41,325 nt of DNA from an uncultured Actinomycetes bacterium. GTDB taxonomy: Bacteria > Actinomycetota > Acidimicrobiia > Acidimicrobiales > Microtrichaceae. The stretch lies in the NCBI GenBank assembly GCA_903868545.1, contig CAIPVR010000109.1, forward strand, positions 1 through 41,325, given 5' to 3'. Positions 1-41,325 of this stretch are shown one piece after another. The notes below the pieces were generated by a model, which worked only from the letters and a program-made list of their open reading frames with translations, was not told where the DNA came from and did not search any database. Position 1 is the stretch's first letter; every line of letters begins with the position of its first letter. Made by a program: the position numbers and the translations under genes.

Positions 1-55
1 ACGCCGTCATCATCCACCCCGGCCCCTTCCGCCCGTCGTGCGAGGTGCCCGACCC

Positions 56-61
56 TAGAGT
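56..61 (+). promoter_or_regulatory. -10 hexamer (TAGAGT), leaderless promoter
   Basis: TAGAGT ends 7 nt before a GTG at 69 that is in frame with the kinase-like gene. The same TANNNT-N6-8-start spacing recurs at ten other genes here, so I read it as a -10 element giving a leaderless transcript. No clear -35 is visible. Bases 1-55 hold no supportable gene. Confidence 0.5.
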
Positions 62-68
62 CGGCGCG

Positions 69-1574
69 GTGGCCCGGCCGACCGATCCCGACACCGATCC
101 CGTTCCCGGGGCAGGGGCGGGGGCGATGGCCGAGACGCACACCTCGTGGGTGTTCTTCACCGGCACCCGCGCCCTCAAGGTGCTGAAGCCGCTCCGCACG
201 CCCTTCCTCGACAACTCCACCCCGGAACGCCGGCGCGCCGCCTGCGAGGCGGAGATCGCCCTCAACCGGCGCATCGCCCCCGACGTCTACCTCGGGGTGT
301 CCCCCGTGCTCGAGCACGGCGAGCCGGCCGACTGGATGGTGGTGATGCGGCGCCTGCCGGCGGACCGCCGGCTCAGCACGCTCGCCGGCACCCCGGAGTT
401 CACCGACCGGGTGCGCGAGGTGGCTCGCGCCGTGGCCGTCTTCCATTCGGGGCTCGAGCCGCTGCGCGACGAGCCCGGCGCCACCGCGGAGGGGCTCCTC
501 GCCTGGTGGGAACGGGAGGTGGCCGAGACCCGGGACGGCCCCTCCGGGTCCTACCTCCGCCCGGACCAGCTCGAGGAGGTCGGCGAACGGGCCCGGGACC
601 ACCTCGCCGGACGGACCGGGCTCCTCGCGGCTCGGGCTGCGGCCGGACTCGTGGTGGACGGACACGGCGACCTGCTCGCCGATGACGTGTTCTGCCTCCC
701 CGACGGGCCGCGGATCCTCGACTGCCTGGCGTTCCGCAGGGACCTCCGCGTGGGAGACGTGCTCGCGGACCTCGCCTTCCTCGTCATGGACCTCGAACGC
801 CTCCCCGGCGGGACCGCGGCGGGACGGGCGCTGGTCGACGCCTACGACGAGTTCACCGGCCACCACCACCCGGCGTCGCTCCTGCACCTGTTCGTGGCCC
901 AACGCGCCCTCGTGCGGGCCAAGGTCCGAGGACTGCGGGCCGCCCAGGCCGGGGCGGAGGCCGACGCCGCCCCCGAGGCTGCCGCATTCCTCGAGCAGGC
1001 CCTTCGCCACGCCCGGGGCGCCACCGTGCGGCTCGTGCTCGTCGGCGGTGCACCGGGCACCGGGAAGTCCACCGTGGCCCGGGCGGTGGGCGAGGCGCTC
1101 GGCGCCGCCGTGCTCGGCACCGACGAACTCCGTGACGCCGTCGTGGAACCCGGACGGTCCGACCGCTACGCGCCCCGGACGGTGGCGGCCGTGTACCGGG
1201 AACTGCTGCGGGAGGCCGGTGAACTGCTCGCCGCCGGCACGTCCGTCGTGCTCGACGCCACCTGGACCGATGACTCGCTCCGGGCGACGGCCCGGCAGCT
1301 CGCCCGGCACCACCACACCACGATGGAGGAGCTCCGCTGCGTGCTCGACCCCGACGAGGCGGCTCGGCGGGTGGCCACCCGCCGAGCCTCGGAGCGGCCC
1401 GGGCCGTCCGAGGCCACGCCCGACGTGGCCCGACGCCTCGCCGCCCGTGCGGCGGCCTGGCCGGAGGCAGTGGTCATCGACACCGCCCCGCCGGCCGCCG
1501 ACGTGGCCGCGACCGCACTCGCCGCACTGGTCGACGTGCCCCGGGCCTACTCCCCCGGCACCGCAGCGCCCTGA
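69..1574 (+). CDS. APH-like / P-loop kinase two-domain protein (AAA family ATPase)
   Basis: A cytoplasmic two-domain protein of 501 aa from the GTG at 69. The N-terminal half is aminoglycoside-phosphotransferase-like: WVFFTG and LKVLKP near the start, a catalytic-loop HGDL at about 199-202, and ILDCLAF soon after. The C-terminal half is a zeta-toxin/gluconate-kinase-like P-loop domain with GAPGTGKST at about 327-335. The family is widespread, about 500 aa long, annotated as bifunctional APH/ATP-binding protein, and its substrate is not established. I chose GTG 69 because TAGAGT lies 7 nt upstream. ATG 45 (509 aa) and ATG 126 are alternatives, and homology proper begins near 126. Its 3' end overlaps the convergent small gene by 28 bp. 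There is no evidence that it confers drug resistance. Confidence 0.85.
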   Translation: MARPTDPDTDPVPGAGAGAMAETHTSWVFFTGTRALKVLKPLRTPFLDNSTPERRRAACEAEIALNRRIAPDVYLGVSPVLEHGEPADWMVVMRRLPADRRLSTLAGTPEFTDRVREVARAVAVFHSGLEPLRDEPGATAEGLLAWWEREVAETRDGPSGSYLRPDQLEEVGERARDHLAGRTGLLAARAAAGLVVDGHGDLLADDVFCLPDGPRILDCLAFRRDLRVGDVLADLAFLVMDLERLPGGTAAGRALVDAYDEFTGHHHPASLLHLFVAQRALVRAKVRGLRAAQAGAEADAAPEAAAFLEQALRHARGATVRLVLVGGAPGTGKSTVARAVGEALGAAVLGTDELRDAVVEPGRSDRYAPRTVAAVYRELLREAGELLAAGTSVVLDATWTDDSLRATARQLARHHHTTMEELRCVLDPDEAARRVATRRASERPGPSEATPDVARRLAARAAAWPEAVVIDTAPPAADVAATALAALVDVPRAYSPGTAAP

Positions 1575-1954
1575 GCCCCGCGGTTCGGGACCCCGGCCTC
1601 GGCCATGGCCCGACCCAGCGCACCGCCGAACCGCTGCACGTCACCGCCGCAGGCATCGAGCTCGGCGGCGTCGAGCAGCACCACCAGGTCATCGCCGACA
1701 CGGCCGACGACCACCGGCTCGATCCCACGGGTGAACGCCGCCACCTCGGGCGTCTGCTCGTTGCGGTGCCAGACCTCGAACGGCACCCCGAGCGTGCACG
1801 TGAACCGGTCCCAGTCGGGCTTGCGTCGCAGCGTCCCGTGGGTGATGTCGCACAGCGCGCAGTGCCGCCCCCGCAGCTTCCCGGCCACGTAGGCCAGCTC
1901 GCCCCGCAGTCCCGCGTCGGCGTCGTACACGAGGTACAGGTGGGTCACGGTCAC
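1547..1954 (-). CDS. small conserved CxxC protein, function unknown
   Basis: 135 aa, starting at GTG 1954 (a second in-frame GTG is at 1948). The protein begins with a beta-rich segment (THLYLVYDADAG) and carries HCALCDITHG near residue 33. The Cys-x2-Cys flanked by His suggests metal binding or redox activity. I do not recognise a named family, though it resembles short actinobacterial hypotheticals with the same CALCDITHG core. It is convergent with the kinase-like gene and its last 28 bp overlap that gene's end. Codon use is like its neighbours. Confidence 0.65.
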   Translation of the reverse strand: MTVTHLYLVYDADAGLRGELAYVAGKLRGRHCALCDITHGTLRRKPDWDRFTCTLGVPFEVWHRNEQTPEVAAFTRGIEPVVVGRVGDDLVVLLDAAELDACGGDVQRFGGALGRAMAEAGVPNRGAQGAAVPGE

Positions 1955-2047
1955 GCCTGTCCCAACCGGCGGCGCACCCTGACACTTCCCCGCGGCGTGC
2001 TAGACGTTCCGGCGGGACCGATGCCGAGCGCACCGCAGGGGGGCGAG

Positions 2048-3421
2048 ATGACCGATGTGATCGACGCGCTGGGGAACGTGGTGGCGGCCGACCGCCTGCA
2101 CACCGGCGCCGCCGTCAACGAGGACGACACCCACGACGAGTGCCTGACCGTACCGGGCGTGGTCCCGCTCGCCGTCGTGCAGCCCGAGACGACCGACGAG
2201 GTGTCCGCCATCCTCCGCCTCGCCGCCGAGCACCGTGTCCCGGTGACCGCCCGCGGTGCGGGCACCGGGCTGTCGGGGGCCGCGGTCCCCCGCGCCGACG
2301 GCGTCGTCGTGAGCTTCGAGCGCATGAACCGGATCCTCGAGATCGACACCGAGAACCACCTCGCCGTGGTGCAGCCGGGCGTGCGGCTGAACGAGCTCGA
2401 CGAGGCGACCCGCGCGCACGACCTCGTCTACCCCGTGTACCCGGGCGAGTACTCGGCCAGCCTGGGCGGCAACGTGGCCACCAACGCCGGCGGCATGCGG
2501 GCGGTGAAGTACGGCGTGACGCGTCACCACGTGCTCGGCCTCGAGGCGGTGCTCGCCGGCGGTGAGGTGATCCGCACCGGCGGCCGGTTCGTGAAGGCGA
2601 GCACCGGCTACGACCTCACCCAGCTGATCATCGGGAGCGAGGGGACCCTGGCCCTCGTCACCGAGGCGGTGCTGAAGCTCTACCCACGGGTGGCCCACCA
2701 GGCCACGGTGCTGGCCCCGTTCTCCACCCTCGACGAGGTCACCGCCGCGGTGCCCCGCATCGTGGACTCGGGGATCGGCCCGCTCATCCTCGAGTACATC
2801 GACCTGCTCACCATGTCGGCCACGCGGAGCTTCACCGGGCTCGAACTGGGCATCCCCCAGGAGATCCAGGACACCGCGCTCGCCTACCTGGTGGTGATGC
2901 TCGAGAACACCCACGAGGACCGCCTCGCCGAGGACACCGAGGCACTGGGCACCCAACTGGCCGAGCTCGGCGCCCTCGACGTGTACGTGCTGCCCCCCGC
3001 TGCGGCCGGCCAGCTCATCGACGCCCGGGAGAAGGCCTTCTGGATGGCCAAGGCCAACAACGCGGACGACGTGATCGACATCGTCGTGCCGCGGGCCCAG
3101 ATCCCCACCTTCATGAACCGGGTGTCGTTGCTCGCCGGCGAGTACGAGGCGTGGATCGCCGGGTGCGGCCACGCCGGCGACGGGAACGTGCACCTCGGCG
3201 TCTTCTGCGGCGACGACGACAAGCGGTCGCGACTGCTGCACGAACTGTTCGAGGCCGGGATGGCCCTCGGCGGCGCGATCTCGGCCGAGCACGGGATCGG
3301 CGAGGCGAAGAAGCAGTACTTCATGGAGCTCGAGGACCCCACGAAGATCGCGCTGATGCGGCGCATCAAGACCGCCTTCGACCCCGACGGCATCCTCAAC
3401 CCCGGCACCATCTTCGACTGA
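2048..3421 (+). CDS. FAD-binding oxidase, GlcD / D-lactate dehydrogenase type
   Basis: 457 aa FAD-linked 2-hydroxyacid oxidase or dehydrogenase. The N-terminal PCMH-type FAD-binding domain (about residues 35-215) has ARGAGTGLSGA, the GGNVATNAGG pyrophosphate loop and GSEGTLALVTEAVLKLYP. The C-terminal FAD-oxidase domain has GCGHAGDGNVHL and AEHGIGEAKK, which are typical of GlcD and D-lactate dehydrogenases. The start at 2048 follows a G-rich ribosome-binding stretch (GGGGGGCGAG). ATG 2021 is an in-frame alternative, and TAGACG at 2001 is a possible but imperfect -10. The next gene begins 32 bp downstream on the same strand, so the two are probably co-transcribed. No GlcE or GlcF partner is present, so the substrate (glycolate, D-lactate or a longer 2-hydroxyacid) is open. 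Confidence 0.9.
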   Translation: MTDVIDALGNVVAADRLHTGAAVNEDDTHDECLTVPGVVPLAVVQPETTDEVSAILRLAAEHRVPVTARGAGTGLSGAAVPRADGVVVSFERMNRILEIDTENHLAVVQPGVRLNELDEATRAHDLVYPVYPGEYSASLGGNVATNAGGMRAVKYGVTRHHVLGLEAVLAGGEVIRTGGRFVKASTGYDLTQLIIGSEGTLALVTEAVLKLYPRVAHQATVLAPFSTLDEVTAAVPRIVDSGIGPLILEYIDLLTMSATRSFTGLELGIPQEIQDTALAYLVVMLENTHEDRLAEDTEALGTQLAELGALDVYVLPPAAAGQLIDAREKAFWMAKANNADDVIDIVVPRAQIPTFMNRVSLLAGEYEAWIAGCGHAGDGNVHLGVFCGDDDKRSRLLHELFEAGMALGGAISAEHGIGEAKKQYFMELEDPTKIALMRRIKTAFDPDGILNPGTIFD

Positions 3422-3453
3422 CCCCGAACGACCCGATCGACAGGAACCACCAC

Positions 3454-5001
3454 ATGAACGGCGCACAGGCCCTCATCCGCACGCTCGTCGACTCCGAGGT
3501 CGACGTGTGCTTCATGAACCCCGGCACGTCGGAGATGCACTTCGTGCACGAGTTGGACCAGGTGCCCGGAATGCGCTCCGTGCTCGCACTGTTCGAGGGC
3601 GTGGCCACCGGGGCGGCCGACGGGTACGCCCGCATGGCCGGCCGGCCGGCGGCTGTGCTCCTGCACCTCGGGCCCGGCCTGGGTAACGGGCTCGCGAACC
3701 TGCACAACGCACGGCGGGCGAAGACCCCGGTCGTCAACATCGTGGGCGACCACGCGACCTACCACGCCAAGTACGACGCCCCACTGCAGTCCGACATCGC
3801 GTCGATCGCCGCCGGCGTCTCGGGCTGGATCCGCACGGCCACCGACCCCGAGCACGTCGCCCGCGACGCCGCCGACACGGTGGCGGCCAGCTACGGGCCG
3901 CCCGGGCAGGTCGCCACGTTGATCCTCCCGGCCGACGTGTGCTGGCTCCCCGCACCCGGCCCCGTCGGCCCCACGCCTCGCACCGCCCCTGCGGTGGTCC
4001 CGGCGGAGCGCATCGAGGACGTGGCCGCCGCGGTGCGCTCGGGTCGGACCGCGATCCTCGTGGGCGGGACCGCCATGACCGAGGGCGCCCTGCGCGACGT
4101 GGCCCGCATCGGGGCCGCCACCGGCGCAAGGGCCCTCGCCGAGACGTTCCCCGCACGGGCCGAGCGGGGCGCCGGACTGCCCGTGGTGGAACGGCTCGCC
4201 TACCTCGCCGAGTTCGCCCAGGCCCAGCTCGACGGCGTGGAACACCTCGTCCTGGTGGACGCGGCGCACCCGGTGAGCTTCTTCGCCTACCCCGACAAGG
4301 CGTCCGACCTCGTGCCGGAGGGGTGCTCGGTCCACGTGCTGGCCGCACCCGACGAGGACGCACCACGCGCCCTCGCCGACCTGGTCGCCGCGCTCGACGC
4401 CGGTGACGCCGAGGTGCCCACCGCCCCGGCCGGGCGCCCCGACCGGCCCACCGGCGCGCTCAACGCGGAGACCCTCGCGCTGGCCATCGGCGCGTTGCTC
4501 CCCGAGGGCGCCGTCGTGGCCGACGAGGGCAACACCGGCGGGCTGTTCGTGTCGGGCTTCACCGCGGGAGCGCCCCGGCACGACTGGCTGTGCCTCACCG
4601 GCGGCTCCATCGGCTACGGCCTTCCGGTCGCCACCGGCGCGGCAGTGGCCGTCCCCGACCGCAAGGTGCTGTGCCTCGAGGCCGACGGCTCGGGCATGTA
4701 CACCCTCCAGGCACTGTGGACGCAGGCCAGGCTCGGCCTCGACGTCACCACCGTCGTGCTGAACAACGGCTCGTACGCCGTGCTCAACATGGAACTCGAC
4801 CGGGTGGGCGCGGGCGCAGCGGGAGAGAAGGCCCGCGAGATGCTCGACATCCCCGGGCTCGACTACGTGTCGCTCGCCCGCGGCATGGGGGTGCCCGCCA
4901 CCCGCGCCACCACCGCCGAGGAGTTCACCACCCAGCTCGAGCAGGCCCTCGCCACCGACGGCCCCGCGCTGGTGGAGGCCATGATCCCCGCCACCCTGTG
5001 A
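3454..5001 (+). CDS. thiamine diphosphate enzyme, acetolactate synthase large-subunit-like (IlvX type)
   Basis: 515 aa ThDP-dependent enzyme, the length I recall for mycobacterial IlvX. The catalytic Glu is E48 in LFEGVATGAADGYARMAG. The cofactor-binding C-terminal domain has ADG at about 410-412 and NNGSY at 437-441, the GDG-X26-NN motif with Gly replaced by Ala. Annotated homologues are called acetolactate synthase large subunit, but such IlvX-like proteins are usually not the main biosynthetic enzyme, and no regulatory small subunit or other ilv gene is here. The start at ATG 3454 gives MNGAQALIRTLVD, typical of the subgroup. It sits 32 bp behind the GlcD-like oxidase, so decarboxylation or lyase chemistry on a 2-oxoacid made by that oxidase is a reasonable inference. 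Confidence 0.85.
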   Translation: MNGAQALIRTLVDSEVDVCFMNPGTSEMHFVHELDQVPGMRSVLALFEGVATGAADGYARMAGRPAAVLLHLGPGLGNGLANLHNARRAKTPVVNIVGDHATYHAKYDAPLQSDIASIAAGVSGWIRTATDPEHVARDAADTVAASYGPPGQVATLILPADVCWLPAPGPVGPTPRTAPAVVPAERIEDVAAAVRSGRTAILVGGTAMTEGALRDVARIGAATGARALAETFPARAERGAGLPVVERLAYLAEFAQAQLDGVEHLVLVDAAHPVSFFAYPDKASDLVPEGCSVHVLAAPDEDAPRALADLVAALDAGDAEVPTAPAGRPDRPTGALNAETLALAIGALLPEGAVVADEGNTGGLFVSGFTAGAPRHDWLCLTGGSIGYGLPVATGAAVAVPDRKVLCLEADGSGMYTLQALWTQARLGLDVTTVVLNNGSYAVLNMELDRVGAGAAGEKAREMLDIPGLDYVSLARGMGVPATRATTAEEFTTQLEQALATDGPALVEAMIPATL

Positions 5002-5016
5002 GCCCCCCGTCCCCCG

Positions 5017-5064
5017 CTCTGTGTCGCGTGGGCGCACCCATCGGTACGCCCACGCGACACGAAG
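5017..5064. repeat. dispersed palindromic repeat, copy 1
   Basis: Perfect 14-bp inverted repeat: GTGTCGCGTGGGCG at 5021-5034 and its complement at 5047-5060. An inner ACC/GGT pairing (5036-5038 with 5043-5045) follows a single mismatch and leaves a CATC loop. The whole block aligns with the copy at 7152-7210 at a constant offset of 2141 bp with few differences. It fills the gap between the ThDP gene and the helicase gene. A folded transcript could act as a terminator or stabiliser, but there is no T-run. Confidence 0.75.
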
Positions 5065-5077
5065 TGCGGCAGCATCG

Positions 5078-7141
5078 ATGAGCGGCCCGTCGCTGGACCC
5101 GCTCGAACTCCTCGACCGCGTGGTCGCGGCGATCCCCGACGGCGAGGATCGTCCGCAGCAGCGACAGATGGTCGCCGAGGTGGAACGTGCCCTCGCCGAG
5201 GGCTCGCACCTCGCCGTGCAGGGCCCCACGGGGGTGGGCAAGTCGGTGGCCTATCTGCTCCCGGCGGTGGCCAGGGCCGGTGCCGGCGTCCGCACGGTCG
5301 TCGTCACCTCGTCCCGGGCGCTGCAGGACCAGTTGGCCCGCACCGACCTGCCGTTCCTCGCCGCCACGCTCGAGGTGCCGTTCAGCTTCGCCGTCCTCAA
5401 GGGCCGGGCGAACTACGTGTGCCAGGCCGCGGTCGCCGAGACCGAGGTCCGGCTCGGCCGGGGCCCCGAGGCCCAGCTCGAGCTCGACGGACTGGCGGAC
5501 GAGCCGGCCATCACCGGCGCCGCCGAGCGGGAGCTCACCCGGCTGGTGGACTGGGCGCGGAGCACCACCAGCGGGGAGCTCGCCGACCTGGAGGAGCCAC
5601 CGTCGGAGGCGGGCTGGGCCGCGGTGTCCGTCGGTCCGGGCGAGTGCGTCGGGGCGAGCCGCTGCGGCCACGCGGAGGACTGCTTCTCGGAGCAGGCCCG
5701 TGCCCGGTGCGAGACCGCCGACATCGTGGTGGTGAACGCCCACCTCTACGCCGCCCACGTGCAGAGCGGGCGGGCGGTGCTGCCGCACCACGACGTGCTC
5801 GTCATCGACGAGGCCCACGAGTTCGAGGACGCCATGGTCGGTGCGCTCGGCACGCAGCTGTCGGCCGGACGGCTCGTCAACCTGGCGAGGGTCCACGACC
5901 GGGTCGTGGCCGAGGCGCCCGAGGTGGGGGTGAACCTCCAGTCCGCAGCAGACGCCCTCGCGGACGCGCTCGACGGGGCGCTGGCCGATGCGCTCGACGA
6001 CCACCGCTCGGGCCGCCTGCACGGCGACCTGCCCGACGGGCTGGCCACGGCCCTGACGGTCGCCGGACTCGCCGCCGACCGGGCGCTCACGGGACTTCGG
6101 GAGGCAGCCCGCCAGGCCCGGGACTCCCGTTCGTCCACCGCCCGCCACCGGACCGAGCGGGCGGTCCGCACCGCCGAGGGCGTGGTCGACACCGTGGCGT
6201 CCCTCGCCGCGCCGCTCGGACCCGGGCAGGTGCGCTGGATCAGCGAGGGCCGCGCCGGGCGGCACACGCTCCAGCTGACCCGCATCGACATCGCCGACAC
6301 CCTCCGAACCACTGCGTGGGACGGGGAGGGGCCGGCCGGCGGCGCCGGACCGGCCGACGACGGGCCCGGACCGGCGGGGGGCGAGGCGGGCGGGGAGGCC
6401 GCCGCGGACGCGCCGACGGTGGTGCTGTGCTCCGCCACCCTGGACCCGGGCACAGCCGGCCGTCTCGGACTCGACGCCCGGTTCGTAGCGGTGGACTCAC
6501 CGTTCGACTTCCGCACCAACGGCCTGCTCTACGTGCCGCGGCTCCCCCGCCCGGCCAGCGACGAGTGGCCCGACGCGGTCGCCAAGGAACTGGCCCACGT
6601 GCTCGAGGTGTGCGGTGGGCGCACCCTCGCGCTGTTCACCTCCCACCGGATGCTGCGGCGGTCGGTGGAGGCGGTGCGTGACCTGCTCCCCGACCTCGAG
6701 ATCCTGGCCCAGGGCGACGCACCGAACCCGGTGCTGCAACGACGCTTCCTCGACGAGGAGCACACCAGCCTGTTCGCCACCGCCAGCTTCTGGACCGGCA
6801 TCTCGTCACCGGGCACCACCTGCTCGGCGGTGGTCATCGACAAGATCCCCTTCCCGGTGCCCACCGACCCGATCGTGGAGGCCCGCTGTGACGCCGTCGG
6901 CGACGACCGGGCGTTCGCCGAGGTCTCGGTCCCGGCCGCCGGCATGCAGCTCGCCCAGGGCGTGGGCCGCCTGATCCGCACCGCCACGGACCGGGGGGTG
7001 GTCGCGGTGCTCGACCCCCGCCTCGCGGAGGCCCGGTACCGGCGCCGGATCCTCGACCTCCTCCCCCGTCTCCGCCGCACGCGGGATCGTTCCGACCTCG
7101 ACGCCTTCGTCGAGGGCCTCGACCTCCCGCCGCCGCCCTGA
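5078..7141 (+). CDS. dinG: DinG/YoaA-type Fe-S ATP-dependent DNA helicase
   Basis: 687 aa superfamily 2 helicase of the XPD/DinG group, presumed to unwind DNA 5'-3' during repair. Walker A QGPTGVGKS lies at 48-56, the DEAH box at 244-247 (VIDEAHEFED) and motif VI QGVGRLIRT at about 627. Four cysteines expected to hold the 4Fe-4S cluster lie between motifs I and II: C115 (NYVC), C190, C196 and C202. NAHLY shortly before DEAH is also typical. No exonuclease domain is present, so it is the YoaA-like rather than the Firmicute DinG form. ATG 5078 is taken because the frame further upstream reads through the palindromic repeat. No clear ribosome site or -10 precedes it, so the start is less certain than the identity. 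Confidence 0.9.
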   Translation: MSGPSLDPLELLDRVVAAIPDGEDRPQQRQMVAEVERALAEGSHLAVQGPTGVGKSVAYLLPAVARAGAGVRTVVVTSSRALQDQLARTDLPFLAATLEVPFSFAVLKGRANYVCQAAVAETEVRLGRGPEAQLELDGLADEPAITGAAERELTRLVDWARSTTSGELADLEEPPSEAGWAAVSVGPGECVGASRCGHAEDCFSEQARARCETADIVVVNAHLYAAHVQSGRAVLPHHDVLVIDEAHEFEDAMVGALGTQLSAGRLVNLARVHDRVVAEAPEVGVNLQSAADALADALDGALADALDDHRSGRLHGDLPDGLATALTVAGLAADRALTGLREAARQARDSRSSTARHRTERAVRTAEGVVDTVASLAAPLGPGQVRWISEGRAGRHTLQLTRIDIADTLRTTAWDGEGPAGGAGPADDGPGPAGGEAGGEAAADAPTVVLCSATLDPGTAGRLGLDARFVAVDSPFDFRTNGLLYVPRLPRPASDEWPDAVAKELAHVLEVCGGRTLALFTSHRMLRRSVEAVRDLLPDLEILAQGDAPNPVLQRRFLDEEHTSLFATASFWTGISSPGTTCSAVVIDKIPFPVPTDPIVEARCDAVGDDRAFAEVSVPAAGMQLAQGVGRLIRTATDRGVVAVLDPRLAEARYRRRILDLLPRLRRTRDRSDLDAFVEGLDLPPPP

Positions 7142-7151
7142 CCAACCCCTT

Positions 7152-7210
7152 CCCCGGCTTTGCGTCGCGTACGCGCACTGATCGGTACGCCCGCGCGACA
7201 CAAAGCGGGG
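7152..7210. repeat. dispersed palindromic repeat, copy 2
   Basis: Second copy of the 5021-5060 element, extended outward: CCCC/GGGG (7152-7155 with 7207-7210) and GCTTTG/CAAAGC (7157-7162 with 7201-7206) enclose a partly mismatched inner stem. The central CGGTACGCCC-GCGCGACAC side is nearly identical to copy 1, while the left arm has diverged. It fills most of the gap between the convergent helicase and monooxygenase genes, where it could serve as a two-way terminator. Confidence 0.7.
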
Positions 7211-7218
7211 CCAGGGGG

Positions 7219-8841
7219 TCAGGCGGGCAGGAGGTCCCAGTCGCGGAGGTCGGGGTGGGCGAGGCGCCGCCGGTACACGGTGGTGTGGTCGGTCCAGTTG
7301 TTGGTGATCCTGCCGTCCGCTGTCTTGTACCAGGAGTGGCAGTCCTCGGCCCACACGGTGTCGGCCGCAGCGGACTGCACCTCGGCGTCGTCCCGCTCGG
7401 CCGCAGCCCGGGTGACGTCGACCGCCCGGAGGTCGCGGAGGACCTTCTCCTCGATCATCTGCACCGCATAGCCCACCTGCTGCTCGATCATGAACAGGAT
7501 CGAGTTGTGGCCCAGGTTCGTGTTGGGCCCGTACAGCATGAACAGGTTCGGGAAGCCGGGCACCGAGAGTCCGAGGTAGGCCCGGGCACCACCGGCCCAC
7601 TCGTCGTTCAGGTCGCGGCCACCCGCACCCGTGACCCGCAGCGGTGCCAGGAACTCGGTGGTGCGGAACCCGGTGCCGAAGATGAGCGCGTCCACCGGGT
7701 GCTCGACCCCGTCGGCGGTCACCACTGCATCGGCCGTGATGCGCTCCACCGCGTCGGTGACCACCTCGACGTTCGGCCGGAGCAGCGTGGGGTACCAGTC
7801 GTCGGCGATGAGGATCCGCTTGCAGCCCGGCGGATAGTCCGGGACGATCGCCGCCTCGGGCAGCCGTTCGGAGACCAGCGGCCGGATCTGCTTGCGGAAC
7901 TGCTGCTCCAGCCAGGCACCGAGCCGGCTGCGCCGCCGCATGAGGTTGAAGCGCATCTCCAGCCGCCAGTAGATCGAGTCGCGGTAGGCACGCTGGAGGC
8001 CGGGCACGCTGCGGAACGCCCAGCGCTCCCACGAGCGGAACGCCCGGTCGCGCTTGGGGGCCACGTAGTTGGAGCTGCGCTGGAACAGCGTGAGGTGCCG
8101 TGCCTCCCGGGCCACCTGTGGCACGAACTGGATGGCGCTGGCGCCGATACCGATGACGCCCACCCGCTCGCCCCTCAGGTCGTGGCCGTGGTCCCAGCGC
8201 GCCGAGTGGAACATCGCCCCGCGGAAGTCGTCGAGCCCGGGCAGGTCGGGCACGTACGGACGGTTCAGCTGGCCGAGCCCGCTGACCACCACGTCGGCCT
8301 CGACGGAGCGCACACCGCCCTCCTGGTCGCGCACGGTGAGGTTCCACGTGCCGGTGGCGCCGTCGTAGGTGGCCGCAGTCACCTCCTGACGGAGCTCCAG
8401 GTGCCCGGCGAGCCCGTAGCGGTCCACGAGCGACTCGAAGTAGCCGAGGATCTCCGGCTGGGTGGCGAACTTGCGGGTCCAGTCGGCCTTGGAGGCGAAC
8501 GAGAAGCTGTACAGGTGCGACGGCACGTCGCACGCCGCGCCCGGGTAGGTGTTGTCGCGCCAGGTCCCGCCCACGCCCCCGGACTTCTCGTACAGGGTGA
8601 AGGTCTCGATCCCGGCGAGGCGCAACTGGATCGCCATGCACAGACCGCCCGCCCCGGCCCCGAGGATGGCCACCCTCGGCGAGCGTGCACCCGACGCCAG
8701 GGCCGCCCGCAGCGCGGCCGCGCGCTCCTCGCGGCCGGCCGACACCGCGCCCGTGACCCCGCCCGACACCGCGTCGCGGTACTCGGGGTGGATCGCGCCC
8801 GCCGGCGCCCCACCGTCGTCCCTCACCTCGGTCGCCGACAT
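7219..8841 (-). CDS. flavin-containing monooxygenase, Baeyer-Villiger type
   Basis: 540 aa NAD(P)H- and FAD-dependent monooxygenase. The first dinucleotide motif is ILGAGAGGLCMAI (about residues 57-69). The Baeyer-Villiger fingerprint FRGAMFHSARWD fits FxGxxxHxxxW(P/D), and the NADPH motif is VIGIGASAIQ. Such enzymes insert oxygen next to ketones (cyclohexanone, steroid or terpenoid ketones) or oxidise heteroatoms. The substrate cannot be told from sequence. ATG 8841 is preceded by GGGGGACGGGAG. A candidate -10 (TAGGGT) lies at 8896-8891, giving a leader of about 40 nt. It is transcribed divergently from the SDR-DUF2867 gene and convergently with the helicase gene. Confidence 0.9.
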   Translation of the reverse strand: MSATEVRDDGGAPAGAIHPEYRDAVSGGVTGAVSAGREERAAALRAALASGARSPRVAILGAGAGGLCMAIQLRLAGIETFTLYEKSGGVGGTWRDNTYPGAACDVPSHLYSFSFASKADWTRKFATQPEILGYFESLVDRYGLAGHLELRQEVTAATYDGATGTWNLTVRDQEGGVRSVEADVVVSGLGQLNRPYVPDLPGLDDFRGAMFHSARWDHGHDLRGERVGVIGIGASAIQFVPQVAREARHLTLFQRSSNYVAPKRDRAFRSWERWAFRSVPGLQRAYRDSIYWRLEMRFNLMRRRSRLGAWLEQQFRKQIRPLVSERLPEAAIVPDYPPGCKRILIADDWYPTLLRPNVEVVTDAVERITADAVVTADGVEHPVDALIFGTGFRTTEFLAPLRVTGAGGRDLNDEWAGGARAYLGLSVPGFPNLFMLYGPNTNLGHNSILFMIEQQVGYAVQMIEEKVLRDLRAVDVTRAAAERDDAEVQSAAADTVWAEDCHSWYKTADGRITNNWTDHTTVYRRRLAHPDLRDWDLLPA

Positions 8842-8890
8842 CGTGCTCCCGTCCCCCTGACCGACACGGATCCACCCAGGACCACGAGCG

Positions 8891-8896
8891 ACCCTA
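8891..8896 (-). promoter_or_regulatory. -10 hexamer (TAGGGT) for the monooxygenase
   Basis: On the minus strand TAGGGT lies about 50 nt upstream of ATG 8841, whose leader carries a G-rich ribosome site. This is the ordinary leadered counterpart of the leaderless promoters in the window. No -35 is recognised. Confidence 0.35.
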
Positions 8897-8928
8897 CCGG
8901 GTGCACCACGGCGGCGAGGTCCGGTCCG

Positions 8929-8934
8929 TAGCCT
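8929..8934 (+). promoter_or_regulatory. -10 hexamer (TAGCCT), leaderless promoter
   Basis: TAGCCT ends exactly 6 nt before GTG 8941, and there is no ribosome-binding sequence in that gap. The spacing fits a transcript starting at the start codon. Confidence 0.55.
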
Positions 8935-8940
8935 GAGCGG

Positions 8941-10431
8941 GTGCGTATCCTCCTGACCGGTGCGACCGGCTATCTCGGCGGCCGGCTCGCCCCGCTCCTC
9001 CTCGACGCCGGCCACCGGGTCCGGTGCCTCACCCGCAGCCCGGAGAAGCTGCGCGAGGTGCCCTGGGCGGCGAGGACGGAGGTGGTGGTGGGCGACGCCC
9101 TCCGGGCCGACGACGTCGCCCGGGCGTGCGAGGACGTGGACCTCGTCTATTACCTCGTGCACTCCATCGGCGCCGGGACCGACTTCGCGACCCAGGACCG
9201 GCTGGCGGCCACCAACCTCGCCCGGGCCGCAGCGGCGGCCGGCGTGGGCCGGATCGTCTACCTCGGCGGCCTGCTCCCCCCTCCGGACGAGGCGGCCTCC
9301 GAGCACCTCGCGTCGCGGGCCGAGGTCGGGAAGATCCTCCTCGACGGTGAGGTCCCGGCCGTGGTGCTCCAGGCCGGCGTGGTGATCGGCAGCGGTAGCG
9401 CCAGCTTCGAGATGCTGCGCTACCTGACGGAGCGGCTCCCCGTGATGGTCACGCCCCGGTGGGTCACCTCCCGCGTCCAGCCGATCGCCGTGCGCGACGT
9501 GCTCAGCTACCTGCTGGGCGCGGCCGCGATGCCGCCCGGCACGAACCGCCGCTTCGACATCGCCGGACCGGACGTCCTCACCTACGCGGAGATGATGCAG
9601 CGCTACGCGGCGGTCGCCGGCCTGCGCCGTCGGGTCATCGTGCCGGTGCCCGTGCTGTCACCGTGGTTGTCGAGCCAGTGGGTGAACGTGGTCACCCCGG
9701 TGCCCAAGGCGCTGGCCCAGCCGCTCATCGAGTCGCTCCGGAACTCAGTGGTGGCCACCGAGCACGACATCCGTGACCTCGTCCCCATCGAGCCGGTGGG
9801 CTTCGACGAGGCGGTCCGGCTCGCCCTGGCCCGCATCCGCGACCTCGACGTGGCGACGCGCTGGTCCAACGCGTCGTGGCCGGGTGCGCCGTCGGACTCG
9901 ATGCCCACCGACCCCGACTGGTCGGGCGGCACCGCCTACCGGGACGAACGCGAGGTGGTGGTGCGCGCCGCACCCGACGAGGTGTGGCGGGCGGTGGAGG
10001 GCGTGGGCGGCGACCGGGGCTGGTACTCGTGGGCACTCGCCTGGGCGGTCCGGGGCCTCTTCGACCGGCTGGTCGGAGGGGTCGGGCTGCGGCGCGGGCG
10101 TCGCCACCCGGACCGGCTCCTCGTGGGCGAGGCGGTGGACTTCTGGCGGGTGGAGGCGCTCGAGCGACCCGACCGGGACGGCACCGGCCTCCTGCGCCTC
10201 CGGGCCGAGATGCGCCTGCCGGGCGAGGCGTGGCTCGAGTTCCGGGTGGCCCCGGGCGAGGAGCCCGGCACCACCCGGCTCGACCAGCGGGCCCTCTTCC
10301 TGCCCCGTGGGCTGGCGGGCGACCTCTACTGGTGGGGGGTCACGCCGTTCCACGGTGTGGTGTTCGGCGACATGGCCCGCAACCTCGGGCGGGCCGCCGG
10401 GGCGGTGGGGCCGGTGCGGCGCGTACGCTGA
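8941..10431 (+). CDS. NAD(P)-binding SDR protein with C-terminal DUF2867
   Basis: 496 aa. An atypical/extended short-chain dehydrogenase fold begins at residue 1 with LLTGATGYLGGRLAP (GxxGxxG) and continues with YLVHSIG and VYLGGLLPP, typical of NmrA/complex-I-39-kDa-like reductases. From about residue 330 follows a SRPBCC-like DUF2867 region (VVVRAAPDEVWRAVEG, LFLPRGLAGDLYWWGVTPFHGVVF). This SDR-DUF2867 fusion is common in actinobacteria and is of unknown substrate. GTG 8941 is the start because coding similarity begins there and a leaderless -10 lies 6 nt upstream. The next gene (WS/DGAT) starts 56 bp downstream. Confidence 0.88.
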   Translation: MRILLTGATGYLGGRLAPLLLDAGHRVRCLTRSPEKLREVPWAARTEVVVGDALRADDVARACEDVDLVYYLVHSIGAGTDFATQDRLAATNLARAAAAAGVGRIVYLGGLLPPPDEAASEHLASRAEVGKILLDGEVPAVVLQAGVVIGSGSASFEMLRYLTERLPVMVTPRWVTSRVQPIAVRDVLSYLLGAAAMPPGTNRRFDIAGPDVLTYAEMMQRYAAVAGLRRRVIVPVPVLSPWLSSQWVNVVTPVPKALAQPLIESLRNSVVATEHDIRDLVPIEPVGFDEAVRLALARIRDLDVATRWSNASWPGAPSDSMPTDPDWSGGTAYRDEREVVVRAAPDEVWRAVEGVGGDRGWYSWALAWAVRGLFDRLVGGVGLRRGRRHPDRLLVGEAVDFWRVEALERPDRDGTGLLRLRAEMRLPGEAWLEFRVAPGEEPGTTRLDQRALFLPRGLAGDLYWWGVTPFHGVVFGDMARNLGRAAGAVGPVRRVR

Positions 10432-10487
10432 GGTGCCCTGTCCACCGCGGCTCCCTCGGCGGACGTCACCCCCGGAGGTCAGCACCC

Positions 10488-11927
10488 ATGGACCGGCTGA
10501 GCGCCCTCGACGCCGAGTTCCTGCACCTCGAGGACGACGTGTCCCACATGCACATCGCCGGGATCTGCACCTTCGACGCGCCGATGCCGTCGCTGCAGGA
10601 CCTGCACGACCTCGTGGCGGCGAAGCTCCACCTCATCCCCCGGTACCGGCAGGTGGTGCGAACGGTGCCGCTCGAGCTCGGGCGGCCCGTCTGGGTGGAC
10701 GACCCCCACTTCCACCTCGACTACCACCTGCGCCACACGGCCCTGCCCTCGCCGGGCGGCCGGGCCGAGCTCGAGACACTCATGGGCCGTCTGATGTCGC
10801 AGCCCCTCGACCGGCGCCGGCCCCTCTGGGAGGCATGGCTGGTGGAGGGGCTCGAGGACGGCGCCTGGGCCCTGATCTTCAAGGTCCACCACTGCATGGT
10901 GGACGGCATCTCCGGGGTGGGCCTGCTCACGGTGCTCCTGGACCTCTCACCCGATGCCCCGCTGCCCGACCCCGAGCCGTGGAGCCCCGAACCACCGCCC
11001 TCAGGTGCGGGACTGGTGCTCGACGCCTGGGGCGGCGCGCTGTGCGACGCGGGCGAACTGGTCGCCGACCTGCCCGCCCTCGCCACCGACCCGAGGGCCG
11101 CCGCCGTTCGCGTCGGCGGGCTCGCCGCCGGCGCGGGGCGCCTCGCCGCCCGGCTGGTTCCCGGCTCCGGAGCCCGCACGCCGGTCGCCGGCGACATCGG
11201 ACCCCACCGGGTCTGGGCGCATTCGACGGTGCCGTTCGAGGCGGTCCGGGATGTCCGCCGCCACCTGGGTGGCACGGTCAACGACGTGATCATGGCCGCG
11301 GTCACCGGCGGCTACCGCGCCGTCCTGCTCGCCCACGGCGAGGACCCGGCCCGCTGCTCGGTGCGCAGCCTCGTGCCCGTCTCGGTCCGGGGCCGGGAGG
11401 GCCGGGGCGTGCCCGACAACCAGGTGTCGGGCCTGCTGCTGGACCTGCCCGTCGAGGTGGAGGACCCGGTCGAGCGCCTCGCCGAGGTGCGCCGCCGCAT
11501 GGGGGCGCTCAAGGCCTCGCACATCGACGAGGCGGCGGTGCTCGTGGAACGCCTGGGCAACCTGGCGCCGCCGGCTCTGGTCCAGAGCGCCACCCGCCTC
11601 GGCGTCGCGTCGCAGCGGTTCCTCACCCAGCGCTCGGTCACCACCGTGACCACCAACGTGCCGGGTCCCCAGTTCCCGCTCTACTGCCTCGGCCGGGAGC
11701 TGCGCTCCTACCTCCCCTTCGTGCCGATCGCCCACGGCTTGCGCATCGGCACCGCGATCCTCTCCTACAACGGCGAGATCGCGTTCGGGGTGACGGGCGA
11801 CCTGTCGGTCGGCGAGGACGTGGAGGTCCTCGCCGAGTCCGTGGCCACCGGGGTGATCGCTCTCCGGGACGCCGCTCTCCCCGGACCCGCCGCCGACCGA
11901 CCGGTCGACGGATACCCCAGGGGGTAG
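10488..11927 (+). CDS. wax ester synthase / diacylglycerol acyltransferase (WS/DGAT)
   Basis: 479 aa acyltransferase that should make wax esters or triacylglycerol from acyl-CoA, acting at the membrane surface. The condensation motif HHCMVDG (residues 134-140) contains the catalytic His pair and Asp. Downstream are NDVIMAAVTGGYR and TNVPGPQFPLYC, both characteristic of the family. The N-terminus MDRLSALDAEFLHLE is the standard family start, and GGAGG at 10474-10478 sits 9 nt before ATG 10488. A possible -10 (TACGCT) at 10424-10429 overlaps the stop of the upstream gene. Storage-lipid synthesis is the likely role. Confidence 0.93.
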   Translation: MDRLSALDAEFLHLEDDVSHMHIAGICTFDAPMPSLQDLHDLVAAKLHLIPRYRQVVRTVPLELGRPVWVDDPHFHLDYHLRHTALPSPGGRAELETLMGRLMSQPLDRRRPLWEAWLVEGLEDGAWALIFKVHHCMVDGISGVGLLTVLLDLSPDAPLPDPEPWSPEPPPSGAGLVLDAWGGALCDAGELVADLPALATDPRAAAVRVGGLAAGAGRLAARLVPGSGARTPVAGDIGPHRVWAHSTVPFEAVRDVRRHLGGTVNDVIMAAVTGGYRAVLLAHGEDPARCSVRSLVPVSVRGREGRGVPDNQVSGLLLDLPVEVEDPVERLAEVRRRMGALKASHIDEAAVLVERLGNLAPPALVQSATRLGVASQRFLTQRSVTTVTTNVPGPQFPLYCLGRELRSYLPFVPIAHGLRIGTAILSYNGEIAFGVTGDLSVGEDVEVLAESVATGVIALRDAALPGPAADRPVDGYPRG

Positions 11928-11930
11928 GGT
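11925..11930 (+). promoter_or_regulatory. -10 hexamer (TAGGGT) built on a stop codon
   Basis: TAGGGT starts with the TAG stop of the WS/DGAT gene and ends 6 nt before ATG 11937 of the thioredoxin gene. The spacing matches the other leaderless promoters. Confidence 0.5.
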
Positions 11931-11936
11931 GGACCG

Positions 11937-12302
11937 ATGAGCACCGTGGAGCTGACCGCCGACACCTTCGAGTCCACCGTCACCGGCGACGGTGTGGTCC
12001 TCGTCGACTTCTGGGCGTCGTGGTGCGGGCCCTGCCGGGCGTTCGCCCCGGTGTTCGAGCAGGCGAGCGAGGAGCATCCCGCCGCCACGTTCGGAAAGGT
12101 CGACACCGAGGCCGAGCAGCAGCTCGCCGGCGCACTTCAGATCCAGTCGATCCCCACGCTCATGATCTTCCGCGACGGGATCCTGCTGTTCCGCCAGCCC
12201 GGCGCCCTGCCCGCGGCGGCGCTCGAGGACCTGATCGCGCAGGCCGAGGCGCTCGACATGGACGAGGTCCGCGCCCAGCTCGACGAGCCCGGCGAGGACT
12301 GA
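11937..12302 (+). CDS. thioredoxin
   Basis: 121 aa thioredoxin with the redox-active WCGPC at residues 29-33 (VDFWASWCGPCRAFAP) and the cis-Pro region IQSIPTLMIFRDG. It should reduce disulfides in cytoplasmic proteins with electrons from thioredoxin reductase, which is not in this window. The acidic C-terminal extension (DEVRAQLDEPGED) is slightly longer than in classical 105-110 aa thioredoxins. It begins 9 nt after the WS/DGAT stop and may be made from its own leaderless promoter as well as by read-through. Its stop lies 3 bp from the convergent MMPL gene. Confidence 0.93.
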   Translation: MSTVELTADTFESTVTGDGVVLVDFWASWCGPCRAFAPVFEQASEEHPAATFGKVDTEAEQQLAGALQIQSIPTLMIFRDGILLFRQPGALPAAALEDLIAQAEALDMDEVRAQLDEPGED

Positions 12303-12305
12303 GCC

Positions 12306-14765
12306 TCAGGACACCGGTTCCGCAGCACGCTCGGGACGGGCCCCGCCCGGGGCCGGACCACCGTCGGGGGCACCGCCGGAGTCACCACCTGTGCCCGGCC
12401 GACCGGCGGGCGGGGCCGAGCCCTCCACGTCGAGGTGCGGCAACCACCGCAACCACCGCGGGAACCACCAGGCCCGCGGGCCCAGCAGCTCCATCACTGC
12501 GGGCACGAGCACCATCCGCACCACCGTCGAGTCCAGCAGCACCGCCACCGCCATGCCGAACCCGATGAGCTTCACGGTGGGGCTGGCGTTGGTCACGAAG
12601 CTCAGGAACACCGCCATCATGATCAGGGCCGCGGTCGTGATCACCCGGGCCGTGCCCGCGACCCCCGCCACCACCGAGCCACGGGCGTCCGCCGAGCGGG
12701 CCCACTCCTCCTTGATGCGGCTCATCAGGAAGACCTCGTAGTCCATCGAGAGTCCGAACAGGATCACGAACATCACCAGGGGCACGAACGACACGATCGG
12801 GATGGTCTGGTCGAGGCCGATCAACCCCTTGCCCCAGCCGAACTGGAACACCGCCACCACCACGCCGTAGGCGGCCCCGATCGACAGCAGGTTCATCACC
12901 GCCGCCTTCAGCGGCACGAGGATCGAACGGAACACCAGCACCAGCAGGACGAAGGCACCGAGCACCACTGCGCCGATCACCAGCGGCAGCACCTTCACCA
13001 CCAGGTCGGTCAGGTCCGTCAGGGTGGCGGTGGCGCCGCCCACGTGGGCCCGGAGGTCCGTGCCGGCGGTGGCCGCCGCCAGCCGCTCCCGCACGTCGCG
13101 GACGAGTGCGGCGGTCCGGGCGCTGTCGGGGCCGGTCTCCGGCACCAGTTGGTAGATCACGGCGGAGGTGGACGCCGCGTCGTTCGGGATCGGGCCCACC
13201 GAGTAGCGGAGGCCCTCCACCGTGCCGGGCGGCTGGAGTGCGGCGAGCGCACGGTTCACCGGGGCGAGCTGCTGGAGGGCCTCGGCATAGGGCACCGCGG
13301 CCGGCAGCCCCACCACGACCACCAGGGGACCGTTGGCGCCGGCCCCGAACGAACGCTCCGTCTCCACGAAGGCCTCCCGCTGCGACAGGCCACGCGGCAG
13401 CGAGTCGTCACCCGGCATGCCGAACTGCATCCTCAGGAAGGGCACCGCCAGCACGAGGAGCACCGCGGCGCCGCCGAGCAGCGCCACCCACGGACGGGCC
13501 GACATCCGGGTGGCGAACCGCCCCCAGAACGTGGCCTCAGGGGCCACGGGGTCACCGCCGTGGCGGTGCAGCGCCACCCGGTCGATGCGCGCGCCGGCGA
13601 TGCCGAGCAGCGACGGCAGCAGCGTGGCCGCCGCCAGCATCATGACCAGCACGCCGAGTGCCGCGGCCAGGCCCATCGTCTGTACCAGCGGGATCGGGAC
13701 CACCAGGAGCCCCAGCAGTGCGATGCACACCGTGACCCCGGCGAAGAGGGCGGCACGCCCCGACGTGGTCATGGCCAACCCCACTGCGTCGTGGGGCGCG
13801 TACCCGTCGGCGAGGAACTGCCGGTACCGGGTGACGATGAGCAGCGAGTAGTCGAGGCCCACGCCGATGCTGATCATCAGCGTGACCGCCGGCGCGGCGG
13901 CCGACACGTCCACCGCCGTGGCCAGCAGGTACACCAGTCCACCCGCCGTGACCGCGCCGAACAGTGCCGTCACGATCGGGATCACCATCCCGAAGAGGGA
14001 ACCGAAGGCCACCAGCAGCAGGACCGCGCCGATCCCGAGACCCACCTCGTCCGCGTGGTCCGCCCACCAGCTCACCGGTTGGTTCCAGGTGTCGGCGACG
14101 GCACCCCCCACCGCCACCCGCACACCGGCATCGGCGCCGGCCACCGCGGCCGACACGGCGGCGTACGGGTTGTCGTAGGCCGACCCCTCGCGGTGCGGGT
14201 CCACCGGGAAGCGGTCCATCAGGGTGGTCAGCGGCGCGTCGAACGTCACCGTCGACAGGGCCACGCGGCCGTCCGCCGACACCGACGGCGGGATCGCCCT
14301 CGCCAGGCGGTCGGCCGCAGCCTGCTCCGCCGGGGGCAGGGCGGCGGCCACCCGCTCGAGGGTCTCGGCCGGGTCGGAACTCAACGGGTCCGACACGGAG
14401 CGGACACCGGGCACGCGCTCCAGTCGCCCCACCACGGCGGCCACCGCCGACGCGGCCGCCGGATCGGTGAGCCGGCCGTCCGGGACGCTGATCACCAGTG
14501 AGGCCGTGGCAGCGTTCTGCGACGAGAACCGCGAGTTCAGCAGGTCGTACGCGGCCTGCGAGTCGGTGTTCGGCACCCGGAAGTCGTTCGAGGTGCGCGA
14601 CTGGTCGGCGGTCGTTGCGGCGCCGGCGCCCACCAGGACCACCAGCCACACGACCGCGAACCACCGGTGGTGGCGGGCCACGAAACGCCCCGCCCGCCCC
14701 AGCAGACCGAGCTGTGGCGACGGCCGGTACTGGCGACGGTCGGAATCTCGACGGTTGCGGGGCAC
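12306..14765 (-). CDS. MMPL/RND family transporter
   Basis: 819 aa inner-membrane transporter of the MMPL branch of RND proteins. A TM helix near residue 35 (WFAVVWLVVLVGAG) is followed by a large extracytoplasmic domain. A five-to-six-helix bundle (VGLGIGAVLLLVAFGSLFGM, DYSLLIVTRYR), a second outer domain and a second bundle (FGLSMDYEVFLMSRIKEEW) complete the two-fold repeat. The Asp-Tyr pairs in the DYSLL and DYEVFL helices are the usual proton-relay residues. The GTG start at 14765 has CTGGAG upstream. The C-terminal tail is Gly/Pro-rich and probably disordered. Mycobacterial relatives export lipids, but the cargo here is unknown. The 20-bp tandem array lies upstream, in the region expected to hold its promoter. 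Confidence 0.92.
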   Translation of the reverse strand: MPRNRRDSDRRQYRPSPQLGLLGRAGRFVARHHRWFAVVWLVVLVGAGAATTADQSRTSNDFRVPNTDSQAAYDLLNSRFSSQNAATASLVISVPDGRLTDPAAASAVAAVVGRLERVPGVRSVSDPLSSDPAETLERVAAALPPAEQAAADRLARAIPPSVSADGRVALSTVTFDAPLTTLMDRFPVDPHREGSAYDNPYAAVSAAVAGADAGVRVAVGGAVADTWNQPVSWWADHADEVGLGIGAVLLLVAFGSLFGMVIPIVTALFGAVTAGGLVYLLATAVDVSAAAPAVTLMISIGVGLDYSLLIVTRYRQFLADGYAPHDAVGLAMTTSGRAALFAGVTVCIALLGLLVVPIPLVQTMGLAAALGVLVMMLAAATLLPSLLGIAGARIDRVALHRHGGDPVAPEATFWGRFATRMSARPWVALLGGAAVLLVLAVPFLRMQFGMPGDDSLPRGLSQREAFVETERSFGAGANGPLVVVVGLPAAVPYAEALQQLAPVNRALAALQPPGTVEGLRYSVGPIPNDAASTSAVIYQLVPETGPDSARTAALVRDVRERLAAATAGTDLRAHVGGATATLTDLTDLVVKVLPLVIGAVVLGAFVLLVLVFRSILVPLKAAVMNLLSIGAAYGVVVAVFQFGWGKGLIGLDQTIPIVSFVPLVMFVILFGLSMDYEVFLMSRIKEEWARSADARGSVVAGVAGTARVITTAALIMMAVFLSFVTNASPTVKLIGFGMAVAVLLDSTVVRMVLVPAVMELLGPRAWWFPRWLRWLPHLDVEGSAPPAGRPGTGGDSGGAPDGGPAPGGARPERAAEPVS

Positions 14766-14830
14766 GGCACACTCCAGGGGACGGTTCCCCCACGGATCGG
14801 CCGCACAGCCCTGATTGTGAGCACCGCCAC

Positions 14831-14920
14831 CTCACGCGGTGCCGTCGCCGCTCACGCGGTGCCGTCGCCGCTCACGCGGTGCCGTCGCCGCTCACGCGGT
14901 GCCGTCGCCGCTCACGCGGT
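14831..14920. repeat. 20-bp tandem repeat array (4.5 perfect copies)
   Basis: The unit CTCACGCGGTGCCGTCGCCG is repeated head to tail at 14831, 14851, 14871 and 14891, with a half copy at 14911-14920. All copies are identical. The TGA stop of the 104-aa membrane-protein gene lies in the half copy, so the array looks like an expansion of that gene's 3' end. It lies between that stop and the promoter region of the MMPL gene. Confidence 0.97.
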
Positions 14921-15226
14921 GGCCGGCTGCTCCTCCACCGAGGCGAGACGGATCTCCACGTCGTCGTCGACGGCGCCCGGCGCGCCCTGGGAGCGCTTCC
15001 AGACCACCACCGCCACCACGCCGACCACGGCCAGCAGGAGGAACAGCACCAGACCCTTGCGGGACTTCTTCGCGCCCTGGACCTCCTCGGCGAGTTCCTG
15101 GGCCTTCGCCGCCATGTTCTCCGCCTTCTCGGCGGCCTTGGCCGCACCCTCGGCCACCACTGCGGTGGCACCGGCGACCGAGGCCACCTTGTGCAGATCC
15201 TCGGGGATGTTGCGCTTCCTGCTCAT
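14912..15226 (-). CDS. small single-pass membrane protein, function unknown
   Basis: 104 aa. An N-terminal, Ala/Glu/Lys-rich, probably coiled-coil helix (EKAENMAAKAQELAEEVQ) precedes a basic KKSRKG and one TM helix (LVLFLLLAVVGVVAVVVW), then an acidic tail. That order predicts a cytoplasmic helical N-terminus anchored in the membrane. The start MSRKRNIPED at 15226 is preferred because GGGAGCCCGG lies just upstream; an in-frame alternative at 15259 would add 11 residues. I do not recognise a named family. Its stop codon is in the half copy of the 20-bp repeat. Confidence 0.7.
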   Translation of the reverse strand: MSRKRNIPEDLHKVASVAGATAVVAEGAAKAAEKAENMAAKAQELAEEVQGAKKSRKGLVLFLLLAVVGVVAVVVWKRSQGAPGAVDDDVEIRLASVEEQPATA

Positions 15227-15274
15227 GTCCGGGCTCCCATTCCGTCGGCCGCCCATCACGGGTACGGCGCCGCC

Positions 15275-15280
15275 AACCTA
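15275..15280 (-). promoter_or_regulatory. candidate -10 (TAGGTT)
   Basis: On the minus strand TAGGTT lies about 50 nt upstream of the 104-aa gene's start at 15226, which has its own ribosome site. Weak support: hexamer match only. Confidence 0.3.
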
Positions 15281-15328
15281 GTGGGCGGCACGGGGCGGCG
15301 GCACGGGCCCGGACCGCCCGGCCGGGGC

Positions 15329-15604
15329 TCAGTCCACCGAGATCCGGGCGAACAGCTCCGTCTTCCGCTCCTCGAACTCCTCGAAGTCGATCCGCTTGGC
15401 CTCGAAGTCGGCGTGCAACTGCTCCACGAGCTTGAGCAGTTCGTCGGCGCTGAGCTCCTCCTCGCCCTCGGGCAGGTCGAAGCCCTCGTCGAGGTCCGTC
15501 TCCACCTCGTCCTTGTCGAGACGACGTTCCCGCTTGGCCGCGGCCTTGGCCTTCTTGGCCCGGTCACGCTGCAACTTCGCGAAGCTGGTCCTGCTGGCGC
15601 CCAT
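15329..15604 (-). CDS. small charged protein with SHOCT-like C-terminus
   Basis: 91 aa. A basic N-terminus (FAKLQRDRAKKAKAAAKRER) is followed by an acidic linker and a helical C-terminal segment (LHADFEAKRIDFEEFEERK) resembling the short SHOCT-type oligomerisation motif. No membrane segment or signal. A TGAGGAG ribosome site precedes ATG 15604. Proteins starting with a TSFAK-QRxRAK-type sequence occur in many actinobacteria with no known role. A TAACCT hexamer at 15725-15720 and a CRP-like palindrome at 15765-15780 lie upstream and may control it. Confidence 0.7.
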   Translation of the reverse strand: MGASRTSFAKLQRDRAKKAKAAAKRERRLDKDEVETDLDEGFDLPEGEEELSADELLKLVEQLHADFEAKRIDFEEFEERKTELFARISVD

Positions 15605-15719
15605 GTCGAACTCCTCACTCGTGGTCCCGGCGACCGGGCGCGCACCACGGCCGTGAGGTCGAGGTGCGGAACGGGTCCGGCGCCCCGCAGGGCGGCCCTG
15701 GCGACCGGTCGCACCCCCG

Positions 15720-15725
15720 AGGTTA
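15720..15725 (-). promoter_or_regulatory. candidate -10 (TAACCT)
   Basis: On the minus strand TAACCT lies about 115 nt upstream of the 91-aa gene. With transcription starting near 15713, the CRP-like site would be centred near -60. Confidence 0.35.
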
Positions 15726-15764
15726 CGCCGAGCGGACCCCTCGGCTCACGGCAAGGACCCCCGG

Positions 15765-15780
15765 AGTGACGATCATCACA
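15765..15780. promoter_or_regulatory. CRP/FNR-type palindromic site
   Basis: On the minus strand the 16-mer reads TGTGATGATCGTCACT, which is TGTGA-N6-TCACT: 9 of the 10 conserved positions of the CRP consensus TGTGA-N6-TCACA. It is intergenic, in the 209-bp gap 15605-15813, upstream of the 91-aa gene. The rest of that gap shows only the TAACCT hexamer. Binding is inferred, not shown. Confidence 0.45.
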
Positions 15781-15813
15781 GCGCCCCGGCCCCGAGAAGG
15801 CCCGCCGACGGGC

Positions 15814-17061
15814 TCAACGGGGCCCGATCCGCACGAACTCGAAGTCGGCGCCGGCGCTGAACCGGGCGAGCGCCACGTCCGCCGGCTCCGGCCGGGGATC
15901 ACCCCCGTGCAGCACCCTCCACGCCCGGATCCGGCCCATGGGCGGCTCCACCGGCTCGCACCGGGCGGAGGGGTCCACCGCCCCGACCATGGCATCGAGG
16001 GCCGGGGCGGCCAGGCCATCGGCGAGCAACGTGGCCCAACCGAGCGCCTCGGTCTCCTCGGTCGCCGGGCAGTCACCCACCGCGACGACGGTCTCGCCGT
16101 CACCGTCGACCCACACGTCGACGTAGTCCCGCGGCGCGAACGCAGGGTGCAGCTCCAGCACGGTGGCCACCCCCGCCGCATCCGCCGACGCACCCAGCGC
16201 CCGGGCCAACCGCCCCGCCACCAGCCCGGCGACCCCGGTGAACTGCCGGGCGAGGATCGTCGACGCCTCGGCCGGCCCCACACGGGACGCGACGGCTGCG
16301 TGGAACGACATCGCCAGGAGGTGTCCTTGCAGCGCGAACTCCCGCACGAGGGCGAGCAGCGCCTCCCTCGAGAAGTCCTCCAACCGGAGGTCCGGGTCCA
16401 CCGGACCGGCATAGTCCGAGCGCCCCTCCCCCGCCGGGACGAGCGGCAGCACGGGCACGTGGAGCTCGGCGGCCCGGGTGCGGGCGATGCGTCGGGCGGG
16501 AGCGGGCTCCGGCCGCGGCGACGCGCCGGGATCGATCACCACCTCCCAGGCGCAGTGGGGCCGGCGGTCGGTCGGCACCCGTGGCGGCCGGTGCACGGGC
16601 ACCATCCGGGCACGCGGGTTCGACGCGCACACCGTCGCCTCGAAGGTGGGGTCCTCGATCGTGTGGCACATCCCGTGGACGAAGTCCTCGCCCATGGGTT
16701 CCACGTCCACGAGCGCCCCGCAATGGGCCAGGTGGAACTCCCCCCGGTCGGGCCCGCTCACGGAGAAGCGGAAGTCGAGGAACTCGTGCGGGGCGCCGAT
16801 GTCGAACTGCATCCCCTTGAAGGTCGACGACACGTCGAGCTCGTGGTCGAAGCCGAGAAGTCGGCGCACACGGCGCGTGTACACCGGGCTGGCCCCCATC
16901 CACTCGTCGATCGCCACGGCCTCCATCACCTCACGGCCGGCCGCCGCGATCACGTGCGGCATGCCGGCCCGGTCGATGAGGTGGCCGGCGAGGAGGTACT
17001 CGCGGCCGAGGGTGGCGAGCTGCCACCGGTCCAGGTCCTCCACCGCCGTGCCGCTGCTCAC
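15814..17061 (-). CDS. internally duplicated protein, function unknown
   Basis: 415 aa, starting at GTG 17061 with a leaderless -10 (TACGCT) 6 nt upstream. Two halves look homologous. LEDxxRxxLxxLxREyxLxGHL occurs near residue 8 (DRWQLATLGREYLLAGHL) and near residue 225 (SREALLALVREFALQGHL). Each half continues through APHEFLDFRF / APRDYVDVWV, then a Cys-containing strand (HCGALVDVEP / GDCPATEETE), and ends near NPRARMVPVHRPPR / DPSARCEPVEPPMG. The first half keeps more Cys/His (HCGAL, HGMCHTIEDP, ASNPRAR). That pattern is loosely reminiscent of ATC-hydrolase-type proteins, but I cannot assign it. No membrane segment or signal peptide. Confidence 0.7.
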   Translation of the reverse strand: MSSGTAVEDLDRWQLATLGREYLLAGHLIDRAGMPHVIAAAGREVMEAVAIDEWMGASPVYTRRVRRLLGFDHELDVSSTFKGMQFDIGAPHEFLDFRFSVSGPDRGEFHLAHCGALVDVEPMGEDFVHGMCHTIEDPTFEATVCASNPRARMVPVHRPPRVPTDRRPHCAWEVVIDPGASPRPEPAPARRIARTRAAELHVPVLPLVPAGEGRSDYAGPVDPDLRLEDFSREALLALVREFALQGHLLAMSFHAAVASRVGPAEASTILARQFTGVAGLVAGRLARALGASADAAGVATVLELHPAFAPRDYVDVWVDGDGETVVAVGDCPATEETEALGWATLLADGLAAPALDAMVGAVDPSARCEPVEPPMGRIRAWRVLHGGDPRPEPADVALARFSAGADFEFVRIGPR

Positions 17062-17067
17062 CGGGTC

Positions 17068-17073
17068 AGCGTA
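17068..17073 (-). promoter_or_regulatory. -10 hexamer (TACGCT), leaderless promoter
   Basis: On the minus strand TACGCT ends 6 nt before GTG 17061. It lies in the 30-bp gap after the GH65 gene, so the duplicated-protein gene can be transcribed on its own. Confidence 0.5.
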
Positions 17074-17091
17074 CCGGCGCCCGGGCCGGGC

Positions 17092-19515
17092 TCAGGCCAG
17101 GCGGAACTCCGCCGTGTCGCCCGCCTTCACCTCGTACAGGTCGCCGCGCACCCGCACCGCGAGCGGGCCGTCGGCCCCACGACCGACCTTCATCCGCACG
17201 ACCCGGTCGTCGATCCGCAGGTGCACGTTCCGCCCCCGGTAGTGGAGGCTCAGCCCGAGCGAGCCGAGCTCGGCGGGGATCACGGGGTCGAGGCGCAGCT
17301 CCTCCTGGCGGAGCTCCAGGCCGGTGTAGCAGCGCTGGACGAGGTCGATCGTGCCCGCCATCGCGCCCACGTGGATGCCCTCCCTCGTGGTGCCGCCCTG
17401 GATGTCGTCCACGTCGGAGTGCAGGGCGTCGAGGAACTCCTGCCACGACCGTTCCCGGTGCTCCCGGGCGTGGATCCACGCGTGCACCACCCTGCTCAAC
17501 GTGGAGCCGTGCGACGTGCGGGGTTCGTAGTGGGCGATGCAGCGCCGCCGCAGCCCGCAGTCGTCCACGTGGTCGTAGTCGAGGCGGGCGAGCACCTCGC
17601 CGAGCTCCTGCTCGCTGAGCAGGTAGAAGAGCATCAGCACGTCGGGCTGCTTGGTGAGCTGGTAACGGTCGGGGGAATCGCCCTCCGCCTCGAGGATCCG
17701 GTCGAGCCGGGCGATGTCGCCGTAGCGCTCCCGGTAGGCCTCCCAGTCGAGCTCCTCGAGCTGCTCGTACCCCTCGAACTGGCTGAACACCGGTCCCGCC
17801 AGGTCGCCCGGCAGTCCACTGTCGTGGAAGCACAGGCGCATCTTGCGACTGACGTCGTCCCAGCGGTCGAGCTCCTGGGGCGTGATGACGAGGCGCTCCC
17901 GCAGGTCGGCGCCGGTGGCCGGCGGCAGCAGCTCGAGCACCTCGAGCGCCCGGCACAGGCACCAGACGGCCATCACGTTCGTGTAGGAGTTGTTGTCGAG
18001 GCCGGGGGCGTCGCGCCCCGGGTACCCCTCGTGGTACTCGTCGGGCCCCATCACGCCGTGGATCTCGTAACGGTCCATCGAGTGGTCGTAGGTGGCCGTC
18101 GAGGCCCACATCCGGGCGATCTCGAGCAGCATCTCCGCACCGAAGAACCGCATGAACTCCTCGTCACCGGTGGCCTGGAAGTAGTGCCAGACGTTGTAGG
18201 CGATCGCCGCGTTCACGTGGCGCTGCAGGTGCGACGCGTCGGGGAGCCAGTGGCCCGACTCGGGGTTCAGGTGCATCGTCTGGGTCTCCTCGCGCCCGTT
18301 GGCGGAGGACTGCCAGGGGTACAAGGCGCCCGACAGCCCTGCGGCGCGGGCCAGGCGGCGGGCCTGCGGGAGCCGCCGGTACCGGTACAGCAGGAGCGAC
18401 CGGGTGAGCTCGGGCACCCGCAGGGAGAAGAAGGGGAAGATGAACAGCTCGTCCCAGAAGATGTGCCCCCGGTAGGCCTCGCCGTGCAGGCCCCGGGCCG
18501 GCACGCCCACGTCGAGCAGCGCCGAGTGCGGCGACACCGTGACCATGCAGTGGAACATGTGGAGGTGGAGCAGGCGGGCCACTTCGCCGTCGCAGCCCAG
18601 TTCGAGCTTCGTGCGGTTCCACCGGTGGCGCCACGCCACCACGTGCCGGTCGAGCAGCTCGTCGAAGTCGGCCACCACGCGCACCCGCTCGCACGCGTCC
18701 GACACCGGCTCGCTGATCGCGTCGTCGCGGGAGGTGAACAGCGCCACCACCTTCTCGACGATCACCTCGTCGCCCGGCTCCACGTCGACACGACGACCCA
18801 GGGCGATCGCGCCGGTCCGTTCCTCCACCTCACCCGGCCCGTCCACCGGCTCGCCGCCCAGGAAGATCCGCAGCCGTGACGCGAGCGCGATCCGGATGGC
18901 GGACTGGTTGGTGACCACCGCCAGGCACACGGTCTCGGGGTCGACCACCGAGGTCGACAGCGGTTCGAGGTGGCGTGACGGGAGGGACGAGTAGCGGGGC
19001 ACCCCGCCGTTCACCACGGTCCCGTCCAGACCCGACCAGACCTGCAGCCGGCCGCCGCGGCCCTCGGGGACGAGCGTGGTCTCCAGGCCGCACAGGTGCG
19101 GGTCGTCCATGCTGACGAACCGCCGCTGGGTCACACGGGTGCGGCGGCCGTCCGGCTCCTCGAAGATGGTGTGGCGGGTCAGGACGCCGCGGTGGACGTC
19201 GAGTTCGAGACGGTGGGAGCTCACCTCCGCGGTCGTCTCGTCGATCCACGGGCCGTCGTCGTAGCGGAAGCGGAGCGGGAGCCAGTTCGGCAGGTTGACC
19301 AGGCTCTCGTTCTCGACCGTGCGCCCGCTGACCTCCGAGGACAGGCGGTTGTAGAGGCCGGCGGCGTAGGTGCCCGGGTAGTGGACCCCGTCGGCCACGC
19401 ACTCGGGGAGGGCGCCCCGGGTGGCCACGTAGCCGTTCCCGAGGGTGCACAACGCCTCTCGGAGGCCTTCTCGGTCGGGGTCCAGCCCCTCGTAGGTGAG
19501 CAACCACTCGCTCAT
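17092..19515 (-). CDS. glycoside hydrolase family 65 disaccharide phosphorylase
   Basis: 807 aa, close to the usual 750-800 aa of GH65 enzymes. It should phosphorolyse an alpha-glucosyl disaccharide (trehalose, maltose, kojibiose or nigerose) to beta-glucose-1-phosphate. An N-terminal beta-sandwich (GNGYVATRGALPE, YNRLSSEV) precedes the (alpha/alpha)6 barrel with HIFWDELFIFPFF and MGPDEYHEG. The Glu of GPDEY, about residue 493, is the expected general acid. The start at ATG 19515 overlaps the stop of the upstream beta-phosphoglucomutase gene (ATGA), so translation is probably coupled. The pair resembles mycobacterial Rv3400/Rv3401 in order and size. Substrate specificity cannot be read from the sequence. 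Confidence 0.92.
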   Translation of the reverse strand: MSEWLLTYEGLDPDREGLREALCTLGNGYVATRGALPECVADGVHYPGTYAAGLYNRLSSEVSGRTVENESLVNLPNWLPLRFRYDDGPWIDETTAEVSSHRLELDVHRGVLTRHTIFEEPDGRRTRVTQRRFVSMDDPHLCGLETTLVPEGRGGRLQVWSGLDGTVVNGGVPRYSSLPSRHLEPLSTSVVDPETVCLAVVTNQSAIRIALASRLRIFLGGEPVDGPGEVEERTGAIALGRRVDVEPGDEVIVEKVVALFTSRDDAISEPVSDACERVRVVADFDELLDRHVVAWRHRWNRTKLELGCDGEVARLLHLHMFHCMVTVSPHSALLDVGVPARGLHGEAYRGHIFWDELFIFPFFSLRVPELTRSLLLYRYRRLPQARRLARAAGLSGALYPWQSSANGREETQTMHLNPESGHWLPDASHLQRHVNAAIAYNVWHYFQATGDEEFMRFFGAEMLLEIARMWASTATYDHSMDRYEIHGVMGPDEYHEGYPGRDAPGLDNNSYTNVMAVWCLCRALEVLELLPPATGADLRERLVITPQELDRWDDVSRKMRLCFHDSGLPGDLAGPVFSQFEGYEQLEELDWEAYRERYGDIARLDRILEAEGDSPDRYQLTKQPDVLMLFYLLSEQELGEVLARLDYDHVDDCGLRRRCIAHYEPRTSHGSTLSRVVHAWIHAREHRERSWQEFLDALHSDVDDIQGGTTREGIHVGAMAGTIDLVQRCYTGLELRQEELRLDPVIPAELGSLGLSLHYRGRNVHLRIDDRVVRMKVGRGADGPLAVRVRGDLYEVKAGDTAEFRLA

Positions 19516-20312
19516 GACGCCCCCTGCACGGCGGGTCCGGACGGGGCGGCACCGACGGCCCGGACCCAGCGGTCGGCGCCCACCTCCAGTCGGGACAGGT
19601 CGTCCACCACCACGTCGGCCCCCGCCGAACGGAGCTCCGCGGCCTGCCCGTGGCGGTCGACGCCGATCACCGGTGCGAACCCGCCTCGACGGCCCGCCTC
19701 CACCCCGGACCGGGCGTCCTCCACCACGGCCACCCTCCCGGGCGGCAGGCCGAGCAGGTGGGCCGCCTCGAGGAAGATCGCCGGATCGGGCTTGCCGGCA
19801 AGTCCCCGGCGCTCGGCCGTCAGGCCGTCGACCCGCACGTCGAAGGCGTCCTCGAGTCCGGCGGCGCCCAGCACTGCCGCCTGGTTCCGGCTCGCCGACA
19901 CGGCCGCCACCGCCACCCCCATCGCACGCAGATGGCGCACGAGGTCCACCGTCGACGGGTAGGCCTCCACCCCGTCGCGGGCCAGTACCGCCATGAACGC
20001 CCGATTCTTCGCGTTCCCGAGGCCGCACACGGTGCGGGCCCCGGGGGCGTCGTCGGGGGACCCCGTCGGAAGGTGGATGCCCCGGGAGGTCAGGAACGCG
20101 GCCACCCCGTCGTAGCGCGGGCGACCGTCGACGTGGGCGAGGTAGTCCTCGTCGCTGAACGGGCGCTGGGCCGGGTCCTCGCCGGCGAGGAACCCGTCGA
20201 AGGTGGCGGCCCAGGCCGACCGGTGCACCTCGGCGGTGCGGGTGATCACCCCGTCGGTGTCGAACACCCAGCCGTCGGGGGCGCCGAACGATCGAGGGGC
20301 CTCCTGCGGCAC
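19512..20312 (-). CDS. HAD-family beta-phosphoglucomutase
   Basis: 266 aa HAD phosphatase-fold mutase expected to convert beta-glucose-1-phosphate to glucose-6-phosphate. HAD motif I is VFDTDGVIT, with nucleophile D18 and acid/base D20. The cap contains GLGNAKN, motif II is AVSAS, the motif III Lys is in GKPDPAIF, and motif IV is VVEDARSGVEAG. GTG 20312 is chosen because AAGACT (-10-like) ends 6 nt upstream; GTG 20318 is an alternative. Residue R25 replaces the Asp usual in DGVITDTA. The product of the coupled GH65 enzyme should be its substrate. Confidence 0.88.
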   Translation of the reverse strand: MPQEAPRSFGAPDGWVFDTDGVITRTAEVHRSAWAATFDGFLAGEDPAQRPFSDEDYLAHVDGRPRYDGVAAFLTSRGIHLPTGSPDDAPGARTVCGLGNAKNRAFMAVLARDGVEAYPSTVDLVRHLRAMGVAVAAVSASRNQAAVLGAAGLEDAFDVRVDGLTAERRGLAGKPDPAIFLEAAHLLGLPPGRVAVVEDARSGVEAGRRGGFAPVIGVDRHGQAAELRSAGADVVVDDLSRLEVGADRWVRAVGAAPSGPAVQGAS

Positions 20313-20394
20313 CGTCACAGTCTTGCATCCCGCCGGCACGTCGGGAGGGTCCCGACCGCTCAACCGGGCCGACCGGCGTGCCGATGGGTGAGCG

Positions 20395-20784
20395 ATGGAC
20401 GACCACGACCGGGGGCGCCGGCTCGGCGAGCGCCTCCTCCCCGAGGGTGACCTGCTCGTGGCCTGGCGGACCGACCGGCCCGCACGTGGGCTGCGCCGCA
20501 AGGAGGCCCCGCTGGCGCGGCTGGCCGACATCTCGGTCACCGGCGCCGGCCTGGTGGCCCCGGACGACGACGACCTCGGGGCCGGCTCGGTGCTGATGGT
20601 CGGGTTCGACGGTGCCGACGCAGTGGTACGCGTCCGGCACCGCACACCCCTCCCGGAGCCCGGCTGGTGCTTCTACGGCGTGGAGTTCGTCACGACCGAT
20701 CCCCGCATCGACGCGTGGGTGGCCGAGCTGCTCGACGGGCGCAGGTCGCGGCGTCTGCTGGACGCCTGGAACCACGGCTTCTGA
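20395..20784 (+). CDS. PilZ-like domain protein
   Basis: 129 aa single-domain protein. DISVTGAG (residues 45-52) matches the [D/N]xSxxG half of the PilZ cyclic-di-GMP site. RGLRR (31-35) could be the RxxxR half, although it is closer to the first motif than usual. The rest is predicted beta-rich (GSVLMVGFDGADAVVRVRH, CFYGVEFV), which fits a PilZ barrel with a C-terminal helix. It is divergent from the beta-phosphoglucomutase gene, and the 82-bp gap between them shows no clear promoter. Ligand binding is inferred from the motif only, and no cyclase or phosphodiesterase lies nearby. Confidence 0.7.
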   Translation: MDDHDRGRRLGERLLPEGDLLVAWRTDRPARGLRRKEAPLARLADISVTGAGLVAPDDDDLGAGSVLMVGFDGADAVVRVRHRTPLPEPGWCFYGVEFVTTDPRIDAWVAELLDGRRSRRLLDAWNHGF

Positions 20785-20830
20785 TCGGTGGCCCGCCGGC
20801 TGACCGGGGGCGGCGTCGGCGCGCTGCGAC

Positions 20831-21334
20831 CTAGGACACCGTGATCGCGAACTCGGCGGTCTCCGCCGGCGCGACGCCATCCTCCCAGGGCCGCACGTAG
20901 TCGAGTGTCAGCGTGGCCGTCCCCGGCGCCACGCCCTCCACCACGATCAGCTGGGTGCCGGCGGCGCCCACCCGGGACGTGTCGGGGGCCCGGTAGGTGT
21001 CCGACACGATCCGGTAGACGGCAGTGTCGGGCGCCGCGGCCGGCTCCCACTGGTAGCCGGTGCTGGGGTTGGCCTCGAGTTCGATCGTGGCGCGTCCACC
21101 GACTTTCAGCTGCACCGGACCCGGAGCCGTCGCCGTCGGACCGTCGCCGCCCGACGGGGCGGTGGTGCTGGTGCCCGCGTCGTTCGCCGAGTCCTTCGAG
21201 GAGCCGCCGTCGCCGCAGCCACCGAGGAGCACCGGCACGGCCAGCACGGGGAGAAGGAGCAACCCGATCCGGCGTCGGGTGGGGCGCCGGGGTGAGCCGG
21301 CGCGGCGGGCGGAACGGACATGGTTCGAGGCCAT
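20831..21334 (-). CDS. chagasin-like (I42) protease-inhibitor lipoprotein
   Basis: 167 aa secreted lipoprotein. A basic N-terminus and hydrophobic stretch end in a lipobox (VLLGGC, lipidated Cys40), followed by a Ser/Thr/Gly-rich linker. The C-terminal domain has the three loops of chagasin-type inhibitors of papain-like cysteine proteases: NPSTGYQW, VGAAGTQ and YVRPWE. Bacterial family members are presumed to protect against host or competitor proteases, but the target is unknown. ATG 21334 has TACCGT 6 nt upstream and no ribosome site, so it looks leaderless. It is divergent from the carboxylase gene. Confidence 0.85.
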   Translation of the reverse strand: MASNHVRSARRAGSPRRPTRRRIGLLLLPVLAVPVLLGGCGDGGSSKDSANDAGTSTTAPSGGDGPTATAPGPVQLKVGGRATIELEANPSTGYQWEPAAAPDTAVYRIVSDTYRAPDTSRVGAAGTQLIVVEGVAPGTATLTLDYVRPWEDGVAPAETAEFAITVS

Positions 21335-21340
21335 CCCCGA

Positions 21341-21346
21341 ACGGTA
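21341..21346 (-). promoter_or_regulatory. -10 hexamer (TACCGT), leaderless promoter
   Basis: On the minus strand TACCGT ends 6 nt before ATG 21334. It lies 40 bp from the opposing leaderless promoter at 21386. Confidence 0.5.
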
Positions 21347-21385
21347 CCCACCGCCGGGGCCGGAACCGGCCATCCCCGGCGGACC

Positions 21386-21391
21386 TACGAT
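21386..21391 (+). promoter_or_regulatory. -10 hexamer (TACGAT), leaderless promoter
   Basis: TACGAT ends 8 nt before GTG 21400 of the carboxylase fusion. Confidence 0.5.
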
Positions 21392-21399
21392 CGTCCCCC

Positions 21400-23256
21400 G
21401 TGACCGCCACCCCGGACGACCACACCCCGGACGACCACACCCCCGACGACCACGGCCCGGTCGAGGTGCTCGCACCGGTCGACGGGACGTGCGTCGCGGT
21501 CCTCGTCGCCGCCGGCGACACGGTGGCAGCGGGCGGCACCCTGGCCCTGGTCGAGAGCATGAAGACCGAGCACCCGGCGGTGACGCCCGTCGGCGTGCTG
21601 GTGACCACCGTGACGGTCACCGAGGGCGCCGCGGTGAGGGCCGGCGACGTCATCGTCCGAGGTGTGGCGGCCTCCGGCCCCGGCCCCGGCCCCGGTACCG
21701 GCACGGCTGGCCCCGGACCTGCGACGGCGGCCCGCGGCACGGACCGGGCCGACCTCGCCGAGGTGCTCCGGCGCCGGGCACTGCTCGAGGACCGGCAACG
21801 ACCGGCTGCGGTCGCCCGCCGTCGCGACCTCGGCCGCCGCACGGCCCGGGCCAACGTCACCGCGCTCCTCGACGACGGGTCCTTCGACGAGTACGGCGGC
21901 CTCGCCGTCGCGTCCCAGCGGTCCCGGCGCAGCACGGAGGAACTCCTCGAACGCACCCCCGCCGACGGGCTGCTCACCGGCACCGGCACGATCGGTGGCC
22001 GCCCCGTGGCCGTGCTCGCCTACGACGCCACCGTGCTCGCGGGCACGCAGGGCTACCAGAACCACCGCAAGACGGACCGGCTGCTCGACGTGGCCGGGCG
22101 TCACGGACTGCCGGTCGTGGTGGTCGCCGAGGGGGGTGGCGGCCGGCCCGGCGACGTGGACGCCCCGGGCGTCTCCGCGCTGGACGTACCCTCCTTCGCC
22201 CGGTTCGCAGGGCTGGCCGGGCGGGTGCCCACGGTGGCCGTCGTCTCCGGCTACTGCTTCGCCGGCAACGCGGCGCTCGCCGCCTGCTGCGACATCGTCG
22301 TGGCCACCGACGACGCCAACCTCGGCATGGCCGGCCCCGCGATGATCGAGGGCGGTGGCCTCGGCGTGGTCGCCCCCACCGAGATCGGCCCGGTCGGGGT
22401 GCAGGCCGCGAACGGGACCGTCGACGTCCGCGTGCCCGACGAGGTGGCCGCGGTGGACACCGCCCGCCGGCTACTGCTGCTCGCCCTCCTGCCACGCGAC
22501 GGCTCCGCCCCGGTGGACGACCACCGGCAGGCCACGCTCCGCGACGCGGTGCCGCAGGAACGGCGTCGCGTCTACGACGTGCGTGCCGTCGTCCGCACCG
22601 TCGCGGACGACGGCACCCTCACCGAGCTCGGGCCGGCGCACGCGCCTGGCCTGGTGACGGCGGTCGGACGGCTGCACGGCCGGGCCGTGGGGATCATGGC
22701 CAACGATCCGGCCCACCTCGGGGGGGCGATCGACACCGACTGCGCCCGCAAGGCCACCCGGTTCATCGACCGCTGCGACCACTGGCGACTACCCGTCATC
22801 GCCCTGTGCGACACACCCGGGCTGATGGTGGGCCCCGCGGCCGAGGCCGCCGGCCAGGTGCGGGCCTCCGGCGAACTGTTCCGGGCGGCGGCCCGGGCCA
22901 CGGTGCCGTGGGTGCTGGTGGTGCTCCGGAAGTGCTACGGACTCGGCGCCCAGGCGATGGCGGGCGGGAGCCTCCACGAGCCGGTGCTGGGCGTGTCGTG
23001 GCCCACCGGAGAGTTCGGGGGGATGGGCCTCGAGGGTGCGGTGCGCCTGGGGTTCCGGCGGGAGCTCGACGCCATCTCCGACCCTGCGGAGCGGGCCGGG
23101 CGGGAGGCGGAGCTGATCGAGCGGGCCTACGCCCACGGCGCGGCGCTCAACGTGGCGACCCATACGGAGATCGACGACGTGATCGATCCCGCCGACACCA
23201 GGCGCCGGATCGTGGCGGCGCTCACCGCCGCCGGGGAGATCGACCGGCAACCGTGA
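21400..23256 (+). CDS. biotin-carrier / carboxyltransferase fusion (acyl-CoA carboxylase)
   Basis: 618 aa. Residues 5-19 are three DDH-containing pentapeptide repeats. A biotinyl/lipoyl carrier domain follows (about 20-90), with the biotinylation motif ESMKTEH, Lys55. After a Gly/Pro linker comes a full carboxyltransferase: the N-lobe contains GTQGYQNHRKTDR, and the C-lobe contains GGAIDTDCARKATRFI, LCDTPGLMVGPAAE and WPTGEFGGMGLEGAV. It should move CO2 from biotin to an acyl-CoA. The biotin carboxylase domain is absent here and nearby, so a separate subunit is needed. Single-chain long-chain acyl-CoA carboxylases have the order BC-BCCP-CT; this looks like the last two parts. GTG 21400 is supported by the leaderless -10. 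Confidence 0.88.
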   Translation: MTATPDDHTPDDHTPDDHGPVEVLAPVDGTCVAVLVAAGDTVAAGGTLALVESMKTEHPAVTPVGVLVTTVTVTEGAAVRAGDVIVRGVAASGPGPGPGTGTAGPGPATAARGTDRADLAEVLRRRALLEDRQRPAAVARRRDLGRRTARANVTALLDDGSFDEYGGLAVASQRSRRSTEELLERTPADGLLTGTGTIGGRPVAVLAYDATVLAGTQGYQNHRKTDRLLDVAGRHGLPVVVVAEGGGGRPGDVDAPGVSALDVPSFARFAGLAGRVPTVAVVSGYCFAGNAALAACCDIVVATDDANLGMAGPAMIEGGGLGVVAPTEIGPVGVQAANGTVDVRVPDEVAAVDTARRLLLLALLPRDGSAPVDDHRQATLRDAVPQERRRVYDVRAVVRTVADDGTLTELGPAHAPGLVTAVGRLHGRAVGIMANDPAHLGGAIDTDCARKATRFIDRCDHWRLPVIALCDTPGLMVGPAAEAAGQVRASGELFRAAARATVPWVLVVLRKCYGLGAQAMAGGSLHEPVLGVSWPTGEFGGMGLEGAVRLGFRRELDAISDPAERAGREAELIERAYAHGAALNVATHTEIDDVIDPADTRRRIVAALTAAGEIDRQP

Positions 23257-23280
23257 CCCGGCGCCCGGCGATCGCCGCGC

Positions 23281-23463
23281 TCAGGTGATCGCGATCCAGG
23301 CCACGAACACCACGACGACGAGCACGGCCACGAGCACGATGGGGAGGGGACCGAAGGCTTCCTTGCGCTTGGCCTTCAGTTCGTAGGCCTCGTTGGCCTT
23401 CGACCCCACCTTGGGCAGGTGGTGCTGTTCGGGCTTCCTGGGCTTGCCGCCGCTGCTTCCCAC
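23281..23463 (-). CDS. 60-aa single-pass membrane protein, function unknown
   Basis: 60 aa. A Lys/Gly-rich cytoplasmic N-terminus (GGKPRKPEQHHLPKVGSK) and a short charged helix precede a C-terminal TM helix (PIVLVAVLVVVVFVAWI). GTG 23463 is supported by TAGGGT ending 6 nt upstream. The gene follows the PepSY gene directly on the same strand, and its stop is 24 bp from the convergent carboxylase gene. I know no function. It may be a small partner of the PepSY protein or independent. Confidence 0.6.
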   Translation of the reverse strand: MGSSGGKPRKPEQHHLPKVGSKANEAYELKAKRKEAFGPLPIVLVAVLVVVVFVAWIAIT

Positions 23464-23469
23464 CCGGCC

Positions 23470-23475
23470 ACCCTA
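23470..23475 (-). promoter_or_regulatory. -10 hexamer (TAGGGT) built on a stop codon
   Basis: On the minus strand TAGGGT begins with the TAG stop of the PepSY gene (23475-23473) and ends 6 nt before GTG 23463. It has the same hexamer and geometry as at 11925. Confidence 0.5.
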
Positions 23476-25062
23476 CCGGCCGACCGGCGTGGCGGGCGCA
23501 TCCTCCGACGGTGGCGCCGGCGGCGCCGGGTCCACCATGCCGAAGGTGCGGCGCAACGGCCCCACCCGCCGGATCACCAGGTGGTCGAGGCCGAGCACCA
23601 CGAGCACCGACAAGCCCCACAGCGGGTAGATCACCGCCAGCACGACCGCCACCACGATCATGGCGCGGCTGATCCGGGCGTCCACCGGGCGGCGGGGGAA
23701 GCCGAGGCCCGTGCGCCGTCGCTTCCACCACATGACGAGAGCACTGAACGACGACCAGATCACGAGCACGCAACCGAGCGTCATGGCGATCCGCGACACG
23801 AGGCCGAACTGGGTGCCCATGTGGGTCTGCACGCCGAACTCCGTGACCTGCTGGACCGCACCCCACTCCGCCGAGGTGCTGCGCCCGAGCGTGCGGGCGC
23901 TGAACTGGTCGACGAAGAGGGCGCCCTGATCCGACAGGTTCGAGGGCCACGGGTTGGTGACGACGTAGGAGCCGTAGGCCGGGGCCGAGGCATCGGACAA
24001 ATCGTCGGCCGGGAACGCGATGGTGGCGCCGGGGAGCATCCCCTCCTCACGGGCCGCTCGGGCCACGAGGTCGAGCGACGCAGCGGGGGCCGGTAGCGTC
24101 GCCGCGGAGTCCGGTGATGCCGGCTCCGCCCCGCCTCCCATGTCCATCCCGGGCATGTCCGGATCCATCCCGGTGGGCATCGACCCGCTGGAGGTCGGCA
24201 CGGCGTCCTCACGGGTGGCCCACGGGATGCGGTTGCCGATCCGGTCGAGATCCCCCACCGTCGGGGCGGTCGAGGGCAGGGGGTCCATCGACCAGAAGTC
24301 CTGCTGGTTGGGCGTCACCTTCGAGGCGAGGAACGAGAAGTTGGCTCCCCAGAAGTCCCCCCACGGCATCCCGGTGGTCACGAAGAACACGAGGAGCACG
24401 GCCAGGGCAAGGCCAGGGATCGCGTGCAGGTCCCGCCAACGGGCCCGTCCCTTCTTCCCCAGCCGCGGCACGAACATCGCCCGGCCGGTGCCCTTCTTGC
24501 GGGGCCACCACAGCACCAGTCCGGTGGCGGCCAGTGCGAGCGCCCAGACGGCGAACACCTCCATCACCAGCCCCCCGACCGGAACCGGGGTGAACGCCGG
24601 CTCGTCGCCGAGGATGCCGGCGAGCACGGGCACCGGCACCGTCACCGAGTCGTTGTTGAGGAACCCGTGCAGACGGTTCGCGAGCCCCACCAGGCCGGCG
24701 CCGGGGTCGGCGTCGCCGAGCACGTCGCCGTTGGACGGGTCCACGTACACGTTGCGGACGGTCTCGCCGTCGTCCTTGCTCACGGCGAACACCGTGGTGT
24801 CGCCGGCGCGGCGGGGCGGCGTGACCGAGTCGATGCCCCAGTCCTTCCGGGCCGCGGCCACGGCCTCGCGCTGGTCGTCGAGGCTCACGCGCGCTTCCGT
24901 GGACGATGCGCGGTACAGGTCGCCGTACTGCCAGTCATTGACGGTGTCCGCGTACAGGATCACCAGTCCCGTGACCGCGAGCACCACCAGCACCGGCATC
25001 GCGAAGATGCCGGCGTAGAAGTGGACCCGCCACATGGCGCGCCAGGCTCGGGTGTCGGTCAT
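23473..25062 (-). CDS. PepSY-associated TM domain protein with Met-rich loop
   Basis: 529 aa membrane protein of the PepSY_TM group. TM1 is near residues 13-37 (FYAGIFAMPVLVVLAVTGLV), a PepSY-like domain follows (EAVAAARKDW, NVYVDPSNGDVLG), then TM2 near 165-185, TM3 after RARWRDLHAIPG, a large extracytoplasmic region, and two more helices near the C-terminus. The outer region has a Met-rich stretch at about 295-311 (SMPTGMDPDMPGMDMGGG), typical of periplasmic copper-binding sequences. Relatives are linked to iron or copper handling and reductase activity. ATG 25062 overlaps the anti-sigma gene's stop (ATGA), so the two are translationally coupled. Confidence 0.87.
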   Translation of the reverse strand: MTDTRAWRAMWRVHFYAGIFAMPVLVVLAVTGLVILYADTVNDWQYGDLYRASSTEARVSLDDQREAVAAARKDWGIDSVTPPRRAGDTTVFAVSKDDGETVRNVYVDPSNGDVLGDADPGAGLVGLANRLHGFLNNDSVTVPVPVLAGILGDEPAFTPVPVGGLVMEVFAVWALALAATGLVLWWPRKKGTGRAMFVPRLGKKGRARWRDLHAIPGLALAVLLVFFVTTGMPWGDFWGANFSFLASKVTPNQQDFWSMDPLPSTAPTVGDLDRIGNRIPWATREDAVPTSSGSMPTGMDPDMPGMDMGGGAEPASPDSAATLPAPAASLDLVARAAREEGMLPGATIAFPADDLSDASAPAYGSYVVTNPWPSNLSDQGALFVDQFSARTLGRSTSAEWGAVQQVTEFGVQTHMGTQFGLVSRIAMTLGCVLVIWSSFSALVMWWKRRRTGLGFPRRPVDARISRAMIVVAVVLAVIYPLWGLSVLVVLGLDHLVIRRVGPLRRTFGMVDPAPPAPPSEDAPATPVGR

Positions 25063-25820
25063 CCCGCCAGCCGCCCGGCGTCGTCGGTGGTGGCCGTACC
25101 GCCGCGCCGTTGCGGCACGACCGACAGTCGCGGGCGGGCGTCGGCGGGTCCCTCGCTGCGGCCCGGGCCCTCGTCCGACGCAGCCCCGGGACGGGGCCAG
25201 CCACGCCGGGTGGCCAGGAGCCACACCAGCACCAGGCCGGCCACCTCGAGGAGATGGCTCATCTCGGCGAGCGGGAAGGCCTCGCCGTTGGCCACGTCGA
25301 GGACCGCGAACACCACCATCCCGACCGCCAGCACCGCGGTGAAGGGCACCAGCGCGCGGGCGCGGGCGGGGCGGGCGGCCACGACGAGCAGGGTCACCCC
25401 GTAGGCGGCCTCGAAGATGCCGAGGTGGTGGGCGAGGTGGCCGTGGTGCGGATCGTTCGACAGGAGCACCTCGGGCACGGCGGTGACCAGGTAGCCGAGC
25501 GCCACCACGGCGAGGAGGCCTCGCAGGACCCACCACACCCCGGCCCGGTCGACCTGCGCCGCCCGGGCCGCCACCCGTTCCGGGAGGCCCGGCGCTCCGG
25601 CGAGACGGTCGAGGTCGTCGGCCACCCGGCGGCACGACGGGCAGGTGTCGAGGTGTCGGCGAACCTCCGCCCGCGCCAACCCGGGTTCCTCACCGTCGAG
25701 TGCCGCCGACAGGGCAGCCCTCACCTCCTCGCAGTCCGGTCGCCGTGTCTCCATGTCCTCCCGGTCGTGCGGGGATGCCGTCTGGTTCCCGTGTGCGTCG
25801 GACTCGTGCACGGTCGACAT
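25059..25820 (-). CDS. zinc-finger (zf-HC2) membrane anti-sigma factor candidate
   Basis: 253 aa. The N-terminal anti-sigma zinc finger is Cys30 plus H56-x3-C60-x2-C63 (HLDTCPSC). Four predicted TM helices follow (WWVLRGLLAVVALGYLV, LGIFEAAYGVTLLVV, FTAVLAVGMVVFAVL, EVAGLVLVWLLA). A His cluster (PHHGHLAHH, 124-132) lies between TM1 and TM2, on a loop that could sense metal. It is divergent from the SigC-like gene, 74 bp apart, and its stop overlaps the start of the PepSY gene. Regulation of that sigma factor is inferred from this arrangement. METRRPD at 25754 is an alternative start. Confidence 0.8.
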   Translation of the reverse strand: MSTVHESDAHGNQTASPHDREDMETRRPDCEEVRAALSAALDGEEPGLARAEVRRHLDTCPSCRRVADDLDRLAGAPGLPERVAARAAQVDRAGVWWVLRGLLAVVALGYLVTAVPEVLLSNDPHHGHLAHHLGIFEAAYGVTLLVVAARPARARALVPFTAVLAVGMVVFAVLDVANGEAFPLAEMSHLLEVAGLVLVWLLATRRGWPRPGAASDEGPGRSEGPADARPRLSVVPQRRGGTATTDDAGRLAG

Positions 25821-25827
25821 GCCCGAC

Positions 25828-25856
25828 CCGGCCGGAGTTGCAGGGGCTCCGGTCGG
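25828..25856. promoter_or_regulatory. inverted repeat in the sigma/anti-sigma divergent region
   Basis: Ten-base arms CCGGCCGGAG (25828-25837) and CTCCGGTCGG (25847-25856) are complementary apart from one G-T position, with a 9-nt spacer. It sits midway between the two divergent genes and is a candidate operator or RNA hairpin. Confidence 0.35.
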
Positions 25857-25874
25857 CTCGGGCAGAATGGCCGG

Positions 25875-25898
25875 GTGCGTGCGACGCCCCGCCGATGA
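25875..25898 (+). other. possible leaderless seven-codon ORF overlapping the sigC start
   Basis: CAGAAT (25863-25868) ends 6 nt before GTG 25875, which opens MRATPRR and stops at TGA 25896-25898. That stop overlaps the sigC ATG (25895-25897) as ATGA. The layout matches leaderless short ORFs coupled to downstream genes in mycobacteria. The hexamer has C in place of the first T, so this is tentative. Confidence 0.3.
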
Positions 25899-26422
25899 GC
25901 GACCGCCTGACGCTCCTCGCCCTCGCGGCCGCCGAGGGTGACGACCGGGCCCTCGCCGACCTGGTCCGCCTGACCCAGGACCGGGTGCAGCGGTTGTGCG
26001 CGCACCTCGGCTCCCCGGCCGATGCGGACGACCTCGCCCAGGAGACCTACCTGCGCGCCCTCCGCACGCTGCCCCGGTTCCGGGCCGACGCGCCGGTGGA
26101 GGTGTGGCTGCTGTCGATCGCCCGGCACGTGTGCGCCGACCACGTACGCCGCAAGGTCCGGCGCAGCGAGATCGACCGTCGGGTCCGTCCTCGCGAGCGC
26201 GTGGCGACGCCCGACCACTCCGGCGAGTTGTGGGACCTCGTCGGTGGGCTGGACCACGAGCAGCGCGAGGCGTTCGTGCTGACGCAGTTCCTCGGCCTGA
26301 CCTACCAAGAGGCGGCCGACGTGTGCGGCTGCCCCGTCGGCACCATCCGCAGTCGCGTGGCCCGCGCCCGGATGGCGCTCCTGGCCCAGCTCGCGGCCAC
26401 GGATCGCGACGTCACGGCCTGA
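25895..26422 (+). CDS. sigC: ECF RNA polymerase sigma factor, SigC-like
   Basis: 175 aa ECF sigma factor. Region 2 carries DADDLAQETYLRALRTLPRF and WLLSIARHVCADHVRRKVRR; region 4 carries DHEQREAFVLTQFLGLTYQE and VCGCPVGTIRSRVARAR. The ADDL-QETFLRA, WLLAIARHVVADHIR and VCGCPVGTIRSRVARAR blocks match M. tuberculosis SigC as I remember it. SigC-type factors in mycobacteria and corynebacteria have been connected with copper supply and cytochrome oxidase status. ATG 25895 is the family start and no clear ribosome site precedes it. The divergent zinc-finger membrane gene is its probable anti-sigma factor. Confidence 0.88.
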   Translation: MSDRLTLLALAAAEGDDRALADLVRLTQDRVQRLCAHLGSPADADDLAQETYLRALRTLPRFRADAPVEVWLLSIARHVCADHVRRKVRRSEIDRRVRPRERVATPDHSGELWDLVGGLDHEQREAFVLTQFLGLTYQEAADVCGCPVGTIRSRVARARMALLAQLAATDRDVTA

Positions 26423-26439
26423 CTGATCCTGCTCGGTGC

Positions 26440-26760
26440 CCGGGCGGTCAGGCCGGGTCGGGTGTCGGTCGGCTGGTCGGCCGGCCCGTTGGGCGGGAAG
26501 CGTGCGGCCGGCGGGTGTGGTGATGGCGAAGCCCCAGTGGGGGTGGGGTTCGATGTTCCAGCCGGCGCGGTGCATGGTGCGGTGGATGGTGCTGTGGTGG
26601 TATCAGCAGAGCGGGGCGAGGTGGTCGAGGTCGGTGGTGACGCCCGGGGAACCCGGATTCCCCGGACCCCCCGGATCCCCCGGGTCCATCGGGTTCCCCG
26701 AGCGGCATCACATCGAACGTGTGTCGTCCTCGCAACACCCCGTGACACCCCGTCCGGCAG
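26440..26760 (-). pseudogene. HNH endonuclease (DUF222-type) C-terminal remnant
   Basis: Read on the minus strand, one frame gives GVTTDLDHLAPLC, a TGA stop, YHHSTIHRTMHRAGWNIE and WGFAITTPAGRTLPAQ. This is the HNH tail of actinobacterial DUF222/HNH proteins, normally written TDLDxLxxLCxxHHxxxH. The stop replaces the residue after the Cys. Upstream, a different frame gives RGRHTFDVMPLGEP, so there is also a frameshift, located in the 9-bp minisatellite. No N-terminal part exists because the SDR gene follows at once. It is clearly broken, probably left from a lost repetitive HNH gene. Apart from this remnant the 26423-26764 gap shows no gene. Confidence 0.65.
26643..26700. repeat. 9-bp imperfect minisatellite with nested palindrome
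   Basis: Six degenerate copies of a CCCGGAtCC-like 9-mer start at 26643, 26652, 26661, 26670, 26679 and 26688. They also form a perfect 11-bp inverted repeat (CGGGGAACCCG at 26645-26655, complement at 26690-26700) with an inner GGACCC/GGGTCC pair. The array lies inside the HNH remnant and would encode a Gly-rich tract on the minus strand. Confidence 0.8.
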
Positions 26761-26764
26761 TGCC

Positions 26765-27547
26765 TCAGGCCCACCCCCCGGCGAACGAGAGGTACTGCCC
26801 GGTGGCGAAGCCGCTGGTGCCGTCGAGGAACACGCCGCACATCGCGGCGAACTCCTCCATGCCACCGAGACGGCGCATCGGCACCTGCGCCTCCACCCTG
26901 GCCCGCACCTCCGGATCGGTGGCGCCGGTGGCGGCGAGGAATCCGGGGAAGTCCATGAAGTTCGTGCCGATGGCGTTCACCTGCACGCCGTGGCGGGCCA
27001 CCTCGTCGGCCACGTTGCGCACGAGGTGGGTGGCCCCGGCGCGGGCCGCCGAGTAGAGCGGCGCCCCCGGGGTGGGTCGGGCCGCGCTGGCGCTCGTGAT
27101 CACCAGCACCTGTCCGGCGCGGCGTTCCACCATGTGCGGGACCACGGCCTTGAGGAAGAGGTAGGGCGCCTCCATGCAGCCGCGTTCCACCCGACGGAGG
27201 TCGTCCAACGAGGAGTCGAGGAACCTTCCCACCACGATGGCCCCGCTGAACGCGGCCGCCGCGTCCAGTCGTCCGAACCGGGCCAGACCGGCGGCCACCA
27301 GGCGCTCGGAGTTGCCCTCCTGCGCCGGGTTGCCCACGCCCTCCACGACCTCCACTGCGGCACCGCGCGCCTCGAGGTCCTCCACGAGACCGGGCGCGGG
27401 GTCGCCGATGACGAGGTCGTGGCCGCGGCCGGCCAGCAGCCGGGCCAGTGCCGGGCCGACGTAGTCGTCCGCCGCGTGGACCAGCGCGACCCGCCGGTCG
27501 TCGGCCGAACCCCCGTGCGTGGCCGTCACCTCGTGCGTGGCCGTCAT
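26765..27547 (-). CDS. short-chain dehydrogenase-like protein with degenerate catalytic motifs
   Basis: 260 aa SDR fold. The active-site region reads ITSASAARPTPGAPLYSAARAG: Ser and Tyr165 are present, but the expected Lys four residues after Tyr is Arg169. The N-terminal TGxxxGxG is replaced by HAADDYVGPA and the NNAG motif by AFSG. VNAIGTNFMDFPGFL and the C-terminal GFATGQYLSFAGGWA are normal for classical SDRs. It may bind NAD(P) weakly or act without redox chemistry. ATG 27547 overlaps the stop of the DinB-like gene (ATGA), so the two are co-translated. Confidence 0.85.
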   Translation of the reverse strand: MTATHEVTATHGGSADDRRVALVHAADDYVGPALARLLAGRGHDLVIGDPAPGLVEDLEARGAAVEVVEGVGNPAQEGNSERLVAAGLARFGRLDAAAAFSGAIVVGRFLDSSLDDLRRVERGCMEAPYLFLKAVVPHMVERRAGQVLVITSASAARPTPGAPLYSAARAGATHLVRNVADEVARHGVQVNAIGTNFMDFPGFLAATGATDPEVRARVEAQVPMRRLGGMEEFAAMCGVFLDGTSGFATGQYLSFAGGWA

Positions 27548-28110
27548 GACGTCATCCCTCCCAGTCCCACGAAACCGCGGTTCAGCTCGATCTCGCCCAT
27601 GTGGCGGAGCCCGTGCTGGTACATCCAGCACTCGATCCCGTCGAGCCGGGTGATCCCCTGCTCCCCCGCCACCCGGGCCGAGTAGGTGTTGGCCACCACC
27701 GGTGGCAGTGGCCGGGGGACGAGGAGCTGGGTGAGGTCCGCCGGGTCCAGCGAGGCGAGCCAGTCCTCGGTGCGGGTGAAGACGGCCGCGATGTACTCGC
27801 ACAACGCGGCGTAGTCGCCCACCCGCTGCCCCATCATCTCCTCGACCGTGCGCTCCTTGCCGTGGTCGTCGATCGCCATGTTGACGCGTGCCTGCCACCC
27901 GTCACCCCACAGCGGCGGCTCCCCGGCGAGGACCATGAACGCCGCGTCCTCCATGTTCGGGTAGTGGAAGAGCGAGAACGCGATGGGCAGCACCCCGTCA
28001 CGCTCCACGTGGTTCACGTGCTCGAGGTCCATCGTGGCGGTGGCGTCCTCGTAGAGGGAGTGCATGGCCCGCATGCGCCGTCGCAGCGAGTCCAGGATCA
28101 GTTCGTCCAC
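27544..28110 (-). CDS. DinB/YfiT-like four-helix metal-binding protein
   Basis: 188 aa. The predicted all-helical layout and the histidines in LEHVNHVERDG and YQHGLRHMGEIELNRG fit the DinB superfamily His triad, which binds a divalent metal. Family members include thiol-dependent transferases and hydrolases using mycothiol or bacillithiol, so a mycothiol-linked reaction is possible. GTG 28110 follows GGGGGACC. It is the first gene of a two-gene operon with the SDR-like protein and is divergent from the SnoaL-like gene. A TAGCAT at 28203-28198 is a weak candidate -10. The family is fairly sure, the activity is not. Confidence 0.7.
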   Translation of the reverse strand: MDELILDSLRRRMRAMHSLYEDATATMDLEHVNHVERDGVLPIAFSLFHYPNMEDAAFMVLAGEPPLWGDGWQARVNMAIDDHGKERTVEEMMGQRVGDYAALCEYIAAVFTRTEDWLASLDPADLTQLLVPRPLPPVVANTYSARVAGEQGITRLDGIECWMYQHGLRHMGEIELNRGFVGLGGMTS

Positions 28111-28230
28111 GTGGTCCCCCGGTGGTGGGCCGGGCGGGCACGGGGCGGCGGCGTCCGGCCGCCACCCGACCCGCCGGGCAGGGAAGTTGCAGTACCGATG
28201 CTAGTTGTTCGGCCCGACCGGCGGCGGCGG

Positions 28231-28236
28231 TACCCT
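28231..28236 (+). promoter_or_regulatory. -10 hexamer (TACCCT), leaderless promoter
   Basis: TACCCT ends 8 nt before GTG 28245 of the SnoaL-like gene and would drive the downstream CoA ligase as well. Confidence 0.5.
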
Positions 28237-28244
28237 GACCGACC

Positions 28245-28649
28245 GTGGGTGACCCGGGGGCGCAGGACGAGCTGGCCATCCGGGACCTCGTCGCCCGGGC
28301 GTCCCGCCTGGCCGACGCCGACGACGTGGAGGCCTACGTCGCACTGTTCACCTCCGACGCGTCCTGGGAGTTGCCGGGAGGCGGGCGGCACGGGCACGAC
28401 GACATCCGGGCCGGAGCGATCGAACGGCGGGCCGACGGGACGGTGGGCCCCGGCACGGCCACCCGCCACACGGTGGGCACCGTGGTGGTGCGCGTCGACG
28501 GCGACCACGCCACCGCCGAGTCGACGTGGCAGTTCTTCACCCACACCACCACCACCCCGACGCTCGCCCGCTTGGGCACCTACCACGACCAGTTCGTGCG
28601 CACGCCCGACGGCTGGCGCATCCGGCGCCGCACGATCGAGTTCGGCTGA
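28245..28649 (+). CDS. SnoaL-like / NTF2-family protein
   Basis: 134 aa single-domain alpha+beta barrel protein. LAIRDLVARASRLADADDVEAYVALFTSDASWELPG is the usual N-terminal pattern of SnoaL_4-like proteins (steroid isomerase and ring-hydroxylating dioxygenase beta-like fold), and the chain ends with FVRTPDGWRIRRRTIEF. Such proteins isomerise, dehydrate or hydroxylate small hydrophobic molecules. GTG 28245 is supported by the leaderless -10. The CoA-ligase gene begins 17 bp downstream, so both probably act on the same substrate. Confidence 0.85.
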   Translation: MGDPGAQDELAIRDLVARASRLADADDVEAYVALFTSDASWELPGGGRHGHDDIRAGAIERRADGTVGPGTATRHTVGTVVVRVDGDHATAESTWQFFTHTTTTPTLARLGTYHDQFVRTPDGWRIRRRTIEFG

Positions 28650-28666
28650 CCTCCCGAGGAGCACCC

Positions 28667-30271
28667 ATGACCACCTGGCAGACCATCCCCGAGCTGGTCC
28701 TCGACAGCTGCTCCCGCCACGCCGACCGCGACGCCCTGGTCGACGGCGACGTGCACCTGACCCACGCCGCGTACCTCGACCGCATCCGACGGGCCGCCGC
28801 GGCGCTGATCGCGATTGGGGTGCGCACCGGTGACCGGGTGGCCGTGTGGGCGCCGAACTGCTGGGAGTGGCCGGTGGTGGCACTCGGCGCGCACCTCGCG
28901 GGCGCCGTGGTGGTGCCGGTCAACACCCGCTACAAGGGCGCCGAGGCGGACCAGCTCCTCGCCCGGTCGGGCGCTCGGGTGCTCTTCACGGTGACGGACT
29001 TCCTCGACACGGACTACGTGTCGCTCCTCCTGGACCGGCCCGCCGGGGAGCGGGCCGACCTCCCCGAGCTCGAGCAGATCGTGGTGCTGCGCGGCGCCGC
29101 CCGTGAGGGCACCGTCGACCTTGCGTCCTTCCTCGACGGTGGCGCCGCCGTCACCGACGCCGAGGTGGACGAGCGGGCCCGCTCGGTGGGCCCCGACGAC
29201 CTGTGCCACCTGATGTTCACCTCCGGCACCACCGGCACCCCCAAGGCGGTGATGCTCGCCCACGGGCCGGTGGTCCGCGCCTACGACAGCTGGGCCGCCC
29301 TCGTGGGGCTGCGGGCCGACGACCGCTACCTGATCATCAACCCCTACTTCCACAGCTTCGGGTTCAACGCGGGCGTGCTGGCGTGCCTCACCCGCGGGGC
29401 GCTCAACCTGCCGCAGGCCACCTTCGACGTGCCCGAGGTGATGCGGCGTGTGGCCGCCGAGGGCATCACGGCCCTCCCCGGTCCGCCGGCGATCTACCAG
29501 ACGATCCTGAACCACCCGGACCTCGCGGAGTTCGACCTGTCGAGCCTGCGCCTGGCGGTCACCGGTGCAGCGGCGATCCCGGTCGAACTGGTGGTGCGGA
29601 TGCGGGAGGTGCTCGGCTTCGACACCGTCGTCACCGCCTACGGCCTCACGGAGGCCTCGGGCATCGCCACCGTGTGCGACCACGACGACGACCCGGAGAC
29701 GATCGCCACCACCTCCGGCAAGGCGATCCCCGACGTGGAGGTCGTGGTGGTCGGCCCCGACGGCACCGAGGTCACGAGGGGCGAACCGGGCGAGGTGCTG
29801 GTGCGTGGCTACAACGTGATGCGTGGCTACTTCGGTGACCCGGAGGCGACCGCCGAGGCGGTCGACGGGAACGGGTGGCTGCACACCGGCGACATCGGGG
29901 TGATGGACGAGCGCGGCTACCTGCGCATCACCGACCGCCTCAAGGACATGTTCATCGTGGGCGGCTTCAATGCCTACCCGGCCGAGATCGAGGCCCTGCT
30001 CGGCACGCACCCCCAGGTGGCGCAGGCCGCGGTGATCGGCGTGCCCGACGAGCGGCTCGGGGAGGTGGGGATGGCGTTCGTGGTGTCCGCCGCGGGCACA
30101 GAGCCCGACCCCGACGAGGTGGTGGCGTGGTGCCGCGAGCGGATGGCCAACTTCAAGGTGCCCCGGCGGGTGGAGGTGCTCGACGCCCTGCCGCTGGTGG
30201 CGGCCGGCAAGGTGGACAAGAACGCCCTGCGGACCCTCGCCGCCACCCCACCCCCACGATCCGGCGAATAG
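28667..30271 (+). CDS. acyl-CoA ligase, FadD3-like AMP-binding enzyme
   Basis: 534 aa adenylate-forming ligase that activates a carboxylic acid to its CoA thioester with ATP. The P-loop MFTSGTTGTPK is near 183-193. INPYFHSFGFNAGVLACL, PGPPAIYQTILNHP and TAYGLTEASGIATVC follow, then LHTGDIG, ITDRLKDMFIVGGFNAYPAEIE and the terminal catalytic Lys in PLVAAGKVDKNALR. The phrases YFHSFG, PGPPAIYQ and LSSLRLAVTGAA closely resemble mycobacterial FadD3, the CoA ligase for the steroid C/D-ring propionate. That specificity is an inference. GAGGA precedes ATG 28667. The following 30272-30384 gap shows no clear element. Confidence 0.9.
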   Translation: MTTWQTIPELVLDSCSRHADRDALVDGDVHLTHAAYLDRIRRAAAALIAIGVRTGDRVAVWAPNCWEWPVVALGAHLAGAVVVPVNTRYKGAEADQLLARSGARVLFTVTDFLDTDYVSLLLDRPAGERADLPELEQIVVLRGAAREGTVDLASFLDGGAAVTDAEVDERARSVGPDDLCHLMFTSGTTGTPKAVMLAHGPVVRAYDSWAALVGLRADDRYLIINPYFHSFGFNAGVLACLTRGALNLPQATFDVPEVMRRVAAEGITALPGPPAIYQTILNHPDLAEFDLSSLRLAVTGAAAIPVELVVRMREVLGFDTVVTAYGLTEASGIATVCDHDDDPETIATTSGKAIPDVEVVVVGPDGTEVTRGEPGEVLVRGYNVMRGYFGDPEATAEAVDGNGWLHTGDIGVMDERGYLRITDRLKDMFIVGGFNAYPAEIEALLGTHPQVAQAAVIGVPDERLGEVGMAFVVSAAGTEPDPDEVVAWCRERMANFKVPRRVEVLDALPLVAAGKVDKNALRTLAATPPPRSGE

Positions 30272-30384
30272 GGGTCCTCCGGGCGCTCTCCGGCACCCCA
30301 ACCGCCGAAGTCCGCGGCTTGGTGCGACCTGGTGCGGCCCGGACCGCCCGCCAGCCGCGTCAACAACCTGGCAGGGCACAACAG

Positions 30385-31266
30385 CTAGGCCGGCGCCGGT
30401 AGCACCTCGGCGCCGAACGCCTCGAGCGTCGCCGGCGGCGCGAAGTCGGTGAACCACCCGTAGACCCGTTCGACGCCACGCTCCCCGAGCGCGGCGAGCT
30501 GCTCCGCGATCTCCGCCCCGCCGCCCACGAGTCGCATCGAGTTGCGCATCCAGCCGAACCGCTGCTCGGCGAGGCCCACGACCGCGTCCCGGTCGGCACC
30601 CCGGGGGACGAACGTGACCCCCACCTGGACCGACACCCGGGCCGCGCCCGCGGCGGGGCGGAGCTCCTCGATCCGGTCCAGCTGGTGCACGGGGAGGTTC
30701 CACCAGTCGGCGTGCCGGGCCACCAGCGCCATGGTCCGCGGGCCCGTGCCGCCGATCGTGACGGGGATCCGGCGGGTGGGGACGGGCAGCTGCGTCGCAC
30801 CGGCACCGCACCCCGTGGCCCCCGCCACCTCCTCGCTCACCGGCTCGCCCGACCACAGGGCCTCCAGCAGCTCGAGCGTGCGGCCGAGACGCTCGATGCG
30901 GCTCCCGGCAGTGCCGGCCTCCAGACCGAAGACCTCCAGTTCGTCCGGCACCGAGCCGGAACCCAGCCCCAGCTCGAATCGGCCGCCGGAGGCGTGGTCG
31001 AGGGTGACCACCTGCCGGGCCAGCACCGCCGGGTGGCGGAACGCGTCGCAGAGCACCAGGTGGCCGATCGAGAGACGCTCGGTCCGCGCCGCCAGCCAGG
31101 TGGCCGTGGTCATGGCCTCCCACATGGGCTTGTCCTCCGCCATGGGCGGCACCAGGTGGTCCATCAGCGCGATGCCGTCGAGCCCGGCGGACTCCGCGGC
31201 GCGCGCCCGGACCACGAGGTCGTCGAGGGACAGCCGCATCTGCGGCAGGAAGAGGTGGAACTCCAT
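30385..31266 (-). CDS. LLM-class oxidoreductase, probably F420-dependent
   Basis: 293 aa luciferase-like (alpha/beta)8-barrel protein. MEFHLFLPQMRLSLDDLVVRARAAESAGLDGIALMDHL is the standard N-terminus. LAARTERLSIGHLVLCDAFRHPAVLARQVVTLDHASGGRFELGLGSG and IPVTIGGTGPRTMALVARHADWWN are typical of the F420-binding subgroup. It would oxidise or reduce a small organic substrate with F420 (or flavin). ATG 31266 has CAGGAT 6 nt upstream, close to the leaderless pattern. It is flanked by the CoA ligase (convergent) and the CoA-transferase (divergent), suggesting a shared pathway. Confidence 0.9.
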   Translation of the reverse strand: MEFHLFLPQMRLSLDDLVVRARAAESAGLDGIALMDHLVPPMAEDKPMWEAMTTATWLAARTERLSIGHLVLCDAFRHPAVLARQVVTLDHASGGRFELGLGSGSVPDELEVFGLEAGTAGSRIERLGRTLELLEALWSGEPVSEEVAGATGCGAGATQLPVPTRRIPVTIGGTGPRTMALVARHADWWNLPVHQLDRIEELRPAAGAARVSVQVGVTFVPRGADRDAVVGLAEQRFGWMRNSMRLVGGGAEIAEQLAALGERGVERVYGWFTDFAPPATLEAFGAEVLPAPA

Positions 31267-31300
31267 CCCGCCATCCTGCCGGGTCGGCGGCGCCGGACGG

Positions 31301-31306
31301 TACCCT
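31301..31306 (+). promoter_or_regulatory. -10 hexamer (TACCCT) for the CoA-transferase
   Basis: TACCCT lies 27 nt before ATG 31334, whose leader has GAGGAGG. This is a leadered promoter in the 67-bp divergent gap. Confidence 0.4.
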
Positions 31307-31333
31307 CCCGGTTCCCGCCACGAGGAGGACCCC

Positions 31334-32578
31334 ATGCGGCTCGGCGAGACCGCCAATGACGACGCCCGTGCCAACGGCAAGCCCCTCGACGGGGTCCGTG
31401 TCCTCTCGCTCGAGCAGATGCAGGCGCTGCCCTTCGCCACCCAGCTGCTCGGCCGGCTCGGCGCCGAGGTGGTGAAGGTGGAGTCGCCCAAGGGGGGCGA
31501 CCTCGGCCGCGGCTCGCTCCCGGCGATGGAGGACCCCGACGGGCGCCGGGTGGGCGCCACCTTCCTCCGGAACAACCTGTCGAAACGCAGCATCTCGGTG
31601 GACCTGAAGACCCCTGAGGGCCGGGATCTGGTCCTGCGGCTGGCCACCCGATTCGACGTGGTGGCGGAGAACTTCAAGGCCGGGGCCGCGGCCCGGCTGG
31701 GGTTGGCCTACGACGACGTGGCCGCCGTGGCCCCGGCGTGCATCTACCTGTCGGTGAGCGGGTTCGGGAACCTGGGCGACAGCCCCTACCGGGACTGGCC
31801 CGCGTTCGCGTCGGTCGTGGAGGGCATGTCGGGCATCTACGACTTCATGGCCCGCGACGGCCGACCGCCCACCGCCAACCCGGTGGGCGCGCTCGGCGAC
31901 ATCTCCGCCGGGCTCTTCGCCACCATCGGCGTGCTCGCCGCCTTGCGTCACCGTGACCGAACTGGCCGCGGCCAGTACGTCGACATCGCCATGCTCGACG
32001 CCGTCATGGCCATGACCGACATCGTCACCAACTTCTGGAGCCTCGGCCTCCGCGGCGGCGACGTGGGTCCCGTCGTGCTCACCACGTTCCGGGCCGACGA
32101 CGGCTGGTTCGTGCTGCAGGTGGTGCGCGAGCACCAGTTCGAGGCACTCGTCGCCCTGATCGGCCACCCGGAGTGGGGCACCGACGAGCGGTTCGCCACC
32201 CGCCAGGGGTGGGTGGACCACCTCGAGAGCGTGCTCCGCCCCGCCGTGGAGTCGTGGGCCTCCGGGCGCACCAAGCGGGAGGCGTGCGACGCGCTGTCGG
32301 CAGCGGGCCTCGCGGCCGGTCCGTGCCTGACCGACGACGAGGTGGTGCACGACCCGCACGTCGCGGCCCGCAACATGCTGGTGGAGATGCCCCGGGTGGA
32401 CGGCGTGGAGCAGCCGGTGCTCATCCCCGGCAACCCGGTGAAGCTCTCGGCGGTGACGGAGGGCCCGGAGACACGCGTGCCATGGCTCGGCGAACACACC
32501 GACGAGGTGCTCGGCGAGGAGCTCGGCCTCTCCCCCGCCGAACTCGCCGGGCTCCACGAGCGCGGGGTCATCGCCTGA
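31334..32578 (+). CDS. CaiB/BaiF family III CoA-transferase
   Basis: 414 aa formyl-CoA-transferase-like enzyme that moves CoA between carboxylic acids. LDGVRVLSLEQMQALPFATQLLGRLGAEVVKVESP is the family N-terminus; NLSKRSISVDLKTPEGRDLVLRL and DVVAENFKAGAAARLGL follow. GDISAG contains the expected catalytic Asp (about D189). LRHRDRTGRGQYVDIAMLDAV and HDPHVAARNMLVEM complete the pattern. The strong GAGGAGG ribosome site fixes ATG 31334. Neighbours (CoA ligase, LLM oxidoreductase) suggest a catabolic role. The exact substrate is unknown; alpha-methylacyl-CoA racemases share the fold. Confidence 0.92.
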   Translation: MRLGETANDDARANGKPLDGVRVLSLEQMQALPFATQLLGRLGAEVVKVESPKGGDLGRGSLPAMEDPDGRRVGATFLRNNLSKRSISVDLKTPEGRDLVLRLATRFDVVAENFKAGAAARLGLAYDDVAAVAPACIYLSVSGFGNLGDSPYRDWPAFASVVEGMSGIYDFMARDGRPPTANPVGALGDISAGLFATIGVLAALRHRDRTGRGQYVDIAMLDAVMAMTDIVTNFWSLGLRGGDVGPVVLTTFRADDGWFVLQVVREHQFEALVALIGHPEWGTDERFATRQGWVDHLESVLRPAVESWASGRTKREACDALSAAGLAAGPCLTDDEVVHDPHVAARNMLVEMPRVDGVEQPVLIPGNPVKLSAVTEGPETRVPWLGEHTDEVLGEELGLSPAELAGLHERGVIA

Positions 32579-32599
32579 GCGTGTCGCCCCGGCGGCGCC

Positions 32600-33376
32600 T
32601 CAGCGGTCGTGGACCTGGCGGAGGAACTGCCGGGTCCGTGCGTGCTGCGGGTCGTCGAGCACCTGCGAGGGGTGCCCTTCCTCCACCACCACACCATCGG
32701 CCATGAACACCACCCGGTCGGCCACGTTGCGGGCGAAGCCGATCTCGTGGGTGACCACCATCATCGTCATCCCGTCGGCCGCCAAGGACCGCATCACGCC
32801 GAGCACGTCGCCCACCAGTTCCGGGTCGAGGGCCGAGGTGGCCTCGTCGAAGAGCATGATCTCCGGACCCATGGCCAGCGCCCGGGCGATCGCCACCCGC
32901 TGCTGCTGCCCGCCCGAGAGCTGCAGCGGGAACTGGCCGGCCTTGTCGGCCAACCCCACCCGCTCGAGGTTCTCCCGGGCGATCCGCTCGGCCTCCTCGG
33001 CGGAACGCCGCAGCACCTTGCGCTGGGCGATCGTCACGTTGTCGAGGGCGGTCAGGTGCGGGAACAGGTTGAACTGCTGGAACACCATGCCGATCCGTCG
33101 CCGGACCGCGTTGACGTCGGTGTCCGGGTCGCAGATGTCCACGCCGTCGATCAGCACCTCGCCGGCGTCGGGCGTCTCGAGCAGGTTCACACACCGGAGG
33201 AGTGTCGACTTGCCCGACCCCGAGGGGCCGATCACCACGACCACCTCGCGGTGGCCGACGTGGAAGTCGATGCCCTTGAGCACCTCGTTCGAGCCGAAGC
33301 GCTTCGTCAGGCCCCGGATCTGAACGGTGGGCACTGACACGTCGTCCGTCGCCGGGGTGGGTGTGGCCTCACTCAT
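32600..33376 (-). CDS. polar amino-acid ABC transporter ATP-binding protein
   Basis: 258 aa ATPase of the GlnQ/HisP type that powers import. Walker A is GPSGSGKST, the Q-loop is in FQQFNLFPHLTALDNV, the signature is LSGGQQQRVAIARAL, Walker B is MLFDEATSALD, and the switch His is in VVTHEIGFARNVAD. An N-terminal extension of about 18 residues precedes the family start (VQIRGLTKRFG). ATG 33376 overlaps the permease stop (ATGA), so the operon order is binding protein, permease, ATPase. Its stop is 21 bp from the convergent CoA-transferase. Confidence 0.93.
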   Translation of the reverse strand: MSEATPTPATDDVSVPTVQIRGLTKRFGSNEVLKGIDFHVGHREVVVVIGPSGSGKSTLLRCVNLLETPDAGEVLIDGVDICDPDTDVNAVRRRIGMVFQQFNLFPHLTALDNVTIAQRKVLRRSAEEAERIARENLERVGLADKAGQFPLQLSGGQQQRVAIARALAMGPEIMLFDEATSALDPELVGDVLGVMRSLAADGMTMMVVTHEIGFARNVADRVVFMADGVVVEEGHPSQVLDDPQHARTRQFLRQVHDR

Positions 33377-34182
33377 CGCCGGTCCGCCTTCGTGCGGTTC
33401 TCCACGTACTGCGCCAGGAAGGTGAGCGGCACCGTGATCGCGAGGTAGCACACCGCTGCGGCGATCAGGGGCGTGTAGTTCCCGAGTGAGTTCGAGATGG
33501 TGCGGCCCCACGTGGTGAGCTCCCGCTGGCCGATCGCCACACCCAGGACCGCCAGCAACGACGTGTCCTTCAGCAGCAGGACGAGTTCGTTGGTGAGTGG
33601 CGGCAGGATCACCCTGAACGCCTGCGGGAGGACGATCGACCTCGTGGTCTGCCAGGAGGACATGCCCAGCGAGCGCGCCGCCTCCACCTGCCCCCGGGGG
33701 ACCGCCTCGATCCCGGCCCGGATCGTCTCGGCCAGGTAGGCGCCCGCCACCAGCGCGAGCGCCAGGCAGCCCGCCCCCCACGGTTCGGACAGGAACCCCG
33801 GGAGGTTGTCCCCACCGAACGCGATCGGCAGCCCGAAGCCGACGATCAGGATGGTGAGCAACGCAGGGAGCGCGCGGAACACCTCGATGTACAGCCGGGC
33901 GATGATCCTCGCCGGCGGCACGGAGGACTGACGCATCAGCGCCACCACGAGCCCGACGACGAGTCCACCGCTGTAGCCGATGGCCGTGTACACGACCGTG
34001 TTCCGCGCCGCCTCCAGGACGATGTCCGGGAACTGGGCGGTGAAGTCCTCCCACTTGAAGAAGCGGTCGGCCAGGTCGCCCCACCGGACCGTCACGGCCA
34101 GGGCCACGGCGATCGCGCCGAGGCCCAGCAGGAACCCCAGCCACTGGAGGAGCAGGCTGCGTCGTTGCCGCGTCATGGGCAT
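33373..34182 (-). CDS. polar amino-acid ABC transporter permease
   Basis: 269 aa permease of the His/Glu/Gln/Arg/opine subfamily. After an N-terminal TM (LLLQWLGFLLGLGAIAVALAV) come about five helices. The binding-protein-dependent EAA-like loop EAARSLGMSSWQTTRSIVLPQAFR contacts the ATPase, and YIEVFRALPALLTILIVGFG is also typical. Start choice: ATG 34182 has GGGGG at good spacing; ATG 34176 is two codons later, and 34218 would run into the upstream hairpin. Only one permease gene is present, so the transporter would use a homodimer. Confidence 0.9.
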   Translation of the reverse strand: MPMTRQRRSLLLQWLGFLLGLGAIAVALAVTVRWGDLADRFFKWEDFTAQFPDIVLEAARNTVVYTAIGYSGGLVVGLVVALMRQSSVPPARIIARLYIEVFRALPALLTILIVGFGLPIAFGGDNLPGFLSEPWGAGCLALALVAGAYLAETIRAGIEAVPRGQVEAARSLGMSSWQTTRSIVLPQAFRVILPPLTNELVLLLKDTSLLAVLGVAIGQRELTTWGRTISNSLGNYTPLIAAAVCYLAITVPLTFLAQYVENRTKADRR

Positions 34183-34210
34183 CCGGTGGCCCCCGACACC
34201 GTCACGGCAC

Positions 34211-34255
34211 CACGGCACCGGCGGCGCGCCCGTGGGGCGCGTCCGCCGGACCGTG
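34211..34255. terminator. strong intra-operon hairpin (attenuator or stabiliser)
   Basis: CCGGCGG (34218-34224) pairs with 34243-34249, CGCGCCC (34225-34231) with 34235-34241 around a GTG loop, with a bulged T at 34242. Outer CACGG/CCGTG (34211-34215 with 34251-34255) adds five pairs. It lies between the binding-protein and permease genes with no T-run on either side. Partial termination or mRNA protection that raises binding-protein output is the likely effect. Confidence 0.55.
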
Positions 34256-34295
34256 CGTGCATGCGTGCGTCAGAACGCTCGGCCCGACCGGCCGC

Positions 34296-35141
34296 TCAGG
34301 GCTTCGCCGTGGTGGTGGAGCCCGACGGGGGCTTCTCCCCGAAGTACTTCTCGTACAGGCGGTCGTAGGTGCCGTCGGACTTGGCCTGCGCCAGCCCCTT
34401 GTCGAGCAGCTCCAGCGTGGCGGCGCCGTCCTTCTTCGGGGTGGCCATGCCGTACTTCTCGTCGGTGGGGATCCGTGCCGTCACCTTGACGTCGTCGTTC
34501 GTGGTCGCCCGGTAGGCGTTGATCGGGTAGTCCTGCACCACTGCGTCGATGGTCCCGGCCTCGAGCGCGGCGAACAGGTCCGCGGCCCCGGGCAGAGCGG
34601 TGACCGTGGCGCCGGCCGGGGTGTTCGACGTGACGAACTCCTCACCGGTGGTGCCGGACTGCACGCCGATCTTCTTCCCGGCGAGCGACTCGAGGGAAGT
34701 GAACTGCGAGGCGTTCGACTTCAGCACCAGGATCGACTGGTCCGAGTCGAAGTACGGCTCGGTGAAGTTCATGTTCTCCTTGCGCTCGTCGGTGATGGTC
34801 ACCGACGAGACGACGGCGTCGCAGTTGCCGGCGTCCATCGCGGCGAAGATCCCGTCGAACGGCGTGACCTTCACCTCGAGCTGCTTGTCGGCCTTGGTGG
34901 CGATCTCCTGCACGAGGTCGATGTCGAAGCCGGTGTAGCCGCTGGGCGTGGAGTCGGGCGGGTCCGCCTCGAACTCCATCGGCTCGTAGGGGATGTCGGA
35001 GCAGATCGTGAGCGTGTCGGCCGACGACCCACCGGAGGAATCGGACCCGGACCCGGATTCGGAGTCGGAGCCCCCGCACGAGGCGAGGAGGAACGCCGCG
35101 GCCACCACGAGGGCGGGCACGGCGAGGAGACGACGGGACAT
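34296..35141 (-). CDS. amino-acid ABC transporter substrate-binding lipoprotein
   Basis: 281 aa extracytoplasmic solute-binding protein, family 3. A signal peptide ends in the lipobox LLASC (lipidated Cys near residue 22), then a Ser/Gly-rich linker. The mature fold has ICSDIPYEPMEF, GYTGFDIDLVQEIA, TITDERKENMNFTEPYF (the usual ligand-contact region), LAGKKIGVQSGTTGEEF and DAVVQDYPINAY. The ligand is probably a polar amino acid. GGAAAGG precedes ATG 35141. The gap to the permease is 113 bp and holds a strong hairpin. Confidence 0.93.
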   Translation of the reverse strand: MSRRLLAVPALVVAAAFLLASCGGSDSESGSGSDSSGGSSADTLTICSDIPYEPMEFEADPPDSTPSGYTGFDIDLVQEIATKADKQLEVKVTPFDGIFAAMDAGNCDAVVSSVTITDERKENMNFTEPYFDSDQSILVLKSNASQFTSLESLAGKKIGVQSGTTGEEFVTSNTPAGATVTALPGAADLFAALEAGTIDAVVQDYPINAYRATTNDDVKVTARIPTDEKYGMATPKKDGAATLELLDKGLAQAKSDGTYDRLYEKYFGEKPPSGSTTTAKP

Positions 35142-35177
35142 GTGGAACGCCTTTCCATCGAGCGATCTGGCTCGCGC

Positions 35178-35183
35178 ATCGTA
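35178..35183 (-). promoter_or_regulatory. -10 hexamer (TACGAT) of the ABC operon
   Basis: On the minus strand TACGAT lies about 37 nt upstream of ATG 35141. The short leader also contains a small CGAGC-N6-GCTCG palindrome and the GGAAAGG ribosome site. Confidence 0.4.
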
Positions 35184-35257
35184 GGACCCGGCGCGGCCCG
35201 GGTGAGGCTTTCGTCATCATGCGTTCACACGGGCCCCACCCGGCGACGGCACGCGTC

Positions 35258-35263
35258 TACGGT
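35258..35263 (+). promoter_or_regulatory. -10 hexamer (TACGGT), leaderless promoter
   Basis: TACGGT ends 7 nt before GTG 35271 of the Ogt gene. Confidence 0.5.
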
Positions 35264-35270
35264 CGGCACC

Positions 35271-35858
35271 GTGCCGGACCACGAGTCCCCCGTCTCCACC
35301 ACCCTGACCGGGACCCCTGTGTTGCGCTCCACCGCGCTGGCCACGCCGGTCGGCCGGGCGCTGCTCGTCGTGTCCGACCTGGGGCTGGTGGCGCTGCGGC
35401 TCGGCGACGACGACCGGTCCCTCGCCGCCGAGGTGGCGCGGGACCTCCAGGGTGCGACCGTCCGTGACGACCCGACCGGCCTCGCCGACGCCGCAGGAGC
35501 GGTGGTGGCCTGGTTCGACGGCGACGACGCCCTCGCCGGTCTGCCGGTCGACCTCCGCGTGGGCCCGTTCGGCCGGCGAGTTCTCGACGAGGTCCGGCGG
35601 ATCCCGCGCGGTGCCACCCGCACCTACTCGGAGATGGCCGTCGCGATCGGCGCACCCCGCTCGGTGCGGGCGGTGGCACGTGCGTGCGCCACCAACCCGG
35701 TGGGACTCGCGATCCCCTGCCACCGGGTGGTGCGGGCCGACGGGGGACTCGCCGGGTACCGCTGGGGGCTCGACCGGAAGGCAGCGCTGCTCCGCCTCGA
35801 GGCGGAGCAGCGGCCCCGGCCCGTTCCCATCGCCACTCCCGGTACCGGGAACCCTTGA
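35271..35858 (+). CDS. ogt: methylated-DNA-protein cysteine methyltransferase
   Basis: 195 aa suicide DNA-repair protein that moves methyl groups from O6-methylguanine to its own cysteine. The acceptor is C150 in IPCHRVV (PCHRV). The helix-turn-helix region reads PRGATRTYSEMAVAIGAPRSVRAVARACATNP, and GLAGYRWGLDRKAALLRLE is the normal C-terminal end. An N-terminal RNase-H-like domain precedes it, as in Ogt rather than Ada, with no AraC-type domain. GTG 35271 is set by the leaderless -10. It is divergent from the ABC operon across 129 bp. Confidence 0.92.
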   Translation: MPDHESPVSTTLTGTPVLRSTALATPVGRALLVVSDLGLVALRLGDDDRSLAAEVARDLQGATVRDDPTGLADAAGAVVAWFDGDDALAGLPVDLRVGPFGRRVLDEVRRIPRGATRTYSEMAVAIGAPRSVRAVARACATNPVGLAIPCHRVVRADGGLAGYRWGLDRKAALLRLEAEQRPRPVPIATPGTGNP

Positions 35859-35935
35859 CCGGACGCAGTGCCGGTCGATGGGACCGGATCGGCCGGCGTC
35901 ACCGACGCCCATCCACCACGCCACCGGAGGCCCGG

Positions 35936-37822
35936 ATGCGTCATCGCCCCCTCACCCTCGCAGTGCTCCTCCCCGTGGCCGCCCTCGCGGTCCTGGTACC
36001 CGCGTGCAGCGGCACGAAGAAGCCGCCCCCGGTGGCGAAGGCGCCCTGTGCAACCCCCGGCGAGCTGCCGTCCGGCACCACCGTCGCGGAGGCGTCCACC
36101 TCCACCACGGCCACCACCACGCCCCCCGCCGGCACCGCCGGCGCGCCCGCACCCGACGGCACCGGACCGGGCGACCTCGTGGGCCTCACCGAGCTCCGCC
36201 CCACCGGTGACGGGGCGGAGGGCTTCCCGACCGGCGCCCGGATGTGGCGGATCCTGTACGTCTCCACCGGCGTGGACGAGAACGACCTGCGCCTGGTGTG
36301 CGGCACCGTGACCGTGCCGAGGGCCGGGCCCGCCTCCTTCACACCGGCGGGAGGAACGACCGCTCCGTCGGACGGGGCCACGACCGCCACCGCGGGCAGC
36401 AGGGGCACGACGGGCCGGATCTACGCGTGGGCCCACGGCACCCAGGGACTCCAGGAGGGGTGCCTCCCCGCGAGCGACCCGTCGAAGGGGATCTGGGGAC
36501 CGATGCCGGCCGGCATCCAGACGATCTCGTGGGGCGCGCTCCTCGGCAAGCACCAGGGGGAGCCGGAGGACGGCCTGCTCCAGGGAGCGGTGGACCGGGG
36601 GTGGATGGTGGCCACGACCGACTACCAGCCCGGTGACACCTACATCATCGGCCGACTCGCCGGTGCCAACGTGCTCGACGCCGCCCGCGCCGCCACGCAA
36701 CTGGCCTCGCGGACCTTCCGCAGCAACGCCCCGGCCGACTACGACATGGTCGTGAACGGGCACTCACAGGGCGGTCACGCCTCGCTGTGGGCGGGGCAGC
36801 TGGCCGAGCCCTACCTGGCCGGCACCGCCCCCGCCCGCCCGACGGCGCCGCTCCGCCTCGTCGGCGTGTCGGCCATGGCCCCGGCGAGCAACTTCATCGC
36901 CCAGCCCGACCTCCAGCCCGGCATGGCCCTCGGTGACGGGCTCGCCGACCGGGAGATGCACCAGAGCGAGGAGATCGTCCCCGGGGTGGCCATCCCCGAC
37001 CTCGAGCTCCAGGTGGGCCCGGTCCTGCTCAGCTACATCTTCGGTTCGTGGAGTCGCTACTCCGCCGCCGGCACGCCCGGGCGGGACGCGAAGTTCCCGT
37101 CCTACCCCGCAGCGGCCCGCGACCTCCGACTCGACGCGGTCGCCACCCCCGAGGGACGGTCCACCGTGCAGTCGATGATGGGCCTGTGCCTCAGTGGCTC
37201 CGACGCGGCGAAGGTGAAGCAGCTCACCGACCCCTACCGCGACGCCGAGACGAACCGGATGCTGGTGCCGGCCCTGTGGAACCTGCCCGACGACTACCGG
37301 GCGGGCCAGTACTTCCGGGGCGGGGTCGACCGGACGTGCGCCGAGGGCGACGTGCCGGGCATGCCCGAGTGGTGCCGCTGGATCCGCTGGAACCTGCCGG
37401 GGCCGGTCGCGGAGAACCCGTACCCGAAGTGGCCCGAGCGGGAGGGGCGCCCCGTGCCCGTGCTGCTCGCCCAGGGCCTCGCGGACACGATCATCCACTG
37501 CGTGGCGCCCGACGACCTCGCTCCCGACGAGGTGCCGGCAGCCGCGGACTGCATGTCCACCGCCCTCTACGACGCGCTGCACGACGCGGCCTACTGCCCG
37601 AAGGACGGGGACCGGGGCAGCCTGACCTACCTGACCTTCCGTCCCCAGCCGCTGGTCAGCCCGGCGACCCACCTCTCCCTGCCGGGCCAGCTCTCGGCCC
37701 GGGCACTCGGCAAGAGTGCCGAGGACCTCAGCTTCACCGGGTCACCCCTCGAGACCTGGGTGCAGTCCGCCTTCGACGGCACGCTGCGCGCCGGGTGCGA
37801 GGCGCGCGTGCTCAACCCGTGA
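35936..37822 (+). CDS. secreted lipase-like alpha/beta hydrolase
   Basis: 628 aa exported hydrolase of the secretory-lipase (LIP-like) type. A signal peptide (TLAVLLPVAALAVLVPAC) may end in an atypical lipobox with Pro at -2, followed by a Thr/Pro-rich linker. The catalytic domain includes AWAHGTQGL (oxyanion region), WMVATTDYQPG and the nucleophile elbow NGHSQGG with Ser277. LLAQGLADTIIHC probably carries the acid region, and the catalytic His may be in PATHLSLPG. The many Cys in the mature part suggest disulfides. GGAGG at 35926-35930 sets ATG 35936. It should cleave esters outside the cell, substrate unknown. Confidence 0.82.
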   Translation: MRHRPLTLAVLLPVAALAVLVPACSGTKKPPPVAKAPCATPGELPSGTTVAEASTSTTATTTPPAGTAGAPAPDGTGPGDLVGLTELRPTGDGAEGFPTGARMWRILYVSTGVDENDLRLVCGTVTVPRAGPASFTPAGGTTAPSDGATTATAGSRGTTGRIYAWAHGTQGLQEGCLPASDPSKGIWGPMPAGIQTISWGALLGKHQGEPEDGLLQGAVDRGWMVATTDYQPGDTYIIGRLAGANVLDAARAATQLASRTFRSNAPADYDMVVNGHSQGGHASLWAGQLAEPYLAGTAPARPTAPLRLVGVSAMAPASNFIAQPDLQPGMALGDGLADREMHQSEEIVPGVAIPDLELQVGPVLLSYIFGSWSRYSAAGTPGRDAKFPSYPAAARDLRLDAVATPEGRSTVQSMMGLCLSGSDAAKVKQLTDPYRDAETNRMLVPALWNLPDDYRAGQYFRGGVDRTCAEGDVPGMPEWCRWIRWNLPGPVAENPYPKWPEREGRPVPVLLAQGLADTIIHCVAPDDLAPDEVPAAADCMSTALYDALHDAAYCPKDGDRGSLTYLTFRPQPLVSPATHLSLPGQLSARALGKSAEDLSFTGSPLETWVQSAFDGTLRAGCEARVLNP

Positions 37823-37845
37823 TCCCTCCGACGGCCCCGACCACC

Positions 37846-37873
37846 GGACCCCGGCCCCCGAGGGCGGGGGTCC
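37846..37873. terminator. GC hairpin between convergent genes
   Basis: GGACCCC (37846-37852) pairs with GGGGTCC (37867-37873), then after one G-G mismatch GCCC pairs with GGGC around a CCGA loop. It sits in the 57-bp gap between the convergent lipase and ferredoxin genes. No T-run, so termination is inferred from position. Confidence 0.45.
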
Positions 37874-37879
37874 CGAGGG

Positions 37880-38074
37880 TCAGGACTCGAGGGTGATCGC
37901 GAACTCGGGGCAGTTGTCCGCGGCGAGCTCCGCCTTGTCCACGAGCTCGGAGGGCAGGTCGCCCTCCACCAGCAGCACCGCGTAGCCCTCGTCGTCCACG
38001 TCGAACAGCTCCGGCGCCAGCAGGTGGCAACGGTTGTGACCCACGCACTTCTCGCGGTCGAACAGGATCCTCAT
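37880..38074 (-). CDS. single-cluster ferredoxin, His-containing (P450 partner)
   Basis: 64 aa ferredoxin. Cluster ligands are C10 and C16 in CVGHNRC and C55 in NCPEFA. His13 stands where a fourth Cys would be in 4Fe-4S ferredoxins, giving CxxHxxC-Xn-CP. Such mycobacterial-type ferredoxins carry a 3Fe-4S or atypical cluster and feed electrons to the adjacent P450. ATG 38074 overlaps the P450 stop by one base (TGATG), so the two are translated together. No ferredoxin reductase is in the window. Confidence 0.93.
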   Translation of the reverse strand: MRILFDREKCVGHNRCHLLAPELFDVDDEGYAVLLVEGDLPSELVDKAELAADNCPEFAITLES

Positions 38075-39345
38075 CACACACTCCCCTGGCTCGGGACGGT
38101 CCTCAGCAGACGGACGGGCAGGGTACGGGGGCCCCGGACCTGCCCGGTGGACCACCGCACACCGGCGGGGTCCGAGAGCTCGAAGTCGGGCACCCGCCGC
38201 AGCCACTCCTCGAGGGCGACGCGCAGCTCCATGCGCGCCAGGTTGGACCCGAGGCACCGGTGGATGCCGAGGCCGAAGGCGGCGTGCCGGTTGCGGCGCC
38301 GGTCGATCACGAACTCGTCGGCCCGCTCGAACGCCTCGGGGTCGCGGTTGGCCGCCGGGAACGGCAGCAGGACCCAGTCCCCCTCCTTCACGGGGCACCC
38401 GCCGAGCTCGGTGTCGCTGGCCGCGATCCGGGCCATCGTGACCGGGGCGTAGAAGCGCAGGAACTCCTCCACCGCGAAGGTCATCACCTCGGGGTCCTCC
38501 ACCAGCCGGCGGCGATCGTCGGGGTGGGTGGCCAGGTGGTGGAGGCTCGCCCCGATCGCCGACCACGTGGTGTCGATACCGGCGATCAGCGCCAGGGCGA
38601 TCGTGCCGACGATGTGGTCCTCGTTGAGCGGCCGGCCGTCCACCTCCAGACCGAGCAGGTAGCCGATGAGGTCGTCGCGGGGGGTCGCCTTGTGCTCCTC
38701 GATGATCCGGTCGAGGTAGGTGATCATCAGGTCCTCCTCGTCGACCGGGCCGGTCTGGCCCGGCTTCTCGAGGATGCGGTGGATGAAGGTGCGGAACCGG
38801 TCGCCGTCCTCGGGAGGCACACCCAGCATGTGGGCGATCACCCGGACCGGGATGTTCTGGGCGTAGTCCACGGCGGCGTCGGCCGACGCACCGCCGGCGT
38901 CGACGATGCCGTCCATCAAGTCCGCGCAGAAGCGACGGGTGGGCTCCTCGAGCGGGTTGACCGCCTTCGGCGAGAAGGCCGGGAGGAGGATCCGCCGGGC
39001 GAACTCGTGGAACGGCGGGTCGGACGTGATCGGCGGTGCGAACCCCTGGGGCGCCGGCACGGTGGGCTTCCAGTCGGCCACGATCACGCCCACCGAGCTG
39101 TAGTGGTCGGTGTCGTGGGCGATGGCGCTCACGTCCTCGTGGCGGACCGGGAGCCACGTTCCGCCGAAGCGCTTGGTGTGCGCCACCGGGCAACGGGAAC
39201 GGAGGTCGTCCCAGATCGCGGGGGCCTCGGCCGCGTAGGCCTCGTTGGTGTGGTCGAAATCGGTCGCCCAGTCGGCGATGCCCGAGCCCGGAGGCGGGGT
39301 CAGGGCACCGGTCGACACCGGGCCTGCAGCGTGCTCGTCATCCAT
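38074..39345 (-). CDS. cytochrome P450
   Basis: 423 aa soluble bacterial P450. The I-helix oxygen-activation motif AGIDTT is at 255-260, ExxR at E294-R297 (EEFLR), and the heme-binding FGLGIHRCLG carries the axial Cys364. It should hydroxylate a hydrophobic compound such as a terpenoid, fatty acid or steroid, with electrons from the coupled ferredoxin. The CYP family cannot be named from sequence alone. ATG 39345 has TACGGT 6 nt upstream and no ribosome site. Only 40 bp separate it from the divergent hydrolase gene. Confidence 0.93.
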   Translation of the reverse strand: MDDEHAAGPVSTGALTPPPGSGIADWATDFDHTNEAYAAEAPAIWDDLRSRCPVAHTKRFGGTWLPVRHEDVSAIAHDTDHYSSVGVIVADWKPTVPAPQGFAPPITSDPPFHEFARRILLPAFSPKAVNPLEEPTRRFCADLMDGIVDAGGASADAAVDYAQNIPVRVIAHMLGVPPEDGDRFRTFIHRILEKPGQTGPVDEEDLMITYLDRIIEEHKATPRDDLIGYLLGLEVDGRPLNEDHIVGTIALALIAGIDTTWSAIGASLHHLATHPDDRRRLVEDPEVMTFAVEEFLRFYAPVTMARIAASDTELGGCPVKEGDWVLLPFPAANRDPEAFERADEFVIDRRRNRHAAFGLGIHRCLGSNLARMELRVALEEWLRRVPDFELSDPAGVRWSTGQVRGPRTLPVRLLRTVPSQGSV

Positions 39346-39351
39346 GGCCGC

Positions 39352-39357
39352 ACCGTA
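39352..39357 (-). promoter_or_regulatory. -10 hexamer (TACGGT), leaderless promoter of the P450 operon
   Basis: On the minus strand TACGGT ends 6 nt before ATG 39345. CAGACT at 39374-39379, 6 nt before ATG 39386 on the plus strand, is a weaker counterpart for the divergent gene. Confidence 0.5.
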
Positions 39358-39385
39358 CCGCCCGCGTCCGCGCCAGACTCTCCGG

Positions 39386-40189
39386 ATGGCGGAGATCGTC
39401 CTCGTCCACGGAGCGTTCCACGAGCTGTGGGGGCCCACCCGCCTCGGGATGCGCTGGGCACCGTCGCTGATGGACGGCATGTGGGCCGCGGGCGTGGACG
39501 TCCGCGGGGTGCCGCTCGACCGGATCCGCACCGCACTGCGGGTGGCGTTCTGGGGCGACCTCTTCCGACCCGCCCCGCTCGCACCCGACGAGTTGGTCGC
39601 CCGGCTCGGCGAGGACGATGACGGCTCGATGGAGAACGTCGACCTCGCCGAGGTGGCACAGGCGCTCGCCGGTGGCGGCGGCCTCCACGGCCTGGCGGCC
39701 GCCATCGCCCGGGAGACCCAGCAGCGGTCGATGGAGCAACTCGGGCGCTACTTCCTCGAGCCCACCACCGCAGAGCGGGTGCACGACCGGGTCCACCAGG
39801 TGCTCGGCGAGGACACACGGGTGGTGGTCGCCCACTCGATGGGCACCGTGATCGCCTACGAGGCGCTCCGTGACCGCGCCGACCTGCACGTCGAGCAGTT
39901 CATCACTCTCGGCTCCCCCCTCGGCACCGACCTCGTGCTCGGGCAGCTGTTCCCCACTCGGGGGGACGGGCCCGCCCCGTGGCCGGCCGGCGTGGCCCGC
40001 TGGACGAACGTGGCCGCCGAGGGCGACCTCGCCACCATGGGCGCGCCCCGTCTGGCCGACCACTTCGGACCGGACGTCCGCGACGAGTACGTGTTCAACG
40101 GCCGCCACCCGCACGACATCGAGCCGTACCTCACCGCGGCGGAGACCGGCCGGGCCGTGGCCCGGGGACTGGGGCTCCTCAGCCGTTGA
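39386..40189 (+). CDS. alpha/beta hydrolase
   Basis: 267 aa cytoplasmic hydrolase. The chain opens with IVLVHGAFHELWGP (oxyanion HGxF). The nucleophile elbow VAHSMGT carries Ser151, LGSPLGTDL follows it, and a candidate catalytic His is in NGRHPHDIEPY. The region between strand 1 and the elbow is long and helical. I cannot assign a substrate; it may be an esterase or lipase-like enzyme, or act in signalling-lipid turnover. It is divergent from the P450 operon and ends 3 bp from the convergent esterase gene. Confidence 0.8.
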   Translation: MAEIVLVHGAFHELWGPTRLGMRWAPSLMDGMWAAGVDVRGVPLDRIRTALRVAFWGDLFRPAPLAPDELVARLGEDDDGSMENVDLAEVAQALAGGGGLHGLAAAIARETQQRSMEQLGRYFLEPTTAERVHDRVHQVLGEDTRVVVAHSMGTVIAYEALRDRADLHVEQFITLGSPLGTDLVLGQLFPTRGDGPAPWPAGVARWTNVAAEGDLATMGAPRLADHFGPDVRDEYVFNGRHPHDIEPYLTAAETGRAVARGLGLLSR

Positions 40190-40192
40190 CCC

Positions 40193-41266
40193 TCACCCGT
40201 CGACGCGCAGGCGCTCGGCGGCCATCACCACCTGGCGGTCGACGAAGTCGTCGACCGCCGCCACCACCCGCCGGCTCGGTGCCGCCCACGGCATCAGGAT
40301 CGGGAAGACGTGGAACATGCCGGGCTCCTCGTGGGCGTCCACCTCCACCCCGGCCGCGTCCATGCGCTCCACCAGACGACGGATCGCGTCGCGGAACATC
40401 TCCCGGCCACCGGACGCCACGAACGTGGGCGGGTAGGTCTCCACCTGCGCATGCACCGCCGAGACCCGGCCGTCGGCAGGGTTCACGCCCCGCAGGTACG
40501 GGCTCACCGGGATGTTCCACGGGAGGATGTCGAAGGAGGCGTTCTCGGTGACCGACGGGTCGTCGAGGTCGAGGTCGACCTCCGGCGACAGCATCACCAG
40601 ACCGTCCGGGCCGGGGCGGTCGGCCTCGGCGAGCGCCTCGACCAGCGAGGTGGCGAGACCGCCGCCCCCGGAGTCGCCGGCCACGATCAGGACCCCGCCG
40701 TCGGTGCGCCGTCGGAGCGCCTCGTGCACCTCGAGCGCGTCCTCGAGGCCGGCGGGGTACGGGAACTCGGGAGCGAGGCGGTAGTCGGCCACGAAGACCT
40801 CGCAGCGCGTGCCGGCCGCGAGCGATCCGACCCACGCGGCGTACATCTCCGGCGAGGTGCCGATGTAGCCGCCACCGTGCAGGTAGAGGATCGTGGCCCG
40901 GGGCTCGATCCCGTGCGGACGCATCCAGATGCCCGGCACCTCCGCCACCGTGCCCGGCTCCCGGTCCACACCGTTGCGGAGCCGGACCCACGGCGGCAGC
41001 ACCACCCGGCACAGGCGGTCGAGGAAGAGCTCCATGGAGCGGAACTCCTCGATCGGAAGTGCCGTGGAGTAGCCCATGAAGCTCCGGAGCACCTGCCGGG
41101 TGACCGTGGCCCCCACGTTCTGCACCGGCCCGAGCGGGCCCGTCAGGGGCCCGCGGAACGGCACCCGCAGCAGGCCGTCGGTGAGGTTCTGCGCCAGGCC
41201 GAGCATCGTGATGCCGGCGATGGGTCCGGAGGTGGTGGCGACGTCGTCGCGATCGGCCATGACCAT
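40193..41266 (-). CDS. HSL-family (LipN-like) alpha/beta hydrolase
   Basis: 357 aa esterase of the hormone-sensitive-lipase group. YLHGGGY (H130-G133) forms the oxyanion hole. The nucleophile Ser199 is in AGDSGGGG, ADYRLAPEFPYPAGLEDA lies between them, and the catalytic His is probably in EPGMFHVFP. An N-terminal cap of about 100 residues (PFRGPLTGPLGP, ATVTRQVLRSFMGY) is typical. It should hydrolyse short- to medium-chain esters. ATG 41266 is chosen because TACGAT ends 6 nt upstream; ATG 41260 with AGGGG is the alternative. The last 45 bases of the window hold its promoter and nothing else I can support. Confidence 0.88.
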   Translation of the reverse strand: MVMADRDDVATTSGPIAGITMLGLAQNLTDGLLRVPFRGPLTGPLGPVQNVGATVTRQVLRSFMGYSTALPIEEFRSMELFLDRLCRVVLPPWVRLRNGVDREPGTVAEVPGIWMRPHGIEPRATILYLHGGGYIGTSPEMYAAWVGSLAAGTRCEVFVADYRLAPEFPYPAGLEDALEVHEALRRRTDGGVLIVAGDSGGGGLATSLVEALAEADRPGPDGLVMLSPEVDLDLDDPSVTENASFDILPWNIPVSPYLRGVNPADGRVSAVHAQVETYPPTFVASGGREMFRDAIRRLVERMDAAGVEVDAHEEPGMFHVFPILMPWAAPSRRVVAAVDDFVDRQVVMAAERLRVDG

Positions 41267-41272
41267 CCCCTG

Positions 41273-41278
41273 ATCGTA
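41273..41278 (-). promoter_or_regulatory. -10 hexamer (TACGAT), leaderless promoter
   Basis: On the minus strand TACGAT ends 6 nt before ATG 41266 of the esterase gene. Confidence 0.5.
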
Positions 41279-41325
41279 GGGGCCGCACGTGCGGGCCCGG
41301 CGGGACGTCGTAGCTTCGGCCGCAT

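Follow-up and report, generated by a model that had tools for sequence, protein, structure and literature searches.

Two similar palindromes enclose a helicase gene in an uncultured member of the Actinomycetes, and they raise the question of what these repeats are, how they come to lie at the ends of genes, and whether the gene between them has any part in this. We analyzed the 41,325-nt stretch that holds them (contig CAIPVR010000109.1, hereafter the window) together with the rest of its source genome, an actinobacterial draft of 3,688,399 bases (3.69 Mb) in 335 contigs, and with other genomes. A preliminary description of the window had placed a palindrome pair around the helicase gene, and both copies were found there (Table 1). 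The core of copy 1 occupies positions 5021-5060 and forms 14 perfect pairs counted from its outer end, the perfect 14-bp stem already described. In the core of copy 2, one arm base is changed, less of the interior is paired and the outer stem, GCTTT/AAAGC, is longer, which bears out its characterization as decayed inside and extended outside. The two sites are linked both by a direct repeat of 66 nt (82% identity) and by an inverted match of 61 nt (79% identity). A strict palindrome pattern matched three times in the window, compared with zero matches in 100 shuffles, and folding as single-stranded DNA gave -27.5 kcal/mol (z -6.15) for copy 1 and a z of -3.57 for copy 2. Both copies lie at gene ends: the stop codon of the TPP-dependent enzyme gene ends 19 nt ahead of the copy 1 core, and copy 2 sits between the stop codons of the helicase and FMO-like monooxygenase genes. 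Elsewhere in the window, a 20-bp unit (CTCACGCGGTGCCGTCGCCG) is repeated in tandem about five times at positions 14831-14930.

Table 1. Palindrome copies and neighboring genes, in window coordinates
Feature	Position	Strand	Description
TPP-dependent enzyme gene	3454..5001	+	gene call; Pfam TPP_enzyme_N/C
Palindrome copy 1	5012..5069	.	outer arms CCCCGCTCT / GAAGTGCGG around core GTGTCGCG-N24-CGCGACAC
DinG-like helicase gene, between copies 1 and 2	5078..7141	+	gene call; Pfam DEAD + Helicase_C_2
Palindrome copy 2	7152..7210	.	outer arms CCCCGGCTTT / AAAGCGGGG around core 7162-7201
FMO-like monooxygenase gene, convergent with the helicase gene	7219..8841	-	gene call; Pfam FMO-like

Counting the core GTGTCGCG-N-CGCGACAC throughout the source genome, as the preliminary description had proposed, yielded 28 exact copies and none for the backwards control, and the gap was always 24 bases though 20-30 were permitted. 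With up to three arm mismatches allowed, 31 places had zero or one mismatch and a single place had two, beyond which matches were at background level (94 forward versus 51 control matches); the family in this genome numbers 31 copies. The half-site consensus, CCCSGCTYTGTGTCGCG, is longer than the core, and the two halves face each other over exactly 24 variable, partly self-complementary bases. Matches to the half-arm GCTYTGTGTCGCG number 55 in the source genome, the sole unpaired one (C86:5825) lying about 30 bases from a contig end, and elsewhere one match each was found in 4 of 32 other genomes of the bacterial family. Core arm positions are identical in 61-62 of the 62 half-sites, while the inner 12 bases vary and nevertheless pair within copies at 232 of 372 positions, compared with 181 +/- 10 when half-sites were re-paired at random (maximum 213 in 2000). 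The conserved arms, taken with this excess of inner pairing, indicate that the arm behaves as a motif and the center as a pairing spacer of fixed length.

Placement was judged with a simple codon-usage gene finder. None of the 31 copies lies within a called gene, although two reach 12-17 nt into a gene end; 29 adjoin a gene 3' end, and most are found 10-40 nt downstream of a stop codon. Convergent spacers account for 10.6% of the intergenic bases in the fetched stretches yet hold 16 of 30 copies, and divergent spacers account for 35% yet hold 1 of 30, one further copy, at a contig start, having no spacer to be counted. Family size and gene-end placement agree with the earlier reading of the pair as a REP-type, small non-autonomous dispersed element. 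The other reading offered at that time, that the palindromes mark the boundaries of a transposed or duplicated segment, is not supported: having a member of a dispersed family on either side is not peculiar to the helicase gene, as an unrelated gene (L030:2842-3696) is placed in the same way between two copies of a different family. The helicase is an incidental neighbor, a bystander.

Their position, with 16 of the 31 copies between convergent genes, together with their strong hairpins, would also suit bidirectional terminators or stabilizing hairpins of 3' ends, conserved as RNA and spread by recombination only, next to which the nuclease genes described below would be flanked by coincidence. 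The palindromes nevertheless have no U-tract beside the stem, their arms are conserved while the outer variable positions -6 and -2 pair no better than random, and Rfam gave no match in the window or at the two nuclease loci L044 and L057. We regard this explanation as unlikely, although the palindromes may have a side role in termination.

Palindrome-adjacent genes were compared all against all across genomes. This traced homologous nuclease genes lying between two palindromes, one on contig C236 of the source genome (L044:201-1130) and one in genome G002 (L057:116-1048). The preliminary description had been right about the pair and its REP-type character and had missed the nuclease gene between two copies, which is on another contig. 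We estimate a probability of roughly two in three that each window site is a solitary copy of a mobile palindromic repeat served by an enzyme of its own, the two-domain nuclease encoded on C236. The copy on the 5' side of this gene, folded as single-stranded DNA, had a z of -11.9. At its other end, the nuclease gene runs into the 3' palindrome (L044:1108-1130), which provides its final codons and stop (CGC TCT GTG TCG CGC TGA). A tblastn search of PLSDB for plasmid-borne relatives of the C236 nuclease (P0001) returned no match.

A scan of a species-genome collection with TCT-extended arms returned 49 stretches, a count that depends on the arm pattern used, mostly from actinobacterial MAGs and some from rumen Bacteroidales. 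Dispersed copies occur in eight actinobacterial genomes (the source genome, G002, FR_25, Kiruna3, WLIV, E19, NC_groundwater_280 and RYN_34), and in all of these except RYN_34 a nuclease gene lies between two palindromes with the arm of the source genome (7/8), the flanking copies in FR_25 and NC_groundwater_280 being partly degenerate. In RYN_34, the palindromes around a nuclease gene are no more than a near-variant, and that gene contains an internal stop. Genome G005 contains the palindrome pattern once and ten nuclease matches, none of those examined being flanked by the source-genome arm. Similar arms also occur in five further genomes (four Bacteroidales/Bacteroidia, one Rhodospirillales) in which the nuclease profile had no match. 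At six rumen Bacteroidales loci (L075, L082, L091, L095, L098 and L110) the arms read TCTGTGTCGCG-N34-CGCGACACAGA and are mostly nested in a larger inverted repeat (CAGACG...CGTCTG), with copies next to genes for tricorn-like S41 proteases at L091 and L110 and for an outer-membrane barrel at L082. In the rumen genomes with these arms, the AbiEi-nuclease profile found nothing, and the arms possibly belong to an unrelated element of similar appearance. Three matches to the arm pattern on viral contigs represent a different element and were set aside. At Kiruna3 and WLIV loci L066, L073, L081, L084, L092, L105, L108 and L112, palindromes are paired about 88-99 or 216-220 bp apart, several of them with nearly equal centers, as if duplicated jointly.

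Other nucleases of the same family carry other, different flanking repeats. When the 5' and 3' flanks of each nuclease locus were compared, paired repeats with a score of 35 or more were found at 48 of 57 loci in nine palindrome-bearing genomes (the source genome and the eight with profile matches; 3 of 60 loci were left out as truncated) and, in a phylum-wide draw, at 16 of 32 relatives of full length, leaving 9 of 57 and 16 of 32 loci with no pair at this threshold. Among control genes, 1 of 203 had a flank pair at the same score, and that gene has a copy of the paralog C19 repeat on each side. Of 64 paired segments, 36 passed a simple shuffle test for palindromes. In the source genome, paralogs C19 and C313, named after their contigs, share a dispersed repeat motif with 79 genome matches compared with 5 for the control. 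A member of this C19/C313-type family (AATAGGGGTCC...), the full repeats of which flank the two paralogs, is also present in the window at about 30262-30310 (match start 30272, + strand). Nucleases that are about half identical already bear unlike repeats, and similarity between palindromes showed no significant correlation with similarity between nucleases (Spearman 0.085; 310 of 2000 permutations as high). Nor do the nucleases with the source-genome arm form one clade; they occupy several places in a quick tree, in which several rows are probably misframed or contain internal stops.

These flanks bear on two of the alternatives. Terminators would not be expected to differ from one nuclease to the next, or to stand upstream of the nuclease start as well as after the gene, as these repeats do. 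The second alternative holds that the nuclease genes are ordinary defense or selfish genes inserting preferentially beside pre-existing palindromes, which would be targets rather than partners. Homing enzymes are described as promoting insertion of the very frames that encode them at target sites (PMC3943268), and the dispersed copies vastly exceed the nuclease genes in number, as this account would have it. It fits poorly with repeats that stand on both sides and differ even between nucleases that are about half identical: as the flanking repeats change from nuclease to nuclease, each gene would need a pre-existing family of its own. We therefore consider insertion beside existing targets improbable.

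The C-terminus of the nuclease matches PF18741/PF04480 (REase MTES_1575/DUF559), and a sequence profile reaches 3hrl (1e-11) and 3r3p (6e-6). In an AlphaFold2 model built on 43 relatives (mean pLDDT 92), the predicted structure of residues 1-198 matches, over 180 residues, the AbiEi antitoxin (6y8q; Z 12.8, 13% identity). That of residues 199-304 matches, over about 100 residues, both Vsr (1cw0, Z 11.4) and the homing endonuclease I-Bth0305I (3r3p, Z 13.7). Conservation is high at E204 (42/43), D235 (43/43), E246 (43/43), H253 (38/43) and D262 (43/43), and we infer that E204, D235, H253 and D262 are the residues of the EDxHD motif. With the EDxHD homing endonuclease I-Bth0305I and with Vsr, the nuclease shares its catalytic domain fold and conserved acidic and histidine residues; unlike them, it is fused to an AbiEi-like domain, free-standing and palindrome-flanked, with several divergent paralogs per genome. 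The predicted N-terminal part resembles AbiEi, of type IV toxin-antitoxin systems, in its two-domain fold, and the protein differs from AbiEi in having a nuclease domain fused behind and in the presence of repeats on both sides of the gene and genome-wide. As AbiEi is reported to bind inverted repeats (PMC7319586) and I-Bth0305I is described in a review as forming a dimer on a target just under 60 bp long (PMC3943268), a length close to that of the palindromes here, it is plausible by analogy that a dimer of the fusion protein would sit on a palindrome of about 60 bp.

The same resemblance could be taken to mean that the palindromes are operators of an AbiEi-like autorepressor, that the nuclease is a defense or toxin-antitoxin protein, and that the dispersed copies are its regulon or self-recognition sites. 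Antitoxins of the AbiEi family are reported to bind the inverted repeats of their own gene promoters (PMC7319586), PADLOC AbiEi models match 42 of 43 members of the nuclease family, and the upstream copy ends a median of 74 nt before the matched gene start. An operator role does not account for a second copy downstream of the nuclease gene, nor for dispersed copies that stand at gene 3' ends and avoid the divergent spacers where promoters lie. Taken with the rates of change in the arms given below, this leads us to judge the operator explanation decidedly unlikely.

Close relatives allowed turnover of the palindromes to be followed. Identity between Kiruna3 and WLIV over matched stretches is about 95%, mostly about 92-97%, and E19 is more distant. 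Nine Kiruna3 junctions were found in WLIV via their flanks: WLIV shares the palindromes at two (L083, L108), has no recognizable palindrome at five (L066, L071, L081, L100, L101) and has a palindrome with other arms at two (L070, L096). At these last two, compared with WLIV junctions L266 and L278, TCTGTGTCGCG stands against TTCATGTCGCGG or TCACGTCGCG at the same gene junction. E19 is empty at L071, L083 and L100. As L071 is empty in both relatives, the pattern at this junction, the sole one to favor gain, suggests a gain in Kiruna3; the absences at other junctions could be deletions. Palindromes missing at orthologous junctions also argue against terminators. Short shared bases, such as a target-site duplication might leave, were seen at some junctions (TCAG at L066, CCC at L081).

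Once in place, the arms are not visibly more protected than the center, as indicated by their similar rates of change: across 11 orthologous Kiruna3/WLIV copies, 6 of 264 arm sites, 7 of 330 interior sites and 44 of 660 flank sites changed. Most of these copies had been picked because their arms were exact; among the four with less bias (L083, L108), 6 of 96 arm sites and 4 of 120 interior sites changed. Operators would be expected to keep their arms, and these arms changed no slower than the interior. When copies are compared with each other, the arms are far more alike than the centers. The nuclease loci are syntenic in Kiruna3, WLIV and E19, and movement of the gene was not seen among them. 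The syntenic nuclease genes have 72-75% identity, and the DNA flanking them 81-89% (L069/L172 versus L175; L173 versus L176).

In their architecture, the palindromes resemble the REPIN-RAYT system, in which REPINs have conserved arms, and spacers that retain their length and their ability to form a hairpin (PMC3116915). Here too, short inverted arms are conserved in sequence and the spacer in length and pairing, the repeats are extragenic, multi-copy and clustered, a cognate enzyme gene adjoins them, and several families coexist in a genome, each with its own enzyme, as reported for REPIN-RAYT (PMC3116915, PMC8266576). The enzyme differs, being an AbiEi-like/EDxHD-type nuclease and not an HUH Y1 transposase, and no GTAG tag is present in the half-site consensus. 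The preliminary description had pointed to a RAYT-type transposase, and this expectation was not borne out: PF01797 (Y1_Tnp) had no match in any of 9 palindrome-bearing genomes, against positive results in 5 of 14 control genomes. If the draft assembly had missed a RAYT, a classical REP/REPIN family mobilized by it would explain the conserved inverted arms and the fixed-length variable spacer with compensatory pairing, an architecture reported for REPINs (PMC3116915). Such a family is already disfavored and in our view extremely improbable, given the missing Y1_Tnp alongside positive controls, the absent GTAG, and a different enzyme as the bracketed gene in seven genomes. CGTC-tagged REPs are also palindromic dispersed repeats, for which no dedicated transposase is reported (PMC3733652); their described loops are of 4-5 bp, and they are reported from five other phyla, Actinobacteria not among them. 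The present palindromes are likewise dispersed, and differ in their arms and lengths. CGTC is absent from the source-genome consensus, and many Kiruna3/WLIV copies read CGTCTGTGTCGCG.

By analogy, then, the palindrome family may work like a REPIN-RAYT system with an unrelated enzyme. The partnership of the palindrome family with a homing-type nuclease is well supported; cutting, copying and the direction of movement are steps that we infer. The AbiEi-like domain of a nuclease dimer would bind the two inverted arms, and the EDxHD-type domain would cut or nick in or near the unconserved center. Repair or replication of the cut could then copy the palindrome, in trans, into other gene ends tolerated by the host. 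Recognition and copying would require that both arms be intact and correctly spaced, which amounts to selection for copying: a palindrome with a damaged arm would give rise to no further copies, and arm sequences would remain uniform although the family turns over fast. The center would drift yet retain its length and hairpin capacity. More broadly, we propose tentatively, as a real possibility, that Actinomycetota harbor a class of mobile palindromes convergent with REPIN-RAYT, in which a nuclease of the AbiEi-like/EDxHD type would recognize the inverted arms and copy the palindrome from one gene end to another, with several such nucleases per genome, each owning a family that switches fast.

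REP-like palindromes are common in bacteria, and in the literature surveyed an HUH transposase is their sole dedicated enzyme; in open-license PMC literature, no paper was found on DUF559 or AbiEi-nuclease genes with flanking palindromes. The finding of interest here is that palindrome families are paired with homing-type nucleases, whose genes are repeatedly placed beside their own palindromes. If the nuclease moves them, small palindromic repeats would have emerged, as selfish or domesticated units, together with enzymes that are unrelated. The proposal, if true, would give a function to the common, uncharacterized DUF559/MTES_1575 protein family, and many AbiEi/DUF559-like proteins would gain a testable role and a predicted DNA target that can be read from their own flanks.
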